Assembly: GCF_021531595.1 (NCBI RefSeq)
Contig: NZ_JADYUD010000016.1
Location: forward strand, 1 to 46,390
Length of the DNA: 46,390 bases
Source: Fusobacterium perfoetens
GTDB taxonomy: Bacteria; Fusobacteriota; Fusobacteriia; Fusobacteriales; Fusobacteriaceae
Direction of reading: 5' to 3'
Each line of letters opens with the position of its first letter. Within the stretch, counting starts at the first letter, position 1. Positions 1-46,390 of the stretch are shown one piece after another. The notes beneath the pieces were generated by a model that saw only the letters and a list, made by a program, of their open reading frames with translations, was not told the DNA's origin and ran no database searches. A program made the translations under genes and the position numbers.

Positions 1-57
1 TAGAGCACACGACTGTTAATCGTGTTGTCGTTGGTTCAAGTCCAACAAGAAGCGCCA
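1..57 (+). tRNA. tRNA-Asn (GTT), 5' part cut off by the window edge
   Basis: The fragment starts inside the D arm. The anticodon stem CACGA/TCGTG encloses the loop CTGTTAA, so the anticodon is GTT (15-17), which reads Asn codons. A T arm with GGTTCAAGTCC and an encoded CCA at 55-57 follow. The acceptor 5' strand lies outside the window. Confidence 0.93.
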
Positions 58-85
58 TTTTTTATTTTTTGGAAAAAATTTTTAT

Positions 86-112
86 GAGGCAGTTTAAAAA
101 CTGTCTTTTTTT
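86..112 (+). terminator. Intrinsic terminator after tRNA-Asn
   Basis: The arm GGCAGTTT (88-95) pairs with AAACTGTC (98-105), using one G-T pair and a very short A-rich loop. A run of seven T follows. It probably ends the tRNA transcript that begins left of the window. Confidence 0.6.
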
Positions 113-135
113 ATTTATTGTAAAATCAAATAAAA

Positions 136-164
136 TTGACATTATATATGTCAGATGTTATACT
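136..164 (+). promoter_or_regulatory. Sigma-70 promoter of the Gate-domain gene
   Basis: A consensus TTGACA (136-141) and TATACT (159-164) are separated by exactly 17 bp. The start point would be near 171, about 75 nt upstream of the chosen start codon at 245. Confidence 0.75.
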
Positions 165-244
165 AAAATGTCATTCATCATTATAGTAAAGAATTATTAT
201 TTCAGATGAAAGATTATAAAAATTTATATAATAAGGAGAAATCA

Positions 245-1396
245 ATGGAGAAGTTGAAAAAGAAAGCAGTCAGTCTTGAAGCTTTTGTATGCCTTATTGT
301 TCTTATCGGGTCTTGTGTCTCAGTAGCTCATATAATGGGACCAGTTAATATGATAAATACAATAATGGGAACTGCACATGATTTGTTGCTTAACACAGTA
401 TTTTTCATAATGGGTGTTGCAGTTTTAGCAGGAGCTTTATCTGAAATTTTGTCAGAATTTGGAGTCATATCATTAATAAATAAATTATTATATTTTGTTA
501 TATACCCCTTATACAGACTGCCGGGAGCTTCAGCTTTAGCAGTTGTTACAACATATATTTCCGATAATCCAGCAGTACTTAGTCTTGCTGCAAATAAAGA
601 ATTTAGAAAATATTTTAAAAATTATCAGTTTACTGCTCTTACTAACCTAGGAACATCATTTGGAATGGGATTTATTGTATCTGCTTTTATGGTTGCACAA
701 GGTGGAATTATGAAAGAGAGTTTATTTAAACCTGTACTTCTTGGAAATTTAGGAGCTGTTGTAGGAAGTATAGTAAGTGTTAATCTTATGATTCACTATA
801 GCAAGAAATATTTTGCATCTTGTGGTGAACTTGACAATCAAGAAGTTACAGATAAATTTGTTCTTGAAACAAGAGAAATAAGAAGAGGATCTGTTTTTGA
901 AAGATTCCTTGAAGCTATGCTTGAAGGAGGAAAAGTAGGAGTAGGAATGGGAATGGCTATTATTCCAGGAGTAATAATAATATGTACTACTGTTCTTATG
1001 CTGACAAATGGAATGCCTGAAGGAGGATATACAGGGGCAGCTTATGAAGGTATAGGTATACTTCCTGTAATAGGATCAAAACTTACATTTATACTGAAGC
1101 CATTATTTGGATTTTCAAGTCCGCAGGCAATAGCATTTCCAATAACAGCTCTTGGAGCAGTTGGAGCAGCTATAGGACTTGTTCCTCAATTTATAAAAGA
1201 AGGAGTTATAGGGCCAAGAGAAATCACAGTATTTACAGCTATGGGAATGTGTTGGAGCGGATATTTAAGTACTCATGTGGCTATGATGGATAGCTTGAAT
1301 TACAGAGAGCTTACAGGAAAGGCAATATTCAGTCATACGATTGGTGGAATAGCAGCAGGAATAGCAGCTAATCTATTATATACATTTTTCTGTTAA
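245..1396 (+). CDS. Gate-domain (nucleoside-recognition type) multi-pass membrane protein
   Basis: This is a 383-residue integral membrane protein with about ten hydrophobic segments and two related halves rich in Gly and small residues, as in the Gate/nucleoside-recognition superfamily (YjiH and spore-maturation SpmA/B-like proteins). The conserved-looking ISDNPAVLSLA stretch and following polar loop lie in the first third. The ATG at 245 is preferred over an in-frame ATG at 206 because AAGGAG (233-238) lies six bases upstream. It is a single-gene unit with its own promoter and terminator. The transported solute is unknown; the family assignment rests on overall pattern rather than a diagnostic motif. 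Confidence 0.6.
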   Translation: MEKLKKKAVSLEAFVCLIVLIGSCVSVAHIMGPVNMINTIMGTAHDLLLNTVFFIMGVAVLAGALSEILSEFGVISLINKLLYFVIYPLYRLPGASALAVVTTYISDNPAVLSLAANKEFRKYFKNYQFTALTNLGTSFGMGFIVSAFMVAQGGIMKESLFKPVLLGNLGAVVGSIVSVNLMIHYSKKYFASCGELDNQEVTDKFVLETREIRRGSVFERFLEAMLEGGKVGVGMGMAIIPGVIIICTTVLMLTNGMPEGGYTGAAYEGIGILPVIGSKLTFILKPLFGFSSPQAIAFPITALGAVGAAIGLVPQFIKEGVIGPREITVFTAMGMCWSGYLSTHVAMMDSLNYRELTGKAIFSHTIGGIAAGIAANLLYTFFC

Positions 1397-1461
1397 AATT
1401 AATTTATAAAATCTTACATTAATATATATGAAAAAATAATATAATAAAAAAGCATTTTAAG

Positions 1462-1499
1462 AACGGAAATAGAAAGTTATTTTTCTTTTCCGTTTTTTT
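1462..1499 (+). terminator. Intrinsic terminator of the Gate-domain gene
   Basis: AACGGAAA (1462-1469) pairs with TTTCCGTT (1487-1494), with an inner AGAAA/TTTCT helix, and is followed by a T run. The rest of the 1397-1715 gap holds only this terminator, the next promoter and a leader hairpin. Confidence 0.75.
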
Positions 1500-1584
1500 C
1501 TTTTGAATTTTGTTTTATAATAATCTAAATTTTTTGAGCCATTGAAAATGAAGAAAAAAAATTAAAAATATTTTAAAAAATTAC

Positions 1585-1613
1585 TTGACAGAATTGAGAG
1601 AAGAAGGTATAAT
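1585..1613 (+). promoter_or_regulatory. Promoter of the rpmG-trnW-secE-nusG-rpl operon
   Basis: TTGACA (1585-1590) and TATAAT (1608-1613), both exact consensus with a 17-bp spacer, suit a very highly expressed operon. Transcription would start near 1620, giving a leader of about 95 nt. Confidence 0.88.
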
Positions 1614-1654
1614 CTTCTATGTCTTAATAAACCTAAATCAAGAAAACTCTATTA

Positions 1655-1675
1655 CCATATATTGTTATTATATGG
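1655..1675 (+). other. Leader hairpin before rpmG
   Basis: CCATATA (1655-1661) and TATATGG (1669-1675) form a perfect 7-bp stem with a 7-nt loop inside the rpmG leader. A GGAGG-like stretch follows at once, but the real rpmG ribosome-binding site lies 30 nt further on. No function is evident. Confidence 0.4.
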
Positions 1676-1715
1676 GAGGATTACAGAATATCCGAAAGGT
1701 AAATGGAGGTGTACG

Positions 1716-1868
1716 ATGAGAGTAAATATTCAATTAGAATGTACAGAATGTAAAAGAAGAAATTATAGTACTTCAAAAAACAAGAAAAACACTACAGAAA
1801 GATTAGAAGTGAATAAATACTGTAAGTGGGATAAAAAAGTTACTTTACACAAAGAAACTAAAAAATAA
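1716..1868 (+). CDS. rpmG: 50S ribosomal protein L33
   Basis: This 50-residue basic protein begins [17 protein letters not shown] and continues with the L33 pattern NYSTSKN...[10 protein letters not shown]. The first Cys pair (ECTEC) is present, but the C-terminal half has only one Cys (KYCKW) where zinc-binding L33 has CxxC, so zinc binding is likely lost. The ATG at 1716 is chosen over upstream in-frame starts because GGAGG sits at 1705-1709 and the length matches the family. It is the first gene of the operon and is followed by tRNA-Trp and secE, an arrangement common in bacteria. Confidence 0.93.
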
Positions 1869-1900
1869 TTTTAGTATTTAGGAAATAGTTATCAACATGC

Positions 1901-1976
1901 AGGTCAATGGCTCAATTGGTAGAGCATCGGTCTCCAAAACCGAGGGTTGGGGGTTCGAGTCCCTCTTGACCTGCCA
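1901..1976 (+). tRNA. trnW: tRNA-Trp (CCA)
   Basis: Acceptor AGGTCAA (1901-1907) pairs with TTGACCT (1966-1972). G is the discriminator and CCA (1974-1976) is encoded. The anticodon loop CTCCAAA gives anticodon CCA at 1934-1936. There is no separate promoter or terminator, so it is probably cut out of the rpmG-secE mRNA. Confidence 0.96.
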
Positions 1977-2012
1977 TTTTTTATGGATACTAATAAAAAG
2001 GTGGATTAAACT

Positions 2013-2198
2013 ATGAAATTGTTTAAAGATGTAAAAATGGAATACTCAAAAGTAGAGTGGCCTAGAAAGAAACAAGTAGTTCATGCTACTGTATGGGTTG
2101 TTGTGATGAGTGTTGCATTGAGCATATATTTAGGGGTTTTTGATATAGTTGCTTTAAGACTTTTAAAGATACTTGTATCTCTATTCGGAGGACAATAA
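2013..2198 (+). CDS. secE: Preprotein translocase subunit SecE
   Basis: This 61-residue protein is the minimal single-span form of SecE, the clamp subunit of the SecYEG channel. It starts with a short amphipathic segment ending in KVEWPRKKQV, the conserved SecE hinge motif, followed by one hydrophobic span (about residues 28-55). E. coli SecE has two additional N-terminal spans that are absent here, as in most bacteria. AAGGTGG lies about 9 nt upstream. nusG begins two bases after the stop, so the pair is translationally linked. Confidence 0.95.
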   Translation: MKLFKDVKMEYSKVEWPRKKQVVHATVWVVVMSVALSIYLGVFDIVALRLLKILVSLFGGQ

Positions 2199-2200
2199 TA

Positions 2201-2800
2201 ATGAAAACAGTTTTAGAAAAAAAATGGTTTATGATACATACATATTCAGGGTATGAAAAGAAAGTGAAAACTGACTTAGAGCAAAAATTAGAAGCTCTGG
2301 GTATGAATACCATAGTTACCAAAGTATTAGTACCAGAAGAACAGTCAGTTGAACTTAGAAGAGGAAAGAAAAAAACAATAAGCAGAAAGTTATTCCCTGG
2401 ATACGTAATGTTGGAAATGTATGCTACGAGAGAAGAAAGTGAAGATGGAATCAATTATAGCGTAGACTCTGATGCTTGGTATGTAGTAAGAAATACAAAC
2501 GGAGTAACAGGTTTCGTAGGTGTAGGATCAGATCCAATTCCTATGGAAGAAGAAGAAGTAAAAAACATCTTCAAAGTTATCGGATACAGCGTTGAAAACA
2601 GTGAAAGTGAAGATGCAGAATTAATAGCAGTAGATTTTGCTGAGGGAGATTATGTAACTCTACTTGAAGGTGGATTTGCAGGTCAACAGGGAAAAGTTGC
2701 TGAAATTAATTTAGAAAATAGAAAAGTAAAAGTAATGGTGGAGATGTTCGGAAGAATGACTCCTGTAGAAGTAAACATTACTGGTGTTGAAAAGGATTAG
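2201..2800 (+). CDS. nusG: Transcription termination/antitermination protein NusG
   Basis: The 199-residue protein has the NGN domain in its first 125 or so residues (KKWFMIHTYSGYEKKV; LFPGYVMLEM; WYVVRNTNGVTGFVG) and a C-terminal KOW domain (FAEGDYVTLLEGGFAGQQGKV). NusG binds the RNA polymerase clamp and links it to Rho or to the leading ribosome. The NGN domain carries a modest acidic insertion (REESEDGINYSVDSD) before WYVVRNT. Its place between secE and rplK is the conserved bacterial arrangement. Confidence 0.97.
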   Translation: MKTVLEKKWFMIHTYSGYEKKVKTDLEQKLEALGMNTIVTKVLVPEEQSVELRRGKKKTISRKLFPGYVMLEMYATREESEDGINYSVDSDAWYVVRNTNGVTGFVGVGSDPIPMEEEEVKNIFKVIGYSVENSESEDAELIAVDFAEGDYVTLLEGGFAGQQGKVAEINLENRKVKVMVEMFGRMTPVEVNITGVEKD

Positions 2801-2816
2801 TCATTTGAACTAATCA

Positions 2817-2841
2817 GTGGGAGATAAATCACTAGTACCAC
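2817..2841 (+). promoter_or_regulatory. Putative L1 operator hairpin before rplK
   Basis: GTGG (2817-2820) and CCAC (2838-2841) enclose 17 nt and end exactly 20 nt before the rplK start. A very similar 25-nt element with the same spacing precedes rplA. In E. coli, L1 represses the L11-L1 operon by binding a 23S-like site upstream of rplK. The assignment here is inferred from position and repetition. Confidence 0.5.
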
Positions 2842-2861
2842 ATAAGGAGGAAATTTAAAAA

Positions 2862-3287
2862 ATGGCAAAAGAAGTTATTAAAATAATTAAATTACAATTA
2901 CCAGCAGGAAAAGCTAACCCTGCACCACCAGTTGGACCAGCTCTTGGACAACACGGTGTTAACATCATGGAGTTCTGTAAAGCATTCAATGCAAAAACTC
3001 AAGATAAATCAGGATGGATTATTCCAGTTGAAATTTCTGTATACAATGACAGATCATTCACATTTATAATGAAAACTCCACCTGCATCAGATTTATTAAA
3101 GAAAGCTGCTGGAGTTCAATCTGGAGCTGGAAACTCTAAAAAACAAGTTGCAGGAACTATCACTAAAGAAAAATTAAAAGAAATTGCTGAAACAAAAATG
3201 CCAGACTTAAATGCTGGATCATTAGAAGCTGCAATGTCTATAATAGCAGGATCTGCAAGATCTATGGGAATCAAAATAGAAGACTAA
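2862..3287 (+). CDS. rplK: 50S ribosomal protein L11
   Basis: A 141-residue L11 of standard length. The N-terminal domain carries the flexible proline-rich segment [23 protein letters not shown], which contacts translation factors and thiostrepton. The C-terminal domain ends [10 protein letters not shown] and binds the 23S GTPase-associated centre. AAGGAGG lies 11 nt upstream, next to the candidate L1 operator. The codons are those of a highly expressed gene (TTA Leu, AAC Asn). Confidence 0.98.
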
Positions 3288-3318
3288 TTACAGATCCAAT
3301 CTTTGTTGGATATATTAA

Positions 3319-3343
3319 GTGGTAGGAGAAATCCAGTGACCAC
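3319..3343 (+). promoter_or_regulatory. Putative L1 operator hairpin before rplA
   Basis: GTGGT (3319-3323) pairs with ACCAC (3339-3343). Inside it GGA-GAAA-TCC forms a tetraloop helix, leaving an asymmetric A/AGTG internal loop. It ends 20 nt before the rplA ATG, the same distance as the matching element before rplK. The two-helix, asymmetric-loop shape fits an L1-binding site; function is inferred. Confidence 0.5.
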
Positions 3344-3363
3344 AAAAGGAGGAAATTTTTAAA

Positions 3364-4074
3364 ATGGCAAAACACAGAGGAAAAAAATACTTAGAAGTAG
3401 CTAAGTTAGTAGATACAACTAAATTATATGAAGTTAAAGAAGCTTTAGAATTAATTAAAAAAACAAGAACAGCTAAGTTCTTAGAAACAATAGAAGTGGC
3501 ATTAAGACTTGGAGTAGACCCAAGACATGCAAGCCAACAAATCAGAGGGACAGTTGTTTTACCACACGGAACTGGAAAAACTGTTAAAATATTAGCAATC
3601 ACTCAAGGTGAAAACATAAACAAAGCTTTAGAAGCTGGAGCAGATTATGCTGGAGCTGAAGAATATATTGAAAAAATCCAACAAGGTTGGTTAGATTTTG
3701 ATATCGTAATCGCTACTCCAGATATGATGCCTAAACTAGGAAGACTAGGAAAAATATTAGGAACTAAAGGTTTAATGCCTAACCCTAAATCAGGAACAGT
3801 TACTCCAAATATTGCAGCAGCTGTATCTGAATTCAAAAAAGGTAAATTAGCATTCAGAGTAGACAAATTAGGATCAATTCATGTACCAATCGGTAAAGCT
3901 GATTTTGATGACGAAAAAGTTTACGAAAACTTTAAAGCATTCATGGGAGAAATCATCAGATTAAAACCTGCAGATGCAAAAGGACAATACTTAAGAACTG
4001 TAGCAGTTTCATTAACAATGGGACCAGGAGTAAAAATTGATCCATTATTAGTTGCTAAAGAAATTGGTGCATAA
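3364..4074 (+). CDS. rplA: 50S ribosomal protein L1
   Basis: A 236-residue L1 with the family signature [31 protein letters not shown] near residues 118-148. It begins [18 protein letters not shown]1 binds the mobile L1 stalk of 23S rRNA and, in enterobacteria, represses its own mRNA. The stop at 4074 is followed by a 187-nt leader for rplJ rather than the short gaps seen elsewhere in the cluster. Confidence 0.98.
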
Positions 4075-4086
4075 TTAAGTTAACAA

Positions 4087-4232
4087 AGTTGGATAAGCAA
4101 ATTAATATAGATCCAAACTAAAGACAGTGGGTGGCGAAAGCCATAAATCCTACCGAGGTTGGACAGAAGTTCAGTAACCTCAGAAGAGTTTATGACCTCC
4201 GTTCCACTTCAAAAATGGTGCGGAGGTTAATT
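4087..4232 (+). promoter_or_regulatory. L10 leader (rplJL autoregulatory RNA) with candidate attenuator
   Basis: GTGGG (4127-4131)/CCTAC (4149-4153) encloses GGC-GAAA-GCC (4133-4142) across an asymmetric loop, the kink-turn-like arm expected for L10(L12)4 binding. Downstream, GAGGTT (4155-4160) can pair with AACCTC (4176-4181), which can instead pair with GAGGTT at 4223-4228. The latter is also used by ACCTCCG (4195-4201)/CGGAGGT (4221-4227), a hairpin followed by a short T-rich stretch. L10 leaders are known in enterobacteria and Bacillus, where they act by translational repression and attenuation respectively. Confidence 0.75.
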
Positions 4233-4261
4233 TTAAATAAAAGAGGAGGTGAAATCGTAAA

Positions 4262-4768
4262 ATGGCAAATCAAGCAAAAGTTCAAGCAGTAGCTGAATTA
4301 GCAGACAGAATTAAAAGAGCTCAATCTATCGTTTTAGTTGACTATCAAGGAATCAATGTTAAAGATGAAACTAAATTAAGAAAATCTTTAAGAGAATCTG
4401 GTGGAGAATACCTAGTTGCTAAAAATAGATTATTCAAAATAGCACTTAAAGAAGCAGGAGTTGAAGATTCATTTGACGATATACTAGAGGGGACAACAGC
4501 ATTCGCATTCGGATATGATGATGTTGTAGCACCAGCTAAAGTTATGAATGAAGTTTCTAAAGCTAATGCAAAAGCAAAAATATTCAACATTAAAGGTGGA
4601 TATTTATCAGGAAAAAGAGTTAGTGAAGCAGAAGTTGTTGCACTAGCAAGCTTACCATCAAGAGAACAATTACTATCTATGGTGTTAAACGGAATGTTAG
4701 GACCAGTAAGAAAACTTGCTTACGGTTTAGTAGCAGTAGCTGACAAAAAAGAAGCAGCAGCTGAATAA
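4262..4768 (+). CDS. rplJ: 50S ribosomal protein L10
   Basis: This 168-residue protein begins MANQAKVQAVAELADRIKRAQSIVLVDYQGI, typical of L10, and continues with YLVAKNRLFKIALKEAG and the C-terminal helix LLSMVLNGMLGPVRKLAYGLVAVADKKE, which carries the L7/L12 dimers. It anchors the ribosomal stalk base. AGGAGGTG lies about 11 nt upstream, past the leader hairpin. rplL follows after 53 nt in the same transcript. Confidence 0.98.
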   Translation: MANQAKVQAVAELADRIKRAQSIVLVDYQGINVKDETKLRKSLRESGGEYLVAKNRLFKIALKEAGVEDSFDDILEGTTAFAFGYDDVVAPAKVMNEVSKANAKAKIFNIKGGYLSGKRVSEAEVVALASLPSREQLLSMVLNGMLGPVRKLAYGLVAVADKKEAAAE

Positions 4769-4821
4769 TTAAAAAATTAAAGTAAAAATCAAATTATCGA
4801 AATTATAGGAGGAAATTATAA

Positions 4822-5187
4822 ATGGCATTCAATAAAGAACAATTTATCGCTGACTTAGAAGCTATGTCAGTTTTAGAATTAAGAGAATTAGTATCAGCTT
4901 TAGAAGAGCACTTCGGAGTAACAGCAGCAGCTCCAGTTGCAGTAGCAGCAGGACCAGTTGCAGCTGAAGTTGAAGAAAAAACTGAATTTGATGTTGTATT
5001 AACAAACGCTGGAGACAAAAAAATCGGAGTTATTAAAGAAATCAGAGGAATAACTGGATTAGGATTAAAAGAAGCTAAAGACTTAGCTGACAACGGTGGA
5101 GTTATTAAAGAAGGAGCTTCTAAAGAAGAAGCTGCTGAAATTAAAGCTAAATTAGAAGCTGCTGGAGCTACAGTAGAAGTTAAATAG
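4822..5187 (+). CDS. rplL: 50S ribosomal protein L7/L12
   Basis: A 121-residue stalk protein: an N-terminal dimerisation domain (residues 1-32), an Ala-rich hinge ([14 protein letters not shown], about residues 35-48) and the C-terminal factor-binding domain ([27 protein letters not shown]...). Several dimers bind L10. The strong AGGAGG 10 nt upstream and the attenuator downstream fit the need for more L12 than RNA polymerase. Confidence 0.98.
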
Positions 5188-5230
5188 TTTTATTTCTAAT
5201 ACAATAAATTGTACTGAATAAACAAAGCAA

Positions 5231-5259
5231 TAGGCACTCAAAAATGAGTGCCTATTTTA
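5231..5259 (+). terminator. Attenuator between rplL and rpoB
   Basis: TAGGCACTCA (5231-5240) and TGAGTGCCTA (5245-5254) form a perfect 10-bp stem with an AAAA loop. Only TTTTAAT follows, a weak T run compatible with partial termination so that rpoBC are made at lower level than rplJL. No convincing new promoter lies between it and rpoB. Confidence 0.75.
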
Positions 5260-5304
5260 ATCATGTTATAGAGTATTGAGTTTTTATATCTAATTTTTTA
5301 CTTA

Positions 5305-5374
5305 GTTAATACTTAATCTGTTGAAAATAATATAATTATAACTGTATGTTGTTTTCAATAGGTTAAGTATTGAC
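5305..5374 (+). other. 30-bp stem-loop upstream of rpoB, likely RNase III substrate
   Basis: Positions 5305-5334 pair without interruption with 5345-5374: 25 Watson-Crick and 5 G-U pairs, 10-nt loop at 5335-5344. It lies 26 nt before the rpoB start and downstream of the attenuator. Length and position match the RNase III processing hairpin of the E. coli rplL-rpoB gap. The pairing is read directly; processing is inferred. Confidence 0.7.
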
Positions 5375-5400
5375 AATAAAAATTGAAGGGGTGTGAGTAA

Positions 5401-8400
5401 ATGGGGAAACTCGTTGAAAGATTAAATTTTGGAAAAATAAAAGAAAGAGGAGAAATGCCTCATTTCCTTGAATTTCAATTGAATTCTTACGAAGATTTTA
5501 TTCAAGCAAACAAGAATCCATTGTCAAGAGAAGATAAAGGATTAGAATCTGCATTTAGAGAAATATTTCCAATAGAGTCTTCTAATGGAGACATTAAACT
5601 GGAATATATAGCTTATGAACTTCATGAAGCTGAAAAACCTTTAAATGATGAGTTAGAATGCAAGAAAAGAGGAAAAACATACTCTGCTTCATTAAAAGTG
5701 AGATTGAGATTAACAAATAAAAAAAGCGGAAATGAAATTCAGGAAAGCTTAGTATATTTTGGAGAACTTCCTTTAATGACTCCAAGAGGAACATTTATTA
5801 TAAATGGTGCGGAAAGAGTTGTTGTATCACAGTTACATAGATCACCAGGAGTATCTTTTGATAAAGAAGTAAATCTTCAAATAGGTAAAGACCTTTTTGT
5901 TGGGAAAATTATTCCATATAAAGGAACTTGGCTTGAATTTGAAACAGATAAAAATGACTTTTTAAATGTTAAAATCGACAGAAAGAAAAAAGTATTAGCT
6001 ACAGTATTCTTAAAAGCTATTGATTTCTTTGATACAAACGAAGATATCATGAATGAGTTTTTAGAAATAAAAGAATTAGATTTATCAACATTCTATGAAA
6101 AATATGCAAACAAACAAGATTTACTTGATGAATTAAAAGTTAAAATGGAAGGAAGCTTCCTTAAAGAAGATATAATTGACGAAGAAAATGGAGAATTTAT
6201 AGGAGAGGCTTCAACAGTAATAAGTGAAGAACTTATCAGCAAAATTATAGATAAGAGAATAATGAGCATTACTTACTGGGAAGTTAAACCTGAAGAAAAA
6301 ATTCTGGCAAATACTATTTTAAATGATTCAACTGAAACTAAAGAAGAAGCAGTTACAGAGGTATTTAAGAAATTAAGACCAGGAGACTTAGTAACAATAG
6401 ATTCAGCTAAATCTCTTATAAAACAAATGTTCTTCAATCCTCAAAGATACGATCTTGAGCCTGTTGGAAGATATAAATTAAATAAGAGATTAGGACTTGA
6501 TATTCCTGAAACACAAATTCTTTTAACAAAAGATGATATTGTAAGAACTATGGAAATTATTATGGACCTTTATAATGGAGAGGGACATACAGATGATATA
6601 GATAACTTATGTAACAGAAGAATAAGAGGAGTAGGAGAACTTCTTTTAATGCAAATCAGAACAGGTCTTGCAAAAATGGGTAAAATGGTAAAAGAAAAGA
6701 TGACAATTCAAGATTCTGAAACATTATCATCTCAGTCTTTATTAAATACAAGACCATTAAATGCTCTTATCCTTGATTTCTTTGGTTCTGGACAGTTATC
6801 ACAGTTCATGGACCAATCAAACCCACTAGCTGAACTTACTCATAAAAGAAGAATATCAGCACTTGGACCTGGAGGACTTTCAAGAGAAAGAGCGGGATTC
6901 GAAGTAAGAGACGTACATGACTCTCACTATGGAAGAGTTTGTCCTATAGAAACTCCAGAAGGACCAAACATAGGTCTTATTGGATCACTTGCTACTTATG
7001 CAAAAGTAAATAAATATGGATTTATAGAAACTCCATATATTAAAATAGAAAATGGAAAAGTAAACTTTGACAGAATAGATTACTTAGCTTCTGATGAAGA
7101 AGATGGATTATTTATAGCTCAGGCCGATACTAAAATAGGTGAAAATGGAGAGCTTTTAGGAGAGGTTACATGTAGATTTGGACATGAAATCGTTCAAATT
7201 CCTGGAGAAAAAGTTGACTATTTAGATGTATCTCCTAAACAGGTTGTATCTGTATCAGCAGGATTAATTCCATTCTTAGAGCACGATGACGCCAACCGTG
7301 CACTTATGGGATCTAACATGCAGAGACAGGCTGTACCATTACTTAGAACAGAAGCTCCTTATGTAGGAACAGGTCTTGAAAGAAAAGTTGCAGTTGACTC
7401 TGGGGCAGTTGTAATTTCAAGTGTTGATGGAGTAGTAACTTATGTAGATGCAAGCAAGATAAAAATAGAAGAAGATGGAACTGGAAAAGAGTATACATAC
7501 AGACTTCTTAACCATGAGCGTTCAAACCAAGCAATGTGTTTACATCAAAAACCAATCGCAGATGTTGGTGAAAGAGTTAAAAAAGGTGATGTAATAGCTG
7601 ATGGACCTGCTACAAAAGGTGGAGATCTTGCACTTGGAAGAAATATTCTTATGGCATTCATGCCTTGGGAAGGATATAACTACGAAGACGCAATCTTAAT
7701 ATCTGACAGATTAAGAAAAGATGATGTATTTACATCTATACATATAGAAGAATATGAAATAGAAGCAAGAAATACTAAACTTGGAGACGAAGAAATAACA
7801 AGAGAAATACCAAATGTATCAGAAGAAGCTGTAAGAAATCTTGATGCAAATGGTATAATAGTTGTAGGAGCAGAAGTTGAAGCAGGAGATATTCTTGTTG
7901 GTAAAACTGCACCTAAAGGAGAAACAGAACCTCCTGCAGAAGAAAAATTATTAAGAGCAATATTCGGAGAAAAAGCAAGAGATGTAAGAGATACATCACT
8001 TAGAATGCCTCACGGATCAAAAGGAACAGTAGTTGAAGTTCTTGAACTTTCAAGAGAAAATGGAGACGATTTAAAAGCTGGTGTAAATAAAGCAATAAGA
8101 GTATTTGTGGCTGAAAAAAGAAAGATAACAGTTGGAGATAAAATGTCTGGTCGTCATGGAAACAAAGGGGTTGTTTCTAGAGTTTTACCAGCTGAAGATA
8201 TGCCATTCTTAGCAGATGGAACACATCTAGATGTTGTTCTTAACCCACTTGGAGTGCCTTCTCGTATGAATATCGGACAGGTACTTGAAGTTCACTTAGG
8301 ACTTGCTCTTCAAAAGATCCCTAACAAAGATGAAAGATATATAGCAACACCTGTATTTGACGGGGCATCAGAAGATGAAGTTAAAGATTTCTTAGAGAAG

Positions 8401-8913
8401 TCAGGATATCCAAGAAGTGGTAAAGTTACATTATATGATGGAAGAACAGGAGAAAAATTTGATAACCCTGTTACTGTAGGAATCATGTATATGTTAAAAC
8501 TTCACCACCTTGTAGAAGATAAAATGCACGCAAGAGCAATAGGACCTTATTCATTAGTTACTCAACAACCTCTAGGAGGAAAAGCTCAATTTGGAGGACA
8601 AAGACTTGGAGAAATGGAAGTTTGGGCTCTTGAAGCATACGGAGCATCAAATATTCTTCAAGAAATGCTTACTGTTAAATCAGATGATATTAATGGAAGA
8701 ACTAAAACTTATGAAGCAATAGTAAAAGGAGAAGATATGCCTGAAGCAGATCTTCCAGAATCTTTCAAAGTTTTATTAAAAGAATTCCAAGCAATCGCAC
8801 TAGATGTTGAGTTATTTGACAAAGAAGGAAACTTAATCAATGTTGATGAAGATATAAATAAAGAGGAAGCTATAACAGAATTCTCTTTAGCATCATTAAC
8901 TGAAAAAGAATAA
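5401..8913 (+). CDS. rpoB: DNA-directed RNA polymerase subunit beta
   Basis: The 1170-residue beta subunit is shorter than the 1342 of E. coli, as in lineages lacking the large beta insertions. Conserved blocks include [17 protein letters not shown] in the N-terminal part, the rifampicin-pocket cluster beginning at G462 and the [17 protein letters not shown] block. Residues equivalent to E. coli Q513, D516, H526 and S531 are kept (Q468, D471, H481, S486); the position equivalent to S522 is Ala (A477). The C-terminal [11 protein letters not shown] clamp segment is intact. AAGGGGTG precedes ATG 5401. rpoC follows after 80 nt as a separate gene, not fused. Confidence 0.99.
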
Positions 8914-8993
8914 TTAGCGTCACTATAAGTGTATTTATTTAATATTATAAAGTGTAAAAACTTTATCTCGATTAAGGAGGCTTTACATTTAAT

Positions 8994-11900
8994 ATGGGAA
9001 TAAAAAGTTTTGAAAAAATAAGAATAAAACTTGCTTCTCCTGAAAAAATTTACGAATGGTCACATGGAGAAGTTACAAAACCAGAAACAATTAACTACAG
9101 AACATTAAATCCTGAAATGGATGGATTATTCTGTGAAAGAATATTCGGACCAAGCAAGGACTGGGAATGTGCGTGTGGAAAATATAAAAGAATGAGATAT
9201 AAAGGTTTAGTTTGTGAAAAATGTGGTGTTGAAGTAACTAAATCTAAAGTAAGAAGAGAAAGAATGGGGCATATAGCTTTAGCTGCCCCTGTATCTCATA
9301 TATGGTATTCTAAAGGAACACCTAATAAGATGGCATTAGTTCTTGGAATTTCTCCAAAAGAACTTGAATCAATCTTATATTTTGCAAGATATATTGTTAT
9401 AGAAAGTAGTGAAGAAACTCTTCCTGTAGGTAAAATATTAAACGAAAAAGAATATAAACTTTTCAAACAAATGTATGGAAATGCATTTGATGCAAAAATG
9501 GGAGCAGAAGCTATCTTAAAACTTTTAGAAGATTTAAATCTTCCAGTATTAAGAGAAGAATTAGAAAAAGAACTTGATGATGTAAATTCTAGCCAAAAAA
9601 GAAAGAAAGTAGCTAAGAGATTAAAAATAGTAAGAGACTTTATGGAATCTAATAACCAACCAAGCTGGATGATTCTTAAAAATGTTCCTGTTATTCCTGC
9701 TGATTTAAGACCAATGGTTCAGCTTGATGGAGGAAGATTTGCTACTTCTGACTTAAATGATCTTTACAGAAGAGTAATTAACAGAAATAATAGACTTAAA
9801 AAATTATTAGAAATAAAAGCTCCTGAAATTGTTGTTAAAAACGAAAAAAGAATGCTTCAGGAAGCTGTTGATGCCTTAATAGACAATGGAAGAAGAGGAA
9901 AACCTGTTGTTGCTCAAAATAACAGAGAATTAAAATCTCTTTCTGATATGTTAAAAGGAAAACAAGGAAGATTCAGACAAAACCTTCTAGGTAAAAGGGT
10001 TGACTATTCAGCCAGATCAGTTATCGTTGTTGGACCTTCATTAAAAATGAACCAATGCGGAATTCCTAAGAAAATGGCTCTTGAACTTTACAAACCTTTC
10101 ATTATGAGAGAACTTGTAAAAAGAGAACTTGCTACAAATATAAAAACAGCTAAAAAATTAGTTGAAGAAGCAGATGACAAAGTATGGGATGTAATTGAAG
10201 ATGTAATCAAAGATCACCCTGTATTACTTAACAGAGCTCCGACTCTTCACAGATTATCAATTCAAGCTTTTGAACCAGTGTTAATTGAAGGAAAAGCTAT
10301 AAGACTTCATCCGTTAGTATGTTCTGCATTTAATGCCGACTTTGACGGAGACCAAATGGCTGTTCACTTAGTATTATCACCAGAAGCTATAATGGAAGCA
10401 AAACTTTTAATGCTTGCTCCAAATAATATTATTTCTCCAGCTAATGGTCAGCCAATAGCTATTCCAGGACAAGACATGGTTATGGGATGTTTCTATATGA
10501 CTAAAGACAGACCTGGATGCAAAGGAGAAGGAAAATTATTCTCTAATAAAGAACAAGTTTTAACTGCTTATCAAAATGGTGTAGTAGACACTCACAGTAT
10601 TATAAAAGTAAGAATAAAAGATGAAACAGTAACTACTACTCCTGGAAGAATTTTATTTGCAGAACTTCTTCCAGAAGAAATCAGAGATTATCATATGACT
10701 TATGGTAAAGGACCTCTTAAGAAATTAATAGGTGAATTATATGAAAGATATGGTTTCGTAAAAGCAGCTGAAATAATAGATAAACTTAAAAACTTCGGAT
10801 ACCACTATTCTACATTTGCTGGAGTATCAGTTGGTATAGAAGACCTTGAAATTCCTGCAAGTAAAAAAGAAATTCTTGAAAATGCAGATAAAGAAGTTGC
10901 AAGAATTGAACAAGAATATAAAGCAGGACATATTATTAACGAAGAAAGATACAGAAGAACAATTGCTGTATGGTCTCAGGCTACAGCAGCTGTTACAGAT
11001 GCAATGATGAATGGACTTGATGAATTCAACCCAGTTTACATGATGGCGAACTCTGGAGCCAGAGGATCTATTCAACAGATGAGACAGCTTGCAGCCATGA
11101 GGGGAAATATGGCCGATACAAGAGGTAGAATCATTGAAGTACCTATTAAAGCTAACTTCCGTGAAGGTCTAACAGTATTAGAGTTCTTTATGTCATCACA
11201 CGGAGCTAGAAAAGGACTAGCAGATACAGCTCTAAGAACTGCCGATTCAGGATATTTAACAAGAAGACTTGTTGATATATCTCATGAAGTTATAGTTAAT
11301 GCAGAAGACTGTGGAACTCATGAAGGAATTGAAGTTGCAGAACTTGTATCTGATGGAAATGTAATTGAAACATTAGCAGAAAGAATTAATGGAAGAGTTT
11401 TAGCAGAAGATTTAATAGTAGATGGAGAAGTAATTGCTCCTAGAAATACTATGATAGGTAAAGCTCTTATTAAGAGAATAGAAGAATTAGGAATCAAAAA
11501 AGTAAAAATTAGAACACCTCTTACATGTGCTCTTGAAAAAGGAGTATGTAAGAAATGTTATGGTATGGATCTTTCAAATCATAAAGAAGTACTTCTTGGA
11601 GAAGCAGTTGGAGTTATTGCAGCTCAATCAATTGGAGAACCAGGTACTCAGCTTACAATGAGAACATTCCATACTGGAGGAGTTGCCATGGCAACAGCTT
11701 CTGCAACAACTAAAAAAGCAGAAGTAAGTGGTAAACTTAAATTTAAAGATGTAAAAATTCTTGTAAATGAAGAAACTAATGATGAAATAGTAGTAAGTCA
11801 GTCAGCTAAAATTTCTATTGGAAACTATGACCATGAAATTCCTTCAGGAGCTATTTTAAGAGTAAAAGAAGGAGATACAGTACAAGCAGGAGATGTTCTT

Positions 11901-12944
11901 GCAGATATTGACCCATATCATGTGCCAATTATATGTGACCAAGATGGAACAGTTGCATTTAAAGAAATTTACATAAAAGCAAACTATGATGAAAAATATG
12001 ATGTTACAGAATATCTTGCAGTAAAACCTGTTGAATCAGGAGATGCTAACCCAAGACTTATCGTTTACGATAAAGATCATAATCCAAAAGCAAGCTATCC
12101 AATTCCATTTGGAGCATACTTAATGGTTAAAGAGGGAGATAAAGTAACTAAAGGACAAATTCTTGCAAAACTTATAAAAGAAGGAGAAGGAACAAAAGAC
12201 ATCACAGGAGGTCTTCCTAGAATTCAGGAATTATTTGAAGCAAGAAATCCTAAAGGAAAAGCACTTCTTACAGAAATAGACGGTAAAGTTGAAATAACTG
12301 CTAAGAAGAGAAAAGGTATGAGAGTAATCATTATCAGAAATGAGAAAGATCCTGATTTATTCAGAGAATATCTTGTATCTGTAGGAGATCACTTAGTGGT
12401 AACAGATGGAATGCTTATTAAATCTGGAGATAAAATCACAGAAGGAGCAATTTCTCCATTTGATGTGTTAAATATCAAAGGACTTGTAGCAGCTGAGCAG
12501 TTCATCCTTGAATCAGTACAACAAGTATATAGAGATCAAGGAGTTACTGTTAACGATAAACATATTGAGATTATCGTTAAACAGATGTTCAAGAAAGTAA
12601 GAATTACAAATTCTGGTTCATCACTATTACTTGAAGATGAAGTTGTTGAAAAGAGATTAGTTGATCTTGAAAATGAAGAATTAAAAGCAAAAGGTAAAAA
12701 ACTTGTTGAATACGAACCAGTAATCCAAGGTATTACAAAAGCTGCTGTTAATACAGAAAGCTTCATATCTGCTGCTTCATTCCAAGAAACAACAAAAGTT
12801 CTTTCAAATGCAGCTATAGAAGGTAAAGAAGACTACTTAGAAGGTCTGAAAGAAAATGTAATCATCGGTAAGAAAATTCCTGCAGGAACAGGTTATGTTG
12901 ATTACAGAAATGTAGTTCCTACAGAAGTAAAAGAGGAACAGTAA
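8994..12944 (+). CDS. rpoC: DNA-directed RNA polymerase subunit beta'
   Basis: This 1316-residue subunit carries the N-terminal zinc ribbon (C59, C61, C74, C77), the catalytic Mg loop [10 protein letters not shown] (D449, D451, D453), the bridge-helix/trigger-loop region ([36 protein letters not shown]) and the second zinc site (CGTHEG with [11 protein letters not shown]). The E. coli-type SI3 insertion appears absent. AAGGAGG lies 11 nt upstream of the start. It is the last gene before the operon terminator at 12953. Confidence 0.99.
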
Positions 12945-12952
12945 TTAAAAAT

Positions 12953-12983
12953 AAAATAGGCGGCTGAAATGTCGCCTATTTTG
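12953..12983 (+). terminator. Terminator of the rpo operon
   Basis: AAAATAGGCG (12953-12962) and CGCCTATTTT (12973-12982) form a perfect 10-bp stem with a 10-nt loop; the 3' arm supplies the T run. yicC starts only 22 nt later with no clear promoter of its own, so some read-through is likely. Confidence 0.8.
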
Positions 12984-13004
12984 TCATAATAAGGAGTTAG
13001 CTCA

Positions 13005-13877
13005 ATGAGAAGTATGACAGGCTATTCAAAACTATCTTATCAGGATGAAAACTTTCAGATAGGAATCGAGATAAAAAGTGTAAATAATAAAAGTCTTAAT
13101 TTAAAAATAAAACTTCCTGGAATATTGAACTTTTTAGAAAATAAAATAAGAACACAGGTAGGGGAAAAAGTAACAAGAGGAAGCATAGATTTAAAAATAG
13201 ATTTTGAAGATAAAAGAGAAAATGAAGATATGTTTGAATATGATGAGAATATGTGTAAAGCATATCTTAATCTTCTTAATAAAATGGAAGAAAGTCTTGG
13301 AGGAGAGTTCACTAATAAAATGGACTATCTTGTAAGAAATTTAAATGTCATAAAGAAAAAAGAAAATGATACAGATGGATATGAAGCTGTTTTAACAGAA
13401 AAAATAGATGAAGTATTAGATTCTTTTATACAGTTTAAAATAGAAGAGGGCGAAAGACTTAGAGAATATTTTAAAGAAAGAGTGGCATTTATAGAAGACA
13501 GAGTAGAAATAATAAAAACTCACAAAGAAGAAGTTGTGAAGAATTATAAAGAAAAACTTATAAAAAGACTTGATTCAATAAGAGGAGAAGTTGAATTTAA
13601 AGAGGAAGATATTTTAAAAGAAATACTACTTTTTACAGATAAAAGTGATATTTCTGAAGAGGTATCAAGACTTGAAAGTCATTTAAAACAGCTTAAGATA
13701 GAACTTGATTCAGACAGCAATACTGTTGGTAAAAAAATAGATTTCATACTGCAGGAGATGTTCAGAGAACTTAATACTTCAGGAGTAAAAGCAAACTCTT
13801 ATGAAATTTCAAAACTTGTAGTGGAATGCAAGAATGAGATTGAAAAAATAAGAGAACAGGCAATGAATATAGAGTAA
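13005..13877 (+). CDS. yicC: YicC family endoribonuclease
   Basis: The 290-residue protein opens with the family signature MRSMTGYSK and ends with the C-terminal block VGKKIDFILQEMFRELNTSGVKANSYEISKLVVECKNEIEKIREQAMNIE. The middle is a charged coiled-coil-like segment. YicC proteins (E. coli YicC, B. subtilis YloC) are RNA-degrading enzymes; the yicC-gmk-rpoZ order is widely conserved. AAGGAG precedes the start, and gmk follows 50 nt after the stop. Confidence 0.92.
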   Translation: MRSMTGYSKLSYQDENFQIGIEIKSVNNKSLNLKIKLPGILNFLENKIRTQVGEKVTRGSIDLKIDFEDKRENEDMFEYDENMCKAYLNLLNKMEESLGGEFTNKMDYLVRNLNVIKKKENDTDGYEAVLTEKIDEVLDSFIQFKIEEGERLREYFKERVAFIEDRVEIIKTHKEEVVKNYKEKLIKRLDSIRGEVEFKEEDILKEILLFTDKSDISEEVSRLESHLKQLKIELDSDSNTVGKKIDFILQEMFRELNTSGVKANSYEISKLVVECKNEIEKIREQAMNIE

Positions 13878-13927
13878 TTATCTGGAAATTGAAAACTTTA
13901 TTAAAAATAAAAAGGAGAACGGAAATT

Positions 13928-14491
13928 ATGAAAAAGGGTAACTTATTTGTAGTTTCAGGGCCTAGTGGAGCAGGAAAATCAACTATCTGCAGGCTTGTCA
14001 GGAAGATGTTAAATATCAATTTAGCAACTTCAGCTACTACTAGAAAACCTCGTGAAGGAGAAGTAAACGGAAGAGATTATTATTTTCTTACAATTCCTGA
14101 ATTTGAAGAAAGATTAAGAAATGGAGAATTTTTGGAGCATGCTAAAGTTCATGAAAATTATTATGGAACTTTAAAAGCGGAAGTTGAATCTCGTCTGGCA
14201 GCCGGAGAAAATGTTATTCTAGAAATAGATGTACAGGGAGGGCTTCAAGTAAAAGAGCAGTATCCAGATGCAAACTTAATTTTCTTTAAAACACCTACAA
14301 TGGATGATCTTGAAAGAAGATTAAGAGGAAGAAAAACTGATGATGAAGCTACAATTCAGTTAAGATTAAAAAACTCTATAAAAGAACTTGAATATGAAAA
14401 ACTGTATGATACTTCAATAGTAAACTATACAGTTGATGATTCTTGTGGACATTTAATAAAAATTATTGAAAGTAAAAGCTTAGAAAGCTAG
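13928..14491 (+). CDS. gmk: Guanylate kinase
   Basis: A 187-residue guanylate kinase converting GMP to GDP with ATP. It has the P-loop GPSGAGKST (about residues 11-19), the GMP-binding TTRKPREGEVNGRDYYF segment and the lid region RRLRGRKTDDEATIQLRL. The ATG at 13928 is chosen over an in-frame start at 13889 because AAAGGAG lies just upstream and the product then has the family length. It sits in a yicC-gmk-rpoZ-apbE run, with rpoZ 9 nt downstream. Confidence 0.97.
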   Translation: MKKGNLFVVSGPSGAGKSTICRLVRKMLNINLATSATTRKPREGEVNGRDYYFLTIPEFEERLRNGEFLEHAKVHENYYGTLKAEVESRLAAGENVILEIDVQGGLQVKEQYPDANLIFFKTPTMDDLERRLRGRKTDDEATIQLRLKNSIKELEYEKLYDTSIVNYTVDDSCGHLIKIIESKSLES

Positions 14492-14500
14492 GAGGAATTT

Positions 14501-14716
14501 ATGAAACACGAAATTACTTATGATACTCTATTAGAAAGAATACCTAATAAATATATACTTACTATTGCTGCAGGAAAAAGAGTCAGAGAAATAGTAAGCG
14601 GAGCACCTCTTTTAGTAAAAACAAGCAAAAAAGACACTCTAGTAAGAAAAGTATTTAAAGAAATTGTAGAAGGAAAACTTACTTATACTCAAGAAGATTC
14701 AACAGAGATTAAATAG
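14501..14716 (+). CDS. rpoZ: DNA-directed RNA polymerase subunit omega
   Basis: This 71-residue protein shows the omega pattern YDTLLERIPNKYILTIAAGKRVREI and a family-specific C-terminal tail VRKVFKEIVEGKLTY. Omega folds around the beta' C terminus and helps assembly. AGGAGG lies 7 nt upstream, overlapping the end of gmk. The gmk-rpoZ pairing supports the call for so short a protein. Confidence 0.93.
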   Translation: MKHEITYDTLLERIPNKYILTIAAGKRVREIVSGAPLLVKTSKKDTLVRKVFKEIVEGKLTYTQEDSTEIK

Positions 14717-14728
14717 GAGCAGGGAAAT

Positions 14729-15715
14729 ATGAAAAAAATCATATTTTTGCTGATAACAATTTTTATGATTGCAGGATGTGGTCATAAAGAAGCAAATCCT
14801 ATAGAAAAAAAATTTACAGAGGAAAGGTTTCTTTTTGGAACATATATTCAAATGATAGTTTTTTCTGATAATAAAGAAAAAGCAGAAGATGCTTTAAATG
14901 TAGCATTTGAAAAAATAGCAGAACTTGACAGTAAATATAATAGTAAAACTAAAGGTTCAATTATTTATAATCTTAACCATTCTGAAAAAAAGGAAGCAGT
15001 TCTTGATGAAGAAGGAATTATGCTTTTTAAAGAAGTAAAAAAAGTATACGATTTAAGTGGAGGAAAATATGATATAACAGTTTCTCCTCTTCTTGATGTA
15101 TGGGGCTTCAGTACAGATGGAAGGGAAAATATTCCATCACAGAAAGAACTTGAAGATGCTTTGAATAAAATAGGATTTGATAAAGTTGTTCTAGAAAACA
15201 ATAAGCTTATACTTAAAGAGCCAGTAAAAGAAATTGATACAGGTTCTTTCTTAAAAGGATATGCTGTTCAAAGAGCAAGAGATATTTTAGAAGAAAAAGG
15301 AATAAAACATGGTTTTGTTTCTTCAATATCAAGTATTGCAACAGTTGGAGGAAAACCAGATGGAACTCCTTGGAAAATAGGAATTCAAAATCCTGCTGAT
15401 TCAACAAAACTTTTAGGTATAGTTGAAATTAATAATAAAGCACTTGGAATATCGGGAGATTATCAAACTTATGTAGAAATACAGGGAGAAAAATATCATC
15501 ATATAATGGATAAAGCGACAGGTTATCCAGTAAAAGATAAAAAACTTACAGCTGTAGTATGTGATTCAGCTTTTTATGCAGATATGTATTCAACAGCATT
15601 TTTCAATATGAATGTTGAAGATGTTTTTAAAGAAGCTGAAGTTTTAAGTGCAGATGTATTAATAGTTGACAGTGAACAGAAAATAAAAACTACAAAAAGT
15701 TTTAAATTGAAATAA
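14729..15715 (+). CDS. apbE: ApbE family FAD:protein FMN transferase, lipoprotein
   Basis: A 328-residue protein with a lipoprotein signal (lipobox IAGC, C17), so it acts outside the cytoplasmic membrane, where ApbE attaches FMN to Na+-pumping (Rnf/Nqr) and related flavoproteins. Recognisable blocks are RFLFGTYIQMIVF, DITVSPLLDVWGF, EIDTGSFLKGYAVQRA and the C-terminal KYHHIMDKATGYPVKD metal-site region. The usual GGN segment after the KGYA block reads SSISSIATVGG, so the conserved Asn is missing; the enzyme may be a divergent subtype. It starts 12 nt after rpoZ and is probably co-transcribed. Confidence 0.85.
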   Translation: MKKIIFLLITIFMIAGCGHKEANPIEKKFTEERFLFGTYIQMIVFSDNKEKAEDALNVAFEKIAELDSKYNSKTKGSIIYNLNHSEKKEAVLDEEGIMLFKEVKKVYDLSGGKYDITVSPLLDVWGFSTDGRENIPSQKELEDALNKIGFDKVVLENNKLILKEPVKEIDTGSFLKGYAVQRARDILEEKGIKHGFVSSISSIATVGGKPDGTPWKIGIQNPADSTKLLGIVEINNKALGISGDYQTYVEIQGEKYHHIMDKATGYPVKDKKLTAVVCDSAFYADMYSTAFFNMNVEDVFKEAEVLSADVLIVDSEQKIKTTKSFKLK

Positions 15716-15723
15716 GAAAATGC

Positions 15724-15752
15724 TTGAAATAAAACGGAGAAACTACTATAAT
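15724..15752 (+). promoter_or_regulatory. Promoter of hppA
   Basis: TTGAAA (15724-15729) and TATAAT (15747-15752) are separated by 17 bp. The start point near 15759 leaves a leader of about 30 nt with AGGGGG as ribosome-binding site. Confidence 0.8.
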
Positions 15753-15788
15753 ACTAAAGAACAAAAAAATTTAGGGGGTTAAATAAAA

Positions 15789-17798
15789 ATGGAACAATTT
15801 ATGTATCTTGGAATAGTAGCTGGAATCATTGCTCTAGCAGCAGCATTCTACTATTCTAAAAAAGTGGAAAGTTATGAAATTAACATTCCAAGAGTAGCGG
15901 AAATAACAGACGCTATCAGAGAAGGAGCTATGGCATTCCTTGTAGCTGAATACAAAATTCTTATATGGTTTGTAATAATCGTAGGAGCAGCACTTGGAAT
16001 ATTCATTTCTGTAAATACAGCAATTGCTTTCGTATTAGGAGCTTTAACATCTGCTCTTGCTGGAAATATTGGAATGAGAATAGCTACTAAAGCTAACGGA
16101 AGAACTTCAATAGCAGCTAAAGAAGGAGGGCTTGCAAAAGCTCTTGATGTGGCATTTGCCGGTGGAGCTGTTATGGGACTTTCAGTTGTTGGATTAGGTA
16201 TGTTAATGCTTTCTTTATTAATGTTAATAATGGGAAAAGACGCAGTTGCATTTACTGATATCACAGGATTTGGTATGGGTGCTTCTTCAATAGCTCTTTT
16301 TGCAAGAGTTGGTGGAGGAATTTATACTAAAGCTGCTGATGTTGGTGCTGACTTAGTTGGTAAAGTTGAAGCAGGAATTCCTGAAGATGACCCAAGAAAC
16401 CCAGCTACAATAGCTGACAATGTTGGAGACAATGTTGGAGACGTTGCAGGAATGGGTGCTGACCTTTTTGAATCTTATGTTGGATCAATAATAGCAGCAG
16501 TTACTTTAGGATTTTTATCATATGAGTCTACAGGTATCTTAGGATATGCAGTTGCTCCAGTAATTTTATCAGCTTTTGGTATCATTGCATCTATAATAGC
16601 AACAGTTACAGTAAAAACTGATGATCCTACAAAAGTTCATGCTAAATTAGAAGGTGGAACAAGAATAGCTGGTATCTTAACAATAATCGCTTCATTTGGA
16701 ATTATTAAATATTTACAAATGCCAATGGGTGTATTTGGAGCTATCGTAGCAGGACTTGTAGCAGGAATCTTAATTGCTTACTTTACAGGAATCTATACAG
16801 ATACAGGTAAAACAGCAGTTAACAGAATTTCTGATGCAGCTTCTACAGGAGCAGCAACAGCTATTATAGAAGGATTAGCAGTTGGTATGGAATCAACAGT
16901 TGCTCCAATAGTTGTTATTTCTGGTGCAATTTTAGTAGCATTTAAATCAGCTGGATTATACGGAATTGCTATAGCAGCAGTTGGAATGTTAGCAACTACA
17001 GGAATGGTAGTAGCAGTTGATGCTTACGGACCAGTTGCAGACAATGCTGGTGGTATTGCTGAAATGTCAGATCTTCCTCATGAAGTTAGAGAATGTACAG
17101 ATAAACTTGATGCAGTTGGAAACTCAACAGCAGCAGTTGGTAAAGGATTTGCAGTTGGATCTGCAGCTCTTACAGCTCTTTCTCTATTCGCTTCATACAG
17201 AGAAGCAGTTAATAACTTAACAGCTGACGAATTAAGAATAGATGTAACTAATCCGGATGTAATCGTTGGATTATTTATTGGAGGAATGTTAACATTCTTA
17301 TTCTCTGCATTAACTATGACAGCAGTTGGTAAAGCAGCTATGGAAATGGTTGAAGAAGTTAGAAGACAGTTCAGAGAAATGCCTGGAATTATGGAAAGAA
17401 AAGTTAAACCTGATTATAAAAAATGTGTTGAAATTTCAACTCACTCTTCATTAAAACAAATGATCGTTCCTGGACTTTTAGCAATTATTGCTCCAGTAGT
17501 AGTAGGATTATGGTCAGTTGAAGCTCTTGGAGGATTACTTGCAGGTTCTCTTGTTACTGGTATCTTAATGGCTATCATGATGGCAAATGCTGGAGGAGCT
17601 TGGGATAACGGTAAGAAACAAATTGAAGGTGGATACAAAGGTGACGGTAAAGGTTCTGACAGACATAAAGCTGCAGTTGTTGGAGATACAGTAGGAGATC
17701 CATTCAAAGATACATCTGGACCAGCACTAAACATCTTAATAAAACTAATGACTATAGTTTCTCTAGTATTAGTTCCATTATTTGTTAAATTTATCTAA
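15789..17798 (+). CDS. hppA: Membrane-bound ion-pumping pyrophosphatase, K+-dependent type
   Basis: The 669-residue protein has about sixteen membrane spans and the pyrophosphatase signatures [39 protein letters not shown] and [17 protein letters not shown]. It couples PPi hydrolysis to export of H+ or Na+. In [10 protein letters not shown] the key position (A448) is Ala rather than Lys, the mark of the K+-dependent subfamily; which ion is pumped cannot be decided here. It is monocistronic with its own promoter and terminator. Its ribosomal-protein-like codon choice suggests high expression. Confidence 0.96.
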
Positions 17799-17818
17799 TA
17801 GTAAATTAATATAAAAAT

Positions 17819-17848
17819 AAAACGATGCATTAAGGTGCATCGTTTTTT
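17819..17848 (+). terminator. Terminator of hppA
   Basis: AAAACGATGCA (17819-17829) pairs perfectly with TGCATCGTTTT (17836-17846) around a 6-nt loop, ending in a T run. The next gene starts 28 nt further without a clear promoter. Confidence 0.88.
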
Positions 17849-17876
17849 CTATAAAAAATTATTAAGGAGATATGAA

Positions 17877-18254
17877 ATGTTGGGATTAATGATATTTATA
17901 TTAGTATCAGCAGGATTATGGAAAATTTTTGAAAAAGCTGGAATAAAAGGTTGGAAAGCTTTAATTCCTTTTTATAATGGCTATGTTTTGATAACAGAAG
18001 TTGCAGGAAAACAGTGGTGGTATTTCTTATTTTTATTTATTCCTGTTGCTAATTTTATAGTTATGATAATAATAAATATAGAAGTAGCTAAGGCATTTGG
18101 AAAATCAACTTTATATGGAATACTTGGACTTTCATTTCTTGCATTTATCTTTTATCCTCTTCTTGGTTTTGGAGATGCAGTTTATAAAAGAAAATTTAGA
18201 GAAGAAAAAAATTCTGAAGTTGTAGATGAAACTTTATATGTTGATGAGAAATAA
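17877..18254 (+). CDS. Small DUF5684-type membrane protein
   Basis: A 125-residue protein with three hydrophobic segments and the motif IFEKAGIKGWKALIPFYNGYVL, followed by a conserved-looking QWWYFLFLFIPVANF and LGFGDAVYKRKF near the end. The pattern fits the DUF5684 family, membrane proteins of unknown function sometimes adjoining signal-peptidase genes. AAGGAG at 17864-17869 selects ATG 17877 rather than an overlapping out-of-frame ATG at 17872, which gives only five codons. The charged tail would be cytoplasmic. It probably depends on read-through from hppA. Confidence 0.7.
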   Translation: MLGLMIFILVSAGLWKIFEKAGIKGWKALIPFYNGYVLITEVAGKQWWYFLFLFIPVANFIVMIIINIEVAKAFGKSTLYGILGLSFLAFIFYPLLGFGDAVYKRKFREEKNSEVVDETLYVDEK

Positions 18255-18296
18255 GAATGTTGCTTTTGAAAAAATTTGAGAAAATAAAAATTTTTT

Positions 18297-18321
18297 AAAC
18301 TTTTTTTTATAAAGAATCGTC
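18297..18321 (+). promoter_or_regulatory. Candidate ECF-sigma promoter, copy 1
   Basis: AAAC (18297-18300) and CGTC (18318-18321) lie 17 bp apart, the arrangement of ECF sigma factor promoters (AAC at -35, CGTC-like at -10). The element is part of a 60-bp direct repeat (18281-18340) with 53 matches to 18481-18540. A vegetative -10-like TGTAAT lies at 18329-18334 as an alternative reading. Confidence 0.5.
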
Positions 18322-18327
18322 ATAAAT

Positions 18328-18463
18328 GTGTAATAAAAGTAATTCATAATAAAAGATTTCTCTTCCTTGAAGTCTTTTAAAAATTTCTCAAAATTCTCAA
18401 AATTTTCTCAAAAAAATATAAAAATAAAAATCGGGTACTTTTGTATCTGATTTTTATTTTTTT
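18328..18463 (+). ncRNA. Candidate small RNA 1 of a tandem pair
   Basis: No supported ORF is present. The predicted transcript contains a 10-bp hairpin, AAAAGATTTC (18351-18360)/GAAGTCTTTT (18369-18378), whose 8-nt loop TCTTCCTT is complementary to Shine-Dalgarno-like AAGGAAGA. A stretch with repeated TTCTCAAAA units (18384-18412) follows. It ends in a strong intrinsic terminator: 18426-18438 pairs with 18443-18455 (13 bp, TTTT loop), then a T run to 18463. The 5' end is set by the assumed start about 7 nt after CGTC. Expression is not proven. Confidence 0.5.
18426..18463 (+). terminator. Terminator of candidate small RNA 1
   Basis: AAAAATCGGGTAC and GTATCTGATTTTT pair over 13 bp with two G-U pairs and a TTTT loop, followed by ATTTTTTT. 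No protein gene ends nearby (the previous stop is at 18254), so it most likely ends a non-coding transcript. Confidence 0.8.
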
Positions 18464-18496
18464 GAACAAAAAAATTAAAAAAATAAAAAATTTTTT

Positions 18497-18521
18497 AAAC
18501 TTTTTTTTATAGAGCATCGTC
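18497..18521 (+). promoter_or_regulatory. Candidate ECF-sigma promoter, copy 2
   Basis: AAAC (18497-18500), 17 bp, CGTC (18518-18521), exactly 200 bp after copy 1. The T-rich upstream block, both core elements and the downstream TAATAAAAGT are identical in the copies, while the spacer and the segment after CGTC carry the changes. A vegetative TATAAT at 18529-18534 is an alternative -10 but has no good -35. Confidence 0.5.
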
Positions 18522-18527
18522 TTAAAA

Positions 18528-18590
18528 GTATAATAAAAGTGATAATAATTTCTCCCCAACCAAGCAGACTGAATACAGTTTGCTTTTTCT
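18528..18590 (+). ncRNA. Candidate small RNA 2 of a tandem pair
   Basis: The predicted transcript of about 60 nt begins with the same GTNTAATAAAAGT stretch as small RNA 1. It then has an unpaired C-rich segment TTTCTCCCCAACC (18549-18561) and ends in a terminator hairpin, AAGCAGACTG (18562-18571)/CAGTTTGCTT (18576-18585), with an AATA loop and T run. The C-rich segment is complementary to G-rich ribosome-binding sites. It lies upstream of, and is terminated before, the reductase gene, which has its own promoter. Confidence 0.5.
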
Positions 18591-18615
18591 CATTTTTTGG
18601 CAAAATTAGAATACT

Positions 18616-18644
18616 TTGAAAATTTAAGTTTTATAAGTTATAAT
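18616..18644 (+). promoter_or_regulatory. Promoter of the exported reductase gene
   Basis: TTGAAA (18616-18621) and TATAAT (18639-18644) with a 17-bp spacer. The start point near 18651 leaves a leader of about 38 nt. Confidence 0.8.
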
Positions 18645-18688
18645 AAAAAGCAGAGAGCACAAAAATTAAATAAATATAGGAGAAAGTT

Positions 18689-19516
18689 ATGAAAAAATTA
18701 TTAATTCTGTTTTTTACATTTATTACTGTTTTAAGCTATTCAGAAACAACCAATCCTAAAGAAGCTGATATTGTAACTTCAGCATCAATAGTACCTGGAA
18801 AATATGTAGAAGAATATATTCCTAAAGGATTTACAGATTCAGATTCAAAAAAAGTTTTATTTGTAGTAGGAGATTTAAGACATAACAGTATAACTTTTGA
18901 TATGGCTTATACAGCAATGAAGTTTTTTGAAGATAATGGAATGGAAGTAACTCTTCGTGATCTTTATGAGATGAACTGGAATCCTGTTCTTTCAATGGAT
19001 GAATTTTATTATCAGAAAGATGGAACAGGAGAGCCTAAAGAAGATGTAGCTTATGAACAAAATTTAGTTAGTCAGGCAGATTACATAGTATTTGTTTATC
19101 CAAACTGGCATGATACTCAAAATACTATGGTAAAAGGATATCAGGAAAGAGTTTTTGCTAAAAAATTTGCTTATGAAGATGGAACAAATGGAGGAATTAA
19201 TGGCCTTTTGAAAGGAAAGGGAATATTTACTATAATGAACTGTGGATTTTTAGGTGGAGGAAGAGGATTTATAAATGATGGTGCAGGAATAGATGATAAA
19301 AGATGGAATTCATATATGAAAGCATTTAAAGTTCTTGATGATGATACAGCACAGTTCTGGGGAGCAGAAAATTGTGGAAGATTTGTAAATGATCTTTATC
19401 CAAGAAATAATTCTGAAAATTATAAAGAAAATCTTGAAAAGTTAAGAGCAGATTTAAGAAAATATTTAAAAGAAACTTTTATAGAGGGAAAGAGACCTAA
19501 AAAATCATTCTTCTAA
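18689..19516 (+). CDS. Exported flavodoxin-fold NAD(P)H oxidoreductase (MdaB/KefF-like)
   Basis: This 275-residue protein has an N-terminal signal peptide (hydrophobic to about residue 17, then SYSETT). A flavodoxin-like fold follows: KKVLFVVGDLRHNSITFDMA (FMN phosphate loop), TLRDLYEMNWNPVLS, then DYIVFVYPNWHDTQNTMVKGYQERVF, matching the quinone-reductase FMN-isoalloxazine segment. The family reduces quinones or similar acceptors with NAD(P)H and is normally cytoplasmic, so export is unusual. The C terminus is basic (GKRPKKSFF). The glycosylase gene starts 15 nt after the stop. Confidence 0.75.
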   Translation: MKKLLILFFTFITVLSYSETTNPKEADIVTSASIVPGKYVEEYIPKGFTDSDSKKVLFVVGDLRHNSITFDMAYTAMKFFEDNGMEVTLRDLYEMNWNPVLSMDEFYYQKDGTGEPKEDVAYEQNLVSQADYIVFVYPNWHDTQNTMVKGYQERVFAKKFAYEDGTNGGINGLLKGKGIFTIMNCGFLGGGRGFINDGAGIDDKRWNSYMKAFKVLDDDTAQFWGAENCGRFVNDLYPRNNSENYKENLEKLRADLRKYLKETFIEGKRPKKSFF

Positions 19517-19531
19517 AAGAAGGAGATACAA

Positions 19532-20122
19532 ATGCGTATACAGAGAGAATTTTATTTAAAAGATGCTGTTACATTAGGAAGGGAACTTCTTGGAAAGATA
19601 ATTGTGAAAAAAAGAGAAGATGGGCGTATTTTTAGTGGAAGAATAACAGAAACAGAAGCATATATGGGAACAGAAGATAAAGCAAGTCATTCTTATGGAG
19701 GAAGAAAAACTAAGAGAACAGAAATAATGTATAAAGAGGGAGGGCATTCTTATGTTTTTCTTATTTATGGAATGTATGAATGTTTTAATGTAACTGTTGC
19801 TTCAGAAGGAAATCCTCAGGCAGTTCTTATAAGAGGAATTGAGCCTTTAGAGAATAAAGAAATTATGGCTTGTGAAAGAAAAGTAAAAAAAGAAAAAGAT
19901 ATATCAAATGGACCAGGAAAGCTTACTAGAGCTCTTGGAATAACGAGAGAAGATAATGGTGAAGATTTAGTAACAAGTAATAAAATTTGGCTTGAAGATG
20001 ACGGCTATACACCAAAATCTATAGTAGAAACAGTGAGGATAGGAATAGATTATGCAGAAGAATATGCATTAAAGCCTTGGAGATTTTATATAAAAGATAA
20101 TATATTTGTTTCTAAGAAATAA
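19532..20122 (+). CDS. 3-methyladenine DNA glycosylase (AAG/MPG type)
   Basis: A 196-residue alkyladenine glycosylase that removes alkylated purines from DNA. The signature GRITETEAYMGTEDKASHSYGGRKTKRTEIMYKEGGHSYVFLIYGMYECFN includes the catalytic-region Glu and the His/Tyr wall residues; PQAVLIRGIEPL and NGPGKLTRALGIT follow. The length is normal for bacterial members. AAGGAG is 9 nt upstream. It probably shares the promoter at 18616 with the reductase gene. Confidence 0.95.
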   Translation: MRIQREFYLKDAVTLGRELLGKIIVKKREDGRIFSGRITETEAYMGTEDKASHSYGGRKTKRTEIMYKEGGHSYVFLIYGMYECFNVTVASEGNPQAVLIRGIEPLENKEIMACERKVKKEKDISNGPGKLTRALGITREDNGEDLVTSNKIWLEDDGYTPKSIVETVRIGIDYAEEYALKPWRFYIKDNIFVSKK

Positions 20123-20171
20123 AACTAGAATTATGTAAAAATAGAATAATATAGATAATTTATAAAATGAG

Positions 20172-20202
20172 CGAGTACAGTAAAAAAGTACTCGTATTTT
20201 TT
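20172..20202 (+). terminator. Terminator after the glycosylase gene
   Basis: CGAGTAC (20172-20178) and GTACTCG (20188-20194) form a 7-bp stem followed by TATTTTTTT. Confidence 0.8.
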
Positions 20203-20298
20203 TATATTTTTATGATAAAAGTGAGGTAAAATTTCATAGTGAAGTAAGGTGGAATGAAATATTTAAAATTATTTATTAAAAAGTAAAATAACTTTTAT

Positions 20299-20327
20299 TT
20301 GATAAAAAACAGTTTGTAAGGTATAAC
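20299..20327 (+). promoter_or_regulatory. Promoter of the A2M-pbpC operon
   Basis: TTGATA (20299-20304) and TATAAC (20322-20327) with a 17-bp spacer. The leader (about 20334-20391) holds an AAAGGAG followed by two tiny overlapping reading frames of 3 and 6 codons before the real ribosome-binding site GAAGGAGG. Confidence 0.65.
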
Positions 20328-20391
20328 CAAAGTAAAGGAGAATTTAAAAAATGTTTAAATGAAATTTCTTTATTTTTGAAGGAGGATATTT

Positions 20392-23300
20392 ATGAAGAAA
20401 ATATTATATATATTTTTTATGATTATAATGCTTGGATGTGGTAAAGAACCAGAGCAAAAGGAAGTTATTACAGAAAAAAATTATAAGGTATCTGAAATTA
20501 CTGCAGAGGGAAAAGAATCTTCAGAAAATAAAAAAGAAAAAGAGTTTAGCTTTGTTGGAATTAAAACTTATTTAAGTGGTAAGCCAAGAATAGAAATAGA
20601 ATTTAATGAAGATATTAAGGAAGAGAATATAGATGCATATGTTAATATTTCTCCTGAAGTCTCTTACAATGTGCTTACAGACAAAAATAAAATAATAATA
20701 AATGGTAATTTTAAAGCAGGAAATAGTTATAAAATTGAAGTTTTGAAAGAATTAAAAAGTTTAAAGGGAAATTCTCTTAAAGAAAATATTGTAAAAGAAG
20801 CTATTTTTAATGAAATAGAACCTAAAATTGTATTTTCAAATCAAGGAATAATTTTACCAGCCTCAGAAAATAAAAAAATAGCTTTTAAATCAGTAAATGT
20901 AAAAAAAATAAATTTAAAAATAAAGAAAGTTTATGAAAATAATATAACACAGTTTCTTCAGGAATTAGTTTTTAAAGGAAATGGAAATATATTTGACTAT
21001 AATGTTGAAAATGAATTTTATAAAGTAGGAGATACTGTTTTTGAAAAAGATTATGAACTTAATTCAGAGAAGAATATTTGGAAGCAGACAGAAATAGAGC
21101 TTGGAAATCTTGTTGATAATAGAGGAATATTTATAGCAGAAATTTCTTTTGATGAAAAAGGAATAGACTATACTTTTCCTGAAGGAACAGATTCATGGCA
21201 GAAATATGCTCTTATAAGAAATAATGGGAAAATAGGAAAAGCTATTCTTCTTTCTCATATGGGAATTACAGCTCAAAAAGAAAAGGAAAAAACAACAGTA
21301 ACTGTTATTGATGTATTAAAGAACGAGCCTATAAAAAACATTGATGTAAAAATTATAACTTTTAATAATCAAATAGCATATGAAGGAAAAACAGACAGTA
21401 AAGGAGAAATCTCTTTTGAAAATAAAGAAAATATGATGTATGTGCTTGCTGAAAAAGGAGAAGAAAAATCAATTTTAAAGTTTAGTGATTCTCAGCTTTC
21501 TTATGATGGGTTTGCTGTTGATGGAATGTTTGCTTCTGAAGGAATAAAAGCATTTATATATACAGACAGAGGAATTTATAGACCTGGAGATGAAGTATAC
21601 ATATCTTTTATTGCAAGAAATAGCAAGGAAGAATTTCCAGAAAATCACCCAGTAAAAATAAATGTTTATTCTCCAACAGGTAAAAAGTTTATAGAAGATA
21701 ATATTATAAAAAATGGAAAAGATGGTTTCTACACATATTCATTTAAAACAAATATAGATTCAGAGACAGGAATTTGGAGAGTAGAAGCAGAAATAGGAAG
21801 TCAGAAATTTGTAAAAGATATTTCTATAGAAACAATAGTTCCTTATAAAATAAAATCAGAAATTTCTGCTCCTGAAAAAATAGATATAAATGAAAATAAA
21901 ACTTTTACAGTTGATATAAAATCAGAATATCTTTTTGGTGCTCCTGCAGAGAATTTAAAATTTAATACAGAAATTGATGTAAGAGAAAAAAATATAAATT
22001 TTGAAAAATATAAAAATTATATATTTAAAAATCCTACTTCTTACAGTTATTATTACAGAGATTATAAAGAAGGAATCCTTAATGAAAAAGGAGAAGGAAA
22101 GGTAGAATTTAATATTTCTCAAATAGCTCCTAAAAATATAAATCTTATAGGAATAATTACAACAAAAGTAATAGAAACAGGAGGAAGACCTGTGATAAAT
22201 AAAGTTCCTGTATCATTTAATAAGTTTGATACATATGTAGGAATAAAAATTCCTGAAAGCACATATATAAAAAAAGGAGACAATCTTAATCTTGAAGTTA
22301 TAGCAGTATCAGAAGATGGAGAAAAACTTTCAGAAGGAAGAAAACTTATTTACAGAGTATATAAGAATGAATATTCTTGGTGGTGGGATTATGACAGCTA
22401 TAATTCTTTTATAAGATCTATAAAGACAGATAGAAATACAGTTCTTGTTTATGAGAAAGAATTTACTTCACAAGATAAACCTTATATTATAGATTATACT
22501 CCAGATGGAGAAGGTGAAGTATTTGTAGAAGTTGAAGATATGGAAACAGGTCAGAGTACAGGAATAAATCTTTATTTAAGTACATGGCAGGATTCAGCTA
22601 TAAATAATAAAATTGATAAATTGAAAATAGAAACTGATAAAAAAATATATACAGCAGGTGAAACAGCTAAAATTACTTTTGAAGGAACAAAAGGAGCAAA
22701 AGCACTTATTACAACAGAAAAATCAGGAAAAGTTATTGACAGAAAATGGATTGATGCAGAAAATTTAAAAAATATACATGAATTTAAAGTTACGGAAGAT
22801 ATGTTTCCTAATGCTTATGTATCAGTAACTTTATTCCAAGACTATAGCAACTCTGATAATGACAGGCCATTAAGACTTTACGGAGCAGTTCCTATTATTG
22901 TAGAAGATAAAAGTACAAAACTTAATATAGAAATAGAAACTCCTGAGGAAATAAGACCAAATGAAGAATTTACAGTGAAAGTAAAAAACAAAGAGAAAGA
23001 AAAAATGAACTATACTGTCGCTGTAGTAGATGAAGGTCTTCTTGATATAACAGGATTTGACACTCCTAATCCTTGGAAATATTTTTATCAGAAAGAGGGA
23101 ATGCAAGTATATTTTTATGATAATTATTCTGAAATCATGGGAAGAATAACAGGAAAGGTTCATCAAATATTAAAAACAGGAGGAGATAGTTTTATAAATG
23201 AGGCAGCAAGTCTTAAAACTTTAGCAAGAGCAAAAGAGATGGGCCTTGAAAATGTTCAAAGATTTAAACCTGTGGCTATGTTTAAAGGAGTTCTTACTTC

Positions 23301-25236
23301 TGATGAAAATGGAGAGGGAACTATAAAATTTACAATGCCTAATTATATGGGTGCAGTAAAAGTTATGGTAATAGGTACATCTGGAAAGAAATATGGAAGT
23401 GCAGATGCTGAAATTGTAGTAAAAGCTCCAGTTGTAACAGAGGCAGTTTTTCCTCGTACACTTAAAGCAGGAGACGAATTTGAAATTCCTGTTTCTGTTT
23501 TTGCCTTAGAAGATAATGTTGGAAAAATAAAAATAAATTTAAGTTTTATGGGAAAAGAAGAAAAAGAAACAGTTATTCTTAATAAAAAAGGCAGAGAGAC
23601 AATATATTTTCATTTAAAAGTTGGTCAGAAAATAGGAAGTGAAAAAATAAAAATATCTGCTGTGTCAGATAAATATAGTTATGAAGAAGAAACAAATATA
23701 AATATTAATTCAAATAATCCATATCTTTATATAAATAAAACAGAAATTTTAGAAAAAGAAAAAGAGATAGTTTTCACTCAGCCTTCAGATTATATAGAAG
23801 GAAGTGTAAAAGGAAGCTTAACTATTTCTAAGACCCCTATTATTGCAGCAGATCAAAGATTAAGTCAGCTTATAAGGTATCCTTATGGTTGTGGTGAACA
23901 GACAGTCTCAGCAGCTTTTCCTCAGATTTATATTGATATACTTACAAACAATAATAAATTTGACAGAAAAGAAATAACAGGAAATGTAAATGCAGCTATA
24001 GGAAAACTTATAAGACATCAGCTTTATGACGGATCTTTTTCATATTGGGCAGGAGGAGATACAGATATATGGGTAACAAATTATACAGGACATTTTCTGA
24101 CTGAAGCCAAAGAAAAAGGATACTATGTTCCTGAAGATATATATAATAAGTGGCTGTCTTTTGCTAAAAGAATGGTAAGAGATTCAGAAATAAATATTAC
24201 AGAAAAAGTATATGCTCTTTACATTCTTGCATTGAGTGAAAATCCTGAAATAAGTCAGATGAATTTAGTATATGAAAATTATTTAGATAAACTTAATCTT
24301 ACAAGTAAATGGTATCTTGCAGCAGCATATAAACTTATAGGAGAAAATAAAATTGCTGAAGAAATAGCAGAAGGACTTAAAGTTATGCCAGAGAAAGAAG
24401 ATGATGATTATTACAGATACAGTTATGGTTCTGAATTTAGAGATAAAGCTGTAATTCTTAATTGTTATTATACAATTTATGAAAAACCTGAAGAAAATCT
24501 ATATAAGGAAATTTTAAAAACACTTCAAAGCAATCAATGGCTTTCTACACAAAGTGTGGGGTATTCTCTTATGACTTTGGCGAAGATGACAGAAACAAAA
24601 GATAAGGGAGTTTCAGGTTTAATAATTATTGATGGCATAGAAGAGAAATTTAAAACAGAAGATGAAAGATTTGTATATAATATTCCTGCAGAAGTTAAGC
24701 AAATAAAAATAAAACCAGATGAAAATGTTTTTATTAATTATTATTGGGAAGGTGTTCCTGTAAATTATCAGGGAGAAAATATTTCTGAAAATATAAAACT
24801 AGAGAGAAATTATTATGATATAAACGGAAATAAAATAAGTCCTGAAATTCTTTCACAAGGAGATACATTCTGGATAGAGATAAAATTAAAATCTGCTGAC
24901 GATGTTGAGAAATATATGTATATAAATGATGTTGCACTCACTCAAATTCTTCCTACAGGATGGGAAATAGAAAATATAAGAGCAACAGGAGGAGCATATC
25001 CTAAATGGGTGCAAGAAAGAACAGAAGATACATATGTAGAATATGAGGATATAAGAGATGACAGAGTGATGTGGTTCTTTGATTTTGATAACTATAATTC
25101 AAAAAGAGCTGTTTTCTTTGTTAAAGTGAATGCTGTTACAAAGGGGAAATTTGATTTTCCAGGAACAAAGGCAGAAGCTATGTACAATGAAAATTATCAG
25201 GCATATCTAAAAGGTTTCAGAGTAGAGGTAAAATAA
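20392..25236 (+). CDS. Bacterial alpha-2-macroglobulin lipoprotein
   Basis: A 1614-residue protein of the YfhM/ECAM type. A lipoprotein signal (lipobox MLGC, C16) anchors it to a membrane facing the periplasm. The residues after the Cys are Gly-Lys, so no inner-membrane Asp+2 retention signal is seen. Tandem macroglobulin domains fill the first two thirds (for example FIYTDRGIYRPGDEVYISFIAR). The thioester motif CGEQ is intact (C1167-Q1170), followed by the alpha/alpha TED domain. Family members trap proteases by covalent linkage. The stop codon overlaps the pbpC start (TAATG), and A2M-PBP1C pairing is a widely conserved arrangement linked to defence or repair of the periplasm. Confidence 0.94.
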   Translation: MKKILYIFFMIIMLGCGKEPEQKEVITEKNYKVSEITAEGKESSENKKEKEFSFVGIKTYLSGKPRIEIEFNEDIKEENIDAYVNISPEVSYNVLTDKNKIIINGNFKAGNSYKIEVLKELKSLKGNSLKENIVKEAIFNEIEPKIVFSNQGIILPASENKKIAFKSVNVKKINLKIKKVYENNITQFLQELVFKGNGNIFDYNVENEFYKVGDTVFEKDYELNSEKNIWKQTEIELGNLVDNRGIFIAEISFDEKGIDYTFPEGTDSWQKYALIRNNGKIGKAILLSHMGITAQKEKEKTTVTVIDVLKNEPIKNIDVKIITFNNQIAYEGKTDSKGEISFENKENMMYVLAEKGEEKSILKFSDSQLSYDGFAVDGMFASEGIKAFIYTDRGIYRPGDEVYISFIARNSKEEFPENHPVKINVYSPTGKKFIEDNIIKNGKDGFYTYSFKTNIDSETGIWRVEAEIGSQKFVKDISIETIVPYKIKSEISAPEKIDINENKTFTVDIKSEYLFGAPAENLKFNTEIDVREKNINFEKYKNYIFKNPTSYSYYYRDYKEGILNEKGEGKVEFNISQIAPKNINLIGIITTKVIETGGRPVINKVPVSFNKFDTYVGIKIPESTYIKKGDNLNLEVIAVSEDGEKLSEGRKLIYRVYKNEYSWWWDYDSYNSFIRSIKTDRNTVLVYEKEFTSQDKPYIIDYTPDGEGEVFVEVEDMETGQSTGINLYLSTWQDSAINNKIDKLKIETDKKIYTAGETAKITFEGTKGAKALITTEKSGKVIDRKWIDAENLKNIHEFKVTEDMFPNAYVSVTLFQDYSNSDNDRPLRLYGAVPIIVEDKSTKLNIEIETPEEIRPNEEFTVKVKNKEKEKMNYTVAVVDEGLLDITGFDTPNPWKYFYQKEGMQVYFYDNYSEIMGRITGKVHQILKTGGDSFINEAASLKTLARAKEMGLENVQRFKPVAMFKGVLTSDENGEGTIKFTMPNYMGAVKVMVIGTSGKKYGSADAEIVVKAPVVTEAVFPRTLKAGDEFEIPVSVFALEDNVGKIKINLSFMGKEEKETVILNKKGRETIYFHLKVGQKIGSEKIKISAVSDKYSYEEETNININSNNPYLYINKTEILEKEKEIVFTQPSDYIEGSVKGSLTISKTPIIAADQRLSQLIRYPYGCGEQTVSAAFPQIYIDILTNNNKFDRKEITGNVNAAIGKLIRHQLYDGSFSYWAGGDTDIWVTNYTGHFLTEAKEKGYYVPEDIYNKWLSFAKRMVRDSEINITEKVYALYILALSENPEISQMNLVYENYLDKLNLTSKWYLAAAYKLIGENKIAEEIAEGLKVMPEKEDDDYYRYSYGSEFRDKAVILNCYYTIYEKPEENLYKEILKTLQSNQWLSTQSVGYSLMTLAKMTETKDKGVSGLIIIDGIEEKFKTEDERFVYNIPAEVKQIKIKPDENVFINYYWEGVPVNYQGENISENIKLERNYYDINGNKISPEILSQGDTFWIEIKLKSADDVEKYMYINDVALTQILPTGWEIENIRATGGAYPKWVQERTEDTYVEYEDIRDDRVMWFFDFDNYNSKRAVFFVKVNAVTKGKFDFPGTKAEAMYNENYQAYLKGFRVEVK

Positions 25237-27497
25237 TGAAAATATTATTTAAAATGGCATTACTTGTCATTGTTATCATATTTATATTTACATGTGGATT
25301 TTATATAAACTTTGATGCGAAGAGTGCAGAAAAAATTTTTGAGGACAGATACAGTGTATCTGTCCTTGATAATAAAGGCAGTATAATAGGAGTGCATCTC
25401 AATAAAAATGAACAGTGGCATTTGAAAAGTTCAGAAAAGATTCCAGAAAAATTAAGAATAGCAGTAACTGTCTTTGAAGATAAAAATTTTTATTCTCATA
25501 GTGGAATAGATTTTTTTGCAGTTACAAGAGCTTTTTATAATAATTTTAAAGATGGCAGAAGAACAGGAGCAAGTACAATAACAATGCAGGCAGCTAAAAT
25601 GCTTGAACCTAAAAAAAGAACATATTTAAATAAATATCTTGAAATGATTCAGGCATTAAAATTGGAAAGATATTTTACAAAGGATGAAATATTAAGAATG
25701 TATCTTAATAATGCCCCTTATGGAGGGAATGTTGTAGGATATAAAACAGCATCATATATGTATTTTCAAAAAAGTCCTCAAGAGCTTACTTGGGGAGAGG
25801 CTTCTCTTTTAGCAGTTCTTCCTAATTCTCCTGGACTTATGAGTATTGACAGAAACAGAGAAAAGCTTATAGAAAAAAGAAATAATCTCTTAAAAAAACT
25901 TTATGAAAAAAAATATATAAGTGAAAAACAGTTCAGTATATCTATAAAAGAACCTGTACCTGAGAAAAAATATGCTTTTAAATCTATAGCACATCATCTT
26001 GTAAGACGGCTTATAAATGAAAACCAAGAAGAAAAAATAATAAAAAGTACAATAAACAGCGAACTTCAGGAAGAAGTGGAAGAAATTGTAGAAGATTATT
26101 CAGAATTTCTAAAACTTCAGGGAATAAAAAATGCAGCTGTGCTTATTATCAATAATAAAAATTATGAAGCAGAAGTATATATAGGTTCACAGAATTTTTA
26201 TGATTTTGAAAATAATGGTCAAGTAGATGGAATAACAGCTTTAAGATCAACAGGATCTCTCTTGAAACCTTTTCTATATGCAAAAATAATAGATGATGGA
26301 AAAGCAGCTCCTCAATCAAAGATACCAGATGTACCTTTATATTTTTCAAATTTTACTCCTCAGAATGCAGATAAGAAATACAGAGGAATGGTAGAGATGC
26401 AAGATGCTCTTATAAAATCTCTCAATATTCCTTTTGTACATCTTTTAAAAGAGTATGGAGAAGAGAGATTTTTTTACTTTTTAAAAGAGATACTGGGGTT
26501 TAATGATAGTGATCCTTCAAAATATGGACTTTCTCTTATTCTTGGAACAAAAGAATTCAGCATGGAAAATATGGGAAAGCTTTATGCAGGACTTGCTAAT
26601 TATGGAAAATTTAGAAATATAAAATATATCAAAGAAAGTCAAAAAGAAAATACAGAGAATTTTATAACAGAAGGAGCATCTTATCTTACACTTGAAGCAA
26701 TGAAAAAGCTTGAAAGACCAGGAATGGAAAGGCTGTATAAAGAAAAAAATCCTGTATCTTGGAAAACAGGAACAAGTAACGGAAGAAGAGATGGCTGGGC
26801 AGCAGGAGTAACACCTGAATATACAGTTATTGTATGGACAGGAAATTTTACAGGAGAGGGAAATCCTAATCTGACAGGAGTTTATAGTGCTGGAAATCTT
26901 ATGTTTGATATTTTAAAAATACTTCCTAGGAAAGAAAGAGAATTTAGAAAACCATATTCTTTAAAAAAAATTAAAATTGATGCAGAAACAGGATATAGAT
27001 TGAAATATGATGTTCCTTGGGAAGAAATATATTATCCTGAAGATGCAGTTCCTTTAAGAGTATCTCCTTATTATAAAAAAATTTACATAAATAAAAAAGG
27101 AGAAGAAATAGATTCAAGAGACAGCAGTTTTCAAGAGAGAAGAGAGAAAATAATTTTGAATTATCCTACAGAAGTTATAAATTATTTTGTGAAAGAGAAT
27201 TTAGATGTATCTAATATTTTTAATAGAAAATTTCTTGAAAAGAGTTTAAAATTTATTTATCCTTCAAATAACTTAAAAATAATTATACCTAAAGATTTTG
27301 ATGGAGAAAAAAGTATTATTGTAAAAATTGCAAATTTAAAAAATCAGGAACTTTATTGGTATATAAATAAAGAATACATAGGAAAGGATTTTGATGGAGA
27401 AAAAAAGTTTAATTTAAAAAAAGGAAAGTATGAAATAAAAGTTGTGTCCTCTGAAGGAGAAACAGCTAAGGTAAATTTTGAGATAACAGATAAGTAA
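25236..27497 (+). CDS. pbpC: Penicillin-binding protein 1C
   Basis: This 753-residue bifunctional peptidoglycan synthase has one N-terminal membrane span (residues 5-24). The glycosyltransferase domain has catalytic E81 in VFEDKNFYSHSGIDFFA and the TGASTITMQAAKM block. The transpeptidase domain has the SxxK motif in STGSLLKPFLY and KTG in SWKTGTSNGRRDGWAAG. A C-terminal beta domain (about 660-753) is of the PBP1C type. It overlaps the upstream A2M gene by one base, so translation is coupled; the pair is thought to act together at the periplasmic cell wall. Confidence 0.95.
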   Translation: MKILFKMALLVIVIIFIFTCGFYINFDAKSAEKIFEDRYSVSVLDNKGSIIGVHLNKNEQWHLKSSEKIPEKLRIAVTVFEDKNFYSHSGIDFFAVTRAFYNNFKDGRRTGASTITMQAAKMLEPKKRTYLNKYLEMIQALKLERYFTKDEILRMYLNNAPYGGNVVGYKTASYMYFQKSPQELTWGEASLLAVLPNSPGLMSIDRNREKLIEKRNNLLKKLYEKKYISEKQFSISIKEPVPEKKYAFKSIAHHLVRRLINENQEEKIIKSTINSELQEEVEEIVEDYSEFLKLQGIKNAAVLIINNKNYEAEVYIGSQNFYDFENNGQVDGITALRSTGSLLKPFLYAKIIDDGKAAPQSKIPDVPLYFSNFTPQNADKKYRGMVEMQDALIKSLNIPFVHLLKEYGEERFFYFLKEILGFNDSDPSKYGLSLILGTKEFSMENMGKLYAGLANYGKFRNIKYIKESQKENTENFITEGASYLTLEAMKKLERPGMERLYKEKNPVSWKTGTSNGRRDGWAAGVTPEYTVIVWTGNFTGEGNPNLTGVYSAGNLMFDILKILPRKEREFRKPYSLKKIKIDAETGYRLKYDVPWEEIYYPEDAVPLRVSPYYKKIYINKKGEEIDSRDSSFQERREKIILNYPTEVINYFVKENLDVSNIFNRKFLEKSLKFIYPSNNLKIIIPKDFDGEKSIIVKIANLKNQELYWYINKEYIGKDFDGEKKFNLKKGKYEIKVVSSEGETAKVNFEITDK

Positions 27498-27568
27498 TAG
27501 TTTTTTAAATTAAAATAAAAACTTCAGAAAATTTTATTATTTATAAAAATAAAAGCATATAAAAATAG

Positions 27569-27597
27569 TTGCAAAAACATTGAAAATATGATACAAT
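27569..27597 (+). promoter_or_regulatory. Promoter of rpmE
   Basis: TTGCAA (27569-27574) and TACAAT (27592-27597) with a 17-bp spacer. The start point near 27604 leaves a leader of about 40 nt with AAGGTGGTG as ribosome-binding site. Confidence 0.72.
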
Positions 27598-27642
27598 GCT
27601 TTGTGAATTTATAAGTTAATTATCGAAGGTGGTGAAAACAGA

Positions 27643-27849
27643 ATGAAAAAAGGAATACATCCTGAGTATAAAGTTGTGACAGTTGAATGTACTTGTGGAG
27701 AAAAATTTGAAACAAGATCAACTTATGCAAAAGGTGACTTAAAAGTTGCTGTTTGTTCTAAATGTCATCCATTCTACACTGGAAAAGCTAAGTTCTTAGA
27801 TACAGCTGGTAGAGTTGACAAGTTCAACAAAAAATACAATATCAAATAG
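27643..27849 (+). CDS. rpmE: 50S ribosomal protein L31 (zinc-binding type)
   Basis: A 68-residue L31 beginning MKKGIHPEY. The zinc ligands are intact ([11 protein letters not shown] and [14 protein letters not shown]), so it is the C+ form rather than the zinc-free paralogue made under zinc starvation. A terminator follows at once, with upp 57 nt downstream. Confidence 0.97.
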
Positions 27850-28533
<684 letters not shown>

Positions 28534-28659
28534 TAAAAAATAGTAAAAAATATAAAAATTTCTTTTGTAGATTTTATCAAAGATGGACTTTTATTTTAAA
28601 GGCTTATTAGCTGGAAGTGCCATCAATAAAGAAAAAAATAAAAAAAATGGGATAAAATA

Positions 28660-28688
28660 TTGACAAAATGAAAGGCTTATGATAAACT
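28660..28688 (+). promoter_or_regulatory. Promoter of the tRNA-Ser genes
   Basis: TTGACA (28660-28665) and TAAACT (28683-28688) with a 17-bp spacer. The start point is only a few bases before the first tRNA. Confidence 0.7.
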
Positions 28689-28697
28689 TATTGAAGT

Positions 28698-28781
28698 GGA
28701 GAGTTATCCTAACTGGTAAGGAACCGGTCTTGAAAACCGGCGCCGTAAGGCTTTAGAGTTCGAATCTCTAACTCTCCGCCA
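28698..28781 (+). tRNA. tRNA-Ser (TGA)
   Basis: Acceptor GGAGAGT (28698-28704) pairs with ACTCTCC (28771-28777), G discriminator, CCA at 28779-28781. The anticodon stem CCGGT/ACCGG encloses CTTGAAA, anticodon TGA (28731-28733). An extended variable arm is present, as expected for tRNA-Ser. Confidence 0.93.
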
Positions 28782-28783
28782 GT

Positions 28784-28876
28784 GGTGAAGTGGCAGAGTG
28801 GCCTAATGCACTCCCCTGCTAAGGGAGAGTACCGATTAAACCGGTACCGAGAGTTCAAATCTCTCCTTCACCGCCA
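28784..28876 (+). tRNA. tRNA-Ser (GCT)
   Basis: Acceptor GGTGAAG (28784-28790) pairs with CTTCACC (28866-28872); CCA at 28874-28876. The anticodon stem CTCCC/GGGAG encloses CTGCTAA, anticodon GCT (28818-28820). The long variable arm contains the GTACCG/CGGTAC helix. It starts two bases after the first tRNA-Ser. Confidence 0.95.
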
Positions 28877-28878
28877 GT

Positions 28879-28906
28879 TTGACAATTAAAAGGTAGAAAA
28901 TAATCT
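28879..28906 (+). promoter_or_regulatory. Possible promoter of tRNA-Arg inside a terminator
   Basis: TTGACA (28879-28884) and TAATCT (28901-28906) with a 16-bp spacer. The -10 lies within the terminator hairpin that ends the tRNA-Ser transcript. The start point near 28913 is 12 nt before tRNA-Arg. Confidence 0.4.
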
Positions 28907-28919
28907 ACCTTTTTTTTTA
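28889..28919 (+). terminator. Terminator after tRNA-Ser (GCT)
   Basis: AAAGGTAGA (28889-28897) pairs with TCTACCTTT (28904-28912) around a 6-nt loop, continuing into a run of T. Confidence 0.8.
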
Positions 28920-28924
28920 TAAAT

Positions 28925-29001
28925 GTACCTGTAGCTCAATTGGATAGAGCACTTGACTACGGATCAGGGTGTTGGGGGTTCGATTCCTCTCAGGTACGCC
29001 A
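28925..29001 (+). tRNA. tRNA-Arg (ACG)
   Basis: Acceptor GTACCTG (28925-28931) pairs with CAGGTAC (28991-28997), G discriminator, CCA at 28999-29001. The loop CTACGGA gives anticodon ACG (28959-28961), whose A34 is normally edited to inosine by TadA. Confidence 0.95.
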
Positions 29002-29012
29002 TTTTGATAAAA

Positions 29013-29078
29013 ATAGTTTAAAATTTATTTTTAAACTATAAAGATAGAGAGCCGCTTCTTTAATGTGAAGCGGTTTTT
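29013..29078 (+). terminator. Two consecutive hairpins after tRNA-Arg
   Basis: ATAGTTTAAAA (29013-29023)/TTTTAAACTAT (29029-29039) is a perfect 11-bp stem without a T run. It is followed by CCGCTTC (29052-29058)/GAAGCGG (29067-29073) and TTTTT, a standard terminator. Confidence 0.75.
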
Positions 29079-29421
29079 ATTTTTTTAAAAATTGTAAAAA
29101 ATATTATGGAAATAGCTGTATTATAACAGTGAGTGAATATAAAAAAATAGCTGTTTTTTTATTATAAATATTTTAAAAATAAGAAATTATAGAAAATATA
29201 GTCAACTGTTATGGAACAGCTAGGTTTGACAAAATTCAAAAATAATATTATAAATAGAATATAAGATATACTTAAAACAAATCAAATGTGTTTTATTTAT
29301 AATAATAAATCGTAATAAGTACATTAAAATATCAATACAAAAAAATCAGACCTGTTGTACAGAATGTGGAATTTTTATGTGGATATTGTAAGACGATGTT
29401 ATATTTGAAGGAGGAAGGATT
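29079..29421 (+). other. Non-coding gap before megL
   Basis: No ORF is supported. It holds short repeated AATAGCTGT motifs (29111 and 29147), a small CTGTT/AACAG hairpin (29206-29219), the megL promoter and a leader of about 160 nt. That leader contains one 7-bp AT-rich hairpin (29273-29279 with 29289-29295). No known riboswitch consensus (including SAM) was recognised. Confidence 0.6.
29226..29254 (+). promoter_or_regulatory. Promoter of megL
   Basis: TTGACA (29226-29231) and TATAAA (29249-29254) with a 17-bp spacer. The resulting leader of about 160 nt is the longest before a single gene in this window. Confidence 0.72.
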
Positions 29422-30612
29422 ATGCACGATTTAAAAAACAAAGGAATAGGAACAAAAGCTATACACGGAGGACATACTAAAAATCCGTTTGGAACTTTAG
29501 CAACACCAATATATCAAACATCAACATTCGTATTTGATTCAGCTGAACAAGGAGGAAAAAGATTCGCCCTTGAAGAAGAAGGATATATCTACAGTAGATT
29601 AGGAAACCCTACAACAGCTGTTATAGAAGAAAAAATAGCTTTATTAGAACATGGAGAAATGGCAGCAGCTACTTCTTCAGGAATGGGAGCAATTTCATCT
29701 ACTTTATGGACTTTATTAAAAGCAGGAGACCATGTAATTGCTGATACAACACTTTATGGATGTACATTTGCTTTATTAAGCCATGGATTAACTAAATTTG
29801 GTGTTGAAGTTGAATTCTTAAATACAGCAGATTTAGAAGCAGTTAAAAAAGCAATGAAACCTAACACAAGAGTTGTATACTTAGAAACTCCAGCAAACCC
29901 TAACTTAAAAATCACTGACATAGCAGAAATAGCTAAAATAGCTCATACTAACGAATATACAAAAGTTGTTGTTGACAATACATTTGCAACTCCATACAAC
30001 CAAAATCCATTATTATTAGGAGCAGATGTTGTTGTTCACTCTGCAACTAAATATATAAACGGACACGGAGATGTTTTAGCAGGATTCGTAGTTGGAAGTA
30101 AAGAAATAGTAACTCAAGTTAAACTTGTTGGTATAAAAGATATGACTGGTTCTGTTCTTGGACCTCAAGAAGCTTACTATATTATAAGAGGAATGAAAAC
30201 ATTTGAAATCAGAATGGAAAGACACTGTGCTAATGCAATGAAAGTTGCTAAATGGCTTGCTGCTCATCCTAAAGTAGAAAAAGTTTACTACCCAGGATTA
30301 GAAGATCACGAAGGACATGAAATAGCTAAAAAGCAAATGAAAAACTATGGAGGAATCATGTCATTTGAACTTAAAGGTGGATTTGAAGCAGGTAAAGCAC
30401 TTCTTAACAATGTTGAATTATGTGCACTTGCAGTAAGTTTAGGAGATACAGAAACTCTTATCCAACACCCTGCATCAATGACTCACTCTCCATATACAAG
30501 AGAAGAAAGACTTGCAGCAGGAATTACTGATGGATTAGTAAGATTATCTGTTGGTCTTGAAGATGTAGAAGATATTATTGCTGACTTAGAACAAGGATTA
30601 GCAAAAGCTTAA
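29422..30612 (+). CDS. megL: L-methionine gamma-lyase
   Basis: This 396-residue PLP enzyme of the Cys/Met-metabolism family cleaves methionine to methanethiol, ammonia and 2-oxobutyrate; homologues also release H2S from cysteine or homocysteine. The PLP lysine is K210 in SATKYINGHGD. Y112 and C114 in LYGCTF are the active-site pair that separates methionine gamma-lyase from cystathionine gamma-lyase and beta-lyase. YSRLGNPTTAVIEEKIALLE and the C-terminal SLGDTETLIQHPASMTH are intact. Its codons (TTA Leu, AAC, CAC) resemble the ribosomal genes, which points to high expression. A volatile-sulfur enzyme of this type is characteristic of Fusobacterium. Confidence 0.92.
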   Translation: MHDLKNKGIGTKAIHGGHTKNPFGTLATPIYQTSTFVFDSAEQGGKRFALEEEGYIYSRLGNPTTAVIEEKIALLEHGEMAAATSSGMGAISSTLWTLLKAGDHVIADTTLYGCTFALLSHGLTKFGVEVEFLNTADLEAVKKAMKPNTRVVYLETPANPNLKITDIAEIAKIAHTNEYTKVVVDNTFATPYNQNPLLLGADVVVHSATKYINGHGDVLAGFVVGSKEIVTQVKLVGIKDMTGSVLGPQEAYYIIRGMKTFEIRMERHCANAMKVAKWLAAHPKVEKVYYPGLEDHEGHEIAKKQMKNYGGIMSFELKGGFEAGKALLNNVELCALAVSLGDTETLIQHPASMTHSPYTREERLAAGITDGLVRLSVGLEDVEDIIADLEQGLAKA

Positions 30613-30654
30613 TAATAAAAAGCCTACAAAACATGAATGTGTATATTTAAAAAG

Positions 30655-30687
30655 AAAAAGCAGGAAATAATTTTCCTGCTTTTTCTT
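30655..30687 (+). terminator. Terminator of megL
   Basis: AAAAAGCAGGAAA (30655-30667) and TTTCCTGCTTTTT (30672-30684) form a perfect 13-bp stem with a TAAT loop. Confidence 0.92.
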
Positions 30688-30696
30688 AACTTAATT

Positions 30697-30702
30697 TATA
30701 AT
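30697..30702 (+). promoter_or_regulatory. Possible -10 box of the flavodoxin/ferredoxin gene
   Basis: TATAAT lies 19 nt before the start codon of the next gene, but no good -35 is found because that position falls in the megL terminator. The gene may instead be read through from megL. Confidence 0.3.
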
Positions 30703-30721
30703 AAAAAGAACAGGAGGAAAT

Positions 30722-31540
30722 ATGAAAAACATATATGCAGCCTATTTCAGTGGAACAGGAACAACTAAAAAAACAGTAAATTTTATTGCAGAAAAGCTTT
30801 CAGAAAAGCTATCTTTATTGAAAAAAGAGTTTGATTTTACTCTTCCAGAGATAAGAAAAGAAGGAAAAAGCTTTGAAAAAGAAGATATAGTCATTTTTGG
30901 TGTACCTGTTATTGCAGGAAGAGTTCCAAATGTTCTTTTAAAATATTTAGAAACTGTAAAAGGAAATGGAGCTTTAGCAGTGCCAGTTGTACTTTTTGGA
31001 AACAGAGATTTTAATGATGCTCTTATGGAACTTTCTGAAATTCTTTTAACAAATGGATTTAAAACTATAGCAGCTGGAGCTTTTATAGGAGAACATTCAT
31101 TTTCTAAAATTCTTGCAGCAGGAAGACCTGATAAAGAAGATATGAAAATAATGGAAAAGTTTTCAAATGAAATATATAAAAAAATAACTGATAAGAATTT
31201 TGATAAAAATATACCTGTAAAAATTACTCATGGAGAAAAGCCTTTTACATACTATAAACCTAAAGATGCAGAGGGAAATCATATTGATATAAGGAAAGTA
31301 ATTCCTAAAACAAATATAAAACTTTGTGACAACTGTAAGATTTGTGCCAAGGTATGTCCTATGGGATCAATAGATTATAATAATCCTGAAATTATAACAG
31401 GAATATGCATAAAATGCTGTGCTTGCATAAAAAAATGCCATACAGGAGCAAAATATTTTGATGATAAAGGATATTTATATCATAAACAGGATTTAGAGAA
31501 TAGATATAAAAGAAGAGCTGAACCAGAACTTTTTTATTAA
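30722..31540 (+). CDS. EFR1-type flavodoxin-like/ferredoxin fusion protein
   Basis: A 272-residue cytoplasmic protein. Residues 1 to about 150 resemble flavodoxin, with the FMN phosphate loop YFSGTGTTKKT near residue 8. The C-terminal part holds two 4Fe-4S motifs, CDNCKICAKVCPMG and CIKCCACIKKCHTG, giving eight cluster Cys. This is the EFR1 family layout, an electron-transfer protein of unknown partner common in anaerobes. AGGAGG precedes the start. It is probably a single-gene unit ending at the hairpin at 31565. Confidence 0.85.
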   Translation: MKNIYAAYFSGTGTTKKTVNFIAEKLSEKLSLLKKEFDFTLPEIRKEGKSFEKEDIVIFGVPVIAGRVPNVLLKYLETVKGNGALAVPVVLFGNRDFNDALMELSEILLTNGFKTIAAGAFIGEHSFSKILAAGRPDKEDMKIMEKFSNEIYKKITDKNFDKNIPVKITHGEKPFTYYKPKDAEGNHIDIRKVIPKTNIKLCDNCKICAKVCPMGSIDYNNPEIITGICIKCCACIKKCHTGAKYFDDKGYLYHKQDLENRYKRRAEPELFY

Positions 31541-31564
31541 ATAAAATTTATAATTAAAAAATAA

Positions 31565-31598
31565 TTTTCATGAGTTTCGTATATGAAACTCATGAAAA
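31565..31598 (+). terminator. 14-bp hairpin, terminator and possible operator
   Basis: TTTTCATGAGTTTC (31565-31578) pairs perfectly with GAAACTCATGAAAA (31585-31598). A T run comes after ten more bases, so termination may be weak. Its centre TTTCGTATATGAAA nearly matches the palindrome at 31668-31685, so it could double as a protein-binding site. Confidence 0.6.
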
Positions 31599-31667
31599 AC
31601 ATTATTTTTTCCTCAAAAGAAGAAAATGTAGTATTTTCAATAATCAAAAAAATTATATAAAAATATA

Positions 31668-31685
31668 AATTTCATATATGAAATT
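31668..31685 (+). promoter_or_regulatory. 18-bp perfect palindrome upstream of kdgA, putative operator
   Basis: AATTTCATATATGAAATT is a perfect 18-bp palindrome 120 bp before kdgA, with no T run to make it a terminator. Its core TTTC-N6-GAAA occurs again at 31575-31588. Binding by a sugar-acid regulator is inferred only. Confidence 0.45.
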
Positions 31686-31773
31686 ATTTTAAAGAACTTG
31701 AGATTGAAGTTTTTAAAATTTTAATGTAAAGTCATAATGTAAAAACAAAATATATACATAGAGCATATTTTTA

Positions 31774-31779
31774 TATAAT
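31774..31779 (+). promoter_or_regulatory. Probable -10 box of kdgA-kdgK
   Basis: TATAAT sits 26 nt upstream of the kdgA start, with only TATATA at the -35 position. A weak -35 fits a promoter that needs an activator. Confidence 0.4.
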
Positions 31780-31805
31780 AAAAACTTATTTTCTTGGGAG
31801 GAAAA

Positions 31806-32441
31806 ATGTTAAAAAAAAGTGAAACTTTAGAAAGAATAATTAATACAGGAATAGTGGCAGTAGTAAGAGCTGAAAGTATAGCAGAAGCAGTAAGAATTTC
31901 AAGTGCATGCATTGAAGGAGGAGTTCCTGCTATAGAAGTAACTTACACAGTTCCAGGAGCTACAGAAGTTATAAAAGCATTAAAAGAAACATTCCCTGCT
32001 GATAAATTAATAGTTGGAGCCGGAACAGTATTAGATGCAGCAACAGCAAGAATAGCTATTCTTGCTGGAGCTGAATATATAGTTTCTCCTGGATTTGATG
32101 AAGAAACAGCAAAAGTTTGTAATTTATATCAAATTCCATATATGCCAGGATGTATGACAATAACAGAAATGATGAAAGCTATGCATTATGGAGCTGATAT
32201 TGTTAAATTATTCCCTGGAAGTGCTTTTGGGCCATCATTTGTTAAAGCTGTAAAAGCACCTTTACCACAAGCTAACATAATGCCTACAGGAGGAGTAAGC
32301 CTTGAAAATGTGGAAGAGTGGTTTAAAAATGGAGTTGTTGCAGTAGGAGCTGGAGGAAAACTTGCAACTGGGTCAAGTGAATCTATAACAGCAACAGCTA
32401 AAGCTTTTGTAGAAAAAATAAGAGAAATAAGAAATAAATAA
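31806..32441 (+). CDS. kdgA: 2-keto-3-deoxy-6-phosphogluconate aldolase
   Basis: A 211-residue class I aldolase splitting KDPG into pyruvate and glyceraldehyde 3-phosphate (KHG/KDPG family, Eda). The Schiff-base lysine is K134 in DIVKLFPGS, and the catalytic glutamate is E44 in AIEVTYT. VGAGTVLD, SPGFDEE, MPGCMT and MPTGGVS line the barrel. The ATG at 31806 follows GGGAGG; a TTG 12 nt earlier overlaps that site and is rejected. It pairs with the kinase gene 13 nt downstream to form the end of the uronate/KDG pathway. Confidence 0.95.
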   Translation: MLKKSETLERIINTGIVAVVRAESIAEAVRISSACIEGGVPAIEVTYTVPGATEVIKALKETFPADKLIVGAGTVLDAATARIAILAGAEYIVSPGFDEETAKVCNLYQIPYMPGCMTITEMMKAMHYGADIVKLFPGSAFGPSFVKAVKAPLPQANIMPTGGVSLENVEEWFKNGVVAVGAGGKLATGSSESITATAKAFVEKIREIRNK

Positions 32442-32454
32442 CAGGGGGCTCAAA

Positions 32455-33495
32455 GTGGGAAGAATATTTGATTTTCATAACAGAGAATTCGGATTAGCAT
32501 GCAGTGGTGAAATTTTACTAAGACTTTCTCCAGTTAATAATGAGCTTCTAGTTCAAGGAACCCTTCTTGAAAAAAATATAGGGGGAGCAGAGTTTAATGT
32601 TGCAACAGGTGTTTCTTCTTTAGGAGTAAAAAGTACTCTTATAACTAAATTACCTGAAAATGAACTTGGAAGATATGCAAAAAGAGTTATAAACTCAAAC
32701 GGAGTAGACAGCAGTTTTATAATTGATGATAACTCTTTATATAGAAGGCTTGCTATATATTTTTATGAATATGGAGCTTCTCCAAGAAAGCCTAATGTAA
32801 CTTATGATAGACATGATTCATCATTTCAATTTATGAATGTGGAAGAACTTAATAAAGAAATTTATGAAAAGTGTGAAATCTTCCATACAAGTGGAATAAG
32901 TCTTGGACTTTGTGAAAATTCAAAACAACTTACTAAAGATTTAATAAAGAAGTTTAAAGAAAAAGGAGGATTAATTTCTTTTGATGTAAACTTCAGAAGA
33001 AATCTTTGGGGAGATGAAGAGAATGCAAGAAAAGAAATAGAAGAAATTCTTCCTTCAATAGATATACTTTTTGCTTCAGAAGAAACATTAAGAAAGATGT
33101 TTAAGCAAATAGGAGATATGGAAACTATTATGAGAAACTTTGCTAAAGAACATAATATATCTCTTCTTGCTTCAACTCAAAGAACAGTAAATTCACCAAA
33201 ATCACATAATTTTACTTCTATAATATATAACAACAAAGAGGATAAATTCTATTCTGAAAAATCTTATGAAAACATTGAAATTATAGACAGAATAGGAAGT
33301 GGAGATGCTTATGTTGCAGGTGTACTTTACGGAATTCTTAAATTTAATGATACAGAAAAAGCACTTAAATACGGAAATGCCTGTGGTGCTATAAAAAACA
33401 CAATTACAGGTGATAATAATTGTGCAGGTGCAGGTCTTATTAAAGGAATAATAGAAGATCATGAATTTGGAAGCACAAGTGAGATGAATAGATAA
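32455..33495 (+). CDS. kdgK: 2-keto-3-deoxygluconate kinase (PfkB family)
   Basis: This 346-residue sugar kinase has the PfkB N-terminal GGAEFNVATGVSSLG motif and the C-terminal signature DRIGSGDAYVAGVLYG with the catalytic Asp. SFDVNFRRNLW matches KDG kinases. It phosphorylates KDG to KDPG, the substrate of the aldolase encoded just upstream, which makes the specific call likely. The start is GTG, set by AGGGGG 7 nt upstream. Genes for uronate breakdown that would make KDG are not in this window. Confidence 0.87.
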   Translation: MGRIFDFHNREFGLACSGEILLRLSPVNNELLVQGTLLEKNIGGAEFNVATGVSSLGVKSTLITKLPENELGRYAKRVINSNGVDSSFIIDDNSLYRRLAIYFYEYGASPRKPNVTYDRHDSSFQFMNVEELNKEIYEKCEIFHTSGISLGLCENSKQLTKDLIKKFKEKGGLISFDVNFRRNLWGDEENARKEIEEILPSIDILFASEETLRKMFKQIGDMETIMRNFAKEHNISLLASTQRTVNSPKSHNFTSIIYNNKEDKFYSEKSYENIEIIDRIGSGDAYVAGVLYGILKFNDTEKALKYGNACGAIKNTITGDNNCAGAGLIKGIIEDHEFGSTSEMNR

Positions 33496-33547
33496 TAAAA
33501 TAGCTAGCTACAATATTTTTCATGCTGAAAAATTTTTACCTTTCTAA

Positions 33548-33577
33548 AAAGACAGGACTGCTCTCCTGTCTTTTTTC
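33548..33577 (+). terminator. Terminator of kdgA-kdgK
   Basis: AAAGACAGGA (33548-33557) pairs with TCCTGTCTTT (33564-33573) around CTGCTC, followed by a T run. Confidence 0.9.
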
Positions 33578-33630
33578 TTTTGCAAAAAAAGAAGGAAAAT
33601 ACTATTTTTTATAGAATAATAAAATAGTAA

Positions 33631-33651
33631 GTATGTGACTTAGTCACATAC
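33631..33651 (+). promoter_or_regulatory. 21-bp palindrome over the trxA -35 region, putative operator
   Basis: Arms GTATGTGACT and AGTCACATAC surround one central T. The TGTGA/TCACA half-sites recall Crp/Fnr-family sites, but the gap between them is 5 bp, not the usual 6. The right arm overlaps the -35 box, so a bound protein would probably repress. The half-site ATGTGACTT recurs at 34856-34864, upstream of the nearby Crp/Fnr gene. Confidence 0.6.
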
Positions 33652-33675
33652 AAAATTTAGAAAAAATAATATAAT
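33647..33675 (+). promoter_or_regulatory. Promoter of trxA
   Basis: TATAAT (33670-33675) with CATACA (33647-33652) 17 bp upstream; the -35 is poor and lies in the palindrome. The start point near 33682 leaves a leader of about 46 nt. Confidence 0.6.
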
Positions 33676-33727
33676 AATCATGTAAAGAAGATAAAGCATG
33701 ATTAGTGAATTTTAAGGAGGAAACAAA

Positions 33728-34039
33728 ATGGCAGTTCTACATGTAACAAAAGATAGTTTTGAAAAGGAAGTATTAAAATCAGATGTACCGGTGTTAGTTG
33801 ATTTCTGGGCAACATGGTGCGGACCTTGTAGAGCGTTAGGACCAATTCTTGATGAAGTATCAGACGAAGTTTCATCAGTTAAAATTGTAAAAGTAAATGT
33901 TGATGAAGAGTCAGACTTAGCCGGAGAATTCAGAATTATGTCTATTCCTACTATGATTTTATTTAAAGATGGTAAACCAGTAGAGAAATCAGTTGGACTT
34001 CTTCAAAAGAATGAAGTTCTTGATTTAATAAAAAAATAA
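33728..34039 (+). CDS. trxA: Thioredoxin
   Basis: A 103-residue thioredoxin with the redox centre WCGPC (C31, C34) in VDFWATWCGPCRALGP and the cis-Pro loop SIPTMILFKDG. It reduces protein disulfides using electrons from thioredoxin reductase, which is not encoded nearby. AAGGAGG is 8 nt upstream. It is a single-gene unit with its own promoter, a palindromic candidate operator and a shared bidirectional terminator. Confidence 0.97.
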   Translation: MAVLHVTKDSFEKEVLKSDVPVLVDFWATWCGPCRALGPILDEVSDEVSSVKIVKVNVDEESDLAGEFRIMSIPTMILFKDGKPVEKSVGLLQKNEVLDLIKK

Positions 34040-34084
34040 TCCTAAAAACTAAAAATTAAAGTTTTACAAACTCCCAAAAAACAG

Positions 34085-34119
34085 ATAACAGAGAGGTATC
34101 CCCTCTCTGTTATTTTTTA
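34085..34119. terminator. Bidirectional terminator between trxA and the Crp/Fnr gene
   Basis: ATAACAGAGAGG (34085-34096) and CCTCTCTGTTAT (34102-34113) form a perfect 12-bp stem with a 5-nt loop. T runs lie downstream on plus and, as an A run at 34076-34081, on minus, suiting the two convergent genes. Confidence 0.88.
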
Positions 34120-34143
34120 GTAATAAATTTTAATATTTTTAAA

Positions 34144-34809
34144 TTAGATTAATTTTTTTAGTTTACTTTTATCTGAAATAGTTATAATTCCTCTTGAAAG
34201 TGATACAATTCCTTCAGTTTGAAAATATTTAAGCATTCTTGAAACAACTTCCCTTGCAGTTCCCATATTTTTAGCAATATAGTCATGAGTAAGGTTTAAA
34301 ATATCAGTTTTTGATGAAAGAGATTGTTCTAAAAGAAAGATTGCCAGTCTTTTGTCAAAACTCATAAAGACTATCTGTTCCATAATCCACATAGCATCAG
34401 AAAAACTTTGATTTATTATGCTGCTTGTAAATCTTTCTACAACAATATTTTTATCTTTTATTTCTTTATATTTATGTGGATTTATAAGATATACTTCACT
34501 TTCTTTTTCTGCATCAATAAAAATATCAAAATTAATATTTGTCAATATACATGAAGCAGAAAGGACACATACTTCATAGGGATTAAGTTTATAAAGAGTA
34601 ATTTCTTTTCCTTCTGAAGATAGCATATATACTCTTACAAGTCCTGATTTAATGACTAAAATTCCTGTACATTCAGTTGAATCATGGATATTTTCTCCAG
34701 CTGAAAATTTTTGAAGGGAGCTGTTATCCAAGATAATTTTTTGCTCGTCTTCTGTTATTTTATCCCAGAAGGGAAAAGCTTTTTGAAAAAAAATTCTACT
34801 TTCTGTCAT
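34144..34809 (-). CDS. Crp/Fnr family transcriptional regulator
   Basis: A 221-residue regulator: an N-terminal cyclic-nucleotide-binding-like beta roll (ENIHDSTECTGILVIKSGLVRVYMLSSEGKEITLYKLN, then a CVLSASC segment), a dimerisation helix and a C-terminal winged helix (LNLTHDYIAKNMGTAREVVSRMLKYFQTEGIVSLSRGIITI). The recognition helix has the RExxSR pattern, close to Fnr/HcpR. There is no N-terminal Fe-S cysteine cluster; the two Cys in CVLSASC could sense redox. The ATG at 34809 follows AAAGGAGAG; a TTG 30 nt upstream is less likely. The ligand is unknown. Confidence 0.88.
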   Translation of the reverse strand: MTESRIFFQKAFPFWDKITEDEQKIILDNSSLQKFSAGENIHDSTECTGILVIKSGLVRVYMLSSEGKEITLYKLNPYEVCVLSASCILTNINFDIFIDAEKESEVYLINPHKYKEIKDKNIVVERFTSSIINQSFSDAMWIMEQIVFMSFDKRLAIFLLEQSLSSKTDILNLTHDYIAKNMGTAREVVSRMLKYFQTEGIVSLSRGIITISDKSKLKKLI

Positions 34810-34870
34810 GAATAATATCTCTCCTTTTATTATTGTCAATAAGCATAAGAATATGATGTGACTTCAGGAT

Positions 34871-34913
34871 AAAAAAACTCCCTGCATACAAAATTTTATA
34901 AGCAGGGAAGTTT
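34871..34913 (-). terminator. Terminator of the tatD-acpS-prfB-gltX operon
   Basis: Read on minus, CCCTGC pairs with GCAGGG (plus 34902-34907 with 34880-34885), with flanking pairs and an AT-rich loop, and ends in AGTTTTTTT. It separates gltX from the downstream Crp/Fnr gene. Confidence 0.85.
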
Positions 34914-34928
34914 CTGATAAACTGAAAA

Positions 34929-36440
34929 TTAAATGTTATATAATGCAATCATTCTTCTTAATCTTCCAAGAGTTCTTTCTTTTCCAATTATAGAAATAAG
35001 ATTGTATAAGTCTGCACCCTTAGGTTGACCAGTAAGAACAGCTCTTAAAGGCATATATACTTTTCCAGGTCCTTCTCCAATTTCTTCAAGTGTATCAGTA
35101 AGAAGTTTTTTAGCATCATCTAAAGGAATATCTTCAGAAGGATATGCTTCTATTTTATCAAGGAATAATTTTATAGATTTTTTACCAGTTTCATCTTGAA
35201 TACCGTTATATAATCTTTCAATTCCTTTTCTTTCTTTTTTATCCATATCTTCAGTTATTTCAGGAAGAGTATATTCATCTTTAAAGTAAACTTCTGATTC
35301 ATCAGCTATTTCTTTTAAAGTATGAGCATGTTCTCTTAATATTTCAACTATTCTTTCAAGAGCATATCTTTCATGTTCTGTTAAAGTTTCTCCTACATAT
35401 CCTTTAGCTTGGAAGAAAGGTATAGCAAGATCAGTAAGCTCTTTAAGATCTTTCATTCTCATATGTTGATTATTTATCCATCCAAGTTTTACAAGGTCAA
35501 ATACAGGTCCTCCAAGAGAAACATTATCAATATTGAATGTATCTTTAAATTCTTGAAGACTGAAAATTTCTTTTCCATCTTTAAATGAATAAGCCATAAG
35601 TCCAAGGAAGTTTAATAATCCTTCTTTTAAGTATCCGTTATCTTTATACCAATTTAATGAAACAGGATTTTTTCTTTTAGAAATTTTAGTTCTGTCACTG
35701 TTTCTTAAAAGAGGCATATGAATAAATTCAGGCTGTTCCCATCCAAATGCTTTATATAGTTGAATATGTTTAGGAGTAGAAGAAATCCATTCCTCAGCTC
35801 TGATAACATGAGTTATTCCCATTAAGTGGTCATCTACAACATTTGCAAGGTGATAAGTAGGGAATCCATCAGCTTTTAATAAAACCTGATCATCTATTTT
35901 GCTGTTTTCAAAAACAATATCTCCTCTTAATCTGTCATGGATAACAGTTTCACCTTCATAAGGCATTTTAAGTCTTATAACATATGGTTCTCCAGCTGCA
36001 AGTTTAGCTTCAATTTCTTCTTTAGTAAGGCTTCTGCAGTGTCCGTCATATCCTGGAGCTTTTTTCATAGCTTTTTGTCTTTCTCTTAAGTTATCAAGTC
36101 TCTCAGGAGTACAGAAACAGTAATATGCTTCACCCTTTTCAACAAGTTGTCTTGCGTAGTCTCCATAAATACCAAATCTTTCAGATTGTCTGTATGGCCC
36201 TACAGGTCCACCGATATCAGGACCTTCTGCCCAGTTAAGTCCAAGCCAGTTAAGTGAGTCAAATATCATTTGCTCAGATCCCTCTGTATATCTGTTTTGG
36301 TCTGTATCCTCTATTCTTAAAATGAATTCTCCATTGTTAACATGTGCAAAAGCAATATTGAACATAGCAATATATGCTGTTCCAACATGAGGATCTCCTG
36401 TAGGAGATGGAGCTACCCTAGTTCTTACTTTTCTTTCCAT
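34929..36440 (-). CDS. gltX: Glutamyl-tRNA synthetase
   Basis: A 503-residue class I synthetase charging tRNA with glutamate. The HIGH-type motif is HVGT (residues 18-21) in [18 protein letters not shown] and the KMSKS-type motif is KISKR near residue 250. The helical C-terminal anticodon-binding half is complete. The ATG at 36440 is preferred over a TTG 18 nt upstream that overlaps the GGGGG ribosome-binding site. It is the last gene of a minus-strand operon, 65 nt after prfB. No T-box leader is seen. Confidence 0.97.
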
Positions 36441-36505
36441 TGATTGTTTAACCCCCAATATTTTTATTATCTAAATTAAATTTTAGCATATTTCATATTT
36501 TTTTT

Positions 36506-37603
36506 CTATCTTTTTATCCATCTTAAATAAGCATTAATGAAATCATCAATATCTCCATCCATAACTGCTTTTATATTTCCAGATTCACATCCTGTTCTAT
36601 GATCTTTAACCATAGTATAAGGCTGAAATACATATGATCTTATTTGGTTTCCCCAACCTATGTCAGATTGTTCTCCTTGAATTTTTTTCATTTCTTCTTC
36701 TTTTTTCTTAATTTCAAGATCAAGAAGTTTTGCCTGAAGAACTTTCATAGCTTTTTCTCTGTTTAAAAGCTGAGAACGCTCTTGTTGACATGTAGTAACA
36801 ATCCCTGTAGGGATATGTGTAATTCTAACAGCAGAATCAGTCATATTAACATGCTGTCCTCCAGCTCCTCCAGCTCTATATGTATCAATTCTTAAATCTC
36901 CAGGATTTATTTCTACTTCAATGGTTTCATCAACTTCAGGAAGAACATCAAGAGAAGCAAAAGAAGTGTGCCTTTTTTTATTAGCATCAAAAGGAGAAAT
37001 TCTTACAAGTCTATGCACACCTTTTTCTGCTTTCAGATAACCATAAGCATATACTCCTTCAACAAGAAGAGTGATTGATTTTATTCCTACAGAATCTCCA
37101 GGCATAAAATCAAGCTGACTTACTTTATATCCTTTTTCAGCAAACCATCTGCTGTACATTCTATATAGCATATCAACCCAGTCACATGCTTCTGTTCCTC
37201 CAGCACCTGAATGAATTGTAATTATGGCATTATTTCCATCATATTTTCCATCAAGAAGAAGCTTAACATCAAGAGTATCAATTTCATGTGCAAGTTTTTT
37301 ATGTTTTTCTTCAAGTTCAGGTATGAAGTCTTCCTCTCCCATATCAATGAATTCAATTAAAACTTCTTCATCATGATACATATTTTCAATTGCTTTATAT
37401 TCGTTAATAAGGTCTTTATTTTCATTTATTTTTTTTATAACAGTTTGACTTTCTTTTTTGTCATTCCAAAAGCCTTCTTCTGTTGTCTTTTTTTCAAGAC
37501 TTTGGACAGTATTTTCTCTCTCTTCAAGTTTTACAGTCTGTTTTATTCCTTCTATTTTTTCTTTATAGGTCTGAAATTCTCTTTTCAGTTCTAAAATATC
37601 CAT
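36506..37603 (-). CDS. prfB: Peptide chain release factor 2, without programmed frameshift
   Basis: A 365-residue RF2 recognising UGA and UAA. The stop-reading tripeptide SPF is present in RISPFDANKKRH, and the peptidyl-hydrolysis GGQ in RAGGAGGQHVNMTDSAVR. Where most prfB genes have an in-frame UGA and +1 slippage (around codon 25), this gene reads continuously through KQTVKLEERENTV, so synthesis is not autoregulated in that way. The ATG at 37603 follows GGAG nine bases upstream; a TTG further up is rejected. Confidence 0.96.
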   Translation of the reverse strand: MDILELKREFQTYKEKIEGIKQTVKLEERENTVQSLEKKTTEEGFWNDKKESQTVIKKINENKDLINEYKAIENMYHDEEVLIEFIDMGEEDFIPELEEKHKKLAHEIDTLDVKLLLDGKYDGNNAIITIHSGAGGTEACDWVDMLYRMYSRWFAEKGYKVSQLDFMPGDSVGIKSITLLVEGVYAYGYLKAEKGVHRLVRISPFDANKKRHTSFASLDVLPEVDETIEVEINPGDLRIDTYRAGGAGGQHVNMTDSAVRITHIPTGIVTTCQQERSQLLNREKAMKVLQAKLLDLEIKKKEEEMKKIQGEQSDIGWGNQIRSYVFQPYTMVKDHRTGCESGNIKAVMDGDIDDFINAYLRWIKR

Positions 37604-37678
37604 AATAAACACTCCAATTAAAAAATTTGCAATTTTCTTTAACAAAGCTTAAGAAAATATTTGAAAAGAAAGCTTAAA

Positions 37679-38044
37679 TTATCGTATGAATATCACAGCT
37701 ACAGCAGTAGCATAATCTCTACAGTGTGAAATAGAAATTTCAGTATAATATTTTTCATTGAAATCTTCAATATTATTTTTAAAAATTACATAAGGTTTTC
37801 CAAGTTCATTATTTAATATTTCTATATCAGCAGGGGAGAAATTTCTTACTCCTGTACCAAGAGCTTTTGAAACAGCTTCTTTTGCAGAAAATTTTCCTGC
37901 ATATGTTTCAGCTCTGTTTCCTTTTGAAACTATATACTCAACTTCTTTTTCAGTAAATACTTTATGTATAAAATTTTCTTTTGAAACAGCTTTTTCTATA
38001 CGGCTTATTTCAATAATATCATTTCCTATTCCATGAAATATCAT
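37679..38044 (-). CDS. acpS: Holo-[acyl-carrier-protein] synthase
   Basis: This 121-residue enzyme transfers 4'-phosphopantetheine from CoA to acyl carrier protein. Both family motifs are present: GIGNDIIEISRIEKA at the N terminus (Mg-binding Asp) and FSAKEAVSKALGTGV in the middle. It lies 14 nt after tatD and 75 nt before the prfB start on the minus strand, so it is likely co-transcribed. The length is typical of bacterial AcpS. Confidence 0.96.
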   Translation of the reverse strand: MIFHGIGNDIIEISRIEKAVSKENFIHKVFTEKEVEYIVSKGNRAETYAGKFSAKEAVSKALGTGVRNFSPADIEILNNELGKPYVIFKNNIEDFNEKYYTEISISHCRDYATAVAVIFIR

Positions 38045-38058
38045 AATATTTATCTTCC

Positions 38059-38817
38059 TTATTTTATATTATAAATTTTCTTTGCATTTTCTGTAGTTAT
38101 TTTTATTACTTCTTCAACAGGAATATTTTTTAACTCTGCAATTTTTTCAGCAACATATTTTACATATATAGGTTCATTTCTTTTTCCTCTGAATGGAACA
38201 GGTGTAAGATATGGTGCATCTGTTTCTATTACAATTTTTGAAAGATCAATTTTCTCTATAAAGTCAACGGTTTTTCTTGCATTTTTAAATGTAAGAACCC
38301 CTCCTATTCCAAAGACATATCCTTCAGGAACTTGCATTGCGCTTTCAAAAGAACCTGGATAACAGTGGAAAACTCCTTTTACATCAGGAAATTCATTTAA
38401 AATATTAATAGTATCTTCCATTGCATCTCTTGAGTGAATAACAACAGGAAGATTTAATTTTTGAGCAAGTTTCATTTGAGCTCTGAATCCTTCTTTCTGA
38501 ACTTCTTTTTCATCTTCCATCCAATAATAATCAAGCCCAATTTCACCTATGGCAACTACTTTTTCATGTTTTGAAAGTTCTTCAATTTTTTTCTCAACTT
38601 CATCATTATAAGTTGATATATCTGTTGGATGAACTCCTACTACAGCATATACAAAAGGATATTTTTCACTATATTTAACACTTTCTTCAGATGTTTCAAG
38701 ATCATTTCCTATATTTACAATAAATTCAAGTTCATTTTCAGCTCTTTTAAAAACTTCCTCTCTGTCTTCATTGAATTTACTGTCATTAACATGGCAGTGA
38801 GAATCTGCTGGTTTCAT
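38059..38817 (-). CDS. tatD: TatD family metal-dependent hydrolase (3'-5' DNase type)
   Basis: A 252-residue TIM-barrel hydrolase. Metal ligands appear in DSHCHV (N terminus), AIGEIGLDYYW, VIHSRDA, FHCYPGS and the late IETDAPYLTPVPFRGKRNEP. TatD/YcfH proteins are nucleases proposed to act in DNA repair or turnover. It is the first gene of the minus-strand operon, with AAGGAG upstream of the start. Confidence 0.95.
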   Translation of the reverse strand: MKPADSHCHVNDSKFNEDREEVFKRAENELEFIVNIGNDLETSEESVKYSEKYPFVYAVVGVHPTDISTYNDEVEKKIEELSKHEKVVAIGEIGLDYYWMEDEKEVQKEGFRAQMKLAQKLNLPVVIHSRDAMEDTINILNEFPDVKGVFHCYPGSFESAMQVPEGYVFGIGGVLTFKNARKTVDFIEKIDLSKIVIETDAPYLTPVPFRGKRNEPIYVKYVAEKIAELKNIPVEEVIKITTENAKKIYNIK

Positions 38818-38851
38818 ATAATATCGTCTCCTTATTAAAATTCTTCTATTA

Positions 38852-38857
38852 ATTATA
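38852..38857 (-). promoter_or_regulatory. Probable -10 box of the tatD operon
   Basis: On minus, TATAAT occurs 35 nt before the tatD start, followed by an AT-rich leader with AAGGAG. No good -35 is present at the expected distance. Confidence 0.4.
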
Positions 38858-38978
38858 TCATAAGTTTAATTTTTTTATATCAGATATCTATAAAATAGTA
38901 TTTAGATTATTTTTTATGATAAAAGCTATGTCTACTGTAAAAATTCTTATAAATCAGAGAAACAGAAATTTTTTTATA

Positions 38979-39007
38979 TTGATTTAAGAGAGATTTAATG
39001 ATAAAAT
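38979..39007 (+). promoter_or_regulatory. Promoter of the YuiF-like transporter gene
   Basis: TTGATT (38979-38984) and TAAAAT (39002-39007) with a 17-bp spacer. The start point near 39014 puts the terminator hairpin at 39042 inside the leader. Confidence 0.6.
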
Positions 39008-39041
39008 TAATAGGAATTATGTATATTATTTACTGATTTGG

Positions 39042-39066
39042 GCTGTGAAAAATCACAGTTTTTTTT
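39042..39066 (+). terminator. Hairpin with T run inside the transporter leader, possible attenuator
   Basis: CTGTGA (39043-39048) pairs with TCACAG (39053-39058), extended by one G-T pair, loop AAAA, and is followed by eight T. No gene ends upstream on this strand, so it would stop transcripts from the promoter at 38979 before the gene. Confidence 0.6.
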
Positions 39067-39111
39067 ATAAAAAACAAGAAAGTTATAAAATAACTTTTAA
39101 GGGGGAAAAAT

Positions 39112-40407
39112 ATGTTGTTTAATCCAGTAATTTTGTCGGTGACGGCAATGATGGTACTGTGTCTTTTAAAACTTAATGTTATTATTGCAATTCTTATATC
39201 TGCTCTTATTGCAGGGGTATCAGCAGGAATGGGACTTGGAGAAACAATGAGTATTCTTATAAATGGAATGGGAGGAAACTCTGAAACAGCTCTAAGTTAT
39301 ATTCTTTTAGGAACTCTAGCAGTAGCAATAAATAATTCAGGGCTTGCTAAGATTATTGCTCTTAAAATTTCAGGAATAGTAAAAAATAAGAAAATTTTAT
39401 TAATATTTATTCTTGCAGCTATAGCATGTTCATCACAAAATCTTATTCCTGTACATATAGCTTTTATACCTATACTTATTCCACCTCTTCTTCCGCTTAT
39501 GAATAAGCTTAAGATAGACAGAAGAGCTGTTGCGTGTGCTCTTACTTTTGGACTTAAAGCACCGTATATTGTTCTTCCAGTAGGGTTTGGACTTATATTT
39601 CAAACTATAGTTAAGGATCAACTTAATGCGAACAATGTTCCTATGACATTGAAAGAAGTTTCTTCAGTGAACTGGCTTCTTGGGGCAGGAATGCTTTTAG
39701 GACTTCTTATAGCAGTATTTTTCAGTTATAGAAAACCAAGAGAATATAAAATAAATGAAGAAGAAAATAAATCAGAAAATGATATAATTTTTGAAAAGAA
39801 ACATATGTTTGCACTTATTGGGGCAGTAATAGCTTTTGGTGTTCAGCTTAAAACAGGTTCTCTTCCTTTGGGAGCTTTATTTGCTTTGATGTTTATGGCT
39901 ATTACAAATGTTATTCCTTGGAAACATATAGATGAGACTCTTGATGGAGGTCTTCATCTTATGGGATTTATTGCTTTTGTTATGCTTGTTGCAGCAGGAT
40001 ATGGAAATGTAATAAGAGAAACTGGAGCAGTTCCTGAACTTGTTGAAGGAGTAATTTCTATAATAGGAACAAATAAAATTCTAGGAGCTTTTGTTATGCT
40101 TCTTGTAGGACTTTTTGTAACTCTTGGTATAGGAACTTCATTTGGAACAATTCCTATTCTTGCAGTTATTTATTGTCCTCTTGCAATAAGTCTTGGATTC
40201 AGTCCAGCAGGAACAGCAATTTTAGTTGCAGCTGCAGGTGCTCTTGGAGATGCAGGATCTCCTGCTTCAGACTCAACACTTGGACCTACAGCAGGTCTTA
40301 ATGCAGATGGACAGCATCAGCATATATGGGATACTTGTGTACCTACATTTTTACACTATAATATACCGTTAATAATTTTTGGATTAATAGGTTCGCTTGT
40401 ATTTTAA
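39112..40407 (+). CDS. YuiF-like Na+/H+ antiporter-family transporter
   Basis: A 431-residue membrane protein with about eleven spans. The beginning (MLFNPVILSVTAMMVLCLLKLNVIIAILISALIAGVSAGMGLGETM), the middle segment SSQNLIPVHIAFIPILIPPLLPLMNKLKIDRRAVACALTFGLKAPY and the C-terminal AGALGDAGSPASDSTLGPTAGLN match the family that includes B. subtilis YuiF. That family is named as Na+/H+ antiporters but also proposed to carry amino acids such as histidine. The substrate cannot be decided from sequence. It is a single-gene unit with a terminator-bearing leader. Confidence 0.82.
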   Translation: MLFNPVILSVTAMMVLCLLKLNVIIAILISALIAGVSAGMGLGETMSILINGMGGNSETALSYILLGTLAVAINNSGLAKIIALKISGIVKNKKILLIFILAAIACSSQNLIPVHIAFIPILIPPLLPLMNKLKIDRRAVACALTFGLKAPYIVLPVGFGLIFQTIVKDQLNANNVPMTLKEVSSVNWLLGAGMLLGLLIAVFFSYRKPREYKINEEENKSENDIIFEKKHMFALIGAVIAFGVQLKTGSLPLGALFALMFMAITNVIPWKHIDETLDGGLHLMGFIAFVMLVAAGYGNVIRETGAVPELVEGVISIIGTNKILGAFVMLLVGLFVTLGIGTSFGTIPILAVIYCPLAISLGFSPAGTAILVAAAGALGDAGSPASDSTLGPTAGLNADGQHQHIWDTCVPTFLHYNIPLIIFGLIGSLVF

Positions 40408-40467
40408 AAAATCTTTATTTTCTTTATGCAGTTAAAAAAATGAACCAAAAGAAAATAATAATATTTC

Positions 40468-40496
40468 TTTAAAAAAAGTATTATTTATGATAAAAT
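40468..40496 (+). promoter_or_regulatory. Probable promoter of ychF
   Basis: TTTAAA (40468-40473) and TAAAAT (40491-40496) are 17 bp apart, upstream of GGGAGG and the ychF start. Confidence 0.45.
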
Positions 40497-40532
40497 TTAT
40501 AGTAAAATAAATTCTGGGAGGCAAAATATAAA

Positions 40533-41627
40533 ATGATTGGAATAGGAATAGTCGGACTTCCAAATGTAGGAAAATCAACTCTTTTCAATGCAATAACTAA
40601 AGCGGGGGCAGCAGAGGCTGCTAACTATCCGTTCTGTACTATAGAACCAAATGTAGGAATGGTAACAGTTCCTGATAAGAGAATAGATGAACTTGCTAAG
40701 ATAATTAATCCTCAAAGAGTTGTTCAAGCAACAGTTGAGTTTGTGGATATAGCAGGACTTGTTGCAGGAGCTTCAAAAGGAGAGGGATTAGGAAATAAAT
40801 TCCTTTCAAATATAAGAGGAACAGCAGCAATATGTCAAGTTGTAAGATGTTTTGATGATGATAATGTTGTTCATGTAAGCGGAGGAGTAGATCCTATAAG
40901 AGATATAAATGTTATAAATGGAGAACTTATCTTAGCTGATATGGAAACAATAGATAAAGCTCTTGAAAAAAATAAAAAACTTCTTGTTACAAAAAATAAA
41001 GATGTAATGAAACTTGTTCCTGTGTTAGAAAAATGTCAGGCACATTTAAATGAAGAAAAATTATTAAAGACTCTTAATCTTACAGATGAAGAAAAAGAAC
41101 TTATAAAAGTTTATCAGCTTCTTACAATAAAACCAATGATTTTTGTTACAAATGTATCTGAAGATGATTTAGCAACAGGAAACGAATATGTTGAAAAAGT
41201 AAGAGAATATGCAAAAGGACTTGATTCAGAAGTTGTTATAGTTTCTGCAAAAGTTGAAGAAGAACTTCAAGAAATGGAAGAAGCAGATAAAGAAGAATTT
41301 TTAGAAAGTCTTGGTGTAGAAGAGGCTGGTCTTAACAGATTAATAAGAGCAGGATTTAAACTTCTTGGGCTTCAAACTTATTTTACAGCAGGAGTAAAAG
41401 AAGTTAGAGCATGGACAATCAATATAGGAGATACTGCTCCAAAAGCAGCAGGAGTTATCCATACAGATTTTGAAAGAGGATTTATAAGAGCTAAAGTTGC
41501 AAGCTATGAAGATTTTATAAAATACTCTGGATGGAAAGGAACTCAGGAAGCAGGAGTTATGAGAGTAGAAGGAAAAGATTATGTTGTTCAAGACGGAGAT
41601 TTAATGGAATTTTTATTTAATGTATAG
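40533..41627 (+). CDS. ychF: Redox-regulated ATPase YchF (Obg family)
   Basis: A 364-residue P-loop protein with G1 GLPNVGKST at residues 8-16, G3-like DIAGLV, a coiled-coil insertion in the middle and a C-terminal TGS domain ending [16 protein letters not shown]. The G4 motif reads TNVSE rather than NKxD, the feature that lets YchF/Ola1 prefer ATP. It binds ribosomes and takes part in stress responses. Length and start are typical; GGGAGG is 9 nt upstream. Confidence 0.96.
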
Positions 41628-41648
41628 TAATTTGTTAAGAAAATATAC

Positions 41649-41677
41649 TTGACAAGAAAGTGAAAACCGTGTAGAAT
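41649..41677 (+). promoter_or_regulatory. Promoter of the DUF177-rpmF operon
   Basis: TTGACA (41649-41654) and TAGAAT (41672-41677) with a 17-bp spacer. The leader is only about 25 nt, ending in GAGGGGG. Confidence 0.75.
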
Positions 41678-41708
41678 AATTGGGTATGATAACATGAGGG
41701 GGCTATCT

Positions 41709-42197
41709 ATGAAAATTAAATTATTAGATCTTGACAGAGAGAACATAAAATTTAATTTTTCAGTTTCCAGCTTAGAAGGTGTAGACCTTGAAGGAGAACT
41801 TCATATTGAAGGGAAAGCTAAAAGGTTAAATAATGAATACTTTATAGAAGGAAAATATTCAGCTAGAATAAAGACACAATGTGTTAGATGTTTAGAAGAA
41901 ATTATAGTTGATTTGGGTGAAAAAGAATTTAATGCTAAGTTTTTAAATCCACAGGACTATGAAAGATACTTAGAAACTCTGGCTAAAGCTGCTGAAATGA
42001 CCGAAGAGGATTATTTTGAGGCAGAAGGTAATGAAATTGATGTCACAGAATTAGTAAGAGAAGAGTTACTTTTAGAGATGCCACAGTATCCTGCCTGCGT
42101 TCCGGAATGTAAAGATGATTCTTATTTACAGAAATACAGTAACGACGGAATGGATAGTAGATGGGCACAGTTGTTAGATATAAAAATAAAAAATTAA
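41709..42197 (+). CDS. DUF177 (YceD) family protein
   Basis: A 162-residue protein of the family encoded before rpmF in most bacteria and implicated in 23S rRNA accumulation and ribosome assembly (YceD; Duf177 in plants). The CVRCLEE motif and a later CVPECKDDS may bind zinc, with an acidic segment between. The ATG at 41709 is chosen over one at 41694 because the GAGGGGG ribosome-binding site overlaps the latter. rpmF follows 30 nt after the stop. Confidence 0.88.
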   Translation: MKIKLLDLDRENIKFNFSVSSLEGVDLEGELHIEGKAKRLNNEYFIEGKYSARIKTQCVRCLEEIIVDLGEKEFNAKFLNPQDYERYLETLAKAAEMTEEDYFEAEGNEIDVTELVREELLLEMPQYPACVPECKDDSYLQKYSNDGMDSRWAQLLDIKIKN

Positions 42198-42227
42198 AAT
42201 AAGAATTTGTGAGGAGGGGAAACTAAA

Positions 42228-42413
42228 ATGGCAGTACCTAAGAAAAAGACTTCAAAAGCTAAAAAAAATATGAGAAGATCTCACCATGGATTAGCAGCAT
42301 CTACATTAATCACTTGTGAAAAATGTGGAGCTACAAAAAGACCTCATAGAGTTTGTTTAGAGTGTGGAGATTACAACGGAAAACAAGTACTAAAAACAGC
42401 TGATGCTGAATAG
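42228..42413 (+). CDS. rpmF: 50S ribosomal protein L32
   Basis: A 61-residue L32 with the start [20 protein letters not shown] and an intact zinc ribbon ([18 protein letters not shown], four Cys). GAGGAGGGG lies 10 nt upstream. Its coupling to the DUF177 gene is the conserved bacterial arrangement. Fatty-acid genes (plsX, fab), which often follow rpmF, are absent; a terminator comes next. Confidence 0.97.
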
Positions 42414-42426
42414 TTTTAGTCAAAAT

Positions 42427-42466
42427 AAAAAAAGCAAGTTTAGAAATATAATCTTGCTTTTTTTAT
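42427..42466 (+). terminator. Terminator 1 after rpmF
   Basis: AAAAAAAGCAAG (42427-42438) pairs with CTTGCTTTTTTT (42453-42464) around a 14-nt loop, with the 3' arm as T run. Confidence 0.85.
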
Positions 42467-42499
42467 TTTTTGGAAAAAATCATAAATTTATTAAAAATT

Positions 42500-42536
42500 A
42501 AAATCGGTGCATATATAAAATGTACCGATTTTTTTT
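42500..42536 (+). terminator. Terminator 2 after rpmF
   Basis: AAAATCGGTGCAT (42500-42512) pairs with ATGTACCGATTTT (42520-42532), with one G-T pair and a 7-nt loop, followed by further T. Two terminators in series insulate the TRAP operon from rpmF. Confidence 0.85.
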
Positions 42537-42564
42537 AAAGTGTATAAAAAAGTTATAAAAAGTG

Positions 42565-42593
42565 TTGACATAAAAAGATATAAATGTTATTAT
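42565..42593 (+). promoter_or_regulatory. Promoter of the DUF1850-TRAP-TAXI operon
   Basis: TTGACA (42565-42570) and TATTAT (42588-42593) with a 17-bp spacer. An in-frame ATG at 42584 lies inside this promoter, which excludes it as the DUF1850 start. Confidence 0.72.
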
Positions 42594-42649
42594 TCATTAA
42601 CGAAATACATATATTAAATATATATAATTTAACAAGGATATATATAAAA

Positions 42650-43117
42650 ATGATAAATAAAAAAGTAATAGTAGGATTAACAGCTTTAATTTTTTTATTA
42701 ATTTTTTTCTTAAAACCAAATTATACATTAGTTATTGAAGACAGAGACAAAGGAAGAATATATAATTTTCCTTTAAAAGAAAAAAAATTTTCACTTGGTT
42801 ATACTCATTCTGTTATGAAAACAGAAGCAGAAGAATTTTTTACAGCAGAAAAAAATAAGAAATTAAAACTTGTAGAAACAGAATATAAATCATATGGAGT
42901 TGGTCTTCCTTTTTTGCCAGAAGAGGGAAAGCTAATTATAAGGGACGGAAAGTTTATACTTTATATAAATAGAGAATTTGAAAATATATCAATGGTAATT
43001 TCTCCAATAGGAAAACATTTCCTGAGAGTTGATGGTAAAAAATATATGCTTAGTGAGATGCTTGGGGATAAGCCAGTAAAAATATTGTTAACTATTAAAA
43101 AAGATTATAGATTTTAG
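42650..43117 (+). CDS. DUF1850 protein of a TRAP transporter operon
   Basis: A 155-residue protein with one N-terminal hydrophobic segment (MINKKVIVGLTALIFLLIFFLKP) and an extracytoplasmic domain. The pattern FSLGYTHSVMKTEAEEFF ... ETEYKSYGVGLPFLPEEGK matches DUF1850, a family of unknown function found beside TAXI-type TRAP transporters. The ATG at 42650 follows AAGGA and lies downstream of the promoter. It is the first gene of the operon; the permease gene starts 20 nt after its stop. Confidence 0.82.
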   Translation: MINKKVIVGLTALIFLLIFFLKPNYTLVIEDRDKGRIYNFPLKEKKFSLGYTHSVMKTEAEEFFTAEKNKKLKLVETEYKSYGVGLPFLPEEGKLIIRDGKFILYINREFENISMVISPIGKHFLRVDGKKYMLSEMLGDKPVKILLTIKKDYRF

Positions 43118-43137
43118 TAACAAGGGGGAGTTTGGTT

Positions 43138-45108
43138 ATGAAACAAGAAGCGGTATTAAATGTGAATTCAGCCATGAATACCAAATCTTCAGAAGTTGAA
43201 GAATTGATGGCAAAATATGACAAAGGTTCAAGATACAGAGTACTTTCAGGAACACAGGGAAAAATAGTTTCAGTTCTTTTATTCTGTTTTACAGTTTTTC
43301 AACTTTATTATGGAATAAGAGGAGGAATTGATGCACAGATAGCCCGTTCAATTCATCTTGCTTTTGGTCTTACAGCAGTATTCTTTTTATATCCTACAAG
43401 TTCAAAAATGGATAAATACAGTTTACATCCTTTTGATTGCTTTTTGGGAATTCTTGCAGGAGCATGTTGTCTGTATGTTGTAATTTTCTTTGAAGACATT
43501 GTAATGAGACAAGGGCTTATAAATGGAATGGATATGATTGTAGGAGGAATTGCTGTTCTTCTTGTTCTTGAAGCTGCAAGAAGAATGATAGGGCTTCCTA
43601 TGGTGGTTATATCTCTTGGATTTATACTCTATGCTCTTCTTGGAAGAAGTATTCCAGGAGCTCTTGGGCATAGAGGCGTAAGTCTTGAAGGGCTTGTACA
43701 ACATCTTTTCTATACAACAGAAGGAATTATGGGACTTCCCATTCAAGTATCTTCAACATTTATATTTATTTTCCTTTTATTTGGTGCATATCTTGAAAAA
43801 ACAGGAATGGGAGAATTTTTCATAGATCTTGCAAACTCAGTAGCAGGAAGTTCACCTGGAGGTCCTGCAAAAGTTGCTGTTATTTCAAGTGCATGTATGG
43901 GAACTTTATCAGGAAGTTCTGTGGCAAATGTTGTTGGAACAGGAAGCTTTACTATTCCAATGATGAAAAGACTAGGATATAAAGGAGAATTTGCAGGAGC
44001 AGTAGAAGCTACAGCTTCTACAGGAGGACAGTTAATGCCACCTATTATGGGAGCAGCAGCTTTTCTTCTTGCAGAAATAACAGGAACACCTTATTCAAAA
44101 GTAATACTTGCAGCAGCAATACCTGCAGTTTTATATTATCTTGGTGTATTTATAGGAGTTCATTTTGAAGCAAAAAAATTAGGGCTAAAAGGACTTCCTA
44201 AAGAAGAAATTCCTAAGTTTTCAGTTGTAATGAAAACAAGAGGACAGCTTATTATCCCTATATTTGTTGTAATAGGACTTTTAAGCAGTGGATGGTCTCC
44301 TATATATGCAGCTCTTGGGGCAGTTGCTTCTACAATTATATGTGCAGCTATAAAAAAAGAAACAAGACTTTCTTTTATGGATATAATTCAAGGAATGGTA
44401 GCAGGAGCAAAAAGTGCTTTAACAGTAATAGCAGCTTGTGCTTGTGCAGGAATTATTACAGGAGTTGTAACTAAAACAGGTCTTGGTCTAAAAGTAGGTT
44501 CAATACTTGTTGGAATTGCAAATGGAAATCTTATACTTACTCTTTTCTTTACAATGATAACATCACTTATACTTGGAATAGGAGTTCCTACAACAGCAAA
44601 CTATGTAATAACATCAACTATAGCAGCACCTGCAATTCTTCTTATAACAGATGCAGCAGGAGTTCCTGTAGTTCCTGTTCTTGCAGCTCATTTATTTGTG
44701 TTCTACTTTGGTATAATAGCAGATGTAACTCCTCCTGTATGTCTTGCAGCAGTTGCTGCAGCTGGAGTAGCAAAATCAGAACCTATGGAAACAGGAATGC
44801 AGGCGACAAGACTTGCTATAGGTGCTTTCCTTATTCCTTATATGTTTGTAATAAGTCCTGATTTAATAATGATAAATCCTGGTCCAACAGTAATATCAAG
44901 TATAATAACAGCTATAATTGGAATATGTTGTGTATCAATAGGACTTACAGGATTCTTTAAAGTAAAAATGAATGTTGTTGAAAGAGTTTTATTTATTGTA
45001 GCTGGGCTTTTAACTTTAAAACCTGGATATAAAACAGATCTTTTAGGATTAGTTTTAATAGTAGTTGTTTATTATATTCAAAATAAAAAAATAAAAAATA
45101 ATAAATAA
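43138..45108 (+). CDS. TRAP transporter fused permease (DctQM type)
   Basis: A 656-residue membrane protein. The first 180 or so residues hold the DctQ-like small subunit spans, and the rest is the DctM-type large subunit with about twelve spans (GTLSGSSVANVVGTGSFTIPMMKRLGYKGEFAGAVEATASTGGQLMPPIMGAAAFLLAEI, then GIGVPTTANYVITSTIAAPAIL). Fused QM permeases go with TAXI receptors and import organic acids or amino acids with Na+ or H+. GGGGGAG is 7 nt upstream of the ATG; a TTG 6 nt earlier is rejected. The receptor gene follows after 22 nt. Confidence 0.93.
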   Translation: MKQEAVLNVNSAMNTKSSEVEELMAKYDKGSRYRVLSGTQGKIVSVLLFCFTVFQLYYGIRGGIDAQIARSIHLAFGLTAVFFLYPTSSKMDKYSLHPFDCFLGILAGACCLYVVIFFEDIVMRQGLINGMDMIVGGIAVLLVLEAARRMIGLPMVVISLGFILYALLGRSIPGALGHRGVSLEGLVQHLFYTTEGIMGLPIQVSSTFIFIFLLFGAYLEKTGMGEFFIDLANSVAGSSPGGPAKVAVISSACMGTLSGSSVANVVGTGSFTIPMMKRLGYKGEFAGAVEATASTGGQLMPPIMGAAAFLLAEITGTPYSKVILAAAIPAVLYYLGVFIGVHFEAKKLGLKGLPKEEIPKFSVVMKTRGQLIIPIFVVIGLLSSGWSPIYAALGAVASTIICAAIKKETRLSFMDIIQGMVAGAKSALTVIAACACAGIITGVVTKTGLGLKVGSILVGIANGNLILTLFFTMITSLILGIGVPTTANYVITSTIAAPAILLITDAAGVPVVPVLAAHLFVFYFGIIADVTPPVCLAAVAAAGVAKSEPMETGMQATRLAIGAFLIPYMFVISPDLIMINPGPTVISSIITAIIGICCVSIGLTGFFKVKMNVVERVLFIVAGLLTLKPGYKTDLLGLVLIVVVYYIQNKKIKNNK

Positions 45109-45130
45109 TATTTTAGAGGGGGAAGTTGGT

Positions 45131-46075
45131 ATGAAAAAGATAATTGCAATAATGGCTTTAGCTTTAGGACTTGCAGCATGTGGAGGAAGTGAAAAAGCAC
45201 CTACAACTTATGTTAATATAGGAACTGGAGGAACGGCTGGAACTTATTATCCATTAGGAGGAGCTTTTGCAGAAATATGGAATACAAATATTGAAGGAGT
45301 GAATGCAACAGCAGAATCAACAGGAGCATCAGTAGCGAATGTTAATATGCTTCAAAAAGGTGATATTGATGTAGCAATAATTCAAAACGATGTAGCATCT
45401 TATGCTGAAAATGGAGTTGAACTTTTTGAAAATAAAGTAGAAAATATAAGAGGAATGGCAACATTATACAGTGAACCTATTCAATGTATTACAACTGATG
45501 GAAGTGTAAAGTCAATATCTGATTTAAAAGGAAAGAAAGTAGCAATAGGAGCTATAGGAAGTGGAGTTTATTGCAATGCTGTGCAAATCCTTGCAGAAGC
45601 AGGAATAACTGAAAAAGATTATAAACCTCAATACCTTTCATTTGCAGAAGCAGCAACAGGTTTAAGAGATAGACAAATAGATGCAGCATTTATAGTTGCT
45701 GGAGTTCCTACATCAGCAATAGTTGACCTTGCTACTCAAAGAGATGTAAAAGTTGTCAATCTTGATAAAGAACTTGCAGATAAATTAAAAGCTAAATATT
45801 CTTATTATACAGATTATGAAATCCCTGCAGGAACTTACAGTACGCAAAAAGAAGATGCTCAAACTCTTACAGTACAATCTATGCTTGTAGTAAGCTCTAA
45901 ATTATCAGAAGATATGGTTTACAATATGCTTAAATCTATGTATGAAAATACAGATAGAATTAAAGCAGCTCATAAAGTAGGAGAATTTATTAAAGAGGAA
46001 AGTGGACTTGAAGGAATGAGTATAACTCTTCATCCAGGTGCAGAAAAATATTTTTCTGAAAAAGGAATAAAATAA
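45131..46075 (+). CDS. TAXI family TRAP transporter solute receptor, lipoprotein
   Basis: A 314-residue extracytoplasmic receptor with a lipoprotein signal (lipobox LAAC, C17). The mature part opens YVNIGTGGTAGTYYPLGGAFAEIWN, the TAXI signature, and continues NMLQKGDIDVAIIQNDVASYA and GKKVAIGAIGSGVYCNAVQIL. It would deliver a carboxylated solute (glutamate or a dicarboxylate has been proposed for relatives) to the permease encoded just upstream. In a two-membrane cell the lipid anchor may hold it to the inner membrane, which is unusual for TRAP receptors. Confidence 0.93.
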   Translation: MKKIIAIMALALGLAACGGSEKAPTTYVNIGTGGTAGTYYPLGGAFAEIWNTNIEGVNATAESTGASVANVNMLQKGDIDVAIIQNDVASYAENGVELFENKVENIRGMATLYSEPIQCITTDGSVKSISDLKGKKVAIGAIGSGVYCNAVQILAEAGITEKDYKPQYLSFAEAATGLRDRQIDAAFIVAGVPTSAIVDLATQRDVKVVNLDKELADKLKAKYSYYTDYEIPAGTYSTQKEDAQTLTVQSMLVVSSKLSEDMVYNMLKSMYENTDRIKAAHKVGEFIKEESGLEGMSITLHPGAEKYFSEKGIK

Positions 46076-46096
46076 ATAAAATAAATAAAAAAAGAG

Positions 46097-46124
46097 GAGG
46101 TAGTTCTAAGCTATCTCTTTTTTT
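46097..46124 (+). terminator. Terminator of the TRAP operon
   Basis: GAGGTAG (46097-46103) pairs with CTATCTC (46111-46117), with one G-T pair and a 7-nt loop, followed by seven T. Confidence 0.82.
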
Positions 46125-46240
46125 ATAGTTATTATTTTTGAATAAGAATTAATTTATAAATATATTGAAGTATAATGTCGTAATATATTCGATAAGTTTA
46201 AAAATAGAACTGAAGTTTCAAAAATAAAATTAAAAAAAAT

Positions 46241-46269
46241 TTGACAAATAAAAGATAATAATATATACT
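46241..46269 (+). promoter_or_regulatory. Promoter of the last, partial gene
   Basis: TTGACA (46241-46246) and TATACT (46264-46269) with a 17-bp spacer. The start point near 46276 gives a leader of about 55 nt ending in AGGAGGGG. Confidence 0.8.
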
Positions 46270-46330
46270 TATTTTGTTATAAGGCTGTCAGACAACTAGA
46301 TAGCGAAACATTTTTTTCCAGGAGGGGTTT

Positions 46331-46390
46331 ATGAATATTTTATTAGTTGTACTTACTGTAGCGTTAATATTCTGTATAGCAAAATTAATT
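46331..46390 (+). CDS. Start of a hydrophobic, probably membrane protein, cut by the window end
   Basis: The ATG at 46331 follows AGGAGGGG (46320-46327) and a consensus promoter. The twenty visible codons read MNILLVVLTVALIFCIAKLI, a membrane span or signal anchor. This is too short to name a family. Confidence 0.7.
   Translation, partial: MNILLVVLTVALIFCIAKLI

What the first reader, a model, noticed from the sequence alone, without database searches (positions are those of the whole stretch)
5231..5374. Attenuator plus uninterrupted 30-bp hairpin between rplL and rpoB
A perfect 10-bp terminator stem with a weak T run is followed by a 30-bp helix (5305-5334 with 5345-5374; 25 Watson-Crick, 5 G-U pairs). 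E. coli has the same order, a partial terminator and then an RNase III site, to separate ribosomal-protein from polymerase synthesis. Seeing both parts here suggests either deep conservation or convergence. The hairpin replaces a promoter, as none is convincing in the gap.
Basis: partly seen in the sequence, partly recalled or inferred. Interest (0 to 1): 0.6.

Follow-up and report, generated by a model that had tools for sequence, protein, structure and literature searches.

The report
Conserved long RNA hairpin before rpoB
Between the genes for ribosomal protein L12 and RNA polymerase, this Fusobacterium and its relatives keep a terminator-like stem followed by a long RNA hairpin; its shape is conserved even where its sequence is not, so it is probably a cutting site that lets the cell make ribosome and polymerase proteins in different amounts, as in E. 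coli.

Summary
A 30-bp uninterrupted helix (5305-5334/5345-5374; 25 Watson-Crick, 5 G-U) follows a 12-bp terminator-like stem (5229-5256) between rplL and rpoB. It is the longest uninterrupted hairpin in 446 kb of this genome. Across Fusobacteriales the terminator-like stem is in essentially every gap. A long hairpin just before rpoB occurs in all 14 Fusobacteriaceae genera (weaker or loop-expanded in a few) and two neighbouring families, but not in Leptotrichiaceae. Several genera carry hairpins with no detectable sequence similarity to this one. In the alignable group, sense-strand G-U pairs outnumber A-C combinations 81 to 8, so selection acts on the sense RNA duplex, not on a DNA palindrome or antisense RNA. 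RNase III is encoded in 95 of 96 genomes. Best explanation: an E. coli-like junction, partial terminator then RNase III site. Termination and cleavage are inferred, not shown. Absence in Leptotrichiaceae and sequence turnover lean towards independent origin rather than deep conservation. No Rfam family covers the hairpin, and I found no paper describing it in Fusobacteria. A well-supported new member of a known kind.

The parts
4100..4240 (+). L10 leader (autoregulation of rplJ-rplL), upstream context
   Evidence: Rfam RF00557, 55.1 bits (gathering 44)
4822..5187 (+). rplL, ribosomal protein L7/L12
   Evidence: ORF of 121 aa; used to locate homologous gaps
5229..5258 (+). Terminator-like hairpin: 12-bp stem, AAAA loop, TTTT then AA; proposed partial terminator
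   Evidence: stem GGCACTC/GAGTGCC or GACACTC/GAGTGTC in essentially all Fusobacteriales gaps; GGCACTC stem pattern single in the genome
5305..5334 (+). 5' arm of the long hairpin
   Evidence: covariance model finds only this place in G000
5335..5344 (+). Apical loop (10 nt); most variable part, with an insertion of about 150 nt in one relative (L038)
5345..5374 (+). 3' arm of the long hairpin; proposed RNase III-cut duplex with the 5' arm
5386..5396 (+). Shine-Dalgarno region AAGGGGTGTGA of rpoB, 11 nt after the hairpin
   Evidence: sequence; RAGGRGNGTGA-type in most hairpin-bearing genera
5401..8913 (+). rpoB, RNA polymerase beta subunit
   Evidence: ORF of 1170 aa; matches in 93 of 96 order genomes
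8994..12944 (+). rpoC, RNA polymerase beta' subunit
   Evidence: ORF of 1316 aa

Best explanation
The gap works as a two-step junction in the rplJ-rplL-rpoB-rpoC transcript. A partial intrinsic terminator releases part of the transcripts after rplL (inferred). Transcripts that read through form a long, AT-rich, sequence-tolerant duplex ending 26 nt before the rpoB start (the structure and its selection are shown by comparison). RNase III cuts that duplex (inferred), separating the ribosomal-protein message from the polymerase message so that the two are made and decay independently (inferred).
For: Fold z = -8.2 and longest hairpin in 446 kb. A hairpin of about 20-41 bp lies just before rpoB in all 14 Fusobacteriaceae genera plus the f2 and f3 genomes; Leptotrichiaceae segments mostly fold no better than shuffles. 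Hairpins of g7, g9, g10, g14, g15 and g16 mostly show no sequence similarity to those of g1 or g2, so length, position and pairing are kept, not sequence. In L038 the arms still pair around a loop insertion of about 150 nt, better than all 500 shuffles. On a 34-sequence alignment 91% of cells pair, against 36-52% when the partner is slid, covariation score 0.193 against 0.153 shuffled, 0/500. Sense-strand G-U cells 81 against A-C cells 8; as distinct pair-type-genus combinations 24 against 6. No T-run follows the hairpin, so it is not a terminator. RNase III in 95/96 genomes. The covariance model matches one place per matching genome, always in front of rpoB. Same layout in E. coli, where the region is a reported RNase III substrate (PMC2777011) with an attenuator (PMC4670729); the E. 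coli gap also folds well (z = -7.2) with a terminator-like stem early in the gap.
Against: No transcript ends, no rnc mutant, no cleavage data. RNase III is present in Leptotrichiaceae too, where the hairpin is missing, so its presence does not discriminate. In g4, g6, g11 and g12 the hairpin is interrupted or has an expanded loop, and for L044 and L046 the arm pairing is only modestly better than shuffles (z about -1.7). Double-sided compensatory changes inside the alignable group are few (5 pairs, no more than in shuffles).
Confidence: 0.7

Rival explanations
1. The hairpin is a stability barrier rather than a cleavage site: it protects the 5' end of a polymerase message (or the 3' end of the ribosomal-protein message) from exonucleases and keeps the rpoB ribosome site single-stranded.
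For: Fixed position just upstream of the Shine-Dalgarno region; structure kept irrespective of sequence.
Against: A protective stem would be expected to be short and GC-rich like the neighbouring terminator; here length (about 20 bp or more) is kept while only 4 of 30 pairs are G-C in the window, which fits a nuclease reading duplex length better (inference).
Confidence: 0.15
2. The hairpin is a protein-binding or regulatory leader for rpoBC, for example an autoregulatory site acting on rpoB translation or on read-through.
For: Located in the rpoB leader; sequence partly conserved inside part of the family; a GCCT loop motif in several genera; an unusual Shine-Dalgarno type co-occurs with the hairpin.
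Against: Sequence-unrelated hairpins in other genera do not fit a sequence-specific binder; the loop motif is missing in the window's own genus; the Shine-Dalgarno region is not part of the hairpin.
Confidence: 0.08
3. The gap holds an rpoB promoter and the palindrome is a DNA operator or incidental.
For: TATAAT occurs after the terminator in some relatives (L004, L023, L024, L030); a 9/12 sigma-70-like match lies in the window's hairpin.
Against: The -10-like box is not conserved in position or presence; promoter-like matches are barely above shuffles (8 against 3.4 +/- 2.4 in 1 kb); the 81 to 8 bias of G-U over A-C is not expected of a DNA palindrome.
Confidence: 0.07

Closest known systems
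E. coli rplL-rpoB attenuator and RNase III processing site
   Same: Same gene order, a terminator-like stem early in the gap followed by extensive structure before rpoB; the E. coli region is reported as an RNase III substrate and an attenuator (PMC2777011, PMC4670729; gap refolded).
   Different: Gap of 319 nt in E. coli against 213 here. The E. coli structure is large and branched in my fold; here it is one uninterrupted 30-bp AT-rich hairpin. No sequence resemblance seen by eye (not tested with an alignment), and Leptotrichiaceae, much closer relatives of the window's genus than E. coli, lack the hairpin.
Intra-operonic terminators of Fusobacterium nucleatum targeted by the sRNA FoxJ (PMC11005410)
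   Same: Shows that Fusobacterium has intrinsic terminators inside operons and that one downstream mRNA likely arises by processing.
   Different: rpoB and rplL are not mentioned in the main text of that paper; the targeted terminators carry guanine stretches, not seen in the stem here.
L10 leader (RF00557)
   Same: Cis-acting RNA in the same operon, present at 4100-4240.
   Different: Acts on rplJ-rplL; unrelated structure and position.

Membership tests
E. coli-type rplL-rpoB attenuator plus RNase III junction | Located between rplL and rpoB in an rplJL-rpoBC gene order | tested here: met
   ORFs; the same gap located in 87 Fusobacteriales loci
E. coli-type rplL-rpoB attenuator plus RNase III junction | Intrinsic-terminator-like stem with T-run just after rplL | tested here: met
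   5229-5258, conserved across the order; T-run weak in the window, stronger in most other genera; the plus-strand scan did not flag it
E. coli-type rplL-rpoB attenuator plus RNase III junction | Partial (incomplete) termination in vivo | not testable with these tools
   needs term-seq or RNA-seq coverage
E. coli-type rplL-rpoB attenuator plus RNase III junction | Long duplex upstream of rpoB under selection as RNA | tested here: met
E. coli-type rplL-rpoB attenuator plus RNase III junction | Cleavage of that duplex by RNase III | not testable with these tools
   only presence of the enzyme gene tested (95/96 genomes)
E. coli-type rplL-rpoB attenuator plus RNase III junction | Common descent with the E. 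coli element | tested here: inconclusive
   absent in Leptotrichiaceae; sequence-unrelated even between Fusobacteriaceae genera; rare near rpoB in the loci of other phyla; broader taxon sampling not possible
Known Rfam family | Score above a family's gathering cut-off | tested here: not met
   no hit in 5180-5420 near any cut-off

The most novel reading that the evidence does not exclude
The hairpin is a fast-evolving, shape-only RNA element that arose in the Fusobacteriaceae lineage independently of E. coli and replaces its sequence repeatedly while keeping a duplex of about 20 bp or more at a fixed distance from rpoB. It would be a case of convergent evolution of ribosome/polymerase uncoupling by RNase III, or by another duplex-reading factor.
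Probability: 0.45. Interest if true: 0.55.

Novelty: new member of a known kind. Interest (0 to 1): 0.42.

Why it matters
Ribosomal-protein genes and the polymerase genes share an operon in many bacteria, yet the cell needs the products in different amounts. Finding the same two-part junction in a distant phylum, with the duplex kept while its sequence turns over, suggests a general solution possibly reached more than once, and gives a directly testable RNase III substrate in a genetically tractable genus.

Tried and rejected
Repeat element or mobile hairpin: the region matches only itself in the genome apart from a 26-nt chance match in an aroK-like gene; the covariance model hits one place per matching genome. 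DNA palindrome or antisense RNA: rejected by the G-U over A-C bias. Second terminator: no T-run follows the hairpin on either strand. Known Rfam family: none (the best sub-threshold hits on the hairpin are eukaryotic miRNA models, i.e. generic hairpins). Phage relation: no match. Conserved promoter: -10-like boxes patchy. In most loci of other phyla rplL was not found within the fetched flank, so only the 170 nt upstream of rpoB were folded. An alignment of genus g14 added little, its arms being nearly invariant.

Full report
OBSERVATION. The sequence at 5229-5374 is as described. The first stem is 12 bp rather than 10 (5229-5240/5245-5256, loop AAAA), followed by TTTT then AA. The second is an uninterrupted 30-bp helix, 5305-5334/5345-5374, with 25 Watson-Crick and 5 G-U pairs, only 4 of them G-C. 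The gap RNA folds with z = -8.2 against dinucleotide shuffles. In the window plus 400 kb of the same genome, both strands, no longer uninterrupted hairpin exists; the next are 25 and 22 bp. Upstream of 284 other ORFs, 4 windows have a hairpin of at least 20 bp ending 13-40 nt before the ATG.

CONTEXT. The window carries the usual secE-nusG-rplK-rplA-rplJ-rplL-rpoB-rpoC order (gene names read from the translations, not from a database search) with an L10 leader before rplJ (RF00557). The families I call Fusobacteriaceae (f1) and Leptotrichiaceae (f4) are named from members matched to titled records in the same way: Cetobacterium sp. 2A and Fusobacterium gastrosuis in f1, Streptobacillus notomytis and Oceanivirga miroungae in f4.

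COMPARISON. rpoB was found in 93 of 96 Fusobacteriales genomes and the rplL-rpoB gap was located in 87 loci, the window included (sequences, with some output cut). The terminator-like stem is present in essentially all, GGCACTC/GAGTGCC in f1 and GACACTC/GAGTGTC in most of f4, a G-C to A-U exchange on both sides. For one to four representatives of each of 26 genera I folded the segment between terminator and rpoB. In f1, f2 and f3 a hairpin of roughly 20-41 bp, mostly ending 13-30 nt before the start codon, is found, with z commonly -2 to -6. Exceptions in strength are g6 (17-20 bp, z near 0), g11 (loop insertions of about 150 and 50 nt) and one g12 genome (L046, expanded loop). The arms of four such cases were tested directly as a duplex: L038 z = -4.0 and L089 z = -4.3 (0 of 500 shuffles), but L044 and L046 only z = -1.7 (32 and 26 of 500). 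In Leptotrichiaceae the segment mostly folds no better than shuffles (z about -0.8 to +1.4, two genomes at -1.7 and -2.6). The hairpins of g7, g9, g10, g14, g15 and g16 mostly show no alignment signal with those of g1 and g2, although each is a hairpin at the same place.

SELECTION ON THE SENSE RNA. On an alignment of 34 sequences from seven genera the 26-pair helix is formed in 91% of cells against 36-52% when the 3' partner is slid; covariation score 0.193 against 0.153 for shuffles, 0/500 reaching it. The number of pairs with double changes (5) is not above shuffles. The more telling count is this: non-Watson-Crick cells that are G-U on the plus strand number 81, and those that are A-C (G-U on the minus strand) 8; as distinct pair-type-genus combinations 24 against 6. 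A DNA palindrome or an antisense RNA would not give this bias. Caveat: the pairing register was defined from the window's own fold, which includes 5 G-U pairs; leaving out its genus g1 still gives 18 against 4 (counted by hand from the list).

UNIQUENESS. A covariance model of the hairpin matches one place per matching genome in the seven genera it was built from (39 of 96 genomes), always in front of rpoB; the second hit per genome is the opposite strand of the same place. The GGCACTC/GAGTGCC stem is single in the genome. No Rfam family applies.

MECHANISM. Shown: a conserved terminator-like stem, then a duplex selected as sense RNA at a fixed place before rpoB. Inferred: the stem terminates part of the transcripts; RNase III cuts the duplex. 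Support for RNase III: what is retained is duplex length and continuity, not sequence or GC content; the enzyme is encoded in 95 of 96 genomes; the same layout in E. coli is a reported RNase III substrate and attenuator (PMC2777011; PMC4670729). Against: no experimental data, and RNase III is equally present where the hairpin is absent.

DEEP CONSERVATION OR CONVERGENCE. The hairpin is missing in Leptotrichiaceae and in one more divergent record titled Fusobacteria bacterium (L131, z = 0.0), changes sequence completely between related genera, and is rare close to rpoB in 61 loci of Synergistota, Bacillota and others (only L126 and L135 have at least 20 bp within about 45 nt of rpoB with z below -2). 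That favours independent origin, but a hairpin that turns over this fast could also be old and repeatedly lost; the sampling does not settle it. Several Synergistota show a 15-31-bp hairpin 66-101 nt upstream of rpoB, possibly a terminator-like stem; not followed up.

PROMOTER QUESTION. Promoter-like matches are few and not conserved in position; TATAAT occurs in some genera. The published F. nucleatum start-site and end-site maps (PMC11005410) would decide, but the main text does not mention rpoB or rplL and the supplementary tables could not be read here.

LITERATURE. Searches found no description of this element in Fusobacteria. A survey of ribosomal leaders reports an S4 leader in Fusobacteriales, not this one (PMC7247131). 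Absence from the held library is not proof of absence from the literature.

VERDICT. A real, selected RNA structure; most likely a fusobacterial counterpart of the E. coli rplL-rpoB junction. New member of a known kind, with good comparative evidence and no experimental evidence yet.

Noticed in passing
window 5233-5252 and the same place in relatives: The terminator stem sequence (GGCACTC/GAGTGCC, or GACACTC/GAGTGTC in most Leptotrichiaceae) is far more conserved than an ordinary terminator seems to need, with an A-tract before it complementary to the T-run; in some genomes the flanks pair further across the T-run.
   Followed up: partly
apical loop, e.g. L010, L014, L039, L043, L051: A GCCT motif sits in or near the apical loop of the long hairpin in genera g2, g4, g5, g6, g14 and part of g3, but not in the window's genus.
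   Followed up: no
window 5386-5396; one search list: Hairpin-bearing genera mostly have an unusual rpoB Shine-Dalgarno region RAGGRGNGTGA; Leptotrichiaceae without the hairpin mostly have a canonical GGGAGGAA or AAGGAGGA.
   Followed up: partly
L038 (G046) and L044 (G047): Insertions of about 150 nt and 50 nt in the loop of the long hairpin.
   Followed up: partly
L062, L065, L066, L068-L073 (genus g21, Leptotrichiaceae): rplL-rpoB gaps of 476-748 nt with several conserved blocks and hairpins (e.g. TTTTTTGTATTAATTTTTA, AAGAATATGTTCTT) of unknown function.
   Followed up: no
G000:C8:25689-26015 and similar places in many f1 genomes: A second, short RNase III-like ORF (about 130 aa), possibly Mini-III.
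   Followed up: no
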